Source: Fibrobacter sp. UWR2 (lineage in GTDB: Bacteria > Fibrobacterota > Fibrobacteria > Fibrobacterales > Fibrobacteraceae). Taken from it: a stretch of DNA of 64,000 nt. The notes below the pieces were generated by a model. The model did no database searches. It had not been told where the DNA came from and worked only from the letters and a program-made list of their open reading frames with translations. Location of the stretch: assembly GCF_002210285.1 (NCBI RefSeq), contig NZ_MWQE01000007.1:62001-126000 (forward strand), given 5' to 3'. Below are positions 1 to 64,000 of this stretch, in pieces (position 1 is the first letter of the stretch; every line of letters starts with the position of its first letter). Made by a program: the position numbers and the translations under genes.

Positions 1-135
1 AGTGTCCAGCGCAGATACTTCTACCAGCGAATCCTGCCCGGCAGGTGCCACCGGCACGGAATCCGGAGCCGCATCTTGCGCAAACGCAGGCAAAACGGCA
101 AAAAGAAGGATTACAGAAAAAAGGAGTCTCCGCAT
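1..135 (-). CDS. N-terminus of a secreted protein (cut by window edge)
   Basis: Only the first 45 codons are present, reading leftward off the window. The N-terminus is a typical signal peptide: MRR, a hydrophobic stretch LLFSVILLFAVLPAFA, and a likely signal peptidase I site AFA|QD. The start of the mature protein is Ala/Pro/Asp-rich. The remainder is outside the window, so the function cannot be named. The ATG lies 7 bases after a TAAATT hexamer and lacks a Shine-Dalgarno sequence, as for several other genes here. The frame is open to the edge. Confidence 0.7.
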   Translation of the reverse strand, partial: MRRLLFSVILLFAVLPAFAQDAAPDSVPVAPAGQDSLVEVSALDT

Positions 136-443
136 ATACACGAATTTACATTTTTATCGTACCCCTGCGGAATCCTACGTCACAAGCCTGTGAGGAATTT
201 CAACAAATTGACCCTATTTCTTCTCTATATCCAATTTAATCCCCAGCGGAGATATTTTGTTTTTCGGCATCAAACAAAAGCCAGCACCCCAAAATCCAAA
301 GTTTTACAACTTTCTCGGCAAACCGATTCCATATGCTACGAAGTGTAGTATAAAATTGGACAAAATTTAAAAAATCGTAAAAAAATTTCGTTTTTAGCGA
401 AAATTCATTGATTTTGTAGCACACACGGTTTATATTTACGAAT
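136..443. other. divergent intergenic region, AT-rich
   Basis: 308 bases separate the divergent genes starting at 135 (-) and 444 (+). The region is AT-rich. It holds the promoter for the 444 gene (408-436) and, just upstream of it, a short inverted repeat TTTCG-N7-CGAAA at about 386-402 that could be an operator. No convincing ORF, tRNA or terminator is visible. Confidence 0.5.
408..436 (+). promoter_or_regulatory. sigma-70-like promoter, predicted leaderless start
   Basis: TTGATT at 408-413 and TATATT at 431-436 are separated by exactly 17 bases. The ATG of the next gene is at 444, which is where transcription should begin. No Shine-Dalgarno sequence fits between them, so a leaderless transcript is inferred. 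Confidence 0.6.
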
Positions 444-1274
444 ATGAAATCCATATTCGAATTCTACGACTACAGGCTCTACATGCGAGCATTCTACGAA
501 GAACGCAAGCGTACTTCAGCCTTCTCGTGGAGGCAATTCTCGAAACTCGCCGGTTTCTCTTCGCCAAACTACATGAAGGTCGTGTGCGACGGCAAAAGCC
601 GCCTAAGCAAGGCGGGAACCGAGGCAGTCGCAAACGCGATGGGCCTTATAGAACACGAAAAAATCTATTTTCAGAAACTCGTCGAGTTGGACGAAGCCAA
701 GAACGAATCAAGAAAAAAACAAGTTCTACAAGAGATTCGTGAAATGGCGAAAGAATACAAAATCAAAATGCTCGACGGCGACGCATTCATGTATTTCGAA
801 TCGTGGCTAAATCCAGTTGTTCGCGAAATAGCCGCGCTGAACCCAGGCGCTAAACCACTCGCCCTATCCAAGCTCTGCATTCCTGAAACGAACGCAACCG
901 AAATCAGGCGTTCCATAGATTTCCTGCTTTCCGCAGGTCTCCTGAAAAAGACAAGCAAAAACCATTACAGGCAAACGGAAAAGGTTGTTTCCGGCTCATC
1001 CGAAATCATGCCACTCGCACTTCGTTCCATGCACCGGCAAATGGCCGACCTGGCATGCAAATCCATCGATACCGTCCCAGTCTCCAAGCGCTATTTTTCT
1101 GGCCTAACGGCAACACTCTCCCAAGCGGAATACGACCAGATTGTAGAGGAACTGGAAAATTTCAGGCAAAGAATCGTCCGAATCGCAAGTGGAACTAAGA
1201 ACGGCAAAAAGGTCTACCGTCTCAACTTGCAGTTTTTCCCGTTGACAAAATCAAAGGAGGAAATTTATGAATAA
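444..1274 (+). CDS. TIGR02147/DUF4423 family protein (first copy)
   Basis: This 276-aa protein belongs to the TIGR02147 paralogous family described from Fibrobacter. The N-terminal 70 residues carry the family's opening pattern: FEFYDYRLYMRAFYEERK, then FSWRQFSKLAGFSSPNYM, then GKSRLS. The second part reads like a winged or Cro-type helix-turn-helix. The C-terminal part (about residues 100-276) is DUF4423-like and ends in the family motif LNLQFFPLTK. No signal peptide or membrane segment is seen, so it should be cytoplasmic. It overlaps the downstream lipoprotein gene by 8 bases, so the two are translationally coupled. A DNA-binding regulator is the likeliest role; this is inference from family architecture, not known function. 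Confidence 0.85.
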   Translation: MKSIFEFYDYRLYMRAFYEERKRTSAFSWRQFSKLAGFSSPNYMKVVCDGKSRLSKAGTEAVANAMGLIEHEKIYFQKLVELDEAKNESRKKQVLQEIREMAKEYKIKMLDGDAFMYFESWLNPVVREIAALNPGAKPLALSKLCIPETNATEIRRSIDFLLSAGLLKKTSKNHYRQTEKVVSGSSEIMPLALRSMHRQMADLACKSIDTVPVSKRYFSGLTATLSQAEYDQIVEELENFRQRIVRIASGTKNGKKVYRLNLQFFPLTKSKEEIYE

Positions 1275-1968
1275 ACCGCTTTTCGTTTTCGCGGGATTAT
1301 TCCTGGCCCTACTTATGGCTTGCTCCGATACGGATTCCGGCAAAGCGGCTGGCGTGACGACCGAGCCGAATTCTTCGGCATGGCGAGATGTCCGCGACAG
1401 CGTTCTGGACGCACTCGCTGGAAAGCCAGGATACAATCAAGGAACAGCAGACACCGTCCCCACGACGTCTTCTTCAAAGGCTGATTACATGTTCACGACA
1501 GAGAAGACTCCCTACACCACAGCCCCAGATACCCGTTGCTATATCAACCTGTACAAGAGCAATCCCGAAAAGGAAATCGGGGTACAGATGCTCGGCGGCG
1601 ACAAGAAGGGTTCCTATTTCCTGACCAGCCTTGTCATGCCCGATGAAGGTATTCTATTGCAACTCATTTCCGTCGCCTATTTCGTAGGCTTGGCCCAATG
1701 CCAAGAAGATCTCGCCCTATTCCAGGAAGAATGCCTGCAAAACGACGGTATATTCCGGGACTTCGGAGACAACTGCATCAGGGGAAAGCAGGATGCCGCC
1801 TGTGCATTGCCGTGGCTGCCCGAGACCGACTGGTCACAGACCCTCGAAACCGAAGCAAAGAGATACGAGCTCTATTGCAATAGCACATTCGAGCCCGAGG
1901 AACCCGAATGCACGGTCATTTGCAAATTTGACGGGGAATCGCTCTGCGATACGACCTGCCCGGAATAA
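1267..1968 (+). CDS. hypothetical lipoprotein paired with TIGR02147 gene
   Basis: This 233-aa protein starts with a lipoprotein signal (MNKPLFVFAGLFLALLMAC, lipobox LMAC, Cys19) followed by an Asp/Ser-rich tether. The rest has no family I recognise. The C-terminal 90 residues are rich in Cys (about ten, including CTVICKFDG and CDTTC), suggesting a disulfide-bonded envelope domain. Its start overlaps the stop of the TIGR02147 gene, and a GGAGG sequence sits just before the ATG inside that gene. The other TIGR02147 gene in this window has the same arrangement with an unrelated lipoprotein. Confidence 0.75.
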   Translation: MNKPLFVFAGLFLALLMACSDTDSGKAAGVTTEPNSSAWRDVRDSVLDALAGKPGYNQGTADTVPTTSSSKADYMFTTEKTPYTTAPDTRCYINLYKSNPEKEIGVQMLGGDKKGSYFLTSLVMPDEGILLQLISVAYFVGLAQCQEDLALFQEECLQNDGIFRDFGDNCIRGKQDAACALPWLPETDWSQTLETEAKRYELYCNSTFEPEEPECTVICKFDGESLCDTTCPE

Positions 1969-1970
1969 AA

Positions 1971-2612
1971 CTATTTCTTCTTATACCTGAGGTACAGTCC
2001 CTCTATTTCAGAACGGAAGGCCCTGAATAGCGTAAGGCCCTCGAGGGCATCGGCAAAATATTCCACCTCGATACTTGCGGGCGACTCGACGTCCGCATTT
2101 TCCATATCCGAAGTCATCTGTATATAATTCGTCGGGTCGGCCACGACGACTACGAGCATGGTCCAGTCCGATTCCGCCGGCTTCGAGAATTCCGCAACGA
2201 AATCGAGGACAAGCTTTCCCTTCACAAGCGACGCCTCGAATCCACTGATGCGCCGAACCTTCAAGAAGGCCGAACCGGCCTGCACGTAATTGTAGTAGTT
2301 ATTCTTTTCGAGCGGCCCGAGAATTGCAGATTCAAGCCCCCTGCCCTCTTCTCGCGATAACTTGCCATCATCATTCTTATCGACAGAAGCCACCATTCCG
2401 GCGCTATAAATTTCGTCGAACACCCAGTGGTTGCGAATTCCGCTGAATCCGGCCTGGTCGTAAACGATTTTTATCGACACGTCGGCAAAGACATGCGGGT
2501 GTGCCTCCGCAAAAGTCGCAAAGCCCAAACAAAAAAGCGCCGCCGCAAGGCAGCGCCTAAAACAAAGTGCGCTAGAACGCAAAGACAACTCCCGCCACCA
2601 GGAGGCCCGCAC
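1971..2612 (-). CDS. DUF1007 family periplasmic protein
   Basis: This 213-aa protein matches the DUF1007 pattern. A signal peptide ends in FAEA, and the mature protein begins HPHVFADVSI, the His-rich start typical of the family. Around residue 80 is a textbook EF-hand-like loop, DKNDDGKLSREE, with Asp/Asn/Asp/Gly/Glu at the calcium-ligand positions. DUF1007 proteins often accompany metal (Ni/Co/Zn) transport genes, but no such transporter is adjacent here, so a metal-related role is only family-based inference. The gene overlaps the end of the upstream PEGA-domain gene by 41 bases in another frame. An internal start cannot be excluded, since the first about 20 residues are poorly signal-like. 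Confidence 0.75.
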   Translation of the reverse strand: MRASWWRELSLRSSALCFRRCLAAALFCLGFATFAEAHPHVFADVSIKIVYDQAGFSGIRNHWVFDEIYSAGMVASVDKNDDGKLSREEGRGLESAILGPLEKNNYYNYVQAGSAFLKVRRISGFEASLVKGKLVLDFVAEFSKPAESDWTMLVVVVADPTNYIQMTSDMENADVESPASIEVEYFADALEGLTLFRAFRSEIEGLYLRYKKK

Positions 2613-4071
2613 CTATGGCGCCAAGGCCAATGCTTATCGCCGCCTTCGTATCGCCCTGGTTATTCAGGTCGTGATTGTCCTTGATCAGTCGCTGCGCCTT
2701 TTCGCTATCGAACACGGAACGGCTGTATTCGTGCTTCTTATCGGCAGCATCGCTCCAGTTGCGTTCGGCCAGGTACCACAACACACCGCCAGCCAAAATC
2801 GGAGCGATAGAACTGAACAGCAACACCTTGCCCACACGGCGGTCACGGCGTTTCTGGTTAAACTCCCTCTGCCCCTGGATATACTCGACATCGTCGACAG
2901 ACTGAAGTTCGACATTGATGAAGTTCGGCATGAACGCCTTGACCTCGGTCGTAATCGAGGTATCGCGATAGCCCACCTTGCGGAAGAATATCTGCAGTTC
3001 CGGTTGCGGCTTAACCTCGTTCACCACGACGTCGGTTTCGTAGTCGGGCATATGGTTCACCGAGGGTTCCTGGCCAATATAGACTTCGACCGCTTCGGGA
3101 TTCGTATTGAGGGTAAGCCTCGTCGAGGGGCGTTCCACCGCAATTTCCACCTTGTTCAGACTGTCGGCATTGATCTTGACCGTTGCAGAGCCCCACCATT
3201 CCACATCGCGCAGGACCTTCATCACGGAGATGTTGTACTTGCCCGGCTTGATGTTCTTGATGGTATCGGGCGCCACCTGGTGGAGCGGAATACCGTTCAC
3301 GAACAGCGAGCACGCTTCCGGATTCGAGACGACAAGCAGGTTCGCCTTTCCCGGCGGGTAGAGTTCAATCTGCTCTTCCTCTTCCTTGATAACCGGCACC
3401 ACGTAATTCGAGAGCGAAAGGTCAATCATCACCTTGTCCTCGAGGTTGTACAGGCGTTTCAAATCGAGGCGGAAAATCTTGATGTAGGGATTTTCGACGA
3501 CATTAGCAAGGCTGTCCTGGATTTCACGTTCGCGGATCTCGGCCTCGACCTTCGCAATTTCTTCCATCTTCAGGCGCTTTTCTTCTTTTTCCAGAGCGGC
3601 CTCGAGGTCGTCCTCGGCATCGGCGGCAATTTCGGCAGCCTTCGCAGCCTCGGCGGCAGCGGCAGAATCGGCAGCACTCGCCGAATCAGACTTTGCGGCA
3701 AGGGAATCCTTCACTGCATCCGTCATGATGACATCGGCAGGCTTCTTTTCTTCCACCTTGTCGTCATCTTCAAATTCATCTTCTTCCTCGACCTTCTGCC
3801 CGTTACTTTCTTGCAGGGCGGCAGCCTCCGCCTCGTTCAAGCGTTCGAAAAGCTTCTGTGTCGATTCATCCACAGCGCGCAGGTAGACGGTATCTTTCTC
3901 GATTTTCACGAAAATAGCTTCTTGCTCCACGGAATCCCCGATAACCCAGTAGCGCACGGGAACTTCACGGGTCGTGGCCGTATCGGCCGGACTAGCAACC
4001 GCAGGCTTGGCCTCCTGCGCAAACGCAAAAGGCACAACAAAAAACACGAAAGGAATTAATCGCTTCAACAT
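2572..4071 (-). CDS. PEGA-domain secreted/membrane protein
   Basis: This 499-aa protein has a signal peptide (MLKRLIPFVFFVVPFAFA|QE) and a long acidic Ala/Glu/Lys-rich region (about residues 70-190, probably coiled coil). Two PEGA-like beta domains follow (about 250-390), recognisable by ANLLVVSNPEACSLFVNG and LTLNTNPEAVEVYIG. Hydrophobic segments lie near 420-440 and at the C-terminus (about 478-498). PEGA domains are common in surface and envelope proteins of unknown binding specificity. The gene is upstream of and overlaps the DUF1007 gene, so the two are probably co-transcribed. The exact role is unknown. Confidence 0.7.
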   Translation of the reverse strand: MLKRLIPFVFFVVPFAFAQEAKPAVASPADTATTREVPVRYWVIGDSVEQEAIFVKIEKDTVYLRAVDESTQKLFERLNEAEAAALQESNGQKVEEEDEFEDDDKVEEKKPADVIMTDAVKDSLAAKSDSASAADSAAAAEAAKAAEIAADAEDDLEAALEKEEKRLKMEEIAKVEAEIREREIQDSLANVVENPYIKIFRLDLKRLYNLEDKVMIDLSLSNYVVPVIKEEEEQIELYPPGKANLLVVSNPEACSLFVNGIPLHQVAPDTIKNIKPGKYNISVMKVLRDVEWWGSATVKINADSLNKVEIAVERPSTRLTLNTNPEAVEVYIGQEPSVNHMPDYETDVVVNEVKPQPELQIFFRKVGYRDTSITTEVKAFMPNFINVELQSVDDVEYIQGQREFNQKRRDRRVGKVLLFSSIAPILAGGVLWYLAERNWSDAADKKHEYSRSVFDSEKAQRLIKDNHDLNNQGDTKAAISIGLGAIGAGLLVAGVVFAF

Positions 4072-4105
4072 GCTATAAAGATATATAAAAATCGAGGAAA
4101 AAGGA

Positions 4106-4864
4106 CTACCCCTTCACTAGGCGGGCGCAGTAAATCGGGCCACGGCCAGCGGCGCGGTCGGGCAAAATATGCACACCGCATTCGGTGCGGTCAGCCCCCG
4201 CAGGGATCTGGGCAATCTCGTCGAGGCGCATCGCGGGGCGTTTCTTGAGGATTTTCTTCACCACGTCGTCGTTTTCCATAGGCGAAAGTGCGCACGTGCT
4301 GTACACGAGGGTACCGCCCGGGGCAAGGGCGTCCACTGCCGAAGCAAGGAGCGAGCCCTGCTCCACCGCAAGGCGCTTGACGCGCTTCACCGACCACACC
4401 TTGAGATGCTCGGGAGCGTTGAGCACGTGCCTGTCCGAGGAGCACGGAGCATCCAGAAGGATCCTGTCGTAGCTTTCCTTCTTGTGCATGCCGAACTTCA
4501 CGCCATCGTAGCCGGTCACGGAGACGACGGAGCGCCACTGTTCGGGCAGGGAGTTCTCGAGCACATGCGAAAGGCGGAGACGCCTGTCCGGAGAGCGGTC
4601 ATTGCTCTGCAGAGATCCCTCCCCCTTCAGGCCGGAGGCAAGAACCAGGGACTTCCCACCGGGAGCGGCGCACATGTCCAGCACACGGTCCCCCGGTTCA
4701 ACCCCGAGCGTTTTCGCCGCAAAGACTGACGCCTCGTCCAGGTAATACGGTTCCAGCCCATCGCCAAACCGCAGTTCCGTAGCACAGCCCTCACCCTTCA
4801 GGGCTTCGAGCAGGGCCGGCCAGCGTTCGCCAAACAAGTTCGAGAAGTAGTCAAAAAATTCCAC
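4106..4864 (-). CDS. RsmB/NOP2/Sun-type RNA (cytosine-5) methyltransferase
   Basis: This 252-aa SAM-dependent methyltransferase has the NSUN signature set. Motif I is LDMCAAPGGKS, motif IV is DAPCSS (one catalytic Cys) and motif VI is YSTCALSP (the second Cys). The enzyme methylates C5 of cytosine in RNA. It is much shorter than RsmB (about 430 aa) or RsmF because it lacks the N-terminal NusB-like or C-terminal PUA domains. In size it resembles the compact NSUN3/NSUN4-like bacterial homologues. The RNA target (16S rRNA or tRNA) cannot be assigned from sequence. Confidence 0.85.
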   Translation of the reverse strand: MEFFDYFSNLFGERWPALLEALKGEGCATELRFGDGLEPYYLDEASVFAAKTLGVEPGDRVLDMCAAPGGKSLVLASGLKGEGSLQSNDRSPDRRLRLSHVLENSLPEQWRSVVSVTGYDGVKFGMHKKESYDRILLDAPCSSDRHVLNAPEHLKVWSVKRVKRLAVEQGSLLASAVDALAPGGTLVYSTCALSPMENDDVVKKILKKRPAMRLDEIAQIPAGADRTECGVHILPDRAAGRGPIYCARLVKG

Positions 4865-4874
4865 GGCAACAAGA

Positions 4875-4904
4875 TAAAAAAATCCCCTGCCGAATGACAG
4901 GGGT
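4875..4904 (-). terminator. intrinsic terminator of tRNA-Gln
   Basis: On the minus strand a CCCCTG/CAGGGG stem (4884-4889 with 4898-4903) is followed by a run of T (complement of A at 4875-4882). It starts 4 bases after the tRNA end. Confidence 0.8.
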
Positions 4905-4907
4905 TCG

Positions 4908-4978
4908 TTGAGCTACCAGGATTCGAACCTAGACAAACAGAGTCAGAATCTGTTGTGCTACCGTTACACCATAGCTCA
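4908..4978 (-). tRNA. tRNA-Gln (anticodon CTG)
   Basis: A 71-base cloverleaf reads on the minus strand. The acceptor stem TGAGCTA pairs with TAGCTCA and is followed by discriminator A. The D arm is GGTGTAACGGTAGCAC, the anticodon stem is AACAGA/TCTGTT around loop TTCTGAC (anticodon CTG), and the T arm contains GGTTCGAATCC. The weak U1-A72 pair is a known glutamine identity feature. CCA is not encoded. It has its own promoter and terminator. Confidence 0.95.
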
Positions 4979-4989
4979 GTGTGGGCACA

Positions 4990-5018
4990 ACTTTAGAAAA
5001 TATTCCTCAGTTGTGCAA
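4990..5018 (-). promoter_or_regulatory. promoter of tRNA-Gln
   Basis: On the minus strand TTGCAC (5018-5013) and TAAAGT (4995-4990) are separated by exactly 17 bases, about 12 bases before the tRNA 5' end. An 8-bp inverted repeat, GCACAACT (minus strand, 5016-5009) with AGTTGTGC (4992-4985), overlaps the -35 and -10 elements. Confidence 0.7.
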
Positions 5019-5031
5019 GGGGTATTTCCAA

Positions 5032-6417
5032 TTATTTTACAGATTTCGGCAGTGTAGGCGGGGTGTAGGTCATGCCCTGCCATTCGAGGTCGTCACCCTT
5101 CGGCAGGTTCACGAACGTACTCACCACGTACTCCTCGACAGGGGTTTCCACCTCCTGCAGGGTCGAAATCACCTTCGAATCGCCGGAATAGAGCAGGAGT
5201 TCCTGTTCGCCCGACGGCATCTCATTGATTTTCAAAGAGTTGCATGTCACCGTCCGTACGAAATGCGCCGTACCCTTCGCTCCAACTACAACGCTGTTCA
5301 CCATGCAGTTGCTCGACTGCGTCGAATCAAGCGGATCGATGACCAGCGCGATGGTGCTGATGAGCCCCGACGAGGATTCCAGTTCCACCAGGCCAACGTC
5401 CAGCGTATCCTCCAAGTTCTCGACTTCCGAAACCTTCACGTAACGGCTGAGTCCCATCTTTATATTCTTGCCTTCTTCGGCACGGAATTCCACTCGGAAA
5501 CTGTCAAAGGGAACTTCGGCCGGAACCGGCAGCCACCAGCGACCGCTACTGTCGGTCTTAGTCTGGGCCACGAACTCGGAGGAATCCCCGGAGAAGCCAA
5601 ACCCGAAGATATCGGTAATCGCCATGACCTCGACACCGGCACATTTCTTGACCGCATCGCAATCCACTTGGCCTGAAATCCGGGCAAGACTTCCGACATC
5701 CTTCATCAGGGTATCTACGTCGGTCGTGGTGCTCCAGTAGAACGGTCCCACATCGAGCGTATCGCCCGGTTCCACCTCGGTAGAACCCATGTTCCATACG
5801 CGGTAGATAAGGCTGTCGGCGACGCCGGAATCCTGCAGCTTGGCCACCATCTGCGGGTCACCCGGGCAGAATCCGAACCACCAGGAGCCGGCAGGAATGA
5901 GCATGGAGAAGGAATCCTTCGCGAACACGTTCTGCACGAACGGCATACCCGGCATGTACACCAGGAAGTGAGAGCCGACCTCGACCGCAGGCTCGGACTC
6001 ACGGTCATAGTAGAGCACGCTCTCGAAACGAGCCGCCTTCTCGAGCTTGATGGTATCCAGGTCCTTGGAATCGTGTTGGACACGCGGCAGGTAGGAGATT
6101 TCCTCGGCATCCTCGTCGATAACCGCAAGCTGGAACGTATCGGCAATCGCGGAATCGAACGCGAACACACCCGCGGTATCCGTCTTCACCTCGACAAACT
6201 CAGGAACGACGGACATGTCCTTCGAGGAATAGACCTTCGACATGCGGACCGCGGCAGCGGTAGCGAACGTTCCGTCGGAACGCTTCACCGTACCCGTCAC
6301 AGAGGCCGTCATCATATTTTCAGTATCGGTCGCCGTTCCCGAAAGTTTTTCACTATCGGAACACGCAGCGTAGAAAAGGGCGCTAAGAGCAAGAGCCATG
6401 GTCAAAGAGTATTTCAT
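5032..6417 (-). CDS. lipoprotein with carboxypeptidase-like regulatory (Ig-fold) modules
   Basis: This 461-aa lipoprotein (MKYSLTMALALSALFYAAC, lipobox YAAC) contains at least two beta-sandwich modules of the carboxypeptidase-regulatory type. The first is near residues 40-120 (SVTGTVKRSDGTFATAAAV ... DTAGVFAFD). The second is near 240-340 (ARISGQVDCDAVKKCAGVEV ... DSSGRWWLP). These modules are usually structural or binding elements on cell-surface proteins. The start overlaps the stop of the upstream TIGR02147 gene by four bases (ATGA), so the two are translationally coupled. It shows no similarity to the lipoprotein paired with the first TIGR02147 gene. Confidence 0.75.
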   Translation of the reverse strand: MKYSLTMALALSALFYAACSDSEKLSGTATDTENMMTASVTGTVKRSDGTFATAAAVRMSKVYSSKDMSVVPEFVEVKTDTAGVFAFDSAIADTFQLAVIDEDAEEISYLPRVQHDSKDLDTIKLEKAARFESVLYYDRESEPAVEVGSHFLVYMPGMPFVQNVFAKDSFSMLIPAGSWWFGFCPGDPQMVAKLQDSGVADSLIYRVWNMGSTEVEPGDTLDVGPFYWSTTTDVDTLMKDVGSLARISGQVDCDAVKKCAGVEVMAITDIFGFGFSGDSSEFVAQTKTDSSGRWWLPVPAEVPFDSFRVEFRAEEGKNIKMGLSRYVKVSEVENLEDTLDVGLVELESSSGLISTIALVIDPLDSTQSSNCMVNSVVVGAKGTAHFVRTVTCNSLKINEMPSGEQELLLYSGDSKVISTLQEVETPVEEYVVSTFVNLPKGDDLEWQGMTYTPPTLPKSVK

Positions 6418-7268
6418 TTCGCGTCCTCCCCGCCCTCAACAGGCTTGGATTCCTTCTCCTTGCTGAGAGGGAAAAATTGAACGTTCAACTCACACACCAT
6501 GGTTTCACCGCTATCCGACCGAACGATATCCAGCACTTCCTTGCGGAATACGTCGATCTTATTGATGATGCGTTCAAGCCCCTCGGCAGACACGCTCATC
6601 GTAGTACAAGATACATTTCTGCGTTCGGTGCTGTAGTGGTCCAGAGCGCCTTTCGCAAGGTCAATCATCTGTTTTTGGAACTGGTGACCGAAAAGCGGGG
6701 CTATTTCGCGGCCGCTCGATATGGTCTTGTTCACGGAACGGTAGAAACCGTCTTCGGCCAGGTCGATAAGCCCGAGGTCAAGGAGCAGCTGAATAGCCTG
6801 CTTCGCCTGCGGGAGTGTAATCTTGGGGTTCAGGAACAGAGCCACTTCCTGGATGTTCTTTTCGTTGATATCGAGTACAGAAAGAGATTCGCGAACAGCG
6901 ACGTAATACCACTTACTATAGTATTCCTGCTGGTTCCGGGTGAGCGTCTTGACAGTGCGCGGGAGCAGCGCCGACATCTGGTCGAAAATCTGCTGCTTGG
7001 ACGCGGGCGTAGTCGCGTGGGTAAAATCCACCATCAGGGAGAAGTAACGGCCTTCGCGTTCGTTCAGCCCCAGTGCGGTAATAAACTTCGGGAGCATCTG
7101 CGGCGTAAGCGACTTACGACCGCGGATGAGATCGAGGTACAGTCCGGAAGACGAATACCCCGCCTTCTTCGCGAAGGATCGGTACGAGAAATAACGCTGC
7201 ACGGACTTTCTGTACTCGTAATAGTCCTGCAGGTATTTCCTGTAATTATAGTAAGCGTAGACGTTCAT
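6414..7268 (-). CDS. TIGR02147/DUF4423 family protein (second copy)
   Basis: This 284-aa protein is a paralogue of the 444-1274 product. It has the same N-terminal aromatic pattern (YYNYRKYLQDYYEYRKS), then FSYRSFAKKAGYSSSGLYLD, GRKSLTP and ALGLNEREGRYFSLMVDF, and ends with LNVQFFPLSKEKE. I chose the ATG at 7268. The frame stays open for 37 more codons upstream, but that stretch lacks family similarity and overlaps AT-rich promoter-like sequence. No signal peptide is present. It is followed, with ATGA overlap, by a lipoprotein gene, repeating the architecture at 444-1968. A transcription-regulator role is inferred from the helix-turn-helix-like N-terminus. Confidence 0.85.
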   Translation of the reverse strand: MNVYAYYNYRKYLQDYYEYRKSVQRYFSYRSFAKKAGYSSSGLYLDLIRGRKSLTPQMLPKFITALGLNEREGRYFSLMVDFTHATTPASKQQIFDQMSALLPRTVKTLTRNQQEYYSKWYYVAVRESLSVLDINEKNIQEVALFLNPKITLPQAKQAIQLLLDLGLIDLAEDGFYRSVNKTISSGREIAPLFGHQFQKQMIDLAKGALDHYSTERRNVSCTTMSVSAEGLERIINKIDVFRKEVLDIVRSDSGETMVCELNVQFFPLSKEKESKPVEGGEDAK

Positions 7269-7299
7269 TGAATATAAAAATAATTTTTTATTTTTCTGG

Positions 7300-7435
7300 G
7301 AACACCCCCTGTTTTCAAAAAATTGCACAAAATCACGAATTTCACAAGAAAACGGCAAAAAAGAACACTTGGAGAACACTTTTTGTTTTTCACCTATACC
7401 TTTCGCCTAAAAAATTGGGTATATTTGGGGAACAC
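7300..7435 (+). repeat. four direct GAACAC hexamers
   Basis: GAACAC occurs on the plus strand at 7300-7305, 7363-7368, 7374-7379 and 7430-7435. The middle pair (AGAACACTT twice) is exactly 11 bases apart, one helical turn. They lie just upstream of the minus-strand TIGR02147 gene, so they are plausible binding sites. The function is inferred. Confidence 0.45.
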
Positions 7436-7486
7436 CCAATCCCATCCCTCGGACCTTCACTGATACTCCCAGTGAAGGTCCTTTTT
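7420..7486 (+). ncRNA. possible very small RNA or orphan promoter-terminator unit
   Basis: A TATATT box (7420-7425) inside an inverted repeat TTGGGT...ACCCAA is followed about 20 bases later by a strong intrinsic terminator. A transcript starting near 7433 would be only about 50 nucleotides. There is no good -35 element and no ORF, so this is a tentative call. It may instead be a remnant. Confidence 0.3.
7451..7486 (+). terminator. strong intrinsic terminator without an upstream gene
   Basis: GGACCTTCACTG (7451-7462) pairs perfectly with CAGTGAAGGTCC (7470-7481) around a 7-base loop and is followed by TTTTT (7482-7486). No plus-strand gene precedes it for more than 5 kb; everything there is on the minus strand. 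Confidence 0.75.
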
Positions 7487-7487
7487 C

Positions 7488-7565
7488 ATACCGGTCGCTT
7501 AGGGCTCACCTTGATACCGGCCGTTCTCGGCTCACTTTCATACCGTTCGCGCTTCCTAGTTGTTT
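7488..7565 (+). repeat. 26-base tandem imperfect repeat, about three units
   Basis: ATACCG(G/T)(T/C)CG recurs at 7488, 7514 and 7540, exactly 26 bases apart. The first two units also share GGCTCAC in the same phase. The third unit runs into the promoter of the gene at 7580. Confidence 0.65.
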
Positions 7566-7567
7566 AT

Positions 7568-7573
7568 TATATT
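7568..7573 (+). promoter_or_regulatory. -10 box of a probable leaderless gene
   Basis: TATATT (followed by TGG) ends 6 bases before the ATG at 7580. No Shine-Dalgarno sequence is present and there is no good -35 match. The same TATATTTGGCGC sequence precedes the gene at 13751. Confidence 0.5.
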
Positions 7574-7579
7574 TGGCGC

Positions 7580-8359
7580 ATGGATTTGAAGAAAAAGGCT
7601 CTTGCGTTCGGGGCGCGCATACTCCGCATTTTAGGGATTATCGCCGTCATCTATGTAAGCATGGTATTCTACCTGGCGCTGACCGAGCGCCGGAACGCGT
7701 TCCCCAGGGCCATCACGCACAAGGAGGCTCGCGAGGCAATCGCCGGCAAGGCGAAGCCGATCTCGTGTACCATGGAAGACGGTACCGTTCTCGAAGGCTG
7801 GTCCACAGGCAACCCGGGCGACGCCACGCTCCTGTACTACCCCGATGCCGACGAAGACGCCGCCCAGTTCATCGCCGAGGTCCAGGAGATCGAGGGAACC
7901 GCCCTCGTGGCCTTCAACTACAGGGGTTCCGGCAACAACAAGGGCACCCCCTCGCAAGACACCTTCGAGCCCGACGCCCGCGGCATTTTTGAATGCGCAA
8001 GCCAGCTGAACGGCACACCCGCCTACCTCGCAGGGCGCGGAACAGGGGCAATCCTTGCCGCCGAGCAGTCCGGAAAAGAGAAAAAACTGGTACTTATCGA
8101 CCCGGTAGCAAGCATTGCCGACGCCATAAGCGCCAAGTACAGGCTGTTCTACCCCCGTTTTTTGGTCCGTGCAGACGTAAAAATGCCCCGTGAAAAGTTG
8201 GCAAACGCAGGGGCCTGTATACATTTGCTTGCAGACCGTAAAATGTTCAGTGATAGAAATCACATGTTTATCAGGGATTTCGGGCAAATTCGCACCACCG
8301 AACGAGGAGAGAAAACACTTCGTAGAACTTTGTCTATTTTGATAAACGAAGATTTGTAA
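7580..8359 (+). CDS. membrane-anchored alpha/beta-hydrolase-like protein
   Basis: This 259-aa protein has one N-terminal membrane segment (about residues 8-30, ILRILGIIAVIYVSMVFYLAL). A domain with alpha/beta-hydrolase layout follows: FNYRGSGNNKGTPS (an oxyanion-hole-like YRGSG turn), then a degenerate nucleophile elbow LAGRGTGAILAAEQ where GxSxG has become GRGTG, then a strand LVLIDPVAS. The usual catalytic Ser is absent from the elbow, so activity is doubtful. The start at 7580 follows a TATATT box; upstream in-frame codons fall in repeats and were rejected. It resembles the bacterial BEM46/YfhR-like group, but that is only a general resemblance. Confidence 0.6.
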   Translation: MDLKKKALAFGARILRILGIIAVIYVSMVFYLALTERRNAFPRAITHKEAREAIAGKAKPISCTMEDGTVLEGWSTGNPGDATLLYYPDADEDAAQFIAEVQEIEGTALVAFNYRGSGNNKGTPSQDTFEPDARGIFECASQLNGTPAYLAGRGTGAILAAEQSGKEKKLVLIDPVASIADAISAKYRLFYPRFLVRADVKMPREKLANAGACIHLLADRKMFSDRNHMFIRDFGQIRTTERGEKTLRRTLSILINEDL

Positions 8360-8569
8360 ACATAATGAAACCCTTATGGCGTAAGGGATACAGCGCGGTA
8401 AGTTTTTTATAACAGTCTAAAAAGTCTAGGCTAATTTTGTCAAAAAATTACATCAAAACGATTATTTCCGATTTGATTTTTTTCACACCGGTACTTGACA
8501 CTTTTCGGAAAAATATGTTAATTTATTCAACAGGGGGCGTTTAATAACAAAAAACGAGGTGTATTAACA
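8360..8569. other. intergenic region
   Basis: 210 bases. A small hairpin CCCTTA-TGGCG-TAAGGG (8371-8387), followed further on by TTTTTT (8402-8407), may act as a weak terminator for the upstream gene. A strong promoter for the next gene lies at 8495-8523. Nothing else is visible. Confidence 0.4.
8495..8523 (+). promoter_or_regulatory. strong sigma-70-like promoter
   Basis: A perfect TTGACA (8495-8500), 17 bases, then TTAATT (8518-8523). This gives an untranslated leader of about 40 bases before the ATG at 8570. The leader contains GAGGTG about ten bases before the start. Confidence 0.7.
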
Positions 8570-9265
8570 ATGGACAAAATCAATATCAAGATGGATATAC
8601 GCGGATTCATCCGCTTCTCCAACGAGGCCTTAAAGGAGCTCAAACTCGACAAGAATCCGTTCGCGGATATCGAAGTCGACGTCGAGGGTAAGCGCATCGC
8701 TGTCACCCCGACAAAGACTCTCAAGACCTCTTCCTTCCGCTTTATGCCGAACGGCGCTGGCTACCTTCTCTATTTCAAGGGTGCCATGAACGCCACCGGT
8801 TTCCAGGTAGCTCCCGGGCCCTATACCATGGTCAAGGAAGGCAACAAGTTCGTGTTTACCGGCAAGGCTCCCGCCAAGAAGAAGGGCGCTTGGCAACCGT
8901 TCGCCTGCCGTAACTCTGTCGGCATCCCGATGCTCTCCATCGACAGCCGCGGCACCATCATTTTCGACAAGCGCACCTGCACTGCCGTCGAAACCGCCAA
9001 GAACGACACGATGGTCGCCGAATACGATGCCAACAAGAAGGTCTTCACCCTTACCTTCAGTAAGAAGGGATTCATCAACGTCCGTACTATCGCAAGCCAC
9101 GCCAACGCTTCTTTCATGGGCACGCTTTCCTCTCACGGGATTGCGCTTCCGACCAAGAGCTTCCGTACGTCTTGCAAGATCGACGGTAAGGTGATTACCT
9201 TCAGTGTTGCAAACCTGGTCGCCGAACAGAAGGCCAAGGTCAAGGCAGCAAAGGCAAAGAAGTAA
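8570..9265 (+). CDS. unknown protein, apparent internal duplication
   Basis: This 231-aa protein belongs to no family I recognise. It has no signal peptide or membrane segment and ends in a Lys/Ala-rich tail (KAKVKAAKAKK). Two halves look alike. KMDIRGFIRFSNEALKEL ... IEVDVEGKRIAVTPTKT in the first half parallels LSIDSRGTIIFDKRTCTAV ... AEYDANKKVFTLTFSKK in the second, suggesting two copies of a roughly 100-residue beta-rich domain. The consensus promoter and C-rich, optimised codon choice suggest high expression. A two-helix membrane protein follows 15 bases downstream. Confidence 0.65.
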   Translation: MDKINIKMDIRGFIRFSNEALKELKLDKNPFADIEVDVEGKRIAVTPTKTLKTSSFRFMPNGAGYLLYFKGAMNATGFQVAPGPYTMVKEGNKFVFTGKAPAKKKGAWQPFACRNSVGIPMLSIDSRGTIIFDKRTCTAVETAKNDTMVAEYDANKKVFTLTFSKKGFINVRTIASHANASFMGTLSSHGIALPTKSFRTSCKIDGKVITFSVANLVAEQKAKVKAAKAKK

Positions 9266-9280
9266 TCCACAGGCACTAAA

Positions 9281-9724
9281 ATGATAGACGTTCTGAAAGC
9301 ATTCTACAGCGTGCACTACAACTTCGGCATTCTTGCCATAATCATACTGTTGCTCGGCATTTTCTTCGCCACGAAGAAAATGTGGATCTTCACAGCGATT
9401 ACGGTGCTCGTTGTCCTGGTCCTCAATATCGCACTCTACAAGATGACGGACGGCAAGTCCTGGACCATCGAGGGTGCTGTCGTGAAAAACCAGTACGGCT
9501 CGGAGTACAAGGCAGACCCCATGACCTTCTCCGTGAACAAGAACTGGGTAAACGAGGAAGGCATCGTCGTGGAACGTGGCGACACGGTTCATCACTGGTG
9601 CTGGGTTGACCAAATGTGGGAAAACTTCTCGGAGACTGATGTCATCGGTGCCCTATGGGGCGAAAACAAGAGCAAGAAGATGATCAAGGCGTCGGAATCT
9701 CACGCCGGTGGTCTCTCCGAATAA
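9281..9724 (+). CDS. small membrane protein of unknown function
   Basis: This 147-aa protein has two adjacent transmembrane helices (about residues 16-30 and 35-52) and then a roughly 95-residue soluble domain containing HHWCWVDQMW. I recognise no family. It begins 15 bases after the preceding gene and is probably co-transcribed with it. Its 3' end faces the convergent lpxH gene, 7 bases away. Confidence 0.6.
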   Translation: MIDVLKAFYSVHYNFGILAIIILLLGIFFATKKMWIFTAITVLVVLVLNIALYKMTDGKSWTIEGAVVKNQYGSEYKADPMTFSVNKNWVNEEGIVVERGDTVHHWCWVDQMWENFSETDVIGALWGENKSKKMIKASESHAGGLSE

Positions 9725-9731
9725 ATTCGCT

Positions 9732-10451
9732 CTATAACATTTCCAGGGAAAGCCCGCCTTCTTCCATACGGAGGATGGCGGGTTTCCATATCCACTCCCC
9801 CGGAGATGCGACAACGCCGCCTTCCACATCCCAGATGCCCGAGATATGGTGATGGCCATGAATGCAGACATCGCATTTTTTGCGTTTGAGGATCGATGCG
9901 CCCCAGCCTAGATATTCCTGAAGGTTGATTTCGCGGGACTCGCCTATCTTGCGGCTGTTCCTACCGACAAAGCGGGCAAGCGCCATCCCCCAGTCGGGGT
10001 GAATTTGTTTGAAAAGGAACCGGTTCGGCGGGAAGTCCAGCACACGGCGCATAATGCGGTAACCGAAGTCCGATTTCGCGACACCGTCACCATGGTGGAA
10101 ATAGACCTTCTTGCCCTGAATTTCAAGGACAAGGCTCCTGTGGACCTGCACGCCTAGTGACTTCGGGAAGAAATCCCCATAGGCAAAGTCATGGTTTCCG
10201 CAAAGCAAGTGGACCTCGCAACCCAAGCGGACCAGTTCTCGCAATGCGAAAAACAGTTCAAAATGGTTGCGGTTCACGTAATCGTTGTATTCGTACCAGA
10301 ATTCAAACAGGTCGCCCACGATTACCAGATGCGACGCCTTCCCACAGATAGATTCCAAGAACTCCACGAGAAGTTTCTCGCGGTCAGCCCGGGCTCCGGG
10401 AGGATTTACGCCCAGATGGGCATCGGAAATAAAGTAGGCCGGCAAACTCAT
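9732..10451 (-). CDS. lpxH: UDP-2,3-diacylglucosamine diphosphatase
   Basis: This 239-aa metallophosphoesterase hydrolyses UDP-2,3-diacylglucosamine to lipid X in lipid A synthesis. The metal-binding motifs appear in order: DAHLG (about residue 9), GDLFEFW, CGNHD, HHGDG and GHHH. The conserved insertion FPPNRFLFKQIHPDWGMALA matches LpxH-type proteins. I took the ATG at 10451 because the open frame upstream (16 codons) lacks family similarity and overlaps the promoter of the divergent gene. A TATTTT hexamer lies 7 bases before this ATG. It supports a lipid A-containing outer membrane. Confidence 0.82.
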   Translation of the reverse strand: MSLPAYFISDAHLGVNPPGARADREKLLVEFLESICGKASHLVIVGDLFEFWYEYNDYVNRNHFELFFALRELVRLGCEVHLLCGNHDFAYGDFFPKSLGVQVHRSLVLEIQGKKVYFHHGDGVAKSDFGYRIMRRVLDFPPNRFLFKQIHPDWGMALARFVGRNSRKIGESREINLQEYLGWGASILKRKKCDVCIHGHHHISGIWDVEGGVVASPGEWIWKPAILRMEEGGLSLEML

Positions 10452-10487
10452 CTCGAAGAAAATAGTAAAATAACTATCTTTAAAATA

Positions 10488-11051
10488 ATGAGACATCATG
10501 CGTACATTGCTTTGCCAGGGCTGTTAGGAGCAGGGTTGCTCATTGCGGGCTGCTCTATGAACCTTGCGAAATACGACCTGCAGGAATTCCCGAAGACGGT
10601 CCCGTTCTTCGAGCCCATATCGATTATCTATGGCGGGGACACCATCCAGTTGGAGGCGAACCTGCAAAGAGCCTACACGCGGGCAGTAGATACCACAAGC
10701 TATCCGATGGAAAACTGCCGCGGAGTCGCAAGCATCCAGGCCACCGTCGAGCAGGACGAAAGCCCGAGCGCCTGGAACATCGGGGCGACCATAGTCCCAT
10801 TCTGGCCCGCGATGCCCGTGAAAGAAACATGGCACTACAACATGGACATGCGCATATTCTGCAACGGCACCCTAACCTTCAAGGCTACATTCGAAGAAAG
10901 CGAACATGTCGAAGCCTTCTGGTACGGCAAGATGCGTGCCGACCTCGTGAACGACGCCTCGCAGGAAATGCACCGCAAGCTCATGGAACGCATCCGGTAC
11001 GAGACTCAACTCGGAAGGCGCACGGACCTCAATTCTGCGCAGGATTTTTAG
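10488..11051 (+). CDS. hypothetical lipoprotein upstream of rsmI
   Basis: This 187-aa lipoprotein has an N-terminus with a hydrophobic stretch and lipobox (LLGAGLLIAGC, Cys about residue 22). The mature domain is not recognised. Its C-terminal part (EEMHRKLMERI-like helix) and short beta strands give no family clue. TATCTT precedes the ATG by 7 bases, so the transcript may be leaderless. The intergenic region of 36 bases is shared with divergent lpxH. The next gene, rsmI, follows after one base and is probably co-transcribed. Confidence 0.65.
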   Translation: MRHHAYIALPGLLGAGLLIAGCSMNLAKYDLQEFPKTVPFFEPISIIYGGDTIQLEANLQRAYTRAVDTTSYPMENCRGVASIQATVEQDESPSAWNIGATIVPFWPAMPVKETWHYNMDMRIFCNGTLTFKATFEESEHVEAFWYGKMRADLVNDASQEMHRKLMERIRYETQLGRRTDLNSAQDF

Positions 11052-11052
11052 C

Positions 11053-11736
11053 ATGCACACTCTATATATTGTCGCGACCCCCATCGGGAACATGGAAGAC
11101 ATCACCTATCGCGCCGTACGGATCTTGAAGGAAGTCCCGCTCGTGCTCGCCGAAGATACGCGACACACCCGCGTGCTGTTTGACAACTACAGCATCAACA
11201 CGCCGATGGAAGCCTACCATGACTTCAACAAGGAGAAGGTGACTCCGAAGTACGTGGAATACCTGAAGAACGAGGGCGATATCGCGCTCGTGAGCGACGC
11301 CGGTACCCCGGGCGTTGCCGATCCGGCATTCAACTTGGTCCGTGAATGCGTACGCGAAGGCATAGACGTGCGGGCTATCCCCGGCCCCTGCGCGATGATT
11401 ACCGCACTGGTTTCTAGCGGCATGCCTACCGACCACTTTACCTTCCAGTACTTCTCGCCCAAGAAGAGCGCCCAGCGCATCCACCTGCTCGAAAAACTGA
11501 AGGACGAGGAAGCGACCCAGATCTTTTACGCAAGCCCGCACAACATCGACAAGTTCGTCGAGGAAATCGGCCAGGTTTTCGGTGAAATCAAGATTGCCCT
11601 GATGCGCGAACTCACCAAGAAGTTCGAGGAACACCTCATCGGCACGCCGGCAGAAATTACCGCGCACTTCAAGGCGCACCCACCCAAGGGCGAGTTCGTG
11701 CTGATTTTCAACCCGAAAGATAAAAGCGGACTGTAA
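11053..11736 (+). CDS. rsmI: 16S rRNA (cytidine-1402-2'-O)-methyltransferase
   Basis: This 227-aa tetrapyrrole-methylase-fold enzyme methylates the 2'-OH of C1402 in 16S rRNA. Characteristic segments are YIVATPIGNMEDITYRA at the start, AEDTRHTRVL, ALVSDAGTPGVADP (SAM-binding) and IPGPCAMITALVSSGMP. The length is somewhat shorter than the E. coli protein (286 aa) because the C-terminal extension is missing. It sits between a lipoprotein gene and lnt, with one- and six-base gaps, in a probable operon. Confidence 0.95.
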   Translation: MHTLYIVATPIGNMEDITYRAVRILKEVPLVLAEDTRHTRVLFDNYSINTPMEAYHDFNKEKVTPKYVEYLKNEGDIALVSDAGTPGVADPAFNLVRECVREGIDVRAIPGPCAMITALVSSGMPTDHFTFQYFSPKKSAQRIHLLEKLKDEEATQIFYASPHNIDKFVEEIGQVFGEIKIALMRELTKKFEEHLIGTPAEITAHFKAHPPKGEFVLIFNPKDKSGL

Positions 11737-11742
11737 AAACGT

Positions 11743-13725
11743 ATGATGGACAAGATTAAGAATTTGTTTTACTCGCTCCCGAAAATTTACTGGATTTATT
11801 TTGCGGTCCTTTTTGTTGCAGAAGCAATCGGCTTTGCGCTCCGGCCCAACGAACCGGGGCTCTACACGGAACCCGCACAATTCGCTCCGCTCGCCATTGC
11901 GCTCGGGTTCCTGTTCACGCGCGAAGCCCGCAAGCATTTCCGCAGGCACATCTACACCTACGGCATATCGCAGTTTCTGTTCCTTGCTCTTGACTATACC
12001 CTCGGCGATGCGAACGGGGCTGGACATGCGGGGCTTTACCAAATTGCCACCACATTTGTTCCGCTGTTCATCTTCTGGCTCGTACTGTTCGCCCGCTGGA
12101 ACGTGGCACGATTCCGTGAGTTCGACTCCCGCAGGGCGCTTTTGCTCAGCATAATCGCGTGGGGGCTTTTCGGATTCGCCTTCCCGCCGCTCCCGCTCGG
12201 GCCCGCAGCACTCGTGCTTCTCGTACCGTGGTTTTTGGTGCTCAATCGCTACAACAGAAACACCGCGATATTCGCAACTTTCTGGTCGGGCATGGTGTAC
12301 AACACCATCAACTACTACTGGATCTACAACGTAATGAACGTGGAGACGGCTCCCTCCGGGCTTATCTGCCTGGGCGTCATGCTCCTCATCGCGTTCTTCA
12401 GCGCCTACAGTGTTTTCGCTGCATTCATCTACACGCTCGCCAAGAACATCAAGTTCGGCGGCCGCGCCTGGCTGCTCGCACTCTACCCCATATTCTATGC
12501 AGGCCTCGAGATGACGCGCACCCGCGGAGACTTCGCCTTCCCGTGGAGCCACTTGGGTTACGTCTTCGGAAACACGCTTGAATCACTGCAGGCACTCTCC
12601 GTCATCGGCATCTTCGGGTATACCGCACTCATCATCGCTTCCAATATGGCGGTAGCGAAGGCCATCGAAGGCCCGTGGAAATTGTCCGCTGGCGAAAACC
12701 GCACGAAGTTCATTCTCGCGAAACTCCCGCTGGCCGTGCCCGCGCTGGTGTACGCCGTGCTCCTGATCCACGGGAGCATCGTACTCGGCAAACCCGAGGC
12801 ACAGCCCTTCTATGGCGCCGACGCGCAGGACACTCCCCAGATGGCGCTGATACAGCCGAGCATCGAGCAGGGAGAAAAGTGGAGCAAGGCACGCTTTGAC
12901 TCCATCACAGCAAAGACATTCGGCATGGTGAACGACAGCGTGCAGAAGGGCACCGACCTCATCATCCTCGCTGAAACTGCCGTTCCCGACCACATCCGCA
13001 GGCAACCCGCGACAATCCGGGAACTGCATCACCTGGCCGTACGGCACAACGCAGGCATCCTCACAGGCGCACTTGACTTCCACCGCAACGAACCGGGAAG
13101 CCCGCGCAAGTACGACATCTACAACGCGTCGTTCCTGTTCACGCCCGACAATTTCCATTCTTACCAGCGCTACATCAAGAAGCACCTGGTACCCTTCAGC
13201 GAGCGCATTCCCTTCGACGACATCTTCCCCATCCTCAACTACGTGGACCTGGGCGAAGGCGACTTCGTTCCCGGCAAAGAAACACCTGTGTACGAGCCGT
13301 TCAAGTGGACGCCCTTCATCTGCTACGACGCGATATTCGGCGACCTTGTGCGAGAAGCCATCAATGCGGGCTCGCGCCTGATGGTGAACATCACGAATGA
13401 CGGCTGGTTCGGCCGCAGCACCGCTCCCTACCAGCACCTGAACCTGGTACGCTACCGCGCCATCGAGAACGGCATACCAACCGCAAGGCTTGCGAACAGC
13501 GGTATCTCAGCATTCATCGACCAGTACGGCCACTACGACCTGAACACGGACATCTTCGTAGACGCCGTCATCCAGCGCAAGATGCAGCTCAAGACCCGCG
13601 ATACGCCCTACCAGCACTACGGCGACAGCGTAGAGACCGCCCTCCTGTGGTTCTTCGCCATCTACGTGCTGGCATGCGCTGTTCTGGCATACATCAATAA
13701 ATGCAGAAAAACCATGCACAAATGA
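11743..13725 (+). CDS. lnt: apolipoprotein N-acyltransferase
   Basis: This 660-aa inner-membrane enzyme transfers the third acyl chain to the N-terminal Cys of lipoproteins. The nitrilase-like domain shows all three catalytic positions: Glu in LAETAVPDH (about 408), Lys in IKKHLVPFSER (about 477) and Cys in FICYDAIFGD (about 527). Eight or more membrane helices precede it. At 660 aa it is well over the 512 of E. coli Lnt; the extra length is an added N-terminal membrane region (residues 1-135) before the usual family start. Its presence fits the many lipoprotein genes in this window. Confidence 0.93.
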   Translation: MMDKIKNLFYSLPKIYWIYFAVLFVAEAIGFALRPNEPGLYTEPAQFAPLAIALGFLFTREARKHFRRHIYTYGISQFLFLALDYTLGDANGAGHAGLYQIATTFVPLFIFWLVLFARWNVARFREFDSRRALLLSIIAWGLFGFAFPPLPLGPAALVLLVPWFLVLNRYNRNTAIFATFWSGMVYNTINYYWIYNVMNVETAPSGLICLGVMLLIAFFSAYSVFAAFIYTLAKNIKFGGRAWLLALYPIFYAGLEMTRTRGDFAFPWSHLGYVFGNTLESLQALSVIGIFGYTALIIASNMAVAKAIEGPWKLSAGENRTKFILAKLPLAVPALVYAVLLIHGSIVLGKPEAQPFYGADAQDTPQMALIQPSIEQGEKWSKARFDSITAKTFGMVNDSVQKGTDLIILAETAVPDHIRRQPATIRELHHLAVRHNAGILTGALDFHRNEPGSPRKYDIYNASFLFTPDNFHSYQRYIKKHLVPFSERIPFDDIFPILNYVDLGEGDFVPGKETPVYEPFKWTPFICYDAIFGDLVREAINAGSRLMVNITNDGWFGRSTAPYQHLNLVRYRAIENGIPTARLANSGISAFIDQYGHYDLNTDIFVDAVIQRKMQLKTRDTPYQHYGDSVETALLWFFAIYVLACAVLAYINKCRKTMHK

Positions 13726-13743
13726 GCAAACTTTTGCTATATT
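13715..13743 (+). promoter_or_regulatory. promoter with -10 box 7 bases before the ATG
   Basis: TGCACA (13715-13720), 17 bases, TATATT (13738-13743), then GGCGCG and the start codon at 13751. No Shine-Dalgarno sequence is present. The element overlaps the end of lnt. Confidence 0.45.
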
Positions 13744-13750
13744 TGGCGCG

Positions 13751-16700
13751 ATGAATTTCGGAAAGTACGGCAACACCTGGTGGTGCGAAAAATGGCTGGA
13801 AGGCCTTTTCCGCTCATGCGACGAGCAGACTGTACTGCAGGGCATGCGCTTCGTGGAGCGCGGCCAGGTCACGAGCATCGACATCATCGATAACCGCGTG
13901 ATTTCCGTAGTGAAGGGCCCGAACGGCGGGCTCCACAACAACTACATCGTATTCCCGAAATTCCACGACGAAAAGATTGGCATATTCATCAACCTGCTAA
14001 AGCAGCAGCCTTCCGAAATGCTCGCGCTCGAAAACGGCGCGATGAACCCGCCCATAGAACTCCTGCTCGCAAAGAGCGGAATCAGCCTTTTCGACAACGG
14101 CGAAGAGGTGAAGATGGGCTGCGACTGCCGCGACCCTGTCCCGTGCAAGTACATCGCCGCGACCTTCCTCAAGATTGCCGAGATGGCATGTTCCGATCCG
14201 TCGCTTCTGTTCAAGCTGCACGGGCTCGACCTCGCCCACTACAAGAACTCGCCTGCCATCCAGTCCGACCTCGACGCGCCCTACGAGAAGAACATCGTGC
14301 GCACATCGGGAGGCAAGAACAAGATTTTCGAGGAGAAGGTCGACAACAGTCTCGACTTTGCCGAAGACGCGAGCACGAGCTTGTTCGCAAATTCCCCACA
14401 GAACGTTTCGCGCACGCCGCCGCAGCACCTGCCGGTATTCAACTATAACGAGTGGAAGGACTACTCGCGCATACTGCCCGCCATGTTGCAGAACTTCCCG
14501 TCGTTCTGCACCGCGGGCAACTTCCGCAAGAGCTATACCGACGAACTGGAAGGCTGCCGCAAGTTCTTTTTGAATTACGAAAGTTTCGATATTTTTGCCG
14601 AACACTTCCGTGCGAACAACGCGAAGACATTCCTGATGGAAAAGGAGAACTTGCGCCTGTTCCACAAGGACGGCTGGCGCTGGTATTTCGAACAGTCGGG
14701 AGAAAGCGGGAACGTCATTAAGAGCGGGCTCAGCGTTTCGAGCGTGATGGGCGCGCTGTGCTGCCTCGACAAAGGGAACCTCTCCTGGCACAGCTATACC
14801 GTACGGTACCTGCTGCAGCTCCTGAACGTTGCATATAACCTTGTACGAACAGGTGCCATCTACCCGCAGGTATTATGGATAGGCAAGGACGTCGCGCAGA
14901 TGCGCTGGATGCCCGCCGAAATGCTGCCCGATATTTTGGGGATTGTCGCAGACCTCGAAGCCGCCGTCCCGCCGCATTTCGCCTTCACCGCAAAAGAAGA
15001 CGAGTTTGTCGAGATTGCAGAACCCGCGGAACATGTGCTTTCGCTGTTCATCTCGCAGCTGCTGCGGTTCGCGCATACCTACAAGGCGCCCCTCAAGACA
15101 AACCACGGAAACTTGCTAGCCTTCTTCTTCAACTGCGTCTCGGGAAAGCTCGCCAACAGCGCGCACGCCATCCCCGGCAAAATCCAGAAGTGGTTTTCCG
15201 TCTATTCGAGCCTCGATTTCCGCACGCAACTGCTATTCAAGTGCTACGAAAGCGGCGAGCAGGTCGCACTCGAAGTTTTCATTATCGATACAGACAAGTT
15301 TACACCGCTTTCTGCCTTATTCGAAGAAAACGATGCGCGGCTCCTCTCGATTCTGAACATCCTGAACGGCATCGCCGATTCCTTCAAGCCGATGGGAGCA
15401 TACATCGAGAACCGCGCGGCCTCCCCCATCATGATGCAGGGAGCCGTACTGCTCCAGTTCTTGCAGGATTGCCTCAAGAAGCTCGAGATTTTCGGCATCA
15501 AGACCGAAATCCCGAAGAACCTGATGAACGTGGGCAAGCCCAAACCCAAGATTCGCCTGCAGGGGAGCATGAGCTTTGGCGCGTTTACCGCGAACGACCT
15601 GCTCGATTTTGACTGGGAAGTGGCGATTGGCGACGAGAACGTGTCGGCGGAAGAATTCCTGGAACTTGCCGAGAATGCAGACGGACTGCTGAAATACAAG
15701 TCACAGTACGTCGAGGTGAGCGCCGAGGACCTGCAACGCATCCGCGAACAGATTGAAGGCCGCGCGAAAGGCGACAAGGGCGCGAAAGGCCCCGATGCGG
15801 GTGTGGAAGGCTCTGCGGGTAAAGACGGCGCAGGTTCCGCCGCAGGCAATGAAAGCGCGGACAGCGAAAATGCAGACGACGCCCCGGTCATCACGCAGGC
15901 GAAACTCGTGCAGGCTTGCTTCACCGGGGAATGCGACGGCATCCCGGTCGACATGGCGGGCGAATTCAAGCAGCAGTTCGATTCCTGGCGCAGCGAAACC
16001 GAAGTCGCCCTCCCCGAACACCTGAACGCAACCATGCGCCCCTACCAGGTGCGCGGCTACTCGTGGATGTACAAGAACCTCGAAATCGGTTTCGGCTGCA
16101 TCCTCGCCGACGACATGGGCCTCGGAAAGACCCTCCAGGTCATCGCATTCCTCCTCAAGATGCACGAAGAAGGCAAGTTCGCCGAAAGGAAGGCGCTCGT
16201 GGTGATGCCCGCGGGCCTACTGTGCAACTGGCAGGTCGAAATCAAGAAGTTCGCGCCAGACCTCACGTTCTTCGCCTACCACGGCGGGAGCCGAGACCTC
16301 GAGAAATTCCACGCCGACGTGCTGCTCACCACCTACGCCACGTTCCGCAAGGACTTTGACGAACTGAACGAGCGTGAATGGCAGGTAATCGTCATCGACG
16401 AAGCGCAGAACATCAAGAACGCGGACAGCGAGCAGAGCAGGCTATTGCGCCGCATGCGCGCCCCCATGAAAATCGCGATGAGCGGCACCCCCGTCGAGAA
16501 CCGACTCATGGAATTCTGGACCATCATGGACTTCGCGAACCGCGGGTTCTTCCCGAGCGCGGCCGAGTTCCGCGAAAAGTTCGAGACGCCCATCCAGAAA
16601 ATGGGCAACGAGAAGGTGGCGGAAACGTTCCGCAAGATTACGGCACCCTTCATGCTGCGCCGCCTCAAGACCGACAAGAGCATCATCAGCGACTTGCCCG

Positions 16701-17542
16701 ACAAGATTATCCAGGACGAATACGCCGAACTCACCAAGCCGCAGGCAGCACTGTACCAGAAGACGCTCGAGCACTTCATGCAGGAACTCGAGATGGAACA
16801 GGCGCTGAGCGAGAAGGCGAACGACGCGCACGCGCTATTCAAGCGCAAGGGAATCATATTGCAGATGATTCTCGCCCTCAAGCAGATTTGCAACCACCCC
16901 GCGACATTCCTGAAAGGTGCGGCCGCCGCATCGCAGGAGAAGGTCGCTGAGCCCGCCGAAGCGACACCAGCAGAAAATGCGCCGACCACAAGCGCGCCGG
17001 TCCTTTCCTCCGGCAAGATGCAGATGCTCCTCGACCTGCTCACCTCCATCCAGGAACAGGGCGAAAAGACGCTCATCTTCACGCAGTTCGCCGAAATGGG
17101 ATTCCTGCTCGAAAAGACCATCACGGAAGAACTCGGGCTCCGCACGCACTTCTACCACGGTGGATGCACGCAGACGCAGCGCACCTCCATGATCGAGGAC
17201 TTCCAGAAGAACCCCGAATGCAAGGTGCTCATCCTCTCGCTCAAGGCGGGCGGAACGGGCCTCAACCTCACCGCCGCATCGCAGGTCATCCATTACGATT
17301 TGTGGTGGAACCCCGCCATCGAAGCGCAGGCCACCGACCGCGCCTTCCGTATCGGGCAGACACGCAACGTGCAGGTCCACAGGTTTATCACCAAGGGAAC
17401 GTTCGAAGAAAAAATCAACGCGCTTCTCGAGACAAAGAAATCCATCGCGAACATGACCGTGAGCGCGGGCGAAACCTGGCTCGCCGACATGGACGACAAG
17501 CAACTCGGCGAAGTCTTCGGACTCGACAACACCCTCGTCTAG
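13751..17542 (+). CDS. large SNF2-family DNA translocase/helicase
   Basis: This 1263-aa protein has a complete SNF2 ATPase in its C-terminal 500 residues. Motif I is LADDMGLGKT (about 783-792), II is IDEAQN (DEAQ variant, about 880), III is SGTPVENRLMEFW, V is LKAGGTGLNL and VI is ATDRAFRIGQ. The N-terminal 700 residues match the SNF2-associated region of bacterial homologues. They include a SWIM-like zinc finger (GCDCRDPVPCKY, about 121-132) in which the final His of CxCxnCxH is Tyr. A Gly/Ala/Asp-rich linker (about 670-700) precedes the motor. Such proteins are thought to act on protein-DNA complexes or transcription; the specific role is unknown. I see no adjacent defence genes, so I do not call it a defence component. 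Confidence 0.9.
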   Translation: MNFGKYGNTWWCEKWLEGLFRSCDEQTVLQGMRFVERGQVTSIDIIDNRVISVVKGPNGGLHNNYIVFPKFHDEKIGIFINLLKQQPSEMLALENGAMNPPIELLLAKSGISLFDNGEEVKMGCDCRDPVPCKYIAATFLKIAEMACSDPSLLFKLHGLDLAHYKNSPAIQSDLDAPYEKNIVRTSGGKNKIFEEKVDNSLDFAEDASTSLFANSPQNVSRTPPQHLPVFNYNEWKDYSRILPAMLQNFPSFCTAGNFRKSYTDELEGCRKFFLNYESFDIFAEHFRANNAKTFLMEKENLRLFHKDGWRWYFEQSGESGNVIKSGLSVSSVMGALCCLDKGNLSWHSYTVRYLLQLLNVAYNLVRTGAIYPQVLWIGKDVAQMRWMPAEMLPDILGIVADLEAAVPPHFAFTAKEDEFVEIAEPAEHVLSLFISQLLRFAHTYKAPLKTNHGNLLAFFFNCVSGKLANSAHAIPGKIQKWFSVYSSLDFRTQLLFKCYESGEQVALEVFIIDTDKFTPLSALFEENDARLLSILNILNGIADSFKPMGAYIENRAASPIMMQGAVLLQFLQDCLKKLEIFGIKTEIPKNLMNVGKPKPKIRLQGSMSFGAFTANDLLDFDWEVAIGDENVSAEEFLELAENADGLLKYKSQYVEVSAEDLQRIREQIEGRAKGDKGAKGPDAGVEGSAGKDGAGSAAGNESADSENADDAPVITQAKLVQACFTGECDGIPVDMAGEFKQQFDSWRSETEVALPEHLNATMRPYQVRGYSWMYKNLEIGFGCILADDMGLGKTLQVIAFLLKMHEEGKFAERKALVVMPAGLLCNWQVEIKKFAPDLTFFAYHGGSRDLEKFHADVLLTTYATFRKDFDELNEREWQVIVIDEAQNIKNADSEQSRLLRRMRAPMKIAMSGTPVENRLMEFWTIMDFANRGFFPSAAEFREKFETPIQKMGNEKVAETFRKITAPFMLRRLKTDKSIISDLPDKIIQDEYAELTKPQAALYQKTLEHFMQELEMEQALSEKANDAHALFKRKGIILQMILALKQICNHPATFLKGAAAASQEKVAEPAEATPAENAPTTSAPVLSSGKMQMLLDLLTSIQEQGEKTLIFTQFAEMGFLLEKTITEELGLRTHFYHGGCTQTQRTSMIEDFQKNPECKVLILSLKAGGTGLNLTAASQVIHYDLWWNPAIEAQATDRAFRIGQTRNVQVHRFITKGTFEEKINALLETKKSIANMTVSAGETWLADMDDKQLGEVFGLDNTLV

Positions 17543-17608
17543 CAAGATTTCAGCACAAACTAATCACAGAAAAAGGCCGTCGAAGCGACACGCTTATTAA
17601 AACTTAAT

Positions 17609-18076
17609 CTATTTTGATTTCACTTTTTCTTTGATGAAGAAAAAGTGTAAATCTCCGCTAGGTTCATTTTCTCTTTGTTCTATATTGGCCCCATTCACAC
17701 AAAAAACCTGCGTTTCTTCAATCATCCAATTTCCAGGGAATTTTTTCGTAAGCCATTCCTTATATTTCTCGCGAAACGGAACCAACTTGTACACAAAATA
17801 ACACAGAGAATCACAAATTTTAGGATTTTCTTGGAGATTCCCGTCTGTTATAGAACAGTAATATCGGTCAACGAGACCTAATCGATAATGGATCGAATCA
17901 CCCTCATTTCGTTTAAATTTTTCGATATACTTTAAAACAGAATCGGCATCTACATAGTCAGGGCAATACACGCCATTTACAACTTTATATTCAAGTTCTT
18001 TGTTATTCTTTTCACCTTGTCCAAAAACAAGACAAAAAGAAGAAAGCAACAATAAAAAAAGCAACTTTTTATTCAT
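17609..18076 (-). CDS. small secreted protein, AT-rich gene
   Basis: This 155-aa protein starts at the ATG at 18076, giving an immediate signal peptide (MNKKLLFLLLLSSFCLVFG|QG). No known family is recognised. It has several Cys and the tract GNWMIEETQVFCVNG. The start codon overlaps the stop of the upstream gene (TAATG), so translation is coupled. The codon use is strikingly AT-rich against neighbours, suggesting recent acquisition. Confidence 0.6.
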   Translation of the reverse strand: MNKKLLFLLLLSSFCLVFGQGEKNNKELEYKVVNGVYCPDYVDADSVLKYIEKFKRNEGDSIHYRLGLVDRYYCSITDGNLQENPKICDSLCYFVYKLVPFREKYKEWLTKKFPGNWMIEETQVFCVNGANIEQRENEPSGDLHFFFIKEKVKSK

Positions 18077-18522
18077 TAGAATAGAATTCCTTCTTTTATA
18101 TTGTAGCAAGCACCTGAATTATTCACATCAATCCACGCATTTTTCCATATAGGAAAGCCATCTATTTCTGCATTGTAATAATAGTCATAATCAACAAGAA
18201 CAAAATTTAAAGAATCTATTTCTGCAACTTCAGCCTTTGAATTCCATTTTTCTATACAATAACTAAAGGCATCCTCTGAAATACTACGCACAACATAAAC
18301 AAAGGAATCTTCTTCAACACTGCAATAGTTTGAATTATCACAATGATTTTTTCGTCCAGATGTATTAAAGATCTTTTTCGCAATATCTTTATCTAACCGG
18401 CAAGGATAAGGAACAGGGACGTCGCTATCCGAACAAAGAGGGCTTTGACTCTGTTTTGGATGAGTAAAACAAGAACAGAGAATCAAGCATAGTGAAAGAA
18501 TTAAATGCTTTGAAATCCTCAT
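18076..18522 (-). CDS. small putative lipoprotein, AT-rich gene
   Basis: This 148-aa protein starts with MRISKHLILSLCLILCSC, resembling a lipoprotein signal, although Cys at -2 of the lipobox is unusual. The mature part has several Cys and many Tyr/Asp residues (VLVDYDYYYNAEID). An alternative ATG six codons upstream (18540) is possible. It forms a two-gene, AT-rich unit with the following gene. No family is recognised. It sits just downstream of ribF on the same strand. Confidence 0.55.
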   Translation of the reverse strand: MRISKHLILSLCLILCSCFTHPKQSQSPLCSDSDVPVPYPCRLDKDIAKKIFNTSGRKNHCDNSNYCSVEEDSFVYVVRSISEDAFSYCIEKWNSKAEVAEIDSLNFVLVDYDYYYNAEIDGFPIWKNAWIDVNNSGACYNIKEGILF

Positions 18523-18557
18523 ATAACTGACGACATTCATTAAGAAAGGCTTGCTTT

Positions 18558-19469
18558 CTATTCGGCCCAGTGGTTGCCGTTGTAGTTCTTGGCGGTGTCG
18601 GCGTCCATGCCGATTTGGCGCACAAGGTCTTCCATGCTGGCAAATTTCTGTTCGGGGCGCAGGTAGGCCATCAGGTCGAGCACCAGGTGCTGCCCGTAGA
18701 TATCCTCGCTAAAATCGAGAAGGAAGGCCTCGATGGCCATCTGGTGGGGCCCGGGCGCAGAGGGCTGCACGCCGATATTCACCACGGCACGGCAGATGCG
18801 GCCATCCGCAAGCCTCGCGGATGCCACGTACACGCCGGATTTCGGCAGGAACTTGTACTGTTCCACCTGCAAATTCGCGGTCGGGAACCCGATGGTATGC
18901 CCGAGGCGCTTGCCAACGACTACGGTGCCGGAGAGGCGGTAGGGGCGCCCAAGGTATGTCTGCGCGCGGGAAACGTCGCCGTTCAATAGCGCGTTACGCA
19001 CGGCAGAAGAACTCACGCGTTCGCCCTTGTGCAGCACGATGGAAAGCATCTGCGTGCTGAGTTCCGGGAACGCGGCGGTAATCGTCTCGTAGTTGCCCTT
19101 GCCGCCCGCGCCAAAGCAGTGGTCGTGTCCGAAGAACATGGAGCACACGCCGCGCTTCTCGATGAGTTCCCTACGGACAAATTCATCAAACGGGAGTTTT
19201 GCGACTTCGGGCGTAAACGGCAGCACCAGGAATTCGAGCCCGAGACTTTCGATGAACTCGCGCTTTTCTTCGGTGGTGGTAAGGAGCAGCGGGTCACCGG
19301 GGCCACGCAGCACGTAGTTGGAATGGGGTTCGAAACTGATGACGGTCGGGGTCCAGCCGTTCACCTCGGCGACGGCCTTCAGGGTACGGAAAAGTGCCTG
19401 GTGTCCCAGGTGGCACCCGTCAAAATTGCCCATCGTCACGGCTCTTTTCTGTTTCTCGTTCACCGACAT
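18558..19469 (-). CDS. ribF: bifunctional riboflavin kinase/FAD synthetase
   Basis: This 303-aa enzyme makes FMN and then FAD from riboflavin. The N-terminal adenylyltransferase domain has VTMGNFDGCHLGHQ (nucleotide-binding HIGH-like motif) and FFGHDHCFG, plus the ISSTxIR-like VSSSAVRNALLNGDV. The C-terminal kinase domain has GKRLGHTIGFPTANL and the usual SGVY...VVNIG. It is the last gene of the rimP-truB series, and the truB-ribF order is common in bacteria. The gap to truB (42 bases) contains a GC-rich palindrome. Confidence 0.95.
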   Translation of the reverse strand: MSVNEKQKRAVTMGNFDGCHLGHQALFRTLKAVAEVNGWTPTVISFEPHSNYVLRGPGDPLLLTTTEEKREFIESLGLEFLVLPFTPEVAKLPFDEFVRRELIEKRGVCSMFFGHDHCFGAGGKGNYETITAAFPELSTQMLSIVLHKGERVSSSAVRNALLNGDVSRAQTYLGRPYRLSGTVVVGKRLGHTIGFPTANLQVEQYKFLPKSGVYVASARLADGRICRAVVNIGVQPSAPGPHQMAIEAFLLDFSEDIYGQHLVLDLMAYLRPEQKFASMEDLVRQIGMDADTAKNYNGNHWAE

Positions 19470-19486
19470 TCGTTCCCTACCTTGTC

Positions 19487-19506
19487 ATCCCCGCGAAGGC
19501 GGGGAT
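19487..19506. repeat. REP-like GC-rich palindrome
   Basis: ATCCCCGC (19487-19494) and GCGGGGAT (19499-19506) flank the loop GAAG. It lies between truB and ribF. The sequence TCATCCCCGCGAAGGCGGGG resembles dispersed palindromes seen in many bacterial genomes. Only one copy is in this window, so repetition is assumed, not shown. Confidence 0.55.
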
Positions 19507-19511
19507 CTTCC

Positions 19512-20438
19512 TTACTCATCTTCCCCTAGATATATCTTCGGGCAGATGCGGCCCGGTTCGTAGCGGCACACGCTCAGCACGTTGCCATTTGCATCGGCGG
19601 CGAACACGAGCCTTTCGCAGTCGTCGCCACGGCCCTGCTGTTTTTCGGCACCTTCCACGGGCTCGCGCCACAGGACCCAATTGCCCTTGCGGATAACTGC
19701 CATCTGGTCCTCATCGAGTTTCACGACCGGAAAATCAAGCACCTGCTCCACAGATTTCAAGTGTTCGCGGGTCAAGTCTTCCCCGCGCACAGCGGATTCC
19801 ACGGAGACCTTCCCGATGCGGTGGCGGCGAATCTGCGAGACGCACCCGCAGGTCCCGAGCGCATGCGCAATGTCGCGCCCGAGCGCACGCACGTAGGTTC
19901 CCTTGCTGCACACGCACTCGATATCGAATGTCGCGAATTCCTTGCCAGAGCAGCCTTCAGTCTTATCGCCCTCGCCCACGACCTTGAGCGATTCAATGTG
20001 GATGCGGCGCGGCTTCATCTCGAAATCCTTCCCGCGCTCGGCCCAGTCGCTCGCGCGACGGCCGTCAATCTTCACCGCGCAATAGCGTGGCGGAACCTGG
20101 TCGATGTCACCCGTAAACTGCGGGAGAATTGCCTCAAGGGCGGCGCGATTTATTACGAGCGCGTTCCCCTGCTCCACGACATCCCCATCCCATTCGAGCG
20201 TGTCGGTCTCGTAACCTAGATGCAGGCGGAACGTGTAGCACTTGTCCTTCGCCTCCACGTAAGGCAACAGGCGTGTCGCACGCCCGGTGGCAGCGATAAT
20301 CAGGCCCGACGCACGCAGGTCGAGCGTCCCGGCATGCCCCACACGCTTAGTAGAAAAGACCCTTTTCAACGGGAAAAGGGCCTTGAACGATGTTTCGCCA
20401 GCAACTTTGTCCAGCAGGATGAATCCCGAGGGAGCCAA
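19512..20438 (-). CDS. truB: tRNA pseudouridine(55) synthase
   Basis: This 308-aa enzyme converts U55 of tRNAs to pseudouridine. The catalytic Asp is in VGHAGTLDLRASG, and the family opening GFILLDKVAGETSF is clear. It starts with TTG directly after the rbfA stop codon, with the Shine-Dalgarno-like AAAGGGGAA inside the end of rbfA. The N- and C-terminal domains are full length for the family, with a short PUA-like end. Confidence 0.93.
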   Translation of the reverse strand: MAPSGFILLDKVAGETSFKALFPLKRVFSTKRVGHAGTLDLRASGLIIAATGRATRLLPYVEAKDKCYTFRLHLGYETDTLEWDGDVVEQGNALVINRAALEAILPQFTGDIDQVPPRYCAVKIDGRRASDWAERGKDFEMKPRRIHIESLKVVGEGDKTEGCSGKEFATFDIECVCSKGTYVRALGRDIAHALGTCGCVSQIRRHRIGKVSVESAVRGEDLTREHLKSVEQVLDFPVVKLDEDQMAVIRKGNWVLWREPVEGAEKQQGRGDDCERLVFAADANGNVLSVCRYEPGRICPKIYLGEDE

Positions 20439-20792
20439 CTAGAGTTCCCCTTTCTGCTTCAGTTCGGCGAGGATTTCCTCGATGTGCATAGCGTGTTCCA
20501 GATTTTCATCCAGCACGAAGTTCAGTTCGGGAATCTTGCGAATCTTGAGCGCCTTGCCAAGAACCCCACGGATATAGCCTGCGGAATTGTTGAGGCCAAT
20601 CAGGGAATCGCGCTTTTCCTTGTCCGAACCCATCACGGACACGAGCACCTTCGCATAGCTCAGGTCTTCAGTAATCGTCACGCGCGTAATGCTCGAAAGG
20701 CTGCTCACGCGAGGATCCTTAAGCCCCTTCTGCAGGAGCTTGCCGATCTCTTCGCGGAACTGTTCGCCCAGTCTGTCTGTCCTACGACTCAT
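20439..20792 (-). CDS. rbfA: ribosome-binding factor A
   Basis: This 117-aa KH-fold protein takes part in 30S subunit maturation. Segments such as RTDRLGEQFREEIGKLLQ and DPRVSSLSSITRVTITEDLSYAKV are typical, as is the C-terminal IPELNFVLDENLEHAMHIEEIL. I took MSRRTDRL as the start (20792); the upstream extension is inside infB in another frame. It overlaps infB by 11 bases and abuts truB. Confidence 0.93.
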   Translation of the reverse strand: MSRRTDRLGEQFREEIGKLLQKGLKDPRVSSLSSITRVTITEDLSYAKVLVSVMGSDKEKRDSLIGLNNSAGYIRGVLGKALKIRKIPELNFVLDENLEHAMHIEEILAELKQKGEL

Positions 20793-23700
20793 TCGACTCC
20801 TCGGCAGACTTCTTCGCCTTTTCCTCAGCTTCTTCGCGAGCCACATCCTTCAGGGTACGGGCAACCTTGACTTCCTTGAAGAAGATAAGGCTGTCGCCTT
20901 CCTTGATATCGTCGTAGCCCTTGAGACCGATACCACATTCGAAGCCGCGTACAACGGACTTCACGTCGTCCTTCATGCGCTTCAAGGACTGGACCACGGT
21001 AGTACCGAGTTCCACGCCGTTGCGGTACACGCGAACGTGAGAGGTGCGGTCGACTTCGCCGTCGGTAACCATACAGCCGGCGATGAGGCCGATCTTCGGA
21101 ATCTTGAACACCTGGCGGATTTCGGCTTCGCCGGAGAGTTCCTCGCGCATGATCGGCTTCAAGAGGCCTTCCACAGCGTTCGTGATGTCTTCGATGCAGT
21201 CGTAAATCACGCGGTAGTTGCGGATTTCGATACCTTCCTTCTGTGCCATCTCGCGGATGGAAAGAGAAGGCATAAGGTGGAACGAAATGATAATCGCCTG
21301 TGCGGTCGTAGCAAGGAGGATATCGGATTCCGTAATGGTACCCACGCCCTTGCGGATGATATTGACGCGCACTTCCCTGTTGGTAAGCTTTTCGAGAGAG
21401 GCGGCAAGAGCTTCGGCAGAACCACCCACGTCGGCCTTGACGATGAGGTTGAGTTCGGAGAGTTTGCCTTCCTTCCTATCGTTGAAGGTATCTTCCAAGG
21501 TCTTGACGTTACGGGAGCGCAGGTCGCGTTCGCGGGCCGCCATACGGCGCTTGCTCGCGATTTCGCGTGCGGTCTTTTCGTCGTCGACCACGATGAGGTC
21601 GTCACCAGCCTGCGGAGTACCGTCGAAACCGAGCACCTGGCAGGGAGTAGACGGAGGAGCGGCCTTCATCTGCACGCCGCGTTCGTTGAACATGGCGCGC
21701 ACCTTACCGGCATAGATACCACAGACAAACGGGTCACCCACATGGAGCGTACCGTTCTGCACCAAGATCGTAGCCATGGAGCCCTTGCCCACGTCGAGCT
21801 TGGATTCCACCACGGCACCGCGGGCGTGAGCGTTCGGGTTCGCCTTGAGTTCCTGAACTTCGGCTTCGAGGGCGAGCGTTTCTAGGAGCTGGTCCATACC
21901 CTGACCCGTACGGGCAGAGACTTCCACACAGCTCGTGGTACCACCCCACTGTTCCACTTCCACGCCGCGTTCGGCGAGCTGGGCACGGATCTTGTCGGGG
22001 TTCGCCGTCGGAAGGTCGACCTTCGTGATGGCGACAACCATCGGGACCTTCTCGCGCTTGGCCAGTTCAATACATTCAACCGTCTGGGGCATCACCATGG
22101 AGTCGGCAGCCACAACGAGCACGATAACGTCGGTCACCTGAGAACCGCGGGCACGCATGGCGCTGAACGCCTCGTGACCCGGAGTATCGAGGAAGGTCAC
22201 CTTGCCCTGTGCCGTCGTTACTTCGTATGCACCGATGTGCTGGGTAATGCCGCCCGATTCGCCGGAGACCACATGGGTCTTGCGGATCCAGTCAAGGAGC
22301 GAGGTCTTACCATGGTCAACGTGACCCATGACGGTAACGACCGGATGGCGAGACTGGAGGTTTTCGGCGCTTTCTTCTTCGACGCCGAGAGCCTCTTCTT
22401 CGTATTCTTCCATCAACTGCGCTTCGTAACCGAATTCATCGGCGAGAATCTGGATGGTCTCGAAATCGAGACGGGCGTTGATGGTCACCATCATGCCCAT
22501 TTCCATACACTTTGCAATCACGCGGGCCGGCATCTGGTCCATAAGGCCAGCGAGTTCGCCCACAGTGATGAAGTCGGACGTCTTGAGAATCTTCTTCTCT
22601 TCGCCCGTAGAATTGTCGTTGTGTTCCTTGCGGTAAACCTTCTTGACAGGCTTCTTCGAAAGGTCAGCCATCACGCGGGAAACGTTCTGGCGAACCATTT
22701 CCTGCTGCTGTTCCTTCTGCTGTTCCTGGCGGTCGCGGCTATTGCCACGGCGGTTCTTGTCATTGCCGTGACGGCCGTTCTGGCCCTTCGCTGCGTTGCC
22801 ACCCTTGCCACCGTTATTACCGGCAGCCATTCCGGCGCTGGCATTGAAGGCTTCCTGCATGGAGCCGCTGGAGAACCCGCCGCTGCGACCAGTGTAGCCG
22901 CCGCGGGAGCTGCTCGCTCCCCCGCCCTGGCCAGGCCTACGCTGACCATTACCGCGGTTGTCGCCGGGGCCACCGGTACGCGGGCCAAACGAACCCGTGT
23001 AACCCTGGGCATTGCCCTGGCCGCGGGCGCCCGGTCCACCGGGGCGGCGGTTGTTACCGCGGGCGTTGCCAGCCTGCTGCTGGGACTTCGCGATACGAGC
23101 CAGGATTGCGGCATCGGGCTTGAACACCTGTGCCTTCATCGGCGGCTGCTTAAGTTCTGTATTCGCCGTCATCATCGTCGGCTGCGGAGCAGGCGACGGG
23201 GCGGGAGCTGCGGGCTTCGGAGCCGGAGCTTCTTCAACCTTCGGGGCCGGAGCCTTGACTTCGGGAGCGGCCGGCGCTGCAACAGGCTCGGGGGCAGCGG
23301 CTGGCTTCTCGACAGTCTTGGGTTCGGCAGGAGCCGGAGCGGGCTTTTCAACCTTCGGGGCCTCGGCGGGAACCGCGGGGGCAGCCGGTGCGGCAGGAGC
23401 AACCGGTGTTTCGACCTTCGCGGCCGGTGCGGCAGTTGCTTCAGCGGCGGGCTTGACCGTAGCCGGCTTTGCAGCGGGCTTCGCGGCGGAGTCCTTCTTC
23501 GTAGTACGCTTGAGGCTCACCTTCACGCCGTTCTTCGTCATGGTCGATGTCGTAGACTTCGACTTTTCGGCAGGCTTTTCGGCAGTAGCATCCGAAGAAG
23601 CAGACTTCTTCAGGTTCTTGGCTCGTGCGTCCTGCTTTTTCTTCTCTTCGGCCACGGCAGCTTCAATCTTCTCGAATTCAGAAGCATTCACCTTAGAGAC

Positions 23701-23808
23701 CTGCGTCAAGACCTTGACGCCGTTCTCACGCAAAAGCTTCATAACAAATTCGCTCTTGACGCCGTGTTCCTCGGCCCATTCTTTTGGTTTATACTGTTCT
23801 ATACTCAT
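20782..23808 (-). CDS. infB: translation initiation factor IF-2
   Basis: This 1008-aa GTPase brings initiator tRNA to the ribosome. The GTP-binding motifs are VMGHVDHGKTS (about residue 497), DTPGHEAF and ITKVD. There is an IF2N-type domain at the N-terminus. A long low-complexity linker follows: Ala/Pro/Lys-rich (about 100-230), then Gly/Asn/Arg-rich (about 240-370). The low-complexity linker explains the length, well above the 890 of E. coli. It lies between nusA and rbfA as in many bacteria. Confidence 0.97.
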   Translation of the reverse strand: MSIEQYKPKEWAEEHGVKSEFVMKLLRENGVKVLTQVSKVNASEFEKIEAAVAEEKKKQDARAKNLKKSASSDATAEKPAEKSKSTTSTMTKNGVKVSLKRTTKKDSAAKPAAKPATVKPAAEATAAPAAKVETPVAPAAPAAPAVPAEAPKVEKPAPAPAEPKTVEKPAAAPEPVAAPAAPEVKAPAPKVEEAPAPKPAAPAPSPAPQPTMMTANTELKQPPMKAQVFKPDAAILARIAKSQQQAGNARGNNRRPGGPGARGQGNAQGYTGSFGPRTGGPGDNRGNGQRRPGQGGGASSSRGGYTGRSGGFSSGSMQEAFNASAGMAAGNNGGKGGNAAKGQNGRHGNDKNRRGNSRDRQEQQKEQQQEMVRQNVSRVMADLSKKPVKKVYRKEHNDNSTGEEKKILKTSDFITVGELAGLMDQMPARVIAKCMEMGMMVTINARLDFETIQILADEFGYEAQLMEEYEEEALGVEEESAENLQSRHPVVTVMGHVDHGKTSLLDWIRKTHVVSGESGGITQHIGAYEVTTAQGKVTFLDTPGHEAFSAMRARGSQVTDVIVLVVAADSMVMPQTVECIELAKREKVPMVVAITKVDLPTANPDKIRAQLAERGVEVEQWGGTTSCVEVSARTGQGMDQLLETLALEAEVQELKANPNAHARGAVVESKLDVGKGSMATILVQNGTLHVGDPFVCGIYAGKVRAMFNERGVQMKAAPPSTPCQVLGFDGTPQAGDDLIVVDDEKTAREIASKRRMAARERDLRSRNVKTLEDTFNDRKEGKLSELNLIVKADVGGSAEALAASLEKLTNREVRVNIIRKGVGTITESDILLATTAQAIIISFHLMPSLSIREMAQKEGIEIRNYRVIYDCIEDITNAVEGLLKPIMREELSGEAEIRQVFKIPKIGLIAGCMVTDGEVDRTSHVRVYRNGVELGTTVVQSLKRMKDDVKSVVRGFECGIGLKGYDDIKEGDSLIFFKEVKVARTLKDVAREEAEEKAKKSAEESNES

Positions 23809-23851
23809 TCAATAGCCTGTTTAAAAAACCCTTTTGGTGAAGAAAGAATCC

Positions 23852-25069
23852 TTAGTTGCTCTCTTCCTGTTTTTCGGCTTCGGCAAAAAGCGCTTCGGCC
23901 TTCTGCGCAGCATTGCGGCGGAGTTCCTGCGGGCGCGGAGCCAGGACCTGTGCCTTGGCCTCGTCATCCTTCTCGGACCATTCCTTCTCGCCGAACACGT
24001 CGAGATCGCGTTCCACCAACTGGGAAGCGAGCTTCACGTTCTGGCCGTTCTTGCCGATTGCCTGGGCAAGATTGTCGTCGTTGATAACGACCACCACGCG
24101 GCGCGTACCCGGAACTTCGGTGAGTTTCACGACGTTAGCCGGAGAAAGTGCACGAGTGATAAACACGTCGAGGTTTTCGTTCCAGTGCACGATATCGATG
24201 CGTTCGTTGCCGAGTTCGCGGACAATCGTCTGCACACGGGCGCCCTTCATGCCCACGCATGCGCCGACCGGGTCGATCTTCTCGTCGCGGGAGTAAACGG
24301 CAATCTTGGCGCGGTAACCCGGTTCACGGGCGACACCCTTGATTTCGACGGAACCTTCGTAAATTTCCGGAACTTCCTGACGGAAGAGTTCCTTGAGGAA
24401 TTCGCCGCTGGCACGGGACAGGATAACCTGGGCACCATTCTTGGCGGATTCTTCGACGCGGGCGATAACGGCCTTCACGGACTGGCCCTGCACGAGGCGT
24501 TCGTGACCAATCTGTTCGCGCGGCGGAATCATGGCTTCGGTCTGCTTGCCCAAGGAAACAATCACGTTGCGGCCTTCAAGGCGGAGCACTTCACCACTGA
24601 TCATCGTGCCGACACGGCCACGGTAGGTGTTCATGATCTTGAGGCGTTCCGCATCGCGGATCTGCTGCGTCAAAAGCTGCTTGGCGGTCTGGATGGCCTG
24701 GCGTCCGAAGGAAGTCGTCGGCACTTCCATTTCGAGGAAGTCACCCGGCTGAGCGTCTTCGTTGTATTCCTGGGCTTCGGGCACGAGCATGTAGCCCTCG
24801 TCCATTTCTTCAACCTCTTCGGCGGTCATGTTCGGGTCGTAGTCCGGATAGTCGTCCACGACCTCAACACGCAAGAACACATGGATATCGTTCGTTTCCT
24901 TGTCGATGTCCACTTCGATCTTCTTGTCGATGTGCAAATACTTGCGGGCTGCAGAAATCAGGGCCTGCTTGAGAGCACCCTCGATGATTTCGTCGTCCAT
25001 GTTCTTGGCTTCCATCACTTCCTTGAGCACTTCAACCAAATTAACCTTGGGTTCGTTCTTTTTAGCCAT
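23852..25069 (-). CDS. nusA: transcription termination/antitermination factor NusA
   Basis: This 405-aa protein carries the NusA N-terminal domain, an S1 domain (YRGRVGTMISGEV, about 170) and two KH domains (VGACVGMKGARVQTIV and AIGKNGQNVKLASQL). It binds RNA polymerase and affects pausing and termination. It is shorter than E. coli NusA (495 aa) because the C-terminal acidic repeats are absent, as in many phyla. A GGAAGG Shine-Dalgarno sequence sits before the ATG. Confidence 0.96.
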   Translation of the reverse strand: MAKKNEPKVNLVEVLKEVMEAKNMDDEIIEGALKQALISAARKYLHIDKKIEVDIDKETNDIHVFLRVEVVDDYPDYDPNMTAEEVEEMDEGYMLVPEAQEYNEDAQPGDFLEMEVPTTSFGRQAIQTAKQLLTQQIRDAERLKIMNTYRGRVGTMISGEVLRLEGRNVIVSLGKQTEAMIPPREQIGHERLVQGQSVKAVIARVEESAKNGAQVILSRASGEFLKELFRQEVPEIYEGSVEIKGVAREPGYRAKIAVYSRDEKIDPVGACVGMKGARVQTIVRELGNERIDIVHWNENLDVFITRALSPANVVKLTEVPGTRRVVVVINDDNLAQAIGKNGQNVKLASQLVERDLDVFGEKEWSEKDDEAKAQVLAPRPQELRRNAAQKAEALFAEAEKQEESN

Positions 25070-25083
25070 TTTAGACCTTCCTA

Positions 25084-25530
25084 TTATATTTGTACATCCA
25101 CTTTCGCGACCAGCACCTCGGACCTCGGTACGGACACGTTACCGGCATTGCCCTTGAGGGCAAGCGTAATATTCGTTTCATCAACTTCCAGGAGTTTCCC
25201 GGTGACGGGCTTTCCAGTACTGCGCGTTACGCGTACAAAGCGCCCGATGTTGCGTTTAAAATCGGCATCCGACTTGAGGGGGCGGTCAAGTCCGGGAGAA
25301 GAGACCTCCAGCGTGTAAGCGCCCTCGATAATGTCGGGATCGAGATCCAGAGCGTCGGAAAGGTGGCGGCTCACTTTGGAGCAGTCGTCAATCGAAACCC
25401 CTTCGGGCTTGTCGATGTATAGGCGGAGCGTCTTGCGCTTGCCGGCACGGAACATGTCCTGTTCCACCAAAGTCACGCCTGCAGCCTCACAAGCCTCGGC
25501 GATAAGCGAATCCAACTTCTGGTTAACCAA
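25084..25530 (-). CDS. rimP: ribosome maturation factor RimP
   Basis: This 148-aa protein is needed for 30S subunit assembly. LRLYIDKPEGVSIDDCSKVSRHLSD and YTLEVSSPGLDRPLK are the family's clearest segments. No ATG fits; I took TTG at 25530 because GAGG lies 6 bases upstream and the family begins nearby. It is the first gene of the rimP-nusA-infB-rbfA-truB-ribF series. Confidence 0.93.
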   Translation of the reverse strand: MVNQKLDSLIAEACEAAGVTLVEQDMFRAGKRKTLRLYIDKPEGVSIDDCSKVSRHLSDALDLDPDIIEGAYTLEVSSPGLDRPLKSDADFKRNIGRFVRVTRSTGKPVTGKLLEVDETNITLALKGNAGNVSVPRSEVLVAKVDVQI

Positions 25531-25552
25531 ATAAACCTCGTATAATAAACGG

Positions 25553-25608
25553 CGTTCGTATACGGCCCCGAAATCTGCTCATTTAAGCCGAATTCGGGTC
25601 CACGAACG
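25553..25608 (-). promoter_or_regulatory. long nested hairpin in the rimP leader
   Basis: ACGAACG (25602-25608) can pair with CGTTCGT (25553-25559), and inside it TTCGGGTCC (25592-25600) with GGCCCCGAA (25564-25572), with one mismatch. The structure fills most of the predicted leader. Whether it attenuates transcription or occludes the rimP ribosome-binding region is inference. Confidence 0.55.
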
Positions 25609-25621
25609 TCAAGACAGACCA

Positions 25622-25650
25622 AATAGAGAAAATTTTCGGGGTCTAGGCAA
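25622..25650 (-). promoter_or_regulatory. probable promoter of the rimP-ribF operon
   Basis: On the minus strand, TTGCCT (25650-25645) and TCTATT (25627-25622) are 17 bases apart. The expected transcription start near 25615 places the leader hairpin at the very 5' end of the mRNA. Matches are moderate. Confidence 0.45.
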
Positions 25651-25710
25651 CCGCGATAAGCGGAAAATAAGGGCAAAATGAACGAATGCAGCCAATAAGA
25701 AGGTTTTTAC

Positions 25711-25716
25711 TATATT
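25711..25716 (+). promoter_or_regulatory. -10 box of a probable leaderless gene
   Basis: TATATT with 6 bases to the ATG at 25723. No Shine-Dalgarno sequence and no clear -35 element. It is divergent from the rimP promoter. Confidence 0.5.
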
Positions 25717-25722
25717 TACCGC

Positions 25723-25935
25723 ATGGCTTACGTACTTTTGATTCTCGCATCCCTTATCGGCATCGCCGTTTCCGTATTTTACCTGCGCAAGAGCATCATC
25801 AACATACGCGAAAAGAACAAGGCAGAACCAAAGGCCTACAAGCGTGCGTCAAACTACATACTCACCGGACTCTGGTACGGCTACCTGCTCGTATTTTTCG
25901 CAGGGCTGACCATAAACAATCTAGGAAACTGGTAA
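25723..25935 (+). CDS. small two-helix membrane protein
   Basis: This 70-aa protein has transmembrane helices at about residues 2-20 and 45-63, separated by a basic Lys/Arg-rich loop (RKSIINIREKNKAEPKAYKR). No family is recognised. The TATATT box so close to the ATG, and codon use like neighbouring genes, argue that it is real. It ends 2 bases from the convergent Nudix gene. Confidence 0.6.
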   Translation: MAYVLLILASLIGIAVSVFYLRKSIINIREKNKAEPKAYKRASNYILTGLWYGYLLVFFAGLTINNLGNW

Positions 25936-25937
25936 CC

Positions 25938-26666
25938 CTACCTACCCTGGGTCTTTAGCCAACGTTCATAAAGGAACAGAGCAATCAGGTTCTTGCCGTC
26001 CACAAACTTGTGGGCGGCTTCTTCGTACGGGAGCACTTCCGTACGGATCCACTCGTTCTCCTCGACGTAGGTCTGGTTCTTTCCGTCCATCGCCTCGAGC
26101 TGTTCGCGGGTCACGTCCCGTTCAATTGCGTACAAACGAATTCGTTCGTCAATGAGTCCGCAACTGGCGGCAAATCCGGGCGTAGAACCTTTCCACCAGA
26201 AATCCGTAAGGTCGATCAGTTCCGAATCGTCGGCAACAATCTGTGCTTCTTCTTCGAGTTCCGACAAGGCCACCTTGCGGTAATCCCCGCTCCAATCGAG
26301 TATACCCGCAGGCATTTCGAGCGAAGCCGTCTCGGTAAGGGCAAAACGGGGCTGGCGTACGAGCAGCAGGTACTTTTCGCCTTCGCAACGCAACACCACG
26401 AGCACGCCCACCGCATTCCCGCGTACCACGACAATCCCGTGAACCGGGCGGCCATCGGGCAACGTCGCCGTAGCTGTCAACTTGATAAACAGCGGGCTAT
26501 GGACCTTGCTCAAGAAATCCACCGATGAAAAATGGATTTTCTGCACAACAAACTTGGACTTTGCAGCAGTAAGCCAGTCCTTGAAAAACTTGCAATCGAG
26601 AATGCACTGGTAGTCGTCTGCAGCGATTTCAGATGCAAACGTAAATTCAACACCGTCAACAATCAT
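25938..26666 (-). CDS. Nudix hydrolase, ADP-sugar diphosphatase (NUDT14-like)
   Basis: This 242-aa protein aligns in order with the plant/animal NUDT14 group of ADP-sugar or UDP-sugar pyrophosphatases. It has the helix region EMPAGILDWSGDY, then SELEEEAQI in place of the canonical REUxEExGU. It also has the group-typical LTDFWWKGSTPGF, the CGLIDERI segment and VLPYEEA near the end. The metal-binding Glu residues of the Nudix box are retained, but the first Glu, the Arg and the terminal Gly of the consensus are replaced. It probably cleaves nucleotide sugars; the exact substrate is unknown. Confidence 0.75.
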   Translation of the reverse strand: MIVDGVEFTFASEIAADDYQCILDCKFFKDWLTAAKSKFVVQKIHFSSVDFLSKVHSPLFIKLTATATLPDGRPVHGIVVVRGNAVGVLVVLRCEGEKYLLLVRQPRFALTETASLEMPAGILDWSGDYRKVALSELEEEAQIVADDSELIDLTDFWWKGSTPGFAASCGLIDERIRLYAIERDVTREQLEAMDGKNQTYVEENEWIRTEVLPYEEAAHKFVDGKNLIALFLYERWLKTQGR

Positions 26667-26683
26667 GATTCAACCTGCCGGAA

Positions 26684-27760
26684 TTATTTTATGGCACGGG
26701 CCTTGGATTTCCAGATTTCGGAAAGCGACTCCGCATCGAGCGAATCGGGGAAAAGCCGGTTGCGCGTGATATCGAAGATAAACAGGTCCTTCGTCGCCGA
26801 TGGCCCGCAGAACGTCTCCGTCTCGTCGGGTATCATAAGTTCGCGCACCACGGTAAACTTCTTGCCGAATGTGAAAGCACCCATATCAAACGACTTCATC
26901 GAGGCGCATTCGGGAATCTCCTCGACGTAGTAAGTACTTGTATGCCACAAGGTATCTGCCCGCTTCTGAACGCTACCCAAGGAATTCGAATCGTTTACCC
27001 AGCGCGTGCTCACGCAATAAACGGAATCCCCTAGGGCGCAGGCCTTGCGTATGGGGACAAGCATCGTATCCGTAGTACTCCAGGAAGTAGGATAAATCGT
27101 ATCGTTCACCACGGAATCGCATATATCGACCTGCAGTTCGCAATTCGACTTCATGGCACGCCAGTGGAACACGCGGGGCGTAAGGCTATCGAGGACCTTC
27201 AATATCGACGGCGATTTCTTTGTCCTGAGCGGCAACGCAGACACACTATCGAACAGGGAGTCCACAAAAATCTCGAACGTATCAAGTTCAAAATGCCCGC
27301 GGCGCAACAGGATTGTATCGAGCAGGGAATCCTCGTCGTTCATCACGCGGATTTGCGAAATTCCCTTCAATTCATCCTCACTGAACGTGAGTGCAAGAAC
27401 CGTATCTGGATGGTAGTATGGCGCAGGGCAATCCTCGCCACTGGTTTCAATAATTATTTTAGGCAGAAGGACTAGCGACTCGCCGTCTTTTTCCTTATCG
27501 ATTTCAATCCTCTTGAGGGCACAATTGGAGAACGTCCAGAGGTTGCCCATCTGCAAAAAGAGCGTATCGGACGCAAGATGGATTCGCGCTCCGGAATCGA
27601 GAACGGCCTTGCGGAAAAAGCCCTCGCCAAAATAGGAGTCGTCTCCAGAAGAAAGCGAAATGGCGCCATCGTCATCTTGCGTGCAGGCCTGAATGCAGAA
27701 GCACGCTGCAAAAAATGCTGCAAAAAGAACGGCAATGGATTTTCTAGAAGTCATTCGCAA
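26684..27760 (-). CDS. hypothetical lipoprotein
   Basis: This 358-aa protein has a long hydrophobic N-terminus and lipobox (FCIQAC, Cys about residue 26), followed by an Asp/Ser-rich tether. No known domain is recognised. It contains several Cys and a repeated theme of short strands with DSL/DTIL. It lies 15 bases upstream of the Nudix gene and downstream of a degenerate M23-type protein on the same strand. Confidence 0.65.
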   Translation of the reverse strand: MRMTSRKSIAVLFAAFFAACFCIQACTQDDDGAISLSSGDDSYFGEGFFRKAVLDSGARIHLASDTLFLQMGNLWTFSNCALKRIEIDKEKDGESLVLLPKIIIETSGEDCPAPYYHPDTVLALTFSEDELKGISQIRVMNDEDSLLDTILLRRGHFELDTFEIFVDSLFDSVSALPLRTKKSPSILKVLDSLTPRVFHWRAMKSNCELQVDICDSVVNDTIYPTSWSTTDTMLVPIRKACALGDSVYCVSTRWVNDSNSLGSVQKRADTLWHTSTYYVEEIPECASMKSFDMGAFTFGKKFTVVRELMIPDETETFCGPSATKDLFIFDITRNRLFPDSLDAESLSEIWKSKARAIK

Positions 27761-27775
27761 GAGAGCCCCGAAGCA

Positions 27776-28699
27776 CTATAGTTTTATCTGCTTAACGAAT
27801 TTAGCAATTTCGGCACTGTCAAGCGGATGCGTCTGCGCGTATAGATCTGCCCAGCGTACAAAGAATCCATTCTGGCGCACCGTAAGGAAGAACTTCGCAC
27901 TATCCCGCGGAGCAAGGCGACCGACAATGGAATTCATGTCGAGGTATTCCCCTTCGATAAACGATGCCGTGTCAGCGCGGTTTACCGGATACATTCCCGA
28001 CATGCGTGACGTAATGTTGTTTCCATGATCGAGTTCTACAAAATGGCCAAGGGAATCCTTGCCCGACGCGAGTACATAACCAGGGAGAATCGGATGGATG
28101 GGAGCCTCGCCAATCCCCAGCATCGCATCCATCGTAAGCATCGACTCCTTGCCCTCAAAATCAAAATCCCCCGTTATGGCAACGGCAGACCAGTCAAGAG
28201 GCTGCCTCGGGCAAATCCCGGGAAAGCGGCAGCCGTTATCAAGGCTTACCCAGTAGTAGAGCGAATCCTGGTCCATCAGGTGTAGGTACGTATAAACTAA
28301 CGAATCTTCACACTGGACAAGGATCGGGCTCGAAAAATCATCCTGCGGAGCAATCCAGTGCAACTTGGGGCGCGAGGTTTTCGCAGTCGAGGCGACATAC
28401 CGCAAGAAATCATTCGGGAGGAAGAATACCGAATCCGAGACCACCCAGGAACATTGGCCAAGCCCACCATTCAGTTCAAAGGCCGTTCCGCGCATCGATG
28501 CACACTTCGACTTCCAATCGTCTACTACTACGACCTCGTTGCCCGGCAGAGGCAGCAGGTTCACCAGCTTTTCGGCGAACCCGAACTTTATAAACAGGAA
28601 GAACACGACACAGACGAGCAAAACCCGGACAACTGGATAGTTTTGCCGTTTAGACTTGTATTTCTTTTTGCAGCGATGTTCCGAAAAGCCTTCAGACAT
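27776..28699 (-). CDS. membrane-anchored M23 (LytM)-like protein, probably inactive
   Basis: This 307-aa protein has one N-terminal membrane helix (about residues 25-43, VRVLLVCVVFFLFIKFGFA) and a C-terminal M23-like fold. The segment HPILPGYVLASGKDSLGHFVELDHGNNITSRMSGM follows the M23 core. However, the metal-binding His/Asp pair before it and the final HxH are not evident; only the HG of the second motif is clear. The following VGRLAPRDSAKFFLTVRQNG matches the tail of the family. Degenerate LytM proteins often activate amidases. The STAS-membrane gene is immediately upstream. Confidence 0.65.
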   Translation of the reverse strand: MSEGFSEHRCKKKYKSKRQNYPVVRVLLVCVVFFLFIKFGFAEKLVNLLPLPGNEVVVVDDWKSKCASMRGTAFELNGGLGQCSWVVSDSVFFLPNDFLRYVASTAKTSRPKLHWIAPQDDFSSPILVQCEDSLVYTYLHLMDQDSLYYWVSLDNGCRFPGICPRQPLDWSAVAITGDFDFEGKESMLTMDAMLGIGEAPIHPILPGYVLASGKDSLGHFVELDHGNNITSRMSGMYPVNRADTASFIEGEYLDMNSIVGRLAPRDSAKFFLTVRQNGFFVRWADLYAQTHPLDSAEIAKFVKQIKL

Positions 28700-28706
28700 C
28701 CGTCCA

Positions 28707-29369
28707 TCACATCAGGAAATAGGCGACAACGCCACCAAGCACCAGAAGGATGAGAATAATGAAGAACACCGTCTTGCCCGAGGAGGATTCCTCTTCAAAA
28801 GGCATATTCATGCCCTTAGCGGCAAGTTTCTTTTCGTCCTTCACCACGGCATTGAAACTCTTGGTGAAGCGGCGGTTGTGTCCGGTGCGGCGTTCGGCCC
28901 TCACTTCGCCTTCCGCCATGGAATACCCGTTCTGCGATGCGACCGGCGTCGGTTCCGGTTCCACCGGTGCTGCCGGTGCCGCCTCCTGTACAGGGGCGCT
29001 GTCGGCCGGGCCGTGGGAATGCAAGGAGAACGACATCATCTCCGCCTCGAACGAGAACACCTTGAGGGAGCGATCGAGACCGGCCTTCCTTAGACCGTCG
29101 GCGATAGTCGGGCTGTTGCTGAGAAGGGCAAGCATGCCACCCTTGCTAGAAAGTTCACTCTGGAACTGGACGAACGCATTGTAGGCATCGCTATAGACGA
29201 AATCCAGTCCCATCAGGTCGACCGCGACGAACTTATCGTCGGGATTGTCATCTATCAACTTGCGAACGTCCTTCTTGAACTGCTCGGCGTCAAACGCCCC
29301 GATAGGATTGAGAGGGGCGGACAACAAGTCAAAAATGCCAACTTCGCGATAGTTCTTCAATTGCGTCAT
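28707..29369 (-). CDS. STAS-domain protein with C-terminal membrane anchor
   Basis: This 220-aa protein has an N-terminal STAS domain (about residues 1-110; FVAVDLMGLDFVYSDAYNAFVQF), as in anti-anti-sigma factors. A Pro/Ala/Glu linker (about 120-145) follows, then a basic segment (RRTGHNRRF), and a single C-terminal transmembrane helix (about 202-219, VFFIILILLVLGGVVAYFL). The position corresponding to the phosphorylated Ser of SpoIIAA-type proteins (DSSG) reads YSDA, with Asp61 in that place. The ATG follows TATATT by 7 bases, predicting a leaderless transcript. The partner kinase or anti-sigma factor is not in this window. Confidence 0.75.
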   Translation of the reverse strand: MTQLKNYREVGIFDLLSAPLNPIGAFDAEQFKKDVRKLIDDNPDDKFVAVDLMGLDFVYSDAYNAFVQFQSELSSKGGMLALLSNSPTIADGLRKAGLDRSLKVFSFEAEMMSFSLHSHGPADSAPVQEAAPAAPVEPEPTPVASQNGYSMAEGEVRAERRTGHNRRFTKSFNAVVKDEKKLAAKGMNMPFEEESSSGKTVFFIILILLVLGGVVAYFLM

Positions 29370-29444
29370 ATGCAGAAATATAAACTAAAAAATGGGGAAA
29401 GAGAAAAAAAACGGGCGAAAATCGTAAAAATCCGGCAACATAAG

Positions 29445-30659
29445 CTACTCTTCCCACTGTATACCGCCGGAGGGGCGAGTTTCCAGAACCTCATCGGAAG
29501 ATTCCTGGGCTCCCGAAGCATTTTCCTCCACAACCGGTACTGCCGGAGCGTTCTCCTGCGGGGCCGGTCCATCCACGGCCTGCACCTCGGGTTCCTCGGG
29601 CTCCGCACCAAGAAGCGAGGTCGGGGCAGCAGCCGCAGGCCGTTCAGGCTCTGGCTTGGGCGCATGCGAGAACAGGTACGGACTGATACTCACGCTCACG
29701 CGGTGAACAGGAGAAAGTACCGGGTGCGATTCAAACGCATAGTCGACCCGCAGGAACTTCGCGATGACAAGACCCGCACCCGCGGTAAAGCTCTCGAAGG
29801 TGGTAAAGCTCGAAAGGCCCGCGCGCAGGCTAAGCCCGAAATCGAAATTGAACTCGATACCGGCATGCCCACCCGAAAGCCAATCAAGAGGGTCTTTCCA
29901 GAGGGGCTTTCCGCGAGACTCGTCCGTCTCGAACCCCAGGTCGCGCGGTTCATGCCTGAATACACCGGCACTCTGCCAGTAGAACCCGAACTTTCCGTAC
30001 AGGTAGCGCACATCCAGGCCGTAACTGGCCGCAAGGTACAAGTCTGGGGCCGAGTACTCGAATTCGCCCGAACCCCACACCGAAGCAGAGGAGGTCCAAC
30101 CCTTCAACAGGCCTGCGACATAGAGGTCATCCAGGATGCGATACCGCAAACCTGCATCGCCGCGGAAACCGAAACCGGACTGGTCCATATCACGATAGAG
30201 CAAATGGAATCCGACGCCTAGTTCGAAACGGCCGAAAAGCCTTTTGCCCCAAGTCGCCGAGAGCATCCAGTCTGCAATCGAAAGTGTCTCGTAGTCGCTG
30301 CCTTCAGGCAGCGGATCTCCCTCGCGGATATAGGGAATGTCATCGGCTCCGAAACGAGCAAAAGAAATTCCAAGTCCCTGGTCCAAGCCTAGCGGGATGG
30401 CAACAGATGCATAGTCGTACTGCGTGTCCTCAAAATATGCGGTGTGCGAGAAGTTCGCCCACAGGTAACGCACGTTGGCCAACTGGTACGGGTTAGATAC
30501 AAGTCCTAGATAATCGCCATCCACGGCCATCGTCGCAGAACCGAGGGCAGCAGAACGCGCTCCGGGTTCCATGTTCATTGTCTCGTTCACTCCCGAGACA
30601 AAGGTCGCGGCGAAAGAGCAACATGGAAGCAACAGAACTATTTTTTTCAGGACATTCAT
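29445..30659 (-). CDS. PorV/PorQ-family outer-membrane beta-barrel
   Basis: This 404-aa protein has a signal peptide (through SFAATFVSG) and the opening GARSAALGSATMAVDGDYLGLVSNPYQLA. This is typical of the PorV/PorQ family, whose members include shuttle components of type IX secretion. Alternating strands continue to about residue 330. The last 70 residues are a Pro/Glu/Ala-rich periplasmic or surface tail, unusual for the family. Together with the sorting-domain protein at 52754 it suggests a type IX system in the organism. Confidence 0.75.
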   Translation of the reverse strand: MNVLKKIVLLLPCCSFAATFVSGVNETMNMEPGARSAALGSATMAVDGDYLGLVSNPYQLANVRYLWANFSHTAYFEDTQYDYASVAIPLGLDQGLGISFARFGADDIPYIREGDPLPEGSDYETLSIADWMLSATWGKRLFGRFELGVGFHLLYRDMDQSGFGFRGDAGLRYRILDDLYVAGLLKGWTSSASVWGSGEFEYSAPDLYLAASYGLDVRYLYGKFGFYWQSAGVFRHEPRDLGFETDESRGKPLWKDPLDWLSGGHAGIEFNFDFGLSLRAGLSSFTTFESFTAGAGLVIAKFLRVDYAFESHPVLSPVHRVSVSISPYLFSHAPKPEPERPAAAAPTSLLGAEPEEPEVQAVDGPAPQENAPAVPVVEENASGAQESSDEVLETRPSGGIQWEE

Positions 30660-30696
30660 TTTACACGACCAAGATAGATTATTTTTTACTGGAGAA

Positions 30697-31593
30697 ATGC
30701 TCCTTAAAGACTATATACAAAATTTCTTGACCTACCTTTCGGGCCAACGGCGCTATTCCGAGCGCACGGTCGACACTTACCGCAAGTCTTTCGAGAAGTT
30801 TACCGCCATCGCGGGCGAAGACGCCCCCCTGGGCAGCTTCTCGGAGATGCTGCTCAAGACGTTCGTGTGGGACCTGAAGATGAAGCAGAAACTAGCACCG
30901 ACAAGCATCTGCGAACACCTCGCGGCAATGAAAAGCTTCGGCAAGTATCTAGTCAAGAGCAAGATTCTCGAAAAGAACCCCGCAGGAAACATACCGATGC
31001 CCAAGCGCCCCAAGCGCCTGGTAAACGTACTTTCGCAAAAGGACCTGGCTGAAGAAAAATTCCCGGAACTGCCACCGAACCCGACACTCCCGCAAGTACG
31101 GGCTCGCCTACTGCTCGAACTCATCTACGGGTCGGGGCTGCGTATCTCGGAATGCCAGAGCCTCACGTGGGACCGCATCGACACAAGCGCAAAGCTCGTG
31201 CGCGTACTCGGCAAGGGCAACAAGGAGCGCATCGTGCCGCTCACCGAAAGCTTCATCGACCGCATCGAGAACTATAAGCAAATTCAGGTCCAGGCAGGGC
31301 ACTTGCCTACCGCGAGAGGCTACGTGTTCCTAAGCGAAGACGGCAAGCCGTTCGGGCTACGCACACTCAGGAACGACATCCACGACCTGTTGCGGGAAAT
31401 CGGCTGGGAGGGCAAGGCGAGTCCGCACGTGCTGCGCCACAGCTTCGCCACGCACCTGCTCGAAAACGGCGCCGAAATCATGAGCGTAAAGGAGATGCTC
31501 GGACACTCGAACATCTCCACCACCCAAGTCTACACACATGTAAATGCGGAACGCCTGAAGGCGGCGTTCAAGAAGACCCACCCGCGGGCTTAA
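30697..31593 (+). CDS. XerC/XerD-type tyrosine recombinase
   Basis: This 298-aa protein has all catalytic residues: Arg in GSGLRISE, Lys in GKGNKERIVP, HxxR in HVLRHSFATHLL, His in LGHSNISTTQ and the nucleophile Tyr in QVYTHV. It ends in THPRA, the XerCD C-terminal tail. The N-terminal SAM-like domain (RYSERTVDTYRKSFEKF) is present, so it is a full-length dimer resolvase rather than a fragment of an integrase. No att-like repeats flank it. The ATG at 30697 has GGAG upstream. XerC and XerD cannot be told apart by eye. Confidence 0.92.
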   Translation: MLLKDYIQNFLTYLSGQRRYSERTVDTYRKSFEKFTAIAGEDAPLGSFSEMLLKTFVWDLKMKQKLAPTSICEHLAAMKSFGKYLVKSKILEKNPAGNIPMPKRPKRLVNVLSQKDLAEEKFPELPPNPTLPQVRARLLLELIYGSGLRISECQSLTWDRIDTSAKLVRVLGKGNKERIVPLTESFIDRIENYKQIQVQAGHLPTARGYVFLSEDGKPFGLRTLRNDIHDLLREIGWEGKASPHVLRHSFATHLLENGAEIMSVKEMLGHSNISTTQVYTHVNAERLKAAFKKTHPRA

Positions 31594-33218
31594 AGTTTCA
31601 TAATGCAGCGGACCGGGATAAGGGGCGATTCATTCACGCCATCTATGTTGAAGGTCAATGCTCCCATTACGTTGTAAGAAGAATTCGACCAATCCAATAT
31701 CGTTACCATATACATGCCGTTCATGGAGCCCAACCACATATCGAACGACTCAGAACTGAAGCCCAACTGCGGTTCTACACGACCGAAATTATCTGTAGTT
31801 TTTCCCCAATGGAAAGAGCCTGTCGGTTTTGCTGAAAAGCCGTAAGCATTTATGCCCGGCAAGTCTCCCTTCCATTCCGTCGAGCGCAGGTAAACGGCGG
31901 CATTTGCCGACCCCCCAACGTTCTCTATAAGTTCAGAAAAATCGTTCTCGGTAGGCAATCTCCAGCCGTCGGGGCAAACAGTCCGGGATTCTTCATAAGT
32001 ATAGTACCGGCCATTCTCCGAGCAGTTTTCATCGTCATCCCAGGAGCACTTACCCAGGCTGTCGTTTCCGTAATTCAGGTTCTCCGCCATCCACCTTGTA
32101 TTTCCGATATAGGCGTACTTGTAATATTTTCCGTCACGCGAATCCTTGAACTTTCCGGTAACCACGTCCTTATCTTTCACGCAGCGGACATAGGCATTCC
32201 AATCGGCAAGTCCTCCGTTAAAGAAGGTGTGATTCGCATTCGTTTCCAAAACAATCCTCGTCGTCGAATTTGTCCTAGCATAATCCACATCGGCAAGCCA
32301 GACATAGCCCAAGAATCCATTCTGTACAGCCTCTCCAGGAACAAACGAAAGACCGAATATATCGTTCCCCGCACTCAAGGAATCATCCCAGCCAGCCTTC
32401 GACTTCAACGCAATTCCTTGCTTGCTTAAGCCAAGTTTTTCTTCAATCCTGTTATACAGCGACAGGTACTCGCTCATCGCCGGCACGTGCCAGCCAGCGG
32501 GGCAGACTCCCCGATGATTCCTGATTGGAACCACCTTGTGGGCACTCGGAATAGAATCCTTGTACCCTTCGCTGATGTTCATCGCAGCCGTCCAGGTATA
32601 GAGTCGGCCTAAAACATCGCAGCTTTCAGCCTTCTCGAATGGACACGACGTTTGGGATTTCAAATTTATAGCCAGCGCACTGTCTGTAGTGTTTTCCGAG
32701 AAGTTCAGGTTCTCTGCCATCCAGGTCATCGCACTGTCGCCCGTACCGACCGTCACAATCCTGTAGACGTGACCGTCGCGCTCGTCCGTCATCGTCTGGT
32801 AATCGATGTCCGGGTTCTTGAAGCTGTCCTTCGTAAACGAATCCAGGGGGAATTCCTTCACCGGCGCAGAGCTGCTGCTCAAGGCTTCATCCACAGAAGA
32901 ACTGCTCGTCATGGCGGCCTCGGAGCCGCCATCTCCCTTACTGCTACTCGACTGCGGTGTGACGCTGGAGCTCGACTGCCCCGAAGAGGACGACTCGGCA
33001 GAACTACTGCTCGTCACGGCGGCCTCGGAGCCGCCATCTCCCCTACTACTACTCGACTGCGGCGTGTCGCTGGAAGAAGACGACTCCAAACCGGGATCGT
33101 CGTCATCCGGTTTTACGGAAGAGGCGTCGTCCCCACAGGCCGCAAGAAGCGCGACCGCACCCATCAGGGCAAAATGTTTCCAAAAGGACAAAACGCTCTT
33201 ATCTGAAAATTTATTCAT
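31590..33218 (-). CDS. two-module FISUMP lipoprotein
   Basis: This 542-aa lipoprotein (lipobox LLAAC) has a Ser-rich linker (about residues 35-115) and two FISUMP (TIGR02145) domains. The first spans about 140-340 (WMAENLNFS ... LGRLYTWTAAM ... GVCPAGWHVPAMSEY). The second spans about 350-540 (WMAENLNYG ... NGRYYTYEES ... VCPDGWRLPTENDF). The family is unique to or hugely expanded in Fibrobacter, and its function is unknown. The linker contains a 35-residue repeat encoded by a 105-base-period DNA repeat. The gene is convergent with xer and overlaps it by 4 bases. Confidence 0.85.
   Translation of the reverse strand: MNKFSDKSVLSFWKHFALMGAVALLAACGDDASSVKPDDDDPGLESSSSSDTPQSSSSRGDGGSEAAVTSSSSAESSSSGQSSSSVTPQSSSSKGDGGSEAAMTSSSSVDEALSSSSAPVKEFPLDSFTKDSFKNPDIDYQTMTDERDGHVYRIVTVGTGDSAMTWMAENLNFSENTTDSALAINLKSQTSCPFEKAESCDVLGRLYTWTAAMNISEGYKDSIPSAHKVVPIRNHRGVCPAGWHVPAMSEYLSLYNRIEEKLGLSKQGIALKSKAGWDDSLSAGNDIFGLSFVPGEAVQNGFLGYVWLADVDYARTNSTTRIVLETNANHTFFNGGLADWNAYVRCVKDKDVVTGKFKDSRDGKYYKYAYIGNTRWMAENLNYGNDSLGKCSWDDDENCSENGRYYTYEESRTVCPDGWRLPTENDFSELIENVGGSANAAVYLRSTEWKGDLPGINAYGFSAKPTGSFHWGKTTDNFGRVEPQLGFSSESFDMWLGSMNGMYMVTILDWSNSSYNVMGALTFNIDGVNESPLIPVRCIMKL
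32901..33074 (-). repeat. direct repeat in FISUMP linker
   Basis: 69 bases at 32901-32969 recur at 33006-33074 with five mismatches, a period of 105 bases (35 codons). They encode TPQSSSS(R/K)GDGGSEAA(V/M)TSSSS. A sign of recent in-frame tandem duplication. Confidence 0.85.
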
Positions 33219-33269
33219 CTTTCCTCCTTTTCAAATCTCGGTTGCGGCCTTGCCGCTATTATATACAAA

Positions 33270-34409
33270 CTAGAAGAAACTTCCCTTGATGCCAACGGCG
33301 ATGGTCCACTGCTGCAAAATGTCGCCCCAGTCGGGAGCATTCCATTCCTGCATCGGGCTCTCGTCATATTCATCACTCGGGTTAGCCGCATTCGCCTTGT
33401 CATGTATGGGCACGGAGAGCGCGAGGAACACGGGGAAATCGGCATTCGAGAACTCGATACCGTAGGCAAGCGCTACGGACCACGCCTGATGATCGGGATC
33501 CGGACGCGGGTCATACGTACCCGCCTTCTCGGAACTGATCCAGGCAACACCCAGCGGCACAGAGAAGTTGACCCCCAGGCTCTGCACAATCCCAGCACGA
33601 CCGCGGTAACCGTAGGCAACCGATGCACCCACAGAAGGCGGAGTGTAGGCGCCGAGGTCGTTTTCGCCATATGGCTTGAAGCGGTACTCGAAACGGTCGC
33701 CTTCGTGCTTGATTTTCTTCCAGTAGGTATCGTTGAACTCGTTCTCGCCCGAAATCAGGTGCATCGCAAACGGGTACGTGAACGTGAGCCCGTAGAGCCA
33801 GATTCCCTTGTCGGTATCGCGGCTGTAGTCCCAGCCGAGAGTGAGCGAGTAGAGCCCCGACCCCTTCTGGAAGCTTGCAGGCAGGATTTCTTCGGAAGCA
33901 TCCGTACCGCGCTTGATATCGTACTGGCCAGTAGGAATCGAGAGCGATGCAGAAAGTGACGCCGCACCCCCGCTACCGATTGTCTTGCTGAAATCAAAAG
34001 AGATGTCACCGAGGCCGCCCGTACTGCGGTCAGTCGGTGCCTGGTTGCTGCGGTACTGGACTTCACCCTGGTGTGACATGAACGGGATGGAGACTCCGAG
34101 TTTCGTAGACCACGTAGGCTTGATAGAAAAATGCGGGGTAAGCGTAAGGCCCGAGAAATTCTGGCCGACACTGTACTTGGTAAATACTTCCGTTTCCAGG
34201 TAGCCACCCGAAACGCCCTGGCCAATCCACTTGATACCATCGCCCGCACCACCACCGGAGCCGCCAGCACCGCACCCACCGATGGATTCCCAGGGGGTAG
34301 CGGGTTCAACCGGAGCGTTGAATGCGGCGAGGAACGCGCAGGTAGCGACAGCCGCGAGAGATGCGACCGCGCCGAACTTCTTGCTAGACTTCAATAAGGA
34401 ATTCTTCAT
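33270..34409 (-). CDS. outer-membrane beta-barrel protein
   Basis: This 379-aa protein, from the second ATG, has a signal-like N-terminus with a hydrophobic stretch ending around AAFNAP and a Gly-rich segment (CGAGGSGGGAGDG). Many amphipathic strands follow, such as TLGWDYSRDTDKGIWLYGLTFTY and GYRGRAGIVQSLGVNFSVPLG, ending in Phe (KGSFF) as expected for a barrel. It resembles transporter/porin-like families with no substrate I can name. It lies 8 bases downstream of the gene for a WD40/TolB-like lipoprotein and is probably co-transcribed. Confidence 0.65.
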   Translation of the reverse strand: MKNSLLKSSKKFGAVASLAAVATCAFLAAFNAPVEPATPWESIGGCGAGGSGGGAGDGIKWIGQGVSGGYLETEVFTKYSVGQNFSGLTLTPHFSIKPTWSTKLGVSIPFMSHQGEVQYRSNQAPTDRSTGGLGDISFDFSKTIGSGGAASLSASLSIPTGQYDIKRGTDASEEILPASFQKGSGLYSLTLGWDYSRDTDKGIWLYGLTFTYPFAMHLISGENEFNDTYWKKIKHEGDRFEYRFKPYGENDLGAYTPPSVGASVAYGYRGRAGIVQSLGVNFSVPLGVAWISSEKAGTYDPRPDPDHQAWSVALAYGIEFSNADFPVFLALSVPIHDKANAANPSDEYDESPMQEWNAPDWGDILQQWTIAVGIKGSFF

Positions 34410-34417
34410 TGCGCACC

Positions 34418-35596
34418 TCACGGAAGTTCCAGCAAGTAGCCGTACTTATAACCAGTGGAAAGGAACTTAGCATCGGGAGAGCGCCCGCCCGTCATGGGAA
34501 TGGGAGCAATTTCACGAACATCGCCGACCCACTCTATTGCAAGATCGCTCGGGGCACCCGCCATCAGGCGGATTTCGCGCATCACCGTACGGCCCGCAGA
34601 GCCATCCTGAGCGGACTTGTCGGAGAGGATGACCTTATTGAACATCTGCTTGCCCGACGGGACTTCAATCCACACGACGTAAAGCCGCCCATTAAATGCA
34701 AACCAGTGGGGCTGACCGGGCTCAGAAAGCGACTTGTCCCCGCGTTCGATTTTCACCGGCGTAGAGTTCGCGGAAAGTTCCTGGATATAGGCTTCCCATG
34801 AATTCGAGTTTTCGGTCAGATTATAGACGACATACTTGCCATCGGGCGAAATCATGGGCGCATCGATTCCCCAGCCCTTCTTGCCTGCGGGTCTCTGGAG
34901 TTTCACGGCCTTCTTGAGCCCACCGTTCGCGAAATCGGCAAACACAATCTTGTCATCGCCATTCACGTACACAAGACGCACGTCCTTTGTCCCGAAGAAG
35001 CCTTCCACGGTGGAATCTGCAGCATCCTCATCAACAGAAGTTTCCGGTGCAACCCACAAGTGCGGAGAGGCGTCTTCACGGATGTCCTTGTCGTAGAACC
35101 AGAACTTCTTCTTGTCCGAGATGCGCACTGCGAACATCCCGTAGTCAAGATTATCGGGCAGGCACAGGTTCTTCTTTTTCTTGTCGTAGGCTCGGAGCGC
35201 CACGGCAAAATTCGGATGCGTACTCCACTCCGGATCCTGGAACTGGCATTCGCCTTCCGACGTATCGCGCATTACGTACCAGAGCACCTTGCCCGCCGTA
35301 TCGGAGATAGTCAGGCGGTCATGTTCCTCGGCATCAGTCGGGAACCCCGAATCAGAAGGAGTCACATAAAGTGTGCCACCGAAATTAAGCCAAAGCATCG
35401 ACGCCGGGTAGTTTACCGTATCCTGCGTAACAGACGGATTACAAATCTGCATCTCGTTGTTGACAGCGAACAGAGTCCCGATTTCAGACTTGGAACTCGA
35501 CGCGGACTCCACCGTTTCAGCCTCGAAAGGCTCCGGCGAATAGCACGCGGCAAGCAACAGCGCGGGCAGTAGTATTTCAAATATTCTTTTCATCAA
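34418..35596 (-). CDS. beta-propeller-like (PD40) lipoprotein
   Basis: This 392-aa lipoprotein (lipobox LLAAC, Cys18) has repeats like TolB/PD40 propellers. An example is APMISPDGKYVVYNLTENSNSWEAYIQEL, with similar segments MRDTSEGECQF and RLVYVNGDDKIVFAD. A cytoplasm-free surface-protein role is likely. The C-terminus (SPDAKFLSTGYKYGYLLELP) follows the same theme. It directly precedes the barrel gene, suggesting that the two act together. Confidence 0.65.
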   Translation of the reverse strand: MMKRIFEILLPALLLAACYSPEPFEAETVESASSSKSEIGTLFAVNNEMQICNPSVTQDTVNYPASMLWLNFGGTLYVTPSDSGFPTDAEEHDRLTISDTAGKVLWYVMRDTSEGECQFQDPEWSTHPNFAVALRAYDKKKKNLCLPDNLDYGMFAVRISDKKKFWFYDKDIREDASPHLWVAPETSVDEDAADSTVEGFFGTKDVRLVYVNGDDKIVFADFANGGLKKAVKLQRPAGKKGWGIDAPMISPDGKYVVYNLTENSNSWEAYIQELSANSTPVKIERGDKSLSEPGQPHWFAFNGRLYVVWIEVPSGKQMFNKVILSDKSAQDGSAGRTVMREIRLMAGAPSDLAIEWVGDVREIAPIPMTGGRSPDAKFLSTGYKYGYLLELP

Positions 35597-35650
35597 TACT
35601 CGTTTCCAAATGGACCCTATCGGTTATCCTACGGATTCCCTCCAGGGTGA

Positions 35651-36835
35651 CTATAGTTCCACCTTCACCTTCTCGCGCATGGCCATGACCTGCGCCTTGG
35701 CTTCTTCCACAGTATTGCGACGGGCAAGGAGCACACCCAGGCGGCGGTGGCCCTTGAGTTCGGGCTTGCCGAACAGGCGGAGCGCCGTGTCCGGTTCGGC
35801 GAGCACCTCTTCGAGGCCGCCGAACTTCATGTGGTCGGAGTTGCCGTCCACGACGATGGCCTTCGAGGCGCTCGGGCCGTGGAATGCGATGTTCGGGATG
35901 GGCAGTCCAAGAATAGCGCGGGCATGAAGCGCAAATTCAGAAAGGTCCTGACTGATGAGCGTCACCATGCCGGTATCGTGCGGGCGCGGGGAAACTTCGC
36001 TGAACAGCACCTCGTCCTTGCACACAAAGAGTTCCACGCCGAAGATGCCGCGACCGCCCAAAGCGTCGGTAACCTTCTTCGCAATCACCTTCGCCTGTTC
36101 CAGGAGTTCCGGCTTCATCGGCTGCGGCTGCCAGGATTCCTGGTAGTCACCGCCCACCTGGTGGTGGCCCACCGGTTCAAGGAAACTGGTGCCGCCCACA
36201 TGGCGCACCGTCAAGAGCGTAATCTCGTAATCGAACGGCACAAAACCTTCCACGATCACGCGGCTTGCATGGCCCGTACGGCCCTCGTGCTGGGAAATGT
36301 CCCAGGACTTCTGCACGTCGGCCTCGGTCTTGATGACACTCTGGCCATGGCCCGAGGAGCTCATCACCGGCTTGACCACGCACGGGATGCCGATTTCGGC
36401 GACGGCCTTTTTGAAATCTTCAAAATTATCGGCAAAGCGGTACGGACTCGTCTTGATGCCGAGTTCCTCGGCGGCAAGGCGGCGGATGCCTTCGCGGTTC
36501 ATCGTGAGTTTGGTGGCCTTCGCGGTCGGGATGACGTTGAAACCTTCCTTCTCGAGTTCTACGAGCGTGTCGGTCGCAATCGCCTCGACCTCGGGAACGA
36601 TGTAGTCGGGCTTCTCCAGTTCGATTACGCGGCGGAGTTCGGCTCCATCGAGCATGTTGATGACGTGGCTACGGTGAGCCACCTGCATGCCCGGGGCGTT
36701 GGCATAACGGTCCACGGCGATAACCTCGACGCCGAGACGCATCATCTCGATGATGACTTCCTTGCCGAGTTCGCCGGCTCCACAAAACAGCACCTTCGTG
36801 GCGCTAGAACTTAGAGGGGTACCGATTTCTGCCAT
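35651..36835 (-). CDS. purT: formate-dependent phosphoribosylglycinamide formyltransferase
   Basis: This 394-aa ATP-grasp enzyme makes formyl-GAR from GAR, formate and ATP in purine synthesis. The start is well marked ([17 protein letters not shown]). ATP-grasp residues are clear in [14 protein letters not shown] and the [28 protein letters not shown] core. An AAGGAGT Shine-Dalgarno sequence sits before the ATG. It uses formate rather than 10-formyl-THF, which fits a fermentative anaerobe. Confidence 0.95.
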
Positions 36836-36871
36836 ATTAAACTCCTTGGTTTACTAGGATAATATAGGAAA

Positions 36872-38428
36872 CTAGAACTTCAGGTCGACCGGGTTGAAGG
36901 AGAACTTTACGCCAGAACGAAGCCATCCATCTACACCGTCATTACCGTTTTCGTGTGCAAGGTTTTCGTACTTGCGAAGCCCACCACCCAGATAAAAACT
37001 GAACCAGTTGTTCACCTTCATGCGGTAAAGCCCGTCAATCAAGTACTGGGCCTCTTCGATTCCCGACGGCGAGTTTTCGCCACCGGCAAGCGCCAAGTTA
37101 TAATCGGTGTACATTTCCTTGTCGCCCTGGCGGAGCCATGCAAGCGTCAGCGAAAGCGAATGGACTCCGTAAGTCCAGCCGAAATCGAACCAGACATCAA
37201 GAGCGTCGGCGCCGCGGCGGTAGCCTATCGGGTAATCCACAAAGTAGGCATCGGCGTAATCGATGTCGTCCTGTTCGCGGTAGTTGCTGCGGTAATTGCG
37301 GCGGCTCGTGTACTTGAGGAGCGGGAGCCTGCTATTGCCAGCCACCGGGTCGGTGCGCACCACGTCGAGGCGCCAGCTGAACTTGCCGTAGAGCGCGGTC
37401 GAAAGTTCGTGATAGTAGCCCACGAGGTAGTTGATGACGGAACGGCTCGTGCCCTTGTCATCGTCCTCGCCCACCGGGCTATTGATATCTTCCATGTTCA
37501 CCTGGCCATAGAACTTTGCCCCGTTGCTCGTCTTGTACCCCAGTTCCACTGAAGTTGCAGCCGAGGTATATCCGGTCGCGTAGTTGTCGTGCCAGTAGAT
37601 GAACGGGCTCATCGAGCGGAACTCGGGAGCCTTGCCGCCAATCATGCTTTGCTCGGCCACGTAAACCCAAAGCTTAGACGTCTCTATGCCGAAACGGTGG
37701 AACATGAAGGTCTTGATGTTATCGGCATACACGCGATTGCGCTGATTCGACACCTGATTGCTGGGGTCGGTACATTTCTGCGCATAGGCCTCAGTACCTA
37801 CGGGCGGGCAACCGTTTTCGCCGCGCACATCGCCATAAAGCCATGCGTTGAGCGAACTAAACAAGAAGTCGTAGCGGAAAATGCTCGGAGCAAATTTCCA
37901 GCGCAGGCCATCGTGATAAGGCGCTCCACCCACAAGGATATCGTTCTTCGAAACTTTCAGGTCATCGAGCGCAAAGCGCCCGAACTGCACGTAGCCCACA
38001 GGATTCTCCCATACGGCATAGGCGTTGTTCGGGACGTTTATATCCAGTTCGCTCGGGTCGTAGGTGAAGTTCTTATGGAGGTCGTCCTGGTACCAGGCCT
38101 CGAGATCGCGACGAAGAGGCAGGTCCAGCAAGACGTGGAAATTCCTGTAGCCCGCTCGGAAACTGAGGGTAAAGAACGGGTTCACATGCTCTTCGTAACT
38201 GCGGGCATTCTCGAGCGGAATTTGCAGGCCACGCCAGTTCGGCCCAAACCAGTCCGCAGTATCCACAGCGAAATAGGATTCCGTCGGGCCACCATTCAAC
38301 CCGAAATCGAAATCAGTACCCATCTGGAAATACCCATGCTCTCCCGACTCCGGGTGCGACGGAGCAGCCAGGGCCTCAAAGGCGCAGGCAAGGCAGAAAA
38401 CCGGTATTACACAGCGAAACAACTTCAT
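36872..38428 (-). CDS. outer-membrane beta-barrel, Wzi/porin-like
   Basis: This 518-aa protein starts at the ATG at 38428 (Shine-Dalgarno-like TTGGAG just upstream). It has a signal peptide (MKLFRCVIPVFCLACAFEALA|AP). The body is rich in aromatic amphipathic strands (for example DVWFDFGWTYGVHSLSLTLAWL) and ends in FSFNPVDLKF, a barrel-type terminal Phe. Its architecture is similar to capsule-assembly/Wzi-type and other large barrels, but I cannot assign a substrate. Two tandem terminators precede it, so it is transcribed separately from ftsZ. Confidence 0.65.
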   Translation of the reverse strand: MKLFRCVIPVFCLACAFEALAAPSHPESGEHGYFQMGTDFDFGLNGGPTESYFAVDTADWFGPNWRGLQIPLENARSYEEHVNPFFTLSFRAGYRNFHVLLDLPLRRDLEAWYQDDLHKNFTYDPSELDINVPNNAYAVWENPVGYVQFGRFALDDLKVSKNDILVGGAPYHDGLRWKFAPSIFRYDFLFSSLNAWLYGDVRGENGCPPVGTEAYAQKCTDPSNQVSNQRNRVYADNIKTFMFHRFGIETSKLWVYVAEQSMIGGKAPEFRSMSPFIYWHDNYATGYTSAATSVELGYKTSNGAKFYGQVNMEDINSPVGEDDDKGTSRSVINYLVGYYHELSTALYGKFSWRLDVVRTDPVAGNSRLPLLKYTSRRNYRSNYREQDDIDYADAYFVDYPIGYRRGADALDVWFDFGWTYGVHSLSLTLAWLRQGDKEMYTDYNLALAGGENSPSGIEEAQYLIDGLYRMKVNNWFSFYLGGGLRKYENLAHENGNDGVDGWLRSGVKFSFNPVDLKF

Positions 38429-38453
38429 CTCCAAGTAATTTAATAAAATCCCA

Positions 38454-38485
38454 CAAAAAGCGAACGCCTGGCATTAAGCCAGGCG
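38454..38485 (-). terminator. second terminator after ftsZ
   Basis: On the minus strand GCCTGGC/GCCAGGC (38478-38484 with 38466-38472) around a 5-base loop, then a T-rich run (38457-38453). Confidence 0.7.
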
Positions 38486-38489
38486 CGCC

Positions 38490-38534
38490 AAAAATCAAAG
38501 AAGAGTCGCCCGAGCAGGGAGACCCGGGCGACTC
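38490..38534 (-). terminator. first terminator after ftsZ
   Basis: GAGTCGCCCG and CGGGCGACTC (38525-38534 with 38503-38512) form a 10-bp stem with a 12-base loop. On the minus strand it is followed by a T-rich stretch. Confidence 0.75.
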
Positions 38535-38610
38535 CCTTGTGTTGTGGTGAGTGCGCTAGAGAGGCGCACCCTGTGTGTGTGTTTATTTTTTCACTGCAAT
38601 GCGATGTCTA

Positions 38611-40215
38611 CTAAAAGACGTCGCTTCCACGAAGGAAAGCCGGCACGTCGTAGTCAACGCCGCTGCTCCTGAGAGCGCAAGCTTCCCTGGTGACACCAAC
38701 CGAGGCAGGGACGCTCTTTTCGGCCATGGTGTTACGAATGAACGTCGGAGTTTCAAGCGACGGTTCCTCACGCATTCCAAGACCATTCTTTTCAGAAACA
38801 GTGTTCATGATATCCACATCAGCTGCAGCGGAGAATTCCTGCGTCTCGGGGAGCGAGGCGTTGGGAGTTCCGAGGATGGTCTCTTCGGCCGGAGCGGTCG
38901 CAGAGAAACTGGGTGCTGCAAAGCTAGCAGGAGCTGCGCCATGCTGCGTGAACACGGACTGCTGTGCGGCAGGAGCTTCGGCGCTCACGGTCGGCATGGG
39001 AACAGTCTGTGCGAGAGCGACAAAGTTGAGCGCGGTCGGGCGCGGAGTCGCTGCAACAGGCTGCGGGGCTGCCGGAGCGGCCTGCGGAGCCGGCTGCTGG
39101 TAACCAGCAGTGGGGCCACCGATGGTGTTCACCAGGTCACTTGCACGCGGAGTGGATGTCGGAGCGACATAGGGCTGTGCCGGAGCAACCTGAACAGAAG
39201 CAGCCTGCTGGGCACCAGTATTGCCGCAACCCGTCGCAATGACGGTGATGCAGACCTTGTCACCAAGTTCCGGAAGGAGGATGTCACCGATGATGATGTT
39301 CGGGTCACCCATGTCACCCACGGCTTCGTAGATGTGGTCCATGGCTTCGCTGTATTCAATCATGGAGAAGTTTTCACCATGAGAAACGTTCACTAGCACG
39401 CCGGTAGCGCCTTCCACGTTCACGTCTTCCAGGAGCGGCGAAGAAAGAGCCAGGTCAACGGCCCTGATGCCGCGGTTGTCACCTTCCGCAATGCCCGTAC
39501 CCATGAGAGCGGAGCCGCCATTCGACATGACCGTACGGATATCGGCGAAGTCAACGTGGATGAGACCATGACGGAACATGATGTCGCAGATGCTGCGCAC
39601 GGCATTGCCGAGGATTTCGTCAGTCAGTCTGAAAGCACCGTCAAGGGTAAGGGTCTTGTCGGTAGACTGAACCACGTTCAGGAGCTTTTCGTTATCCACC
39701 ACAATCATGGTGTCAACGTTATCGCGCAGTTCCTTGATGCCCTTTCCGGCATTCCTGGAACGCACAGGACCTTCGTACTTGAACGGCTTGGTCACCACGG
39801 CCACGGTGAGGATTCCCATTTCGCGGGCAATCGCACCAACAACCGGAGCGGCACCAGTACCGGTTCCGCCACCCATGCCGGCAGTAATGAAGATCATATC
39901 GGCACCCTTCATGGATTCCTTAAGCTCTTCGATGTTTTCTTCGGCGGCCTTCTTGCCCACGTCGGGTTTTGCACCCGCACCGAGCGTCTTGGTCGTCTTC
40001 ATGCCAATGGCGATCTTGTGATCGGCAAGGCTCAGCTCAAGCGCCTTCGCATCGGTATTCACGGCGTAGTATTCTACACCTTCGATGTTCATACCGACCA
40101 TACGGTTCACAGTGTTGCCGCCGGCACCGCCGACGCCGAACACCTTCACCTTGGCGTTGTTGAGGGTGGATTCGTCCATTTCGATATGGGTCGCCCCGTT
40201 TATGAATTCACTCAT
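38611..40215 (-). CDS. ftsZ: cell division protein FtsZ, long C-terminal region
   Basis: This 534-aa tubulin-like GTPase forms the division ring. Motifs are GVGGAGGNTVNRM at the N-terminus, the tubulin signature GGGTGTGAAP (116-125), and the T7 catalytic loop HVDFADIRTVM (about 220-230). The C-terminal tail ends in DVPAFLRGSDVF, the peptide that binds FtsA. The Ala/Pro-rich linker (about 335-520) explains the length (E. coli FtsZ is 383 aa). His220 stands where other FtsZs have Asn. It is the last gene of the cluster and is followed by two terminators. Confidence 0.97.
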   Translation of the reverse strand: MSEFINGATHIEMDESTLNNAKVKVFGVGGAGGNTVNRMVGMNIEGVEYYAVNTDAKALELSLADHKIAIGMKTTKTLGAGAKPDVGKKAAEENIEELKESMKGADMIFITAGMGGGTGTGAAPVVGAIAREMGILTVAVVTKPFKYEGPVRSRNAGKGIKELRDNVDTMIVVDNEKLLNVVQSTDKTLTLDGAFRLTDEILGNAVRSICDIMFRHGLIHVDFADIRTVMSNGGSALMGTGIAEGDNRGIRAVDLALSSPLLEDVNVEGATGVLVNVSHGENFSMIEYSEAMDHIYEAVGDMGDPNIIIGDILLPELGDKVCITVIATGCGNTGAQQAASVQVAPAQPYVAPTSTPRASDLVNTIGGPTAGYQQPAPQAAPAAPQPVAATPRPTALNFVALAQTVPMPTVSAEAPAAQQSVFTQHGAAPASFAAPSFSATAPAEETILGTPNASLPETQEFSAAADVDIMNTVSEKNGLGMREEPSLETPTFIRNTMAEKSVPASVGVTREACALRSSGVDYDVPAFLRGSDVF

Positions 40216-40254
40216 GGTTTGTATCTCCCTGTGATTTGAGTGTTTGTTTTTTAG

Positions 40255-41496
40255 TTAAAAATACGTGCGGACAAGGTCCTTGAACCATTGGATGCCCTTC
40301 TTGACAGAAACCGTAATCTGAGCTCCTGTCTCATGCTTCCTGTTTTCCATGCGCTGGCGAGCGGCATAGTGCAGAAGGCCGATACCTGTTGCATACGACG
40401 GCTTGCGGAAGGCCTCCTGGATACCGGTCGTTCCCTTCGGGTAACCAATGCGCACCGGCTTCTCGAACACATTCTCGGCGATTTCGTCGATACCGTCAAG
40501 AGCGCAGCAGCCGCCGGTAATGACGATACCGCCATTGATGACGTTCGTAATACCGTGCTTGTCCATGTCTTTTTTCAAAAGTTTGAATATTTCTTCGACG
40601 CGGGCCGTAATCACGCGAGCCAGCAGTTTACGCGAGCAGAGCACATCGCCGCGGTCACCGACACCGGGCACCGGGAAGGTTTCGTCTTCGATAAGGTTGC
40701 TAATCTTGCAGGTGCCATACTTCTTCTTGATCTCTTCTGCCTTCGAGAGCGAGATAGGAACCTTGAGGCACTTGCTGATATCGCTAGTGATGCTATTGCC
40801 CGCGATATCGAGCGAAGCGGTGTAGCGAAGCGATTCGCCCACGAAAACAGCCACATCGGCAGTACCCGCGCCAATATCAACCAGAGCCACGCCCAGTTCC
40901 TTCTCGTCCGGAGTGAGCACGGCATGTGCTGCAGCAAACGGTTCCCAGACAAATTCTACGGTATGGAGGCCGGCGCTACGAACGCACTTGTCCAAGTTCT
41001 GTATAGCGCTCGGGCGCGAGGTGACTACCTGGACTTCAACGCCAAGGCGGCGACCATTGAGGCCCTTCGGGTTCCTAATACCCGCCTGGTCGTCAAGCGT
41101 GTATTCGCCCGGGAACACGTGAATAATCTGCCCAGCGGATTCCGGAATGGTGCTTGCCTGATCCTTGACAGTCTCGATATCCTGGCTGCGAACTTCACCC
41201 GTCGGGAGCGTAATCAGGCCCTTGTAATTGACCGATGAAACATGCATGCCCGCAATGCCCACATACACATCGTGAACATCGACACCTGTCGTCGTTTCAA
41301 GGCTCTGCGCTGCACGCTTGAGCGTTTCGACCACATGGTCGAACTCATCTGCATTGGTCAGCGCAAAATCCCCGCACTCCAGCACGCGCACGTTAGCTTC
41401 GTTCGCAACGCCGACGAACAGGTTTATTTTCGAGGCACCGATATCCAGACCGAATATCAGGTCTTCTTTCCTTATCTCATTTTTCGATTCATCCAT
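40255..41496 (-). CDS. ftsA: cell division protein FtsA
   Basis: This 413-aa actin-like ATPase tethers FtsZ to the membrane. The phosphate-1 motif is FGLDIGASKINLFVG, phosphate-2 is VDIGAGTADVAVFVG and the adenosine motif is VITGGCCALDGI. The C-terminal amphipathic helix is GIQWFKDLVRTYF. It overlaps ftsQ by 8 bases and ends 39 bases before ftsZ. Confidence 0.95.
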   Translation of the reverse strand: MDESKNEIRKEDLIFGLDIGASKINLFVGVANEANVRVLECGDFALTNADEFDHVVETLKRAAQSLETTTGVDVHDVYVGIAGMHVSSVNYKGLITLPTGEVRSQDIETVKDQASTIPESAGQIIHVFPGEYTLDDQAGIRNPKGLNGRRLGVEVQVVTSRPSAIQNLDKCVRSAGLHTVEFVWEPFAAAHAVLTPDEKELGVALVDIGAGTADVAVFVGESLRYTASLDIAGNSITSDISKCLKVPISLSKAEEIKKKYGTCKISNLIEDETFPVPGVGDRGDVLCSRKLLARVITARVEEIFKLLKKDMDKHGITNVINGGIVITGGCCALDGIDEIAENVFEKPVRIGYPKGTTGIQEAFRKPSYATGIGLLHYAARQRMENRKHETGAQITVSVKKGIQWFKDLVRTYF

Positions 41497-42337
41497 TGGC
41501 GCACCTCTTATCGAAATTCCTTACATAGGCAAAACCGGCGTAACGTAGGTCAACTTCACCGGCACAACGCAAATCCTGCGGGAAACCCGCCTTAACCATA
41601 TCGTACATGGAGAACAATTCGGCGTCCCACCCCGCCGACGGGTAGAGCACATGGAATTCCACGTCCCTGAAAAACACTTCGAAAGCCCTGTCTTTTTCGG
41701 ACCAACCCACCTGGGAAACAAGCGCATACTGACTCGGGTCCACCTTCTGCATCTCGGCAAGGAACTTGCAAATGGGCTTGATTTCGTTCACCGATTCCGC
41801 TTCCACAATAGGCAGGCGAAGCGCCGTCGACTTGGAAAGCGGGAGCGGGATTCCCCTTTCGGAATACACGGTCGCCTTGCCGCCATCGAAGAACGATGCA
41901 ATGGCCTTCGATTCCTCGAGAGTAATCGACATAGAAGACGGGAAATGCTTTTTGACATGAACCGAACGGATCAGAGGAACCTGTATCAGCATTTTCTCGA
42001 TAGAATCCGGATAGACCTCGGACATAAGCATGCCCGGTTCCACCTGCGCGTTCTGGATGATATCTTCCCAAGAAAGCATGCGGTTCCCTTCGATATCAAT
42101 GTAGCGGAGGTGACGCAGGTCCATCGGGTTGAAACGCTGCACGTAGAAACGGTTCGTCCAGAGGGCGACCCCGGCGGCAATCAGAAGGACGCTCAGGATC
42201 CAGCCACGACGCTTAAACCAGCGGAGAACGCTCTTGACACCGCGCTTCATCTTCTGCGCACGGGCCTGCTTCCGCTTGCCTTCGTTGTAGCCGATACGGC
42301 GACCCCAGAATGTCGTCCTGGATTCGGTCAAATGCAT
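41489..42337 (-). CDS. ftsQ: cell division protein FtsQ/DivIB
   Basis: This 282-aa protein has a basic cytoplasmic tail, a single membrane helix (about residues 46-64, ILSVLLIAAGVALWTNRFYV), a POTRA domain (IDIEGNRMLSWEDIIQNAQVEPGMLMSEV) and a C-terminal beta domain (ADLRYAGFAYVRNF-type). It links FtsZ-side proteins to FtsL/FtsB and FtsI. It overlaps murC by 10 bases, so there is no ddl or murB gene between them. Confidence 0.9.
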   Translation of the reverse strand: MHLTESRTTFWGRRIGYNEGKRKQARAQKMKRGVKSVLRWFKRRGWILSVLLIAAGVALWTNRFYVQRFNPMDLRHLRYIDIEGNRMLSWEDIIQNAQVEPGMLMSEVYPDSIEKMLIQVPLIRSVHVKKHFPSSMSITLEESKAIASFFDGGKATVYSERGIPLPLSKSTALRLPIVEAESVNEIKPICKFLAEMQKVDPSQYALVSQVGWSEKDRAFEVFFRDVEFHVLYPSAGWDAELFSMYDMVKAGFPQDLRCAGEVDLRYAGFAYVRNFDKRCANG

Positions 42338-43710
42338 TCCTCCAGAATCTTGGTTCCAAGCTTGTAGATGTTTCCGGCGCCCATCAGGACCACCACGTCG
42401 TTTTCGCGGAGTTCTTCCTTGAAAATCGGGAGCAGGTTCATCTGGTCGCCCACAAAACGCGCGTTTCTGTGACCGCGGTCGGTAGCACTGTTCGCCACAA
42501 GAGCACCAGTCACGCCTTCAATCGGGCGTTCGCGCGCCGCATAGATATCCGTTACCAAAAGCACGTCGCAGTTCGCAAAAGCCATACCGAAGGCTTCGTG
42601 CTGGTCTCGCGTGCGGGAATAAAGGTGCGGCTGGAAGGCGACAATGATACGCTTGTCCGGGAAGGCTTCGCGGAACCCAAGAAGGGTTGCGGTCGATTCC
42701 GTCGGGTGATGTGCATAGTCGTTGAATACCATCACACCGTTCTTCTCGCCCATAAATTCGAAACGGCGGGTAACACCCTGGAAGGCTGCGCAGGCCTTGC
42801 GGGCGATATCGGCCGAAATGCCTTCTTCGACGGCAAGCGCCACAGCGGCAGTCGCGTTCAGGACATTATGGCGGCCCGGAATCTGGAGGCGGAATTCCCC
42901 AAGGCTTTCGCCATCGTTCAAAATTTCAAATACAGGGTAACCCTTTTCAAAGCGCAGGTTGTCTACGCGGTATTTGGCCTGACGGCTGAAACCATAGGTA
43001 ATCACGGGCTTGCGCACACGCGAAAGGATTGCCTGCACATTCGGGTCATCCAGGCAGAGGATTACCTGTCCATAGAACGGAATCTTATTCACGAACTGAA
43101 CGAAGGCATCCTTGATATCCTCGATGTTTTCATAGGTATCCAGATGGTCCGCATCGATGTTGGTGACGATAGCAGAAGACGGCATCATCGAAAGGAAACT
43201 GCGGTCAAACTCATCGCTTTCGGCAATCAGGTAATCACCCTTACCCACCTTGGCGCCAGAGCCCTTGCCCTTCACCACACCGCCCACGATAATAGTCGGG
43301 TCAAGGCCAGCCTCTTCCCAGATTTCGCCAACGATGGAGGTTGTCGTAGTCTTACCATGCGTACCGCAAATCGAAAGCGTGTACTTCATGCGCATAAGTT
43401 CACCGAGCATCTCGGCGCGGCGGATTACCGGAATGCGGCGGTTGCGCGCTTCGACCAGTTCAGGGTTATCGTGCGGCACTGCGGAAGAATAGACAACCAG
43501 ATCGGCGTCTTCCACATTCTTCGCCTCGTGCTTCGGAGCCACCTTTATGCCAAGGCCCTTAAGGTACTCGATAACTGGGCTCTCTCCCGTATCGGAACCG
43601 CTCACCACGAATCCATTTGCATGCAGGACCTCTGCGATGCCCGACATTCCGGCACCACCGATTCCGACAAAGTGCAAGCGACGTACGCGTTTACAATCAT
43701 TAATCTGCAT
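42328..43710 (-). CDS. murC: UDP-N-acetylmuramate--L-alanine ligase
   Basis: This 460-aa enzyme adds the first amino acid (L-Ala) to UDP-MurNAc. Segments are HFVGIGGAGMSGIAEVL at the N-terminus, the ATP loop GTHGKTTTTS, and SDEFDRSFL. I used the ATG at 43710 because the extra 29 codons upstream lie in murG and lack family similarity. It overlaps murG by 11 bases. Confidence 0.96.
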   Translation of the reverse strand: MQINDCKRVRRLHFVGIGGAGMSGIAEVLHANGFVVSGSDTGESPVIEYLKGLGIKVAPKHEAKNVEDADLVVYSSAVPHDNPELVEARNRRIPVIRRAEMLGELMRMKYTLSICGTHGKTTTTSIVGEIWEEAGLDPTIIVGGVVKGKGSGAKVGKGDYLIAESDEFDRSFLSMMPSSAIVTNIDADHLDTYENIEDIKDAFVQFVNKIPFYGQVILCLDDPNVQAILSRVRKPVITYGFSRQAKYRVDNLRFEKGYPVFEILNDGESLGEFRLQIPGRHNVLNATAAVALAVEEGISADIARKACAAFQGVTRRFEFMGEKNGVMVFNDYAHHPTESTATLLGFREAFPDKRIIVAFQPHLYSRTRDQHEAFGMAFANCDVLLVTDIYAARERPIEGVTGALVANSATDRGHRNARFVGDQMNLLPIFKEELRENDVVVLMGAGNIYKLGTKILEECI

Positions 43711-44779
43711 TAGGCATTTCCTTTTCCAAAATAGCCTGCGCAATCTGGTCTGCGGCATCGGGCATACCAAGCCCCTTCGCGGCAGAAGCCATCGCACTCA
43801 GGCGGGATTCATCAGCCAAAAGCTGTTCCACCTTGTTCCACAAATCGTTCGGATCGCTATCCAGTTCAACCAGGGCCGCACCAGCCTTCTCGACCACACG
43901 GGCATTGTGTTCCTGGTGGTTCGCGGTAGCATGCGGGAACGGGAGCAAGATGGACGGTTTCCCGAAAGCGAGAATTTCGGCAAGAGCCGATGCACCTGCG
44001 CGGCTGATAATCAGGTCAGCATAATTCATATAGGCGTAAATACCGTCAAGGAACCCGCAGATGGTGACATTCGGAATATTCCCCACACGTTCACGGATTG
44101 CATCGACATTCTTCACACCCACCTGCCACACGACATTCACATCGGTGCGAGCGGCAATCTGCTTGATGCTCTCTTCAATCTTATTGTTGATACCCACGGC
44201 ACCCTGCGAGCCACCCACAATAAACACGGCCTTCTTGCCCTCTGGAAATTCGGACGGACGGGCAAGCGAATTGCCATCGGGCAACTTGCGCACCGGGTTG
44301 CCAAACACCATGCACTTCCCGGCAGGGAAGAATTTTGCCGCAGCCTCGGAAGTTACAAAGATGGTCTTTGCATAGCGGGAACCCACCTTGTTTGCGACAC
44401 CGGCAACGGCGTTCTGTTCTTGCAAGTAAACAGGGATTCCAAGGCGACCTGCCGCAATTACGATAGGCAGCGACACATAGCCGCCGGTAGCGACAACCAC
44501 ATCGGGGTTTACCTGTTTCACAACACTCTTTGCTCGTACCAGCGACTTCGAGAGTTTAAACGGCAGGGCAAGATTCTTGAGGAACGGTCCGCGATGCAGC
44601 GGCTCCGCCGTAATGTATTCGTAGGGCCAGTTGGCCGCCACAAGGCGTTCTTCCATGGAGTTCTTGCGACCCACGAAAGTAATTTCGGTATAGCCCTTCT
44701 TCTTTAGGCTCTCGGCAATCGCCACTGCCGGGAAGATGTGGCCGCCAGTGCCACCGCATACAAACAGGAACTTTTTCAT
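43700..44779 (-). CDS. murG: UDP-GlcNAc:lipid I N-acetylglucosaminyltransferase
   Basis: This 359-aa glycosyltransferase forms lipid II. Typical segments are VCGGTGGHIFPAVAIAE, VVVATGGYVSLP, LQEQNAVAGVANK, VVGGSQGAVGIN-type and ISRAGASALAEILAFGKPSILLPFPHATANHQ. Its start overlaps the ftsW stop by four bases (ATGA). Confidence 0.97.
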   Translation of the reverse strand: MKKFLFVCGGTGGHIFPAVAIAESLKKKGYTEITFVGRKNSMEERLVAANWPYEYITAEPLHRGPFLKNLALPFKLSKSLVRAKSVVKQVNPDVVVATGGYVSLPIVIAAGRLGIPVYLQEQNAVAGVANKVGSRYAKTIFVTSEAAAKFFPAGKCMVFGNPVRKLPDGNSLARPSEFPEGKKAVFIVGGSQGAVGINNKIEESIKQIAARTDVNVVWQVGVKNVDAIRERVGNIPNVTICGFLDGIYAYMNYADLIISRAGASALAEILAFGKPSILLPFPHATANHQEHNARVVEKAGAALVELDSDPNDLWNKVEQLLADESRLSAMASAAKGLGMPDAADQIAQAILEKEMPNAD

Positions 44780-45999
44780 GTTTCAGTCCTCGCTATGTCA
44801 AAACCACCGAATGTATAGACGTTCATGCGCTCGTCACCCGCATAAGCCTCGTCAATCTTCTTGCCGGTACCGGTCTTCGAGATGTTCAGCAATATGCCGA
44901 TAAACAGCCCAGAAATAATCAAGTTCGTACCGCCGAAGCTCAAGAACGGAAGCGGTTGCCCCGTAGTCGGGATAAGGCCCGTACTCACGCAGACGTGAAC
45001 AATAAAGTTCAAGAACAGCGAAATGGTCAGGGCGACAGCCAGGCACTTGCCAAAACGCGTCTGGCTATTCTTCGCAATCTCGAAACCCTGATAGAAAATA
45101 ATCGCAAACACGCCCAATACCGCAGCCGTCCCGACAAAGCCAAATTCTTCGCCAATAACACTGTAGACCACATCCTTGTGCGCCTCGGGCAAGTAACCGA
45201 ACTTCACCGAGCCATTACCAATACCGGCACCGAAAATACCGCCGTTTCCAAGAGCCTCGAGGGAACGTTCTCCCTGCTCGACGCCGTTCTGGTGTTCCGC
45301 CGGGTTAAAGAACGCACCGATACGATCGGCCACATGGAAATGGCTTTCGCTAAACATCGCCTTCAAGGACTTTATAAGAACGCCTATGGCACCAATACCA
45401 CCATACACGCCAAAACCTTCCGCCACATACTTCAGCCTGGCGCCGGCAACAAAAAGCATCGCAAGCATAATCCCGCAGAACATCACCAGCATGGAATAGT
45501 TCGGCTGAAGCACCAGCAAAACGGTCACAATAAGCAGAGGCACAGCGGGCTGTTTCAAGCTGCAGGTAATGGACTTGATTTCCGCACCCGCATCGGAAAG
45601 CTTTGTCGCAATCATCAGGATAAAGCCGAGCTTCATGATTTCAGAAGGCTGAATGCCGAATATCCAGCGGTTAGCCCCCTTTACTGCCGCTTGCGCCGCC
45701 GTACCTGCTGTCACCCAGCCCTTGACAATGGCGGCGAACGTAAGGGCACAACCCACAATAAAGATCAAACGAGAGGCTTTTTTCCAGATGGAATAATCCA
45801 CACGGGCACCAAAGAACATGGCGGCAAGGCAAGCGACAACCTTCAGGCAGTGCTTCTTCAGGTAATATTCCGAAGGAAGCCCCATCTTGAAGGCCTGCGG
45901 GGTCGTCGCGGTGTACACGACGACAATGCCGAACACTATCAACAGCATTGTTGATAGCAACAGCAACTTGTTCACGCCTGTCGTCTGTGTATTGCTCAT
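44776..45999 (-). CDS. ftsW: lipid II polymerase of division, FtsW
   Basis: This 407-aa SEDS-family membrane protein has around ten transmembrane helices. Conserved features are GANRWIFGIQPSEIMKLGFI, PNYSMLVMF (in place of PDFGT), SLEALGNGGIFGAGIGNGSVKFGYLPEAHKDVVYSVIGEEFGFVG and TGQPLPFLSFGGTNLI. It polymerises glycan strands with FtsI. The preceding gene in the cluster is murF, 16 bases away, where mraY and murD would be expected. Confidence 0.95.
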   Translation of the reverse strand: MSNTQTTGVNKLLLLSTMLLIVFGIVVVYTATTPQAFKMGLPSEYYLKKHCLKVVACLAAMFFGARVDYSIWKKASRLIFIVGCALTFAAIVKGWVTAGTAAQAAVKGANRWIFGIQPSEIMKLGFILMIATKLSDAGAEIKSITCSLKQPAVPLLIVTVLLVLQPNYSMLVMFCGIMLAMLFVAGARLKYVAEGFGVYGGIGAIGVLIKSLKAMFSESHFHVADRIGAFFNPAEHQNGVEQGERSLEALGNGGIFGAGIGNGSVKFGYLPEAHKDVVYSVIGEEFGFVGTAAVLGVFAIIFYQGFEIAKNSQTRFGKCLAVALTISLFLNFIVHVCVSTGLIPTTGQPLPFLSFGGTNLIISGLFIGILLNISKTGTGKKIDEAYAGDERMNVYTFGGFDIARTET

Positions 46000-46015
46000 A
46001 AGTTCCTTACCAGTA

Positions 46016-47407
46016 CTATCTCACCTTCGATGCGGGAGTGAGGTTCGCGAGGGCGTCCACCACCTGCTCCATGTGCATTCCGCGGCTGCCCTTCACCAGG
46101 AGCACGTCGCCTTCAGAAACGACATCGCCCAGGAACTCGATTGCATCCTGAACGGTATCGAAATGGAAGGCATGCGCCATGCCGCGTTCCTTCGCACCCT
46201 TGATAAATTCCTTAGCCTCTTCGCCAACAGCGAGCAAGAGGTCAAAATTCATTTCCGGAACGAGCCTACCTATTTCCCTGTGCAAGTCCTTGCTTGCCTT
46301 GCCCAGTTCGAGCATATCGCCCAAGACGGCGATGCGGCAGCCCTGCACGTTCATGTTCCCGATGGTCTGGAGAGCCATGCGGGTAGAAGACGGGTTCGCA
46401 TTGTAGCAGTCCGAAACAATCTTGAAGCCGTTACCCTTGCGAATTTCCATGCGCATGTTGGTTGCACGGAAGTTCTTGAGGGCCTTCGCGATATCGGCCT
46501 TCGGGACACGGAACGCCGTACCCACGGCAATTGCCGCAAGCGCATTGTACAGGTTGTGGATTCCAGGAACACCCAGTTCAAAATGCGTACGGCCAATGTA
46601 GAAGTCGGCGCAGGCATTCGCATTCCAGGAAAGTTTTTCGGGCTTCACGATTCCGCGACGCACACCGAAAGTCACCACCTTCATGTTCTTTGTCGAACGG
46701 ACCTTGCAGAGGTGAGCATCATCTGCATTCACGATAAGCGTTCCGCCGGCCTTGAGACCGTCCTTAATGGTAATTTTCTCGTTAAACACGCCGTCCAGAT
46801 CCTTGAGGCGTTCCAGGTGGCTTGCGCCAATGTTGGTAATCACGGCAACATCGGGTTCAGTTGCAAGCGACAGCGGGCGGATTTCGTCCGGTCCACTCGT
46901 ACCCATCTCCACGACGGCGGCTTCGTGACTGTGCTTCAGCTGGAAAAGCGTCATCGGGACACCGATGTGGTTGTTGAAATTTCCCTGCGTAGCGTGCGTA
47001 TTGAACTTCATCGAAAGGATAGCCTTCGTCATCTCCTTCGTGGTCGTCTTGCCGTTACTGCCGGTGATAGCGACTTTCTTCACCTTAAAGAGGCGCTGGT
47101 AGCCCTTGGCAAGCTTCAGGAGTGCCTTGGTGGTATCGTCCACCGGGGCATACATCTTGAAGGTATTCTGGTCAACAGATTCCTGGTTCACTACGCTCAT
47201 CAGTGCACCTTCCTTTTCCATTTGGGGAACAAACTTGTGGGCATCAAAACGTGCGCCCTTTATAGGCCAGAACACCACGCCCTTGGCCTTTTCACGTGAA
47301 TCCAAGCACAGATTCACCTTGCGTTTGAGAATGCGGGCCGGGACGCCCACCGGGGCCGTCTCCAGGATATCCAGCATTTCCTTAACTGTCAAATCAAGTT
47401 TTAGCAT
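46016..47407 (-). CDS. murF: UDP-MurNAc-tripeptide--D-Ala-D-Ala ligase
   Basis: This 463-aa Mur ligase adds D-Ala-D-Ala. The ATP loop is TGSNGKTTTKEM, followed by QGNFNNHIGVP and EMGTSGPDEI typical of MurF, then the ligase C-terminal domain with LGDMLELG. It overlaps murE by 7 bases. Confidence 0.95.
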   Translation of the reverse strand: MLKLDLTVKEMLDILETAPVGVPARILKRKVNLCLDSREKAKGVVFWPIKGARFDAHKFVPQMEKEGALMSVVNQESVDQNTFKMYAPVDDTTKALLKLAKGYQRLFKVKKVAITGSNGKTTTKEMTKAILSMKFNTHATQGNFNNHIGVPMTLFQLKHSHEAAVVEMGTSGPDEIRPLSLATEPDVAVITNIGASHLERLKDLDGVFNEKITIKDGLKAGGTLIVNADDAHLCKVRSTKNMKVVTFGVRRGIVKPEKLSWNANACADFYIGRTHFELGVPGIHNLYNALAAIAVGTAFRVPKADIAKALKNFRATNMRMEIRKGNGFKIVSDCYNANPSSTRMALQTIGNMNVQGCRIAVLGDMLELGKASKDLHREIGRLVPEMNFDLLLAVGEEAKEFIKGAKERGMAHAFHFDTVQDAIEFLGDVVSEGDVLLVKGSRGMHMEQVVDALANLTPASKVR

Positions 47408-48825
47408 TCTTCCATTGCCTTCACCGCCTCTTCGCGGTCGTCAAAATGATGCTTGGTCTTTCCGACTATCTGGTAGTCTTCGTGACCCTTGCCCGCAATC
47501 ACGAGCCAGTCGCCGTCATTCAGGGCGGTACAGGCGCGCTTGATAGCCTCTGCACGGTCAGCGACCACAATAAACTTGTCCGTACTCATGCCCGCACGCA
47601 CGTCTTCGATAATGGCAATCGGGTCTTCCGTGCGCGGGTTATCGGAGGTGAGCCATGCCGTATCGGCAATCGTCTCGGCGATATGCCCCATAATCGGGCG
47701 CTTGGTACGGTCGCGGTCGCCACCGCAGCCGAACACCGTAGAAAGCTTGCCGCGGCAGAGCTTGCGGGCAGTCGCAAGCACGCGTTCCAGCGCATCGGGC
47801 GTATGTGCGTAATCGACAATCACGTGTTTGCCGCCCTTGTTCCAGACCTTCTCGAAACGGCCAGGCACGCGCACGCTAGCGAGGGCAGCACGCATCGAAA
47901 GTTCCGGAATCTGGAGGGCGTTCGCCCAAGCGAGCACGAGCAGCACGTTATCCACATTGAAATCGCCGCACATGGGCGTCTCGAACGGTTCAGCCGCCAC
48001 CATCGGGAGCGTAAACACGAGGCCATTTTCAGTGTTGGACACCTCGCCCGCGGGCTTCACACCGGCCTTTTCCTTACCGAGTCTCGACACGGAAACCACA
48101 TTGCGGCCAGCAGCCTTCAGTTCGTCAAAAATCTTTTCACCATGCGCATCGTCGATGTTCACCACTGCCACACCGTCATCGGCGAGGTACTTCGTGAACA
48201 GGAGCTTCTTCGCTTCGAAATAGGCTTCCATCGTCTTGTGATAATCGAGATGGTCCTGCGTGAGGTTGCTGAAGAGGCCGCTCTTGAAGCGGATTCCGGC
48301 AACACGGCCCTGATGCAGGGAATGGCTCGATGCTTCCATCACGAGGTCAGTGCATCCTGCCGCGACGGCCTTTGCGGCAAAGGCGAACAGGTCCAGAAGG
48401 CCGGGAGTCGTGAGCGTCGCCGGAACCGACGTATCACCAATCTTGTTCTTGATGGTCCCGAGGAGGGCCGTCTTTCTGCCGGCGGATTCAAGCATCGCAT
48501 TCATGAGGAAGGCGCTAGTCGTCTTCCCGTTGGTCCCGGTAACCGCATGGCACTTGAGTTTCGCGAACGGATCCTTGTAGAAAATCCTTGCCGCTTCAAG
48601 GCGGGCCGCCTTCACATCGGCCACCTGAATCCACTTGGAGGCGAGCCCTTCGGGAGCAACCTGCTCGCTCACGACCGCAACGGCGCCCGAGGCAACCGCA
48701 TTGCGGGCAAACTCCTCGTAGCCTTCCGCGGGCATCGAGAAGAACAGATCCTGCGCCTTCACTCGGCGGGAGTCATCGCAAAGACCCTTCACATCCAAGT
48801 TACGCATCAAACCTTCGGATATCAT
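47401..48825 (-). CDS. murE: UDP-MurNAc-dipeptide--meso-diaminopimelate ligase
   Basis: This 474-aa Mur ligase has the ATP loop VTGTNGKTTSAFL, SSHSLHQGRVAGI and the C-terminal TSDNPRTEDP. DNPR at this place is the signature of meso-diaminopimelate-adding enzymes. It therefore predicts DAP-type peptidoglycan. Its start shares a base with the stop of ftsI (TAATG). Confidence 0.96.
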   Translation of the reverse strand: MISEGLMRNLDVKGLCDDSRRVKAQDLFFSMPAEGYEEFARNAVASGAVAVVSEQVAPEGLASKWIQVADVKAARLEAARIFYKDPFAKLKCHAVTGTNGKTTSAFLMNAMLESAGRKTALLGTIKNKIGDTSVPATLTTPGLLDLFAFAAKAVAAGCTDLVMEASSHSLHQGRVAGIRFKSGLFSNLTQDHLDYHKTMEAYFEAKKLLFTKYLADDGVAVVNIDDAHGEKIFDELKAAGRNVVSVSRLGKEKAGVKPAGEVSNTENGLVFTLPMVAAEPFETPMCGDFNVDNVLLVLAWANALQIPELSMRAALASVRVPGRFEKVWNKGGKHVIVDYAHTPDALERVLATARKLCRGKLSTVFGCGGDRDRTKRPIMGHIAETIADTAWLTSDNPRTEDPIAIIEDVRAGMSTDKFIVVADRAEAIKRACTALNDGDWLVIAGKGHEDYQIVGKTKHHFDDREEAVKAMEEC

Positions 48826-50774
48826 TAGCCTCTCTCCTTAAGCGTAAGCTTGCACGTCGTTCCCTTCTGGAGCAATTCTTCGGGCTTGGGCGACTGCGCC
48901 ACAACGCGTCCCTTACCCTCATATTCCACATTCACGCGGATATTGCCCATAATTTCCATCGCATCGCGCAAGGAAAGTCCTTTCAAGTCGGGCATCTTGG
49001 ATGCAAGCATCTCGCCCAGCGAAAGTACGACACCCGCATCGCCCGTATAGTCTATATTCTGCGAAATCACGCGGACGCCCTCGCCAGCAAACGCAACCTT
49101 GCACCCCTTATCCGAGGCAAGTTTCTTTGCTGCATCGGCGGTCATGCCCATAAAGTCCATATCGCAGGGATTGTTCTTCTTTACCTGCGCCAGGTTGTAT
49201 GAAACCGGAGACGCTTCCGGATGGTAGTAAATACCTTCCATTATGCGGCGGAAAATCGGACCCGCGGTAAGACCGCCCACATGCTTGCCCTGCGGGTCAT
49301 CCACCAACACGAGGCACACATAGCGCGTATCCTCGACAGGCGCAAGCCCGATAAACGAAGCCACCTGATGGTCGCGATCGTACTTCTGCGTTTCCTGGTT
49401 GAACTTTTCTGCGGTACCGGTCTTGCCACCAAAATACACATCGGGAATCTTCTTCGAGACAACCTTCTTTGCCGTACCGCTATTCACCACACGGTAGAGC
49501 ATCGAACGGATTGTCGCAGCCGTGCTTGCCGAAATTACGCGGCGCACTTCCTTGGGTTCAATCTTCTCGACGACGCTGTCCCTTGAATCGCGCCATTCAC
49601 GCACAAGCATCGGTTCCATCAGCACGCCACCGTTCGCGACTGCAGCATACGCCATTGCCATCTGGATAGGCGTCACAGAAATAGCATGGCCAAAGCCCAT
49701 CGTCTTGAGCGTACGGTCATCGCGCGTAAGCTCGTAAGGCATAAGCAGGCGGCCTCTCTCCTCGCCGGGGAAGTAGTCCGACGTAGGCATGCCGAATCCA
49801 AAGCCGCGCGCCATGTTGTAGAGTTTTTCGGCACCGACTTCTGCCGCAATCTTTGCAAACACTATATTCGAGGACTGCACCATCGCCTCGGACATATCCA
49901 TGTCACCATAGACGTGCGTATCGCATATCTTCTCGGATTTCGGGTTCCAGCTCCAGCAGCGGCCTTCGTTCTCGAAAACGCGCGTAGGCGGCACAATCTT
50001 GTTCTCGAGAGCAGCCGCCGCGGTAATCACCTTGAAGGTAGAACCCGGTTCATAGGAAAGTGTAACAATCTCGTTATTCGCCATGCGGCCCACACCCTGG
50101 GTCTTGGAGTTCGGGTCAAAAGTCGGGTAGCTCGCCATGGCAAGGATTTCGCCCGTGTAGGGTTCCACAATCACAGCACTCGCACTCTTCGCCTCGAACT
50201 CGTTCACGCCATCCTTCAAGGCCTTCTCGACGATTTCCTGCATATTTCCGTCAATCGTCAAGACCATGTTCAAGCCCGGTTCCGCCTTGGCCACTTCGCG
50301 AGAACGCGAATAGATTTCACGCTTCACGACCTTCTTGACCGTCTTTACGGAATCACCATCCATTTCGCTGAACTTCTCGACAGTCTGGCCGTCAACGCCC
50401 ACACGAATGCCACTGACTCCGCTCAACTTCGTATCGAAAGTCCTCTCGAGGCCCATGTTTCCGTGTCCGTTAAAGTCGAGCTTGCCCACCACCTGGCTCG
50501 CCAACTGCCCATGAAGGAATATGCGGGTGTAGTCGAGCATCTTGTTGGTCGTATCGCGGCAGTTATCCGCAAGGACCACGCCATTCCTATCCAGAATGCG
50601 ACCACGGTCGGCATAGACGTTTCTCGTGCTCGTCACCATGTTCTTCGCCTTGGTCTGGTACACCTTGCGGTTCACCACCTGAATGCTAAAGGTCTGCCAC
50701 AAGAGCACGCCAACAAGGCTCATTACGAGCCACTTGAGGAAGGCGAGTGGTTCAAGACGGATCTTACCGTTCAT
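48825..50774 (-). CDS. ftsI: division transpeptidase FtsI (PBP) with PASTA repeats
   Basis: This 649-aa class B penicillin-binding protein has one N-terminal membrane helix (about 12-30), an N-terminal dimerisation region and a transpeptidase domain. The active-site Ser is in PGSTFK (S245, K248), followed by SSN (301-303) and KTGT (451-454). The C-terminal about 120 residues contain two PASTA-like repeats (MTADAAKKLASDKGCKV and LRDAMEIMGNIRVNVEYEGKG). PASTA in FtsI is common in Gram-positives and some FCB bacteria but absent in E. coli. It is followed by murE. Confidence 0.95.
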   Translation of the reverse strand: MNGKIRLEPLAFLKWLVMSLVGVLLWQTFSIQVVNRKVYQTKAKNMVTSTRNVYADRGRILDRNGVVLADNCRDTTNKMLDYTRIFLHGQLASQVVGKLDFNGHGNMGLERTFDTKLSGVSGIRVGVDGQTVEKFSEMDGDSVKTVKKVVKREIYSRSREVAKAEPGLNMVLTIDGNMQEIVEKALKDGVNEFEAKSASAVIVEPYTGEILAMASYPTFDPNSKTQGVGRMANNEIVTLSYEPGSTFKVITAAAALENKIVPPTRVFENEGRCWSWNPKSEKICDTHVYGDMDMSEAMVQSSNIVFAKIAAEVGAEKLYNMARGFGFGMPTSDYFPGEERGRLLMPYELTRDDRTLKTMGFGHAISVTPIQMAMAYAAVANGGVLMEPMLVREWRDSRDSVVEKIEPKEVRRVISASTAATIRSMLYRVVNSGTAKKVVSKKIPDVYFGGKTGTAEKFNQETQKYDRDHQVASFIGLAPVEDTRYVCLVLVDDPQGKHVGGLTAGPIFRRIMEGIYYHPEASPVSYNLAQVKKNNPCDMDFMGMTADAAKKLASDKGCKVAFAGEGVRVISQNIDYTGDAGVVLSLGEMLASKMPDLKGLSLRDAMEIMGNIRVNVEYEGKGRVVAQSPKPEELLQKGTTCKLTLKERG

Positions 50775-51081
50775 AGGTCCCTCCCTCGCCCATAATCTTT
50801 ACAGGAACAGCATTCAAGCCAAGGCCCGTCTGTTCGGCATAGCCACGCAAACTTTCCAGAGTCGAGAGCTGGTTTATCTTCAGTTCCATGCGGAGCACAT
50901 CTCCTTCCAGGAACACCACTTCTTCTGTTAGCTTGTGATACTTGTCGTAAAGAGTGTTGATGCGGTTCTGCAGGTACAGCGGCGTCATGAGCCCGGAAAC
51001 AACCGCGACAACGGCAAGCGAGACAATCACGACGATTGACTTGTTTGTCTTCGGCAGAGGTATTTTCTCGGTTGCGCTCAT
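50764..51081 (-). CDS. ftsL: cell division protein FtsL
   Basis: This 105-aa protein has one membrane helix (about 15-35, SIVVIVSLAVVAVVSGLM) followed by a coiled coil (RINTLYDKYHKLTEEVVFLEGD). The position between rsmH and ftsI and the topology identify it, since the sequence itself is poorly conserved. I took the ATG at 51081, overlapping the rsmH stop by four bases; the longer open frame lies wholly within rsmH. It overlaps ftsI by 11 bases. Confidence 0.88.
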   Translation of the reverse strand: MSATEKIPLPKTNKSIVVIVSLAVVAVVSGLMTPLYLQNRINTLYDKYHKLTEEVVFLEGDVLRMELKINQLSTLESLRGYAEQTGLGLNAVPVKIMGEGGTYER

Positions 51082-52034
51082 ACCCGTTCGTAAACCCTTA
51101 ACTTTGCAGAGCGAGCCCTGCTGTTGTTCGCAATTTCTTCGTTTGTCGGTAGAATCGGCTTGCGATTCACCTTCCTTAGGCGCTGATGATTCCCACCGCA
51201 CATGCATACCGGCAAATTTTCCGGACAGATGCAAGCGCGTTCGAATTCAGCCGCAGTCTCCTTGACGCAACGGTCTTCCACGGAATGGTAGCTCATCACC
51301 ACCAGGCGGCCGCCCACCTTGAGGCAGTCCACAGCCGCACGGAGACTATCTTCGATTTCCTTGAGTTCGCCGTTCACTTCCATGCGAATCGCCTGGAACA
51401 CGCGAGCCAGCAGGCCATTCACTTCACGACGCTTGTCCGGGAACACGGATTCCACGGCAGACTTCATGTCCGACGGGAGGATTTCGCGATTTTCCCTCTT
51501 GATTTCCGAAGCCATCTCGACTAGACGAGTTGCCAGTTTGAATGCCCTATCCATATCGGCATTCTTGCGGAGAGCCGCAGCAAGCGTATCCGCATCGACA
51601 TTGCAAAGCCAATCCTGCGCAGAGACCCCTTCCCGGCGATCCATGCGCAGGTCGAGCGGGTTATTGCCAACGAAGGTAAACCCGCGTTCAGAATCATCAA
51701 CCTGGTGGCTGCTGATTCCAAGATCATACAGAATACCATCCAGCGTATTAGCGGGGATTTCGTTTTTCAGTTCGCCAAAGCGCACCGGATGCACAATGAA
51801 CTTCGGGGCTACTCCTGCAAGGCGCTTTGTCGCATAAGCCACGGCCTCTTCGTCACGGTCGAAGGCATGGAGCGTCCCCGAGGAATTTAGTTTGTTTGCA
51901 ATTGCGTAGGAATGTCCGCCACCACCGAGAGTGCAATCCGAATAGGTGCCGTCAGCCTTGATGTTCAAAGCATCCAGGCATTCCTGGAGCATTACGGGAG
52001 CATGGTAGAAGGCACGTTCATCAACGATTGACAT
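51078..52034 (-). CDS. rsmH: 16S rRNA (cytosine-1402-N4)-methyltransferase
   Basis: This 318-aa enzyme methylates N4 of C1402 of 16S rRNA. Motifs are YHAPVMLQECLDAL, DCTLGGGGHS (SAM-binding), ILYDLGISSHQVDD and GGRLVVMSYHSVEDR. The ATG at 52034 has GGAGG six bases upstream; the in-frame GTG two codons earlier was not used. Note that rsmI, which modifies the 2'-O of the same nucleotide, is also in this window. Confidence 0.96.
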   Translation of the reverse strand: MSIVDERAFYHAPVMLQECLDALNIKADGTYSDCTLGGGGHSYAIANKLNSSGTLHAFDRDEEAVAYATKRLAGVAPKFIVHPVRFGELKNEIPANTLDGILYDLGISSHQVDDSERGFTFVGNNPLDLRMDRREGVSAQDWLCNVDADTLAAALRKNADMDRAFKLATRLVEMASEIKRENREILPSDMKSAVESVFPDKRREVNGLLARVFQAIRMEVNGELKEIEDSLRAAVDCLKVGGRLVVMSYHSVEDRCVKETAAEFERACICPENLPVCMCGGNHQRLRKVNRKPILPTNEEIANNSRARSAKLRVYERV

Positions 52035-52497
52035 CGCCACCCTCCGTCAAGCTCTCTCCATAGAACGCGGCATCGAATGCAGCAATATCTTCACTTGTCT
52101 GCAAACCATACTTGGCATTGAAGCGTTCAGGATTCCACAGTTCGAGAGTTTTACCGCGTGCCGGCACGTAAAGGACTTCGCCCTTTAGACCAGCATACTC
52201 CAACAAGATCTTAGGAAGTAAAATGCGGTTTTGACCATCGAGCTCCACCACGGTGGGCCAGAGGTTTCTCCGAACTAGGTCAGCTTGACGGCGGTCGGAC
52301 CGGCAGTCCAGGTCCGCCATGAACTTTTCGTATTCAGGTACAGTAAAGAACCTCAGGGTCTGATTCGGGCCACGCGTGACCACGAACTCATTCCCATCGG
52401 CTCCAACGAGCTGACGACGGAATTCCCTAGGGAAGGAAGTCCTTCCCTTTCCATCGATAGCCGTTTGGGCCTGACCTATGAAAGACGTAAAGTTCAT
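52021..52497 (-). CDS. mraZ: transcriptional regulator MraZ
   Basis: This 158-aa protein has two AbrB-like SpoVT domains: DGKGRTSFPREFRRQL near the start and LDGQNRILLPKILLEYAGLKGEVLYVPA in the second half. It represses the dcw cluster in E. coli and other bacteria. I chose the ATG at 52497 (MNFTSF) because it aligns with family starts; another ATG six codons upstream (52515) is possible. No Shine-Dalgarno sequence is obvious. It is the first gene of the cluster. Confidence 0.93.
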   Translation of the reverse strand: MNFTSFIGQAQTAIDGKGRTSFPREFRRQLVGADGNEFVVTRGPNQTLRFFTVPEYEKFMADLDCRSDRRQADLVRRNLWPTVVELDGQNRILLPKILLEYAGLKGEVLYVPARGKTLELWNPERFNAKYGLQTSEDIAAFDAAFYGESLTEGGDVNR

Positions 52498-52533
52498 ACT
52501 AGTTTTTTGACACATTTTACCACAACAGTGTAA

Positions 52534-52562
52534 AATCTACCCACTTTCAACCACTTTGGCAA
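52534..52562 (-). promoter_or_regulatory. dcw promoter with overlapping MraZ-box-like repeats
   Basis: On the minus strand TTGCCA (52562-52557), 17 bases, TAGATT (52539-52534). Two AAAGTGG repeats with a 10-base period lie in the spacer, and a further TTGTGG follows nearer the gene. In E. coli MraZ binds tandem TGGG-type repeats spaced 10 bases apart, so this layout fits autorepression. Confidence 0.65.
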
Positions 52563-52720
52563 GACATGTTACGTTTTTTGACACCCAAAGCATACAAAAA
52601 GCATACTTCGGGACGAGGTCCGGCTTCACATTACTACACATTAGTGCAGCAACAACAAAAAAAAATGACGCAACCCAGATTACAGCCGCCAACTCAGGCC
52701 CACTGCCCAAACCGCATTTT

Positions 52721-52726
52721 TATATT
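52721..52726 (+). promoter_or_regulatory. -10 box upstream of the type IX cargo-like gene
   Basis: TATATT at 52721-52726, giving a leader of about 20 bases that includes AAGGAG (52742-52747) six bases before the ATG. Unlike several genes here it is a leadered transcript. Confidence 0.5.
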
Positions 52727-52753
52727 TGCAAACAAATTATGAAGGAGTGTAAA

Positions 52754-53722
52754 ATGGGAACCCTTTTCAGAAAAACAACGTTCGCCCTCGCGGCAGTCCT
52801 CTTATCGGCCCAAAGCGCCATGGCCAACGTCCTCGAAGCGTTCACTGATGCAGACTCAATCGTCGCCGGAACCCGTTTCCCTGTTTACGTTTCTGCCAGA
52901 GGCGAAGGAGATTCGTTTGACCTAGAAGGAGCCGCCGGCCAATCGTACAACCTCTTTGCCACCAATAATGTTGCCATATACCAGTCGAAGGATTCGAACC
53001 AGCCGACCCTGAAGAACTATCTTGGGAAAATCGGCCCTTCCGGTGTAGATACGCTATGGCTCGAATACCCGCTAGAATATATACAAACGCTTACGGACCA
53101 CTTCCAAATCGGCGTCGGCTTAACAAATCACTTTCTTACAGTATTCCAGCCCCTAATCACATTCGCCAAAGCAACAACTACAGACAAAGACGGAATCCCG
53201 CTCACCTGGGAGCCCGTCAACCATGATCCCGACACCCACGAAGATGGATCACCCTACTTTCAGCAGACAAACACCGAAGTTGCATTAACCCTTATCGCGA
53301 TTAGCCCGATAACCATGGGCATCTGCAAGGAATGCGATTTCGACATCGTACTCGACTTCAGCACGAGTGCAGGCGTAACCGCCGAAGACGCGAAACTCGT
53401 CGACGGAATAACGACAATACTTCTCCGTTCCGAAAAAGATTTCGAAACCGAGACAGCGTCTATATCCGTCTGCGTGATGCGCAATTCCAACATACAGGCA
53501 ACCTACGGCAACATGCATTTCTTGAACAAGCCGTCGGCTTTACCGCAAGCGGAGCTTTCCAACGCGCTGTCATTGCCCGCCGCCTATACGGTCATGGACC
53601 TGCAAGGTCGAATCATCCGCAAGGGTGTCACGCATTCCGCAGACATCGACATGTCGTCGTTTGCAGCCGGTTCGTACATCGTAAAGATCGGAACCAATTA
53701 CCGCAAGATAAACGTCCGCTAA
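52754..53722 (+). CDS. secreted protein with type IX (Por) sorting domain
   Basis: This 322-aa protein, starting at the ATG with AAGGAG six bases upstream, has a signal peptide (MGTLFRKTTFALAAVLLSAQSAMA|NV). A beta-rich body follows. The last 70 residues (YTVMDLQGRIIRKGVTH ... FAAGSYIVKIGTN ... KINVR) match the C-terminal type A sorting domain of the type IX secretion system. The body is not a known enzyme. Cargo of this type is attached to or released from the cell surface. Confidence 0.75.
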   Translation: MGTLFRKTTFALAAVLLSAQSAMANVLEAFTDADSIVAGTRFPVYVSARGEGDSFDLEGAAGQSYNLFATNNVAIYQSKDSNQPTLKNYLGKIGPSGVDTLWLEYPLEYIQTLTDHFQIGVGLTNHFLTVFQPLITFAKATTTDKDGIPLTWEPVNHDPDTHEDGSPYFQQTNTEVALTLIAISPITMGICKECDFDIVLDFSTSAGVTAEDAKLVDGITTILLRSEKDFETETASISVCVMRNSNIQATYGNMHFLNKPSALPQAELSNALSLPAAYTVMDLQGRIIRKGVTHSADIDMSSFAAGSYIVKIGTNYRKINVR

Positions 53723-53737
53723 AAATCGCGTAAAAAA

Positions 53738-54316
53738 ATGAAAACCGCTCTTGCCGGAATTGCAGCTATCGTCACGGGCATCCTGCCCGCACTTGTGGGC
53801 TGCGCAGAAAAGATTACGGACGAACGCGACGGGCAAAAATACTCCGTCATAAAGATTGCGGATAAACTATGGTTTGCCGAGAACCTGAATTTCGAAACCG
53901 GCAATAGCAGTTGCCCCGAAGGCGACAACCGCAACTGCAGCAAGTACGGCAGGCTTTACACCCGCGACGATGCCCTCCGCGCATGCCCCAGCGGATGGAG
54001 GCTGCCGAACAATCAGGAAGTCGAAGAACTAGTCAAGGCCGCAGGCGGAATGTCCAAGGCGGGCGACGCACTAAAATCGAGTTCAGGCTGGTTCAAGAAG
54101 GGCAACGGATCCGACGCGCTCGGGTTCGCCGCACTGCCCGCAGGCTACTGGAGCCAGGGAAAATTCGACGGCATAGGCGGCTACGCCTATTTCTGGAGCA
54201 GCACCGATAGCGAAGACGGACTCGCCTACTACCTGTTCCTTGATTTCAGCAGCAAGGGAGCCTCGCTGAACGCCTTCGACAAGGGAACCGCCCGCTCTGT
54301 CCGCTGCGTAAAATAA
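53738..54316 (+). CDS. FISUMP-domain lipoprotein
   Basis: This 192-aa protein has a lipoprotein signal (LPALVGC, Cys about residue 22) followed directly by one FISUMP domain. The domain shows ITDERDGQKYSVIKI, WFAENLNF, YGRLYTRDDAL, CPSGWRLPNNQE, WSSTDSED and the terminal RSVRCVK. It is the compact version of the family. It lies 15 bases downstream of the type IX cargo-like gene and is probably co-transcribed. Confidence 0.85.
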   Translation: MKTALAGIAAIVTGILPALVGCAEKITDERDGQKYSVIKIADKLWFAENLNFETGNSSCPEGDNRNCSKYGRLYTRDDALRACPSGWRLPNNQEVEELVKAAGGMSKAGDALKSSSGWFKKGNGSDALGFAALPAGYWSQGKFDGIGGYAYFWSSTDSEDGLAYYLFLDFSSKGASLNAFDKGTARSVRCVK

Positions 54317-54321
54317 AAAGC

Positions 54322-55206
54322 TTACAAGTCATGATTGAACAACATGCATTTTTCGCATGTTGCACCCGCAGAGGCGCTGTCGCCGAAACGGCGCTCGGGA
54401 TTGGGGCAATGTTCTTCCGAACCATCGGGCAAGATCCAGATTTCGTCCTTGAACAAATCGCAGGGACCGCCGCCAAGATGCACGTCGAAAAAAAGACTCC
54501 CTTCGCAGCGCACGCGCGGGAACTGCGCCTGCAACGCTTCCAGCTCCCGACGAATTTCGCGAGCAGCCAGGCCCGAGATTCCGTATTCATTCCGCAAGCG
54601 CTCCCCCGCCGAGATAAACACCGGCAGGTTCCACTTGATGCGGACTATTCCGACAGAATCCGCCCAGTGCAAGATTTCCGGAGCAAAGCTTAAAAGTTTC
54701 CTGTGCAGTGTCACCTGGAGCGAGACACTCGCGACATTCCGTCCTGTCGCGGAGCCTGCACATAAACTGCGCGCCACACCAAGCAGGCGTTCGACATTCC
54801 GGCGCCAAGGCTCAAACGAAATTCCCGGCATCATCTCGTCGAACGCGGGATCCTCGAATCCCATGCAGCTCACCTTGATGTCGCTGCAGGCAAGGAGCAG
54901 ACGCTCCATCCCTGCAGCCGTTCCCCATATTCCAGGGAACGTTCCGTTTGTCGTCAGGTTGAGCGGGATTTTTTTCGCAGAACAATATTCGAGCAGTTCC
55001 GCAAATTTCGAATAAAGTAAAGGCTCCCCCATCGTACTCGGGATAACCTCGCGAAGTCCGCTCCCCGCATTTTTTTCAATCGCGGCCTTCGCGACCTCGA
55101 TAGGCATCTCGCCCATCCCGAAAGGCCGTCCCCGCTGGTTCAAGAAGCACAACGGGCAACGCAGGTTGCACTTGTCCGGATTCGTGAGGAGTGTGAGCCG
55201 GCGCAT
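54322..55206 (-). CDS. radical SAM protein with C-terminal Cys cluster
   Basis: This 294-aa protein carries the CxxxCxxC cluster near the N-terminus (DKCNLRCPLCFLNQ) that binds the radical SAM [4Fe-4S]. The GE motif (STMGEPLLY) and the strand LNLTTNGTF of the barrel follow. The C-terminal 60 residues have additional Cys (GPCDLFKDE, EHCPNPERR, TCEKCMLFNH), a possible auxiliary SPASM/twitch cluster. The substrate is unknown. The gene is 24 bases downstream of a thioredoxin-reductase-like gene on the same strand; that protein might supply electrons. Confidence 0.82.
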   Translation of the reverse strand: MRRLTLLTNPDKCNLRCPLCFLNQRGRPFGMGEMPIEVAKAAIEKNAGSGLREVIPSTMGEPLLYSKFAELLEYCSAKKIPLNLTTNGTFPGIWGTAAGMERLLLACSDIKVSCMGFEDPAFDEMMPGISFEPWRRNVERLLGVARSLCAGSATGRNVASVSLQVTLHRKLLSFAPEILHWADSVGIVRIKWNLPVFISAGERLRNEYGISGLAAREIRRELEALQAQFPRVRCEGSLFFDVHLGGGPCDLFKDEIWILPDGSEEHCPNPERRFGDSASAGATCEKCMLFNHDL

Positions 55207-55230
55207 CGCACAGATACCGCAGGTGTAGTC

Positions 55231-56100
55231 CTAACCTTCCCGCGTCTCCCGCAAATACTTGATGGCAGCAAGGCCCGCAATCGCGCCCTCGCCTACGGCG
55301 ACGGCGACCTGCAATGTACCACCGGTGCAGTCGCCCGCGGCAAACAGTCCGGGAACAGTCGTCATGAAGTTCCTGTCGAGTACAACGTTCCCGTTTTCGA
55401 AAGCCGCACCCGCCTTGCGGGCTAGGTCCATCGCGCTTGCGCTCCCGAGGGCAACGAACAGTCCGTCGAGCTTTATCTCGGATTCGTCCATGAACACGGC
55501 TCCGGCAAGCTGACCTTCGCCAAGCAACGCCTTGAGCGGACGCTTGTCAATCTTCACCGTCTCCGGAAATTCAGCCGTAACCTCGGCCCCATTGGTCAGG
55601 AGCGTCACGCTACCGGCAACATTCAAGAGTTCCTTGCACTCGTGGAGGGCGTATTCCCCAGCCCCGAGCACGGCGACATCCTTACCGCGATAGAAAAAGG
55701 CATCGCAAATCGCACAGTAACTCACTCCATGGCCTTCCAGTTCGGCCATCTTCGGCAGAGGCTGTTTTTTGCGGGCAGAACCCGTCGCCATGATGCATGC
55801 GCGGCCGCGGTATTCACCCTTTAGGCCTGTCGCCACGAACATCTTGCCGTCAAAGTACAGGTCCGTCACCTCGTCGTCAACGATTTGCGCCCCAAGACGT
55901 GCCGCCTGAGCCTTCCCTACAGCAAAAAGGTCCGAACCGGCCAGCGGCTTCTCCAGGCCATAGTAATTCTCTATCATATGGGCTTTCTCGAGCGCCCCGG
56001 AATCCTTGCCGACCAGCACGACGTCCAATCCGGACCTAAGTGCATACAAGCTAGCCGACACTCCAGCCGGTCCATAACCGATAATAATTACATCTGACAT
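55231..56100 (-). CDS. thioredoxin-reductase-like FAD oxidoreductase
   Basis: This 289-aa protein has the FAD-binding motif IIIGYGPAGVSASLYAL, the redox pair CAIC in VSYCAICDAFFY, a second Rossmann motif VLGAGEYAL, and the C-terminal FAD motif GLFAAGDCTGG. It is short (E. coli TrxB is 321 aa). After the second Rossmann motif, LLTNGAEV replaces the HRRxxxR that binds the NADPH 2'-phosphate, so NADPH use is uncertain. The start at 56100 has AGAGG before it. It is probably co-transcribed with the radical SAM gene. Confidence 0.85.
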   Translation of the reverse strand: MSDVIIIGYGPAGVSASLYALRSGLDVVLVGKDSGALEKAHMIENYYGLEKPLAGSDLFAVGKAQAARLGAQIVDDEVTDLYFDGKMFVATGLKGEYRGRACIMATGSARKKQPLPKMAELEGHGVSYCAICDAFFYRGKDVAVLGAGEYALHECKELLNVAGSVTLLTNGAEVTAEFPETVKIDKRPLKALLGEGQLAGAVFMDESEIKLDGLFVALGSASAMDLARKAGAAFENGNVVLDRNFMTTVPGLFAAGDCTGGTLQVAVAVGEGAIAGLAAIKYLRETREG

Positions 56101-56165
56101 AAAAACCTCTAACACAAAAATACGAAAAAAATTTATTTTAGTGTATATATAAAAGGACTATAACC

Positions 56166-57278
56166 ATGGATTGCAAAAAGCCACGCGACATGTTCGTCGA
56201 AGCAGGCTACGGCCCGAACTTCGCCGACCAGTTAATCCAGAATGCATTCAGCAAGCTCTTTGAAGGCGACCCCATCGATGAACGCGTCTGCTTTGAAGCC
56301 TCCGACGACATGGCCTACATCATCGACATCGGACACGACGATATCCGCTCCGAGGGCATGAGCTACGGCATGTTCATTGCGGCCCTCACCGGCCACGACA
56401 AACTGTTCCAGAAACTATGGAACTTCGCGAAGAAATACCTGCGCAACAACGACGGCCCGCACAAGGGTTACTACTCCTGGCAAGTTTCCACGACCGACTT
56501 CTCGATGATGGACCCGGGTGCCGCACCCGACGGCGAAGAATACATCGCCGCAGCCCTCCTGATTGCCGCCAACAAGTTTAACCGCGATGACTACAGGCAA
56601 GAAGCCATCGAACTCATCGACTGTATCAAGAACAAGCCGTTCAACGAACTCGTGGGCCCGATGATCGACCCCGAAAGGAAACTCATCAAGTTCTCCCCCG
56701 TACTCGGCAACGACTTTACCGACCCGAGTTACCACACCATAGCCTTCTACCGCGCCTTCGCCAAGGCCACCGGCGACAGCGAATGGTTCGAAATTGCAAA
56801 GAACAGCATTGAATACCTGAAAAAGGCCGCACACCCGGTCACCGGGCTCTGCGGCGACTACTCCGAATACGACGGCACACCCAAGGCCATGCCGTGGTTC
56901 CCCGAAAGCAACTGCTTCAGCGGCGACGCCTGGCGCGTTGCCCTCAACCTAAGTCTCGACTACGCGCTCAACCGCGGCGACGAGAGCGAAAAGGAAATCT
57001 GCACACGCCTGCTAAACTTCTTCGAAAGCCGCAGGCCCTACCTCTCGGACTACGCTACAGACGGCACGCCATACCCGAGGCAAGGCCGCAACGCCACTCC
57101 CGGAATTATCGCCATGAATGCAGCGGCAACACAAGTACTCGATTCGGAAGACCCGCTCATCAGGCCCTTCGTTAGGGACCTCGCGGCACTCTCCGTCCCG
57201 TTCCGTTTTTGGCGCTACTACGACGGTATGCTCTACATCATCGGCATACTCGCCACAGCCGGCAAGATTATCATCTAA
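56166..57278 (+). CDS. GH8 reducing-end-xylose-releasing exo-oligoxylanase (Rex-like)
   Basis: This 370-aa glycoside hydrolase of family 8 is like Rex of Bacillus halodurans, which removes xylose from the reducing end of xylo-oligosaccharides. SEGMSYGMFIA carries the proton donor Glu63, GYYSWQVSTT and DPGAAPDGEEYIAAALL form the substrate site (Asp122), and YYDGMLYIIG is a family end. There is no signal peptide, so it is cytoplasmic. The gene has AAGGA before the ATG and is followed by a FISUMP lipoprotein gene. It is full length. Confidence 0.88.
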   Translation: MDCKKPRDMFVEAGYGPNFADQLIQNAFSKLFEGDPIDERVCFEASDDMAYIIDIGHDDIRSEGMSYGMFIAALTGHDKLFQKLWNFAKKYLRNNDGPHKGYYSWQVSTTDFSMMDPGAAPDGEEYIAAALLIAANKFNRDDYRQEAIELIDCIKNKPFNELVGPMIDPERKLIKFSPVLGNDFTDPSYHTIAFYRAFAKATGDSEWFEIAKNSIEYLKKAAHPVTGLCGDYSEYDGTPKAMPWFPESNCFSGDAWRVALNLSLDYALNRGDESEKEICTRLLNFFESRRPYLSDYATDGTPYPRQGRNATPGIIAMNAAATQVLDSEDPLIRPFVRDLAALSVPFRFWRYYDGMLYIIGILATAGKIII

Positions 57279-57291
57279 AATAGGAGGACCT

Positions 57292-58218
57292 ATGCAAAAG
57301 AGAACCACCATCTCCATTTTCGCCATGATGGCCGCCTTCGCCCTCACCGCGTGCGAAGACATCCGCGTGCAGGAATTCCCCGACGGCTCTGTACGTATGG
57401 AAACGACCTACGTCAAGGACAAAAAGCAGGGTATCGAAAAGGAATACTACAACAACGGGACCCTCAAGCGCGAAACGAACTACAACGAAGACCGCAAGGA
57501 AGGCGTGCAGAAGGAATACTACGACGACGGCACCCTCCAGGCCGAGACTCCGTTCGCCGACGGCTACATCGAAGGCGAAGTTACGAAGTACCACAAGAAC
57601 GGCAAGATTGCCTCCAAGGCAAAGTACCAGAAGAACAAGCAGATTGAATTCGGTGAAGTTTTTGACCCCGATGGAAGTCCCGCTACCGACGGCAGCTACA
57701 AGGACCCGCGTGACGGTTACGCCTACCAGTGGATTCGCATCGGCACGCAGCTCTGGACTGCCGAGAACATGAACTTCGGCACCTACGAAGGATCCGTATG
57801 CAACCAGTGCAACCACTGGGGCCGCCTCTACAACTTCGAGAACGCCAAGAAGGCATGCCTCGAAGGTTTCCACATGCCCACCAAGGAAGAATGGAAGACG
57901 CTGCTCACCTTCGCCGAAACAAGTGGCAAGGTCGGCACCGTGCTCAAGGCCGGCTTCGGCTGGGACCCCATCAAGGAAGGCGGGAACGACTACGGCAACG
58001 GCAAGGACGAACTCGGGTTCGGCGTGAAGGCCGGTGGCGCTCACTTCGCGAAGAGCGACGTCCCGCTGAAGGACCGCAAGTTCGAAGATGCCGGTAAGAA
58101 AGCCTACCTCTGGACCGCCGAAGGCGAAGTACTCGTGTTCTACCACGACAAGGAAATCGCCAAGTTCGAAAAGTTCGATCCCGAATTCGGCGCCAGCCTC
58201 CGCTGCCTGAAAGACTAG
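57292..58218 (+). CDS. lipoprotein with MORN-like repeats and a FISUMP domain
   Basis: This 308-aa lipoprotein (lipobox ALTAC, Cys about residue 20) has a block of short repeats in its first half: KQGIEKEYYNNGTLKRETNY, KEGVQKEYYDDGTLQAE and IEGEVTKYHKNGKIASKAKY. These resemble YwqK/MORN-type repeats. One FISUMP domain follows: WIRIGTQLWTAENMNFG, GRLYNFENAK, GFHMPTKEEW and ASLRCLKD. GGAGG lies before the ATG at 57292. It is close behind the Rex gene, 13 bases apart. Confidence 0.82.
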   Translation: MQKRTTISIFAMMAAFALTACEDIRVQEFPDGSVRMETTYVKDKKQGIEKEYYNNGTLKRETNYNEDRKEGVQKEYYDDGTLQAETPFADGYIEGEVTKYHKNGKIASKAKYQKNKQIEFGEVFDPDGSPATDGSYKDPRDGYAYQWIRIGTQLWTAENMNFGTYEGSVCNQCNHWGRLYNFENAKKACLEGFHMPTKEEWKTLLTFAETSGKVGTVLKAGFGWDPIKEGGNDYGNGKDELGFGVKAGGAHFAKSDVPLKDRKFEDAGKKAYLWTAEGEVLVFYHDKEIAKFEKFDPEFGASLRCLKD

Positions 58219-58243
58219 GCTACAAACCTTTCAAACAAAAAAT

Positions 58244-58275
58244 CGCCCCGGCAAAGCCGGAGCGTTTTTTTTTAC
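58244..58275. terminator. bidirectional intrinsic terminator
   Basis: CGCCCCGGC-AAA-GCCGGAGCG, one mismatch, with T8-T10 on the plus side and A-rich sequence on the other side that gives a T run on the minus strand. It separates the convergent FISUMP and argJ genes. Confidence 0.8.
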
Positions 58276-58293
58276 TTAAGCGGTCTCTTACTC

Positions 58294-59511
58294 TTACGTT
58301 GTATATTCCGCGTTAATCTTCACGTAGCCATAGCTCAAGTCGCAGGTAAACGCGCTTGCGGATGCCTGCCCGATGTTGAGCACGAGCGTCACCTTGTATT
58401 CGCGCTGGCGTACCACCGCGTGGAGTGCCGCCGTCTGGGCTTCGTCAAGCTGGATGGGGCGCCCGCCTTCAAGCACCTTCACATCACCGAAGTACAGGTC
58501 GGTATGTTCAGCCACCATGTTGCAGCCGCTGGAGCCCGCGCTGCTGAGGATACGTCCCCAGTTCGGGTCTTCGCCGAACATCGCGCACTTTGCAAGGTTA
58601 CTCGTTCCGATGAAGCGAGCCATGCGGAGCGCTTCCTCGTGGCTTTCCGCCTTCTCGATGCGCAGCTCAATAAGCTTGGTAGCACCTTCACCGTCTCGCA
58701 CGATATCCTTCGCGAGGCTCTGCATGATAAGCATGAGTGCCGCACGGAACTCTCCCTGTTCGCTGAGGCTTAAGTCTTCGTAACGAAGTCCGCTCATGCC
58801 GTTTGCAAGCAGGATGCAGGTGTCATTCGTGCTGGTATCGCCGTCCACGGTAATGGCGTTGAAGGAATCCGCGATGTCGGCGCGGAATTCCGCAAAGAAG
58901 TCAATCGGGAGAGAAATATCGGTCGTGATGAAGGCAAGCATGGTCGCCATGTTCGGGTGGATCATGCCCGAACCCTTGCAGGCGCCGCCAATCGTAATCA
59001 CGCCCTTCTCCGTCTGGATTTCCACGGCGTGGCTCTTGAGGGCAAGGTCGGTCGTGAGGATGGCGCGGCCGAATTCTTCGGACGCATCGGCATGCAGTTT
59101 TTCCACGAGCCTCGGGATACCGGCTTCGATCTTGTCCATCGGCATCAGGTGGCCAATCACGCCCGTGCTGCATACGAGCACACTCTTCGGGGTAAGGCCC
59201 AGAGCTTCTTCGGTGAGGGTCGCCATGCGTTCGGCATCCTTGTATCCCTGTTCGCCGGTGCATGCGTTCGCATTGCCGCTGTTCACCACGACTGCCGTAG
59301 CAAAGTGAGCGTGTTCAAGAGCCGCCTTATCGTACAATACCGGAGCAGCCTTCACCTTGTTGGTGGTAAAAACGGCGAAGCAACGCGCGGCCTTTTCGCT
59401 CTTGAGGAGCGCCATGTCGGCATTGCCGCTAGCCTTGATGCCAGCGCAAATTCCAGAAGCGGTGAACCCCTTGGGGGAACATACGCCGCCATTATCCAGC
59501 AGATTGTACAT
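58294..59511 (-). CDS. argJ: bifunctional ornithine acetyltransferase/N-acetylglutamate synthase
   Basis: This 405-aa Ntn-hydrolase enzyme runs the recycling branch of arginine synthesis. The cleavage site and nucleophile Thr are in GSGMIHPNMATMLAF, and LVCSTGVIG and AVVVNSGNANACTG are typical of the family. I used the ATG at 59511, which has GGAGA before it; the longer frame adds 14 codons without similarity. It is transcribed towards the FISUMP gene. Confidence 0.95.
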   Translation of the reverse strand: MYNLLDNGGVCSPKGFTASGICAGIKASGNADMALLKSEKAARCFAVFTTNKVKAAPVLYDKAALEHAHFATAVVVNSGNANACTGEQGYKDAERMATLTEEALGLTPKSVLVCSTGVIGHLMPMDKIEAGIPRLVEKLHADASEEFGRAILTTDLALKSHAVEIQTEKGVITIGGACKGSGMIHPNMATMLAFITTDISLPIDFFAEFRADIADSFNAITVDGDTSTNDTCILLANGMSGLRYEDLSLSEQGEFRAALMLIMQSLAKDIVRDGEGATKLIELRIEKAESHEEALRMARFIGTSNLAKCAMFGEDPNWGRILSSAGSSGCNMVAEHTDLYFGDVKVLEGGRPIQLDEAQTAALHAVVRQREYKVTLVLNIGQASASAFTCDLSYGYVKINAEYTT

Positions 59512-59585
59512 ACTATCTCCTAAAAAGATGTTCTTTCGCAGGCGAGCGCCCACGAAGGCATGTTAAATTTTGTACTTTGTGGAGC

Positions 59586-60053
59586 ATGGAAAAGATCAAG
59601 TTTACACAAGAAGCTTTCGACAAACTCGTTAAAGACCTTGAAAATTTAAAAAATGTGGAACGTCCGCGCGTATTGCAAGAATTGGTTGATGCCCGTGCAC
59701 AGGGCGATTTGAGCGAAAACGCCGAATACCACGCCGCGAAGGAACGCCTTTCGTCCATCGACAATATCGAGATGCCCAGGTTGCAAGACCAGATTGCCCG
59801 CGCCGAAGTCGTCGCGTTCGACCCGAACTGCGACACCATCAAGTTCGGCGCAAAGGTGACGCTCCTCAACGCGAAGACCAAGAAGAACGTGGTGTACCAG
59901 CTGGTGAGCCCCGAAGAAGCCGACGCCCTCAACGGCAAAATCAGTTTCAAGAGCCCCATCGGTGCCGCCCTCATGGGCAAGAAGAAGGGCGAGACCATCG
60001 AGGTCACGACTCCGAGAGGCGTCAACAAGTTCGAAATTCTCGACATCAACTAG
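59586..60053 (+). CDS. greA: transcription elongation factor GreA
   Basis: This 155-aa factor rescues backtracked RNA polymerase by stimulating transcript cleavage. The acidic coiled-coil tip is RAQGDLSENAEYHAAKERL, and the C-terminal FKBP-like domain is clear (SPIGAALMGKKKGETIEV). The ATG at 59586 is 7 bases after TACTTT, with GGAG also present between. It shares a divergent promoter region with argJ. Confidence 0.97.
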   Translation: MEKIKFTQEAFDKLVKDLENLKNVERPRVLQELVDARAQGDLSENAEYHAAKERLSSIDNIEMPRLQDQIARAEVVAFDPNCDTIKFGAKVTLLNAKTKKNVVYQLVSPEEADALNGKISFKSPIGAALMGKKKGETIEVTTPRGVNKFEILDIN

Positions 60054-60065
60054 GCCAACCTGTCC

Positions 60066-61034
60066 ATGATCATCGCAGCCATCGGCGAAGACGATTTCTC
60101 AAAGGAAAAGCGCATCGAGCGATTCCTCGAAGAAACGCTTGGCAACCTCAAGGACGATCCGATGTCGCGGCAGATCCTCTTCGCGACCGATCCGGACATT
60201 CCGTCCATAGCGGATGCCATCTTCACGGCATGCGAATCGGTGTCGATGTTCTCTCCCGAGCAAGTTGTCGTGGTGCGCAAATGCGACGCCCTCAAGGCCG
60301 ACGAATCCAAGAGCCTCGCCAAATGGATAAGCCACAAGCCGAACTGCAAGTTGTTCCTCGAGTTCAACAAGCTCGATGCACGCGGAGAACTCAGCAAGGC
60401 GCTAAAGGCAGCAGGCACCATCGAGAAGTACGACGTTCCCAAGCAGTACAAAATGTCGGAATGGATTGCCGCAGCAATCCCTACGCACTTTAACAAGGCG
60501 ATTGACCGCAATGCATGCGACTACCTGGCCGATGCCCTCGGGACAGACACAAAGCTTGTTTGCGAAGAAGTCGAGAAAGTTCTGCTGTTCGACCCCAACT
60601 GCAAGAAGATTACCGAAGAACTCGTCCGCTCCATGATCGTACCGCAGCGCAAGATGGTCTCGTTCGAAATAAACGATTCCTTCGGATTGCGCGACACGCA
60701 GGAATACGCCCGCAAGCTGAACGAACTTTTCAACAACGGCGTAGATGCAGTGAGCATCGTTGCCTCGCTCTACTATTACGCCGTCGACCTGCTGAGATTT
60801 TCCTCACTGCTCGGCAAAGGCTTGTCACCGAAAGACGCTGCCGCCGAGATGGGCAAGAACGACTTCATTTACAACGTGAAGGGCAAGGCTCCCGAATGCG
60901 CCCGTCGCTGGGGGAAGCCGCTGCTGTGCAGGGTTATACGCCGTCTCGCCGACCTTGACTACGAAATCAAGAGCGGGCAGTGCAGCACGAAGATTGCGCA
61001 GGAACTCGCCCTCGCGGCACTTGTCGTGCGCTAG
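60066..61034 (+). CDS. holA: DNA polymerase III subunit delta
   Basis: This 322-aa clamp-loader subunit opens the sliding clamp at the primer end. It has a degenerate ATPase-type fold; VVVVRKCDAL and FLEFNKLDARGELSKAL are typical of the family. A DNA-polymerase-III-delta-type C-terminal helical domain follows (SFEINDSFGLRDTQEYARKLNELF). It lies 12 bases after greA and overlaps by four bases the convergent M41-like gene. Confidence 0.85.
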   Translation: MIIAAIGEDDFSKEKRIERFLEETLGNLKDDPMSRQILFATDPDIPSIADAIFTACESVSMFSPEQVVVVRKCDALKADESKSLAKWISHKPNCKLFLEFNKLDARGELSKALKAAGTIEKYDVPKQYKMSEWIAAAIPTHFNKAIDRNACDYLADALGTDTKLVCEEVEKVLLFDPNCKKITEELVRSMIVPQRKMVSFEINDSFGLRDTQEYARKLNELFNNGVDAVSIVASLYYYAVDLLRFSSLLGKGLSPKDAAAEMGKNDFIYNVKGKAPECARRWGKPLLCRVIRRLADLDYEIKSGQCSTKIAQELALAALVVR

Positions 61035-61522
61035 GCTCCCTTCACGATACTTTCTATTTCATCGCGGGACAAGTACGCCCGTTCGTTTAGTGCCTTCGCG
61101 ATTTCGCAAAGTTGCTTCTGGCACGCCATCAGGATATTGTAGTCCTGTTCGACCACGTTCGTCTCTGCCAATTTAAAATAGTAGCACGCCGCCTGGAAGC
61201 GCTGGTAGTCCGCATCGCTCTTGTAGAGTTCCATCGGCAAATCCTTCATGACGGTATCAAGACTACACTTGAAATCGTGACGTATCAGGAATTCTGCCAG
61301 GTGGCCCGCCATGGCGATATGCGCGTCGCCTTCCAGTTCGCTACCCGCAATGTGCGTAATACCCGGGCGTTCCTTAGAACGGTCCATCTTCACATAGTCC
61401 AGCGGGCGCTTGAACAGGAACGCCACCAGGGCGTGCCCCGCCTCGTGATTGCACAACTTCTGGAATTCATCTTCCCCGAAAAACTCCACCAAGGATTCGC
61501 GAGTCAAAACCTGTTCTGACAT
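61031..61522 (-). CDS. stand-alone M41-like (HEAGH) zinc protein
   Basis: This 163-aa protein has the metal motif NHEAGHALVAFL (His26, Glu27, His30), as in the FtsH peptidase domain, but no AAA ATPase. A candidate third ligand is an Asp in the region of FKCSLDTVMKDL, by analogy with FtsH's later Asp. No signal peptide is present, so it is cytosolic. The family is not otherwise recognised. It sits alone on the minus strand between the holA end and pilQ. Confidence 0.65.
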   Translation of the reverse strand: MSEQVLTRESLVEFFGEDEFQKLCNHEAGHALVAFLFKRPLDYVKMDRSKERPGITHIAGSELEGDAHIAMAGHLAEFLIRHDFKCSLDTVMKDLPMELYKSDADYQRFQAACYYFKLAETNVVEQDYNILMACQKQLCEIAKALNERAYLSRDEIESIVKGA

Positions 61523-61570
61523 AGTTTCATCTACCTGTCTAAAAAGTTCTTTTTCAACGCCAGTTAATAT

Positions 61571-61597
61571 AAAAAAGAGCCCCGCAGGGCTCTTTTA
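61571..61597. terminator. intrinsic terminator of pilQ (bidirectional)
   Basis: AAGAGCCC-CGCA-GGGCTCTT with flanking A6 and T4, in the gap after pilQ and before the gene at 61522. It acts in both directions, though only minus-strand genes are immediately upstream. Confidence 0.8.
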
Positions 61598-61614
61598 AAC
61601 TTCTTGTTTCTCGC

Positions 61615-63162
61615 TTAATTCCAGTCATCCTGGGCTTCAGTAGCGGGTTCCGGTGCAGCGGGAGCCTCGGCAGCCGGGGCTTCCTGAGCGGGTTCAGCCT
61701 CCGGAGCGGGTGCCGGAGCCGGTTCCTGTGCCTGCGGAGCCGGCTGTGCCGCCGGAGCGCTCTGAGCAGCAGGCTGTTCCACCTTCTGCATCTGCGGGGC
61801 AGCATCACCCTGCGTTTCAGCAGACGGTTCCGAAAGTTCCACATTGCCGATGTAGTTGCGGATAATGCGCGGAGTCACGAAGATCACGAGGTCCTTCTTA
61901 ACCACGGAATGACGGGTGTACTTGAAGAGATGGCCGAAGAACGGAATATCCTTGAGGAAAGGAATGCCGCTTTCGGATTCCTGAGTCTCGTTACGGGTCA
62001 GACCGCCGATAATCACGGTCTCGCCGTCAGCCACCACGACCTTCGTCTTGGCTTCCTGCGTACTGATCACGATTTCGCCCTTGGAGTCGTAATCGTAGGA
62101 GTTGTTTTCCGGGTGCAGGTCGAGCAAGATACGGTTATCGCCCGAAACGTGCGGGGTCACCGTCAGCTTGATACCGGTTTCAACGAGCTGCGTAGAAGAT
62201 TCGCCGCTATCGTCAATCACGCGGATAGAAACCTTGTCACCCATGAACACCTGGGCTTCGGTATTGTCGAGCGTAGAAACCTGCGGAGATGCAAGCACTT
62301 CAGTAGAAGCGTCACCCATCAGGCTCGAAACGGCAAGCTTGAGGTTGTTGTCAAAGAGGCTTGTCGTAATCGTCGTCGCAGCCTTGTCTACAGCGGGAGT
62401 AGCACCGTTGTTCGGGTAAGAGGTTACCATGGCGGCATTGCGGCTGGCACCCTTCTCGCTTCCGAATGTTCCAGAAGCGGCACCCGGAGTCATAGCCACA
62501 TTGTTGCCAAGGGCAGCGCTCCAGTCCACGCCAAGTTCACGGGCGCGCTGGCTGTTCACCACCACAAGCTTCGCGGTAATCATGATCTGGAGGGTTTCCA
62601 CATCTAGTTCGGTAAGGGCGTTTTCCATCTGTTCGATCTTCGCATCGGTATCGTAGACAATGATGGAGTTCGTGCGTTCCACGACAGTGATACGGCCGCG
62701 GCCGCTCTTCATGCTTTCGAGGACCTTCACAAGTTCGTCGGCCTTGGCATGGTGAATCTGGAAGTTCTTACGGACCAGCGGAGCCGTTTCTTCTTGCTGT
62801 TTCTCTTCGTCAGCAATCTTCTTCTGCTTCGCCTGGTAAGTGCTCTGGCGCTGAACCACGATGTACTTGTCCTGGATAACCCAGGTAAGGTCGTTGATTT
62901 CACAGATAATATCGAGAGTTTCCTGCCAAGTCTTCTTCGTGACCTTGAGGCTCATCTTGCCCTTCACATCCGGAGCAAGCAAGATGTCCACACCCGCGAC
63001 AACGGACACGGAACGGAATACGGCGCTAAAGTCGGTATCCACAAAGGAGAAGTCATACAGCTTCTTGTTGGGCTCGACCGATCCCGATGCGGGAGCAGCC
63101 CAGACAGAGGTGAGACCTGCAACGAGTAACAGGACTGTGAGAATGTGTATCAGCTTTTTCAC
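61615..63162 (-). CDS. pilQ: type IV pilus/secretin-type outer-membrane channel (PilQ-like)
   Basis: This 515-aa protein has a signal peptide, an STN domain (about residues 36-105, DFSAVFRSVSVVAGVDILLAPDVKGK), one NolW domain (about 130-190) and a secretin core. Core segments are VLASPQVSTLDNTEAQVFMGDKV, ETGIKLTVTPHVSGDNRILLDLHPE and VVVADGETVIIGGLT. No AMIN domains are present, so it is shorter than Gram-negative PilQ. The C-terminus is an unusual tail rich in Ala, Pro, Glu and Gln (about 60 residues). It overlaps the SH3-PilP-like gene by four bases, as is common for pilP-pilQ pairs. Confidence 0.88.
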   Translation of the reverse strand: MKKLIHILTVLLLVAGLTSVWAAPASGSVEPNKKLYDFSFVDTDFSAVFRSVSVVAGVDILLAPDVKGKMSLKVTKKTWQETLDIICEINDLTWVIQDKYIVVQRQSTYQAKQKKIADEEKQQEETAPLVRKNFQIHHAKADELVKVLESMKSGRGRITVVERTNSIIVYDTDAKIEQMENALTELDVETLQIMITAKLVVVNSQRARELGVDWSAALGNNVAMTPGAASGTFGSEKGASRNAAMVTSYPNNGATPAVDKAATTITTSLFDNNLKLAVSSLMGDASTEVLASPQVSTLDNTEAQVFMGDKVSIRVIDDSGESSTQLVETGIKLTVTPHVSGDNRILLDLHPENNSYDYDSKGEIVISTQEAKTKVVVADGETVIIGGLTRNETQESESGIPFLKDIPFFGHLFKYTRHSVVKKDLVIFVTPRIIRNYIGNVELSEPSAETQGDAAPQMQKVEQPAAQSAPAAQPAPQAQEPAPAPAPEAEPAQEAPAAEAPAAPEPATEAQDDWN

Positions 63163-64000
63163 TTTTGACCCCCAAATTTATCGGGAAGACCCATGGAGTA
63201 GCGACGGCTCACGCCAAATTCCTGGATAAGGAAGAGCACGTCTGTTTGTGTGATTTTAAGAACTTTTCCGTTGAGAATCTTGTCGCCTTCCTTGAGCGTA
63301 TAGGAAATGGACGGATTCTTGGATTCGACGAGGAGCGCCATGGGAACATCGGATTCCCAGATGATGCCCACAAGTTCGACCTGGTCAATATTGATGCCTT
63401 CTTCCACGAGGCCCTTGATTTCAACGAACGGGTCACGGCGGCCAAAGGAACTGTAAGTTACGCGGTCTTCGTAGAGGCCGTCAAGCTGGCTTCCGGCAAT
63501 ATCACCACCTTCGGCAACAACCTCACCCCTTTCCTTGTCAATCTGCTTCAGGCGTTCCACCTGGACAGAAGAAAGTTCATCCATGTAGCTCACGGCGCGT
63601 TTGTTCACGAAGCCGATATGGCTACCATGCTGCACCTTGCAGTAGAGTCCCTTGACATCCAGGCTCACGAGGCGGTCACCGAAAGTGAGGCGCTTCAGCA
63701 CCTGGGAGTTATCGTTGGGGGCAGCGAAGAGTTCGATTTCGTCGGCGACAACGATAAGTTCGCGCACCACGGGGCGCAGGTGGAACGTCTGCGACCCGGA
63801 AACGAGTTTCTTGCTTTCCTTGTCAAACTTGTTCACAAACGACTCGAACGAAGGCTTTTCTTCAACAGACTTCATCCAGTCACGCACAAAGATTCCATCA
63901 GGATGAGCCGACCAGAAAATGAAGCCGTCCTTCTTGATGGTCTTCTCGGCAACCTGCAGGATCAGCGCACCTTCCTGCACAACAATTACAGGCTTGGCGT
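63159..64000 (-). CDS. PilP-like protein with SH3 domain (N-terminus off the window)
   Basis: At least 280 residues are present; the frame is open across the right edge, with AKPVIVVQEGALIL upstream of the GTG at 63980, so the true start is outside. An SH3-like domain lies about residues 80-140 of the visible part (ELIVVADEIELFAAPNDNSQVLKRLTFGDRLV). The C-terminal 90 residues (FGRRDPFVEIKGLVEEG ... VELVGIIWES ... YTLKEGDKILNGKV) match the PilP core that contacts PilQ. This places it in pilus assembly. An SH3 domain on PilP is not usual. Confidence 0.7.
   Translation of the reverse strand, partial: AKPVIVVQEGALILQVAEKTIKKDGFIFWSAHPDGIFVRDWMKSVEEKPSFESFVNKFDKESKKLVSGSQTFHLRPVVRELIVVADEIELFAAPNDNSQVLKRLTFGDRLVSLDVKGLYCKVQHGSHIGFVNKRAVSYMDELSSVQVERLKQIDKERGEVVAEGGDIAGSQLDGLYEDRVTYSSFGRRDPFVEIKGLVEEGINIDQVELVGIIWESDVPMALLVESKNPSISYTLKEGDKILNGKVLKITQTDVLFLIQEFGVSRRYSMGLPDKFGGQK

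Follow-up and report, generated by a model that had tools for sequence, protein, structure and literature searches.

The thioredoxin reductase DvTRi of Desulfovibrio vulgaris is described as being reduced by neither NADPH nor NADH, and as reducing Trx1 once it is itself reduced (PMC5627308). In the same account, TRi enzymes carry TQ/NGK in place of the HRRD motif, their electron donor is given as an open question, DvTRi is a spare enzyme beside an NADPH enzyme with a mild effect upon deletion, and three thermophilic cellulolytic clostridia have TRi only (PMC5627308). Ferredoxin-dependent flavin thioredoxin reductases (FFTRs) are reported to be unable to use NADPH; a cell may have no system for thioredoxin reduction besides them (PMC12796991). 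According to PMC4704652, a thioredoxin reductase is encoded by all Fibrobacteres genomes but one. The string 'Fibrobact' is absent from the main text of PMC5627308, and our literature search found no paper on TRi in Fibrobacter or on the gene pair presented here.

We analysed a 64,000-nucleotide stretch (the window) of Fibrobacter sp. UWR2, whose whole genome (G000) is 3.28 Mb and 100% complete. On its minus strand, a gene for a flavoprotein is followed downstream by one for a radical SAM (rSAM) protein; as in the initial annotation, the two open reading frames lie on one strand, 24 bases apart. A search of the GTDB collection gave 413 stretches with an rSAM relative, of which the best 80 were kept; the 81 family rows and the 55 flavoprotein orthologues (those of the paired loci) counted below come from these best 80 of 413. 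The features are as follows:

54322-55206, minus strand: rSAM gene, 294 amino acids, ATG at 55206, likely a streamlined SPASM/twitch-type enzyme (open reading frame, PF04055, structure model and fold match)
54346-54462, minus strand: C-terminal Cys stretch of the rSAM protein (C249, C267, C284, C287), all four likely to bind a single auxiliary Fe-S cluster
55147-55170, minus strand: CX3CX2C radical SAM cluster motif (C13, C17, C20), in 81/81 family rows
55207-55230, no strand: gap of 24 bases between the flavoprotein and rSAM genes
55231-56100, minus strand: flavoprotein gene, 289 amino acids, ATG at 56100, probably a TRi-like thioredoxin reductase with a single Pyr_redox_2 domain
55585-55596, minus strand: TNGA replacing HRRD in the flavoprotein; HRR in 0/55 and TN[GND] in 53/55 orthologues
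55639-55665, minus strand: GAGEYALHE replacing GGGxxAxE, with the GxGxxA fingerprint kept; EYA[LM]HE in 55/55 orthologues
55705-55716, minus strand: CAIC redox disulfide (flavoprotein residues 129-132); CA[IV]C in 55/55 orthologues

A ribosome-binding-like AGAGG stretch stands in front of the flavoprotein ATG. Both proteins scored above the Pfam cut-off, with 48.3 bits for Radical_SAM and 111.9 bits (best domain) for Pyr_redox_2. A read-through fusion of the two genes was considered and dropped, since they share a reading frame in the window and in locus L040 but not in L041. Upstream of the pair, a divergently oriented gene (56166-57278, plus strand) encodes a glycosyl hydrolase family 8 domain (Pfam), and such a gene adjoins the pair in 32/55 paired loci (best 80 of 413 rSAM relatives). 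A nearby FISUMP-domain gene, together with the named rSAM relatives, marks the genome as Fibrobacter-type.

Among PDB chains, the closest sequence to the flavoprotein was DvTRi (5nii), at 194 bits and 38% identity over 283 residues, with the next chain at 134 bits. The flavoprotein is a single Pyr_redox_2 protein of the ∼300-residue size of TRi enzymes and carries their CxxC. In addition to the motifs listed above, FFY[RK] and a basic [GT][HKR]G were found in all 55 orthologues. The initial annotation had remarked on the retained CAIC pair and the missing HRRxxxR motif. Indeed, the flavoprotein reads LLTNGAEVTAEF where the Bacillus cereus enzyme (7aaw) has IVHRRDTLRAQ, and it scored 211.5 bits with the NADPH thioredoxin reductase equivalog TIGR01292 (cut-off, 343.45 bits). 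On the motifs and this score, a canonical NADPH thioredoxin reductase was rejected. A donor other than NADPH, as had been proposed, is likely because the 2′-phosphate motif is gone in 55/55 orthologues. Judged by these motifs, the flavoprotein is probably an unusual thioredoxin reductase for which NADPH use is unlikely. The residues G146, G148 and A151 (GxGxxA) were invariant in 24/24 flavoprotein rows, so NADH use is possible as far as sequence goes; DvTRi also keeps this fingerprint, yet in the published account it is not reduced by NADH (PMC5627308).

We describe the enzyme as TRi-like rather than TRi because the window has TNGA, without the Lys of TQ/NGK, and because, at a thioredoxin contact published as Lys/Arg in TRi, the window and most rows have His (a few have Lys). 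The flavoprotein of F. intestinalis (L122) has TLGK at the HRRD position. In a 36-row tree, the Fibrobacter sequences grouped with DvTRi and one sequence from Treponema saccharophilum (24 rows, support 96/94), with long branches flagged and weak support for the deepest forks within this side. The other side comprised eleven rows (97/96), NADPH-type where inspected except for a Fusobacterium sequence, and a distant Eubacterium eligens row stood apart from both. A structure model of moderate confidence (pLDDT 82.1) gave Z scores of 23.8 to 21.6 among the 50 matches listed, including 23.4 for DvTRi, and did not separate the subfamilies. No relative of the flavoprotein was found in the viral_contigs scan. 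On the T. saccharophilum plasmid pTS2 (L151:3377-4900), a TRi-like gene adjoins a glutathione peroxidase gene.

The conservation of the pair was examined, as the initial annotation had advised. The two genes were adjacent on the same strand in 36/37 same-genus genomes, with 6 to 369 bases separating the match ends, so the adjacency seen in the window is not a chance observation. The best 80 of 413 stretches contained 61 Fibrobacter-type loci, of which 55 were paired, four unpaired (L094 of F. intestinalis, L095, L097 and L098) and two at a contig edge (L056 and L099). With the latter left out, 55/59 assessable loci were paired, a count that shares many species with that for the genus and so is not independent of it. 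Pairing is therefore not peculiar to this strain. The surroundings changed more than the pair itself, with six upstream contexts among 53 paired loci and 20 downstream contexts among 51 with enough sequence (best 80 of 413). Such retention through changed flanks would also fit direct functional coupling. On the rSAM tree, pairing amounted to two changes. One 100% complete genome (G032) kept the reductase and had no rSAM orthologue, and F. intestinalis-type genomes have both genes, apart. Thus, the linkage of the two genes is real but not obligatory.

These data also bear on whether the operon is an accident, that is, an ancestral joining kept by chance or by a weak benefit of co-expression, with no common biochemistry. 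So few events on the tree would suit this account, as would the reductase without rSAM in G032 and the faster divergence of the rSAM protein (78% identity in the nearest relative versus 98% for the flavoprotein). However, the pair persisted while its neighbours shifted on both sides, and we consider an accident rather improbable.

A TRi-like orthologue was present in all 37 same-genus genomes (66-100% identity), split in two pieces in one of them (G031). In 36/37, no other low-molecular-weight thioredoxin reductase was found, in a count that ignores partial matches inside longer proteins. About 15 of these genomes are <90% complete, so the absence of a second reductase carries little weight there. 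The sole genus genome with a second full-length match, of the NADPH type, was G028, which has 8% contamination. In the genome that contains the window, a search with the NADPH family model gave no other full-length match, and no catalytic subunit of a ferredoxin:thioredoxin reductase (FTR) was found. Outside the genus, 22/23 genomes had a match (best E 7.9e-32, 33% identity). Four other Fibrobacter-type genomes (G061, G063, G064 and G065) held a TRi-like gene plus a second reductase gene, and HRRD was present in the three second reductases that were read (G063, G064 and G065). F. intestinalis G060 had only the TRi-like gene, and G062, for which completeness is not given, had only an NADPH-type reductase, with no TRi found. 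In three of these genomes, which lie outside the succinogenes group, the NADPH-type reductase gene (L142, L144 and L145, from G063, G065 and G064) adjoins an apparent class III ribonucleotide reductase gene, as judged by eye. The usually sole TRi-like reductase in Fibrobacter extends the remark on the three clostridia in PMC5627308.

Thioredoxin-family matches above the cut-off were present in 38/38 genus genomes searched. Since the TRi-like enzyme is the sole such reductase found in 36/37 genomes and the thioredoxin-contact positions keep FFY and a basic residue, the flavoprotein most likely serves thioredoxin in general. A small thioredoxin of the window's genome (L136, G000:C7:57369-57671) has a WCRPC active site instead of the usual WCGPC and lies on the same contig, ∼59 kb from the pair; in G003, G005, G010, G029 and G034 a small thioredoxin is ∼2.2 kb away. 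Among candidate donors, Flavodoxin_1 had no match in G009 (99% complete) and matched only ∼390-residue proteins in G029 and G032. As an argument against flavodoxin as the obligate donor, these gaps were undone by matches to Flavodoxin_4 in 5/5 and Flavodoxin_5 in 4/5 genomes inspected. Fer4_10 matched in 5/5 of the same set. With both ferredoxin- and flavodoxin-family proteins in the genus, the donor is not narrowed.

The AlphaFold2 model of the rSAM protein (pLDDT 92.4) was closest to SuiB in VIA-align (Z 21.2; 3.1 Å, 259 aligned residues), followed by DesII (19.2), SkfB (18.9), anSME (18.8), BlsE (18.7), viperin (18.4) and MoaA (17.9), with neighbouring rows tied. The extra cysteines noted in the initial annotation were borne out: C13, C17, C20, C249 and C267 were invariant in 38/38 aligned relatives, and the window protein has a terminal CxxC (C284/C287). 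The protein thus combines the CX3CX2C core and fold of SPASM/twitch enzymes with their C-terminal Cys set. Pfam SPASM (PF13186) was not matched by the window rSAM protein. No named rSAM family could be assigned: 32 NCBIfam models gave matches, and those listed all fell far short of their cut-offs and covered chiefly the core common to rSAM enzymes. C249, C267, C284 and C287 are likely ligands of one predicted auxiliary Fe-S cluster, and the protein is likely a streamlined SPASM/twitch-type enzyme.

Among the best 80 of 413, the Cys pair flanking the hairpin (C249 and C267) was as invariant as CX3CX2C (81/81 family rows), and the terminal CxxC was found in 19/19 non-Fibrobacter rows and 33/62 Fibrobacter rows. 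No Cys followed the hairpin in 22 Fibrobacter rows, L055, L069 and L090 among them. In all 22, the 30 residues preceding the hairpin contained at least two Cys, as they did in 8/33 of the rows ending in CxxC and 5/7 intermediate rows. From the alignment, it looks like the tail ligands of one auxiliary cluster were swapped for pre-hairpin Cys. With ∼2 independent losses and a tree test without power, this is a pattern and not a proven correlation.

We next considered the 19 non-Fibrobacter rSAM loci in the best 80 of 413, which come from Pseudomonadota and other proteobacteria, Dehalococcoidia, Bacteroidales, Nitrospinae and a Heimdallarchaeota archaeon. Near the rSAM gene, these loci encode a WG-repeat protein (19/19), a GT4 glycosyltransferase (18/19) and a histidine phosphatase (18/19), and some add a carbamoyltransferase or epimerase. 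None (0/19) had a TRi match at 1e-5 in its flank, and cassette genes such as GT4 and WG-repeat were found in 0/61 Fibrobacter-type loci. The Fibrobacter rSAM is free-standing, in a family whose members elsewhere work in a sugar-type cassette. This GT4 - rSAM/SPASM - WG-repeat - histidine phosphatase cassette is widespread (L101-L119, e.g. L119:3750-9763), and our literature search found no paper on it. In L119, GT4 and rSAM-SPASM are fused in one 735-residue protein (PF13186, 34.9 bits). Two Fibrobacter genomes (G033 and G006) each have a further 39% rSAM match inside a 770- or 744-residue frame, probably the fused form.

These comparisons bear on a second alternative, a thiol-coupled pair, in which the thioredoxin system is either the target of the rSAM enzyme or the means of resetting it, and TRi/Trx keeps a Cys of the enzyme or of a protein/peptide substrate reduced in one redox modification. 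The linkage in 55/59 assessable loci through six upstream and 20 downstream contexts (best 80 of 413) would suit such coupling, and the nearest solved folds include the peptide- or protein-modifying SPASM enzymes SuiB, SkfB and anSME. Set against this are the 19 outside relatives without a flanking reductase, the 4/59 unlinked Fibrobacter-type loci and the lack of a recognisable substrate gene beside the pair on inspection by eye. We regard this alternative as unlikely. A bolder combination is similarly unlikely: a ferredoxin-fed (not NAD(P)H) TRi-like reductase and a twitch-type rSAM enzyme acting on one substrate or electron pool, together with two auxiliary ligands moved from tail to pre-hairpin within one genus. 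If true, this would provide a first lead from genetics to the donor of TRi enzymes and to their partner.

The initial annotation went further and presented the flavoprotein as a dedicated partner that could reduce the rSAM cluster. Neither proposal found support, since each gene also occurs singly (G032, and the separated genes of F. intestinalis-type genomes) and 19/19 outside relatives sit in a reductase-free cassette. Likewise, a flavoprotein that is usually the only thioredoxin reductase found in its genome is hardly reserved for one enzyme. Apart from the adjacency of the genes, direct transfer of electrons from the flavoprotein to the rSAM [4Fe-4S] cluster has two reported precedents: rSAM enzymes can be activated in vitro by diverse flavins, including flavoproteins and even FMN plus NADPH (PMC10470005), and the FAD of a ferredoxin-dependent relative (FFTR) is at a highly negative potential (PMC12796991). 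These precedents keep direct reduction from being impossible. However, the thioredoxin-type motifs CA[IV]C, FFY and [GT][HKR]G are kept in 55/55 orthologues, and the rSAM gene occurs unlinked, also in G062, where no TRi was found. That each gene is able to stand alone argues against obligate electron transfer between the two, and we consider direct reduction very improbable. Compared with dedicated cluster reduction, we find it likelier that the two share a low-potential donor and are co-expressed, or that they take part in a thiol-linked reaction; a common low-potential pool or shared regulation is likewise likelier than private electron transfer.

On balance, we lean towards a pairing of a TRi-like general thioredoxin reductase with an rSAM modifying enzyme, co-transcribed and linked through a common low-potential pool or redox condition, with no private reductant role. 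In this pairing, the TRi-like reductase would be fed not by NADPH but most likely by a ferredoxin or flavodoxin-type carrier, or possibly by NADH, and would pass the electrons through FAD and then CAIC to the ordinary thioredoxin of the cell. In the Fibrobacter succinogenes group it would be the general, and usually the sole, thioredoxin reductase. The rSAM protein, of SPASM/twitch type with one auxiliary cluster, would modify a substrate, and the flavoprotein would not be its private reductant. The two genes may be transcribed and kept together because their products share one low-potential source of electrons or respond to a common redox condition. As the TRi-like enzyme is apparently the sole reductase, the entire thiol economy of this cellulose-degrading rumen bacterium would depend on its donor, which makes the TRi donor question testable. 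The conserved rSAM neighbour, from a family without a curated name, is a concrete second handle. Because this reductase is usually the only one found in the cell, the gut fibre-degrader Fibrobacter is a place to find out which donor supplies TRi-like enzymes.

Compared with the known systems, the Fibrobacter flavoprotein is most like DvTRi: both are single-domain proteins with CxxC, FF and an altered NADPH site, on the same side of the tree. The Fibrobacter sequences differ in having TNGA-type rather than TQGK, GEYALHE rather than GVFAANQ, and mostly His rather than Lys/Arg at the thioredoxin contact. The FFTRs of Gloeobacter and Clostridium are less similar to the flavoprotein, at 120 bits for 6gnc, which we take to be an FFTR, and 118 bits for 5j60, versus 194 for DvTRi. 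The window rSAM shares a near whole-chain fold, CX3CX2C and a C-terminal Cys set with SuiB, SkfB, anSME, BlsE, DesII and MoaA, but is only 13-16% identical to these SPASM/twitch enzymes, and matches neither Pfam SPASM nor any NCBIfam model at cut-off. The rSAM proteins of the GT4/rSAM-SPASM/WG-repeat/histidine phosphatase/carbamoyltransferase cassette are closer, with 29-36% identity over near full length; unlike them, the Fibrobacter rSAM is free-standing and has a shortened tail. Finally, whereas DvTRi is a spare thioredoxin reductase, the Fibrobacter TRi-like enzyme is usually the sole one and is linked to an rSAM gene.
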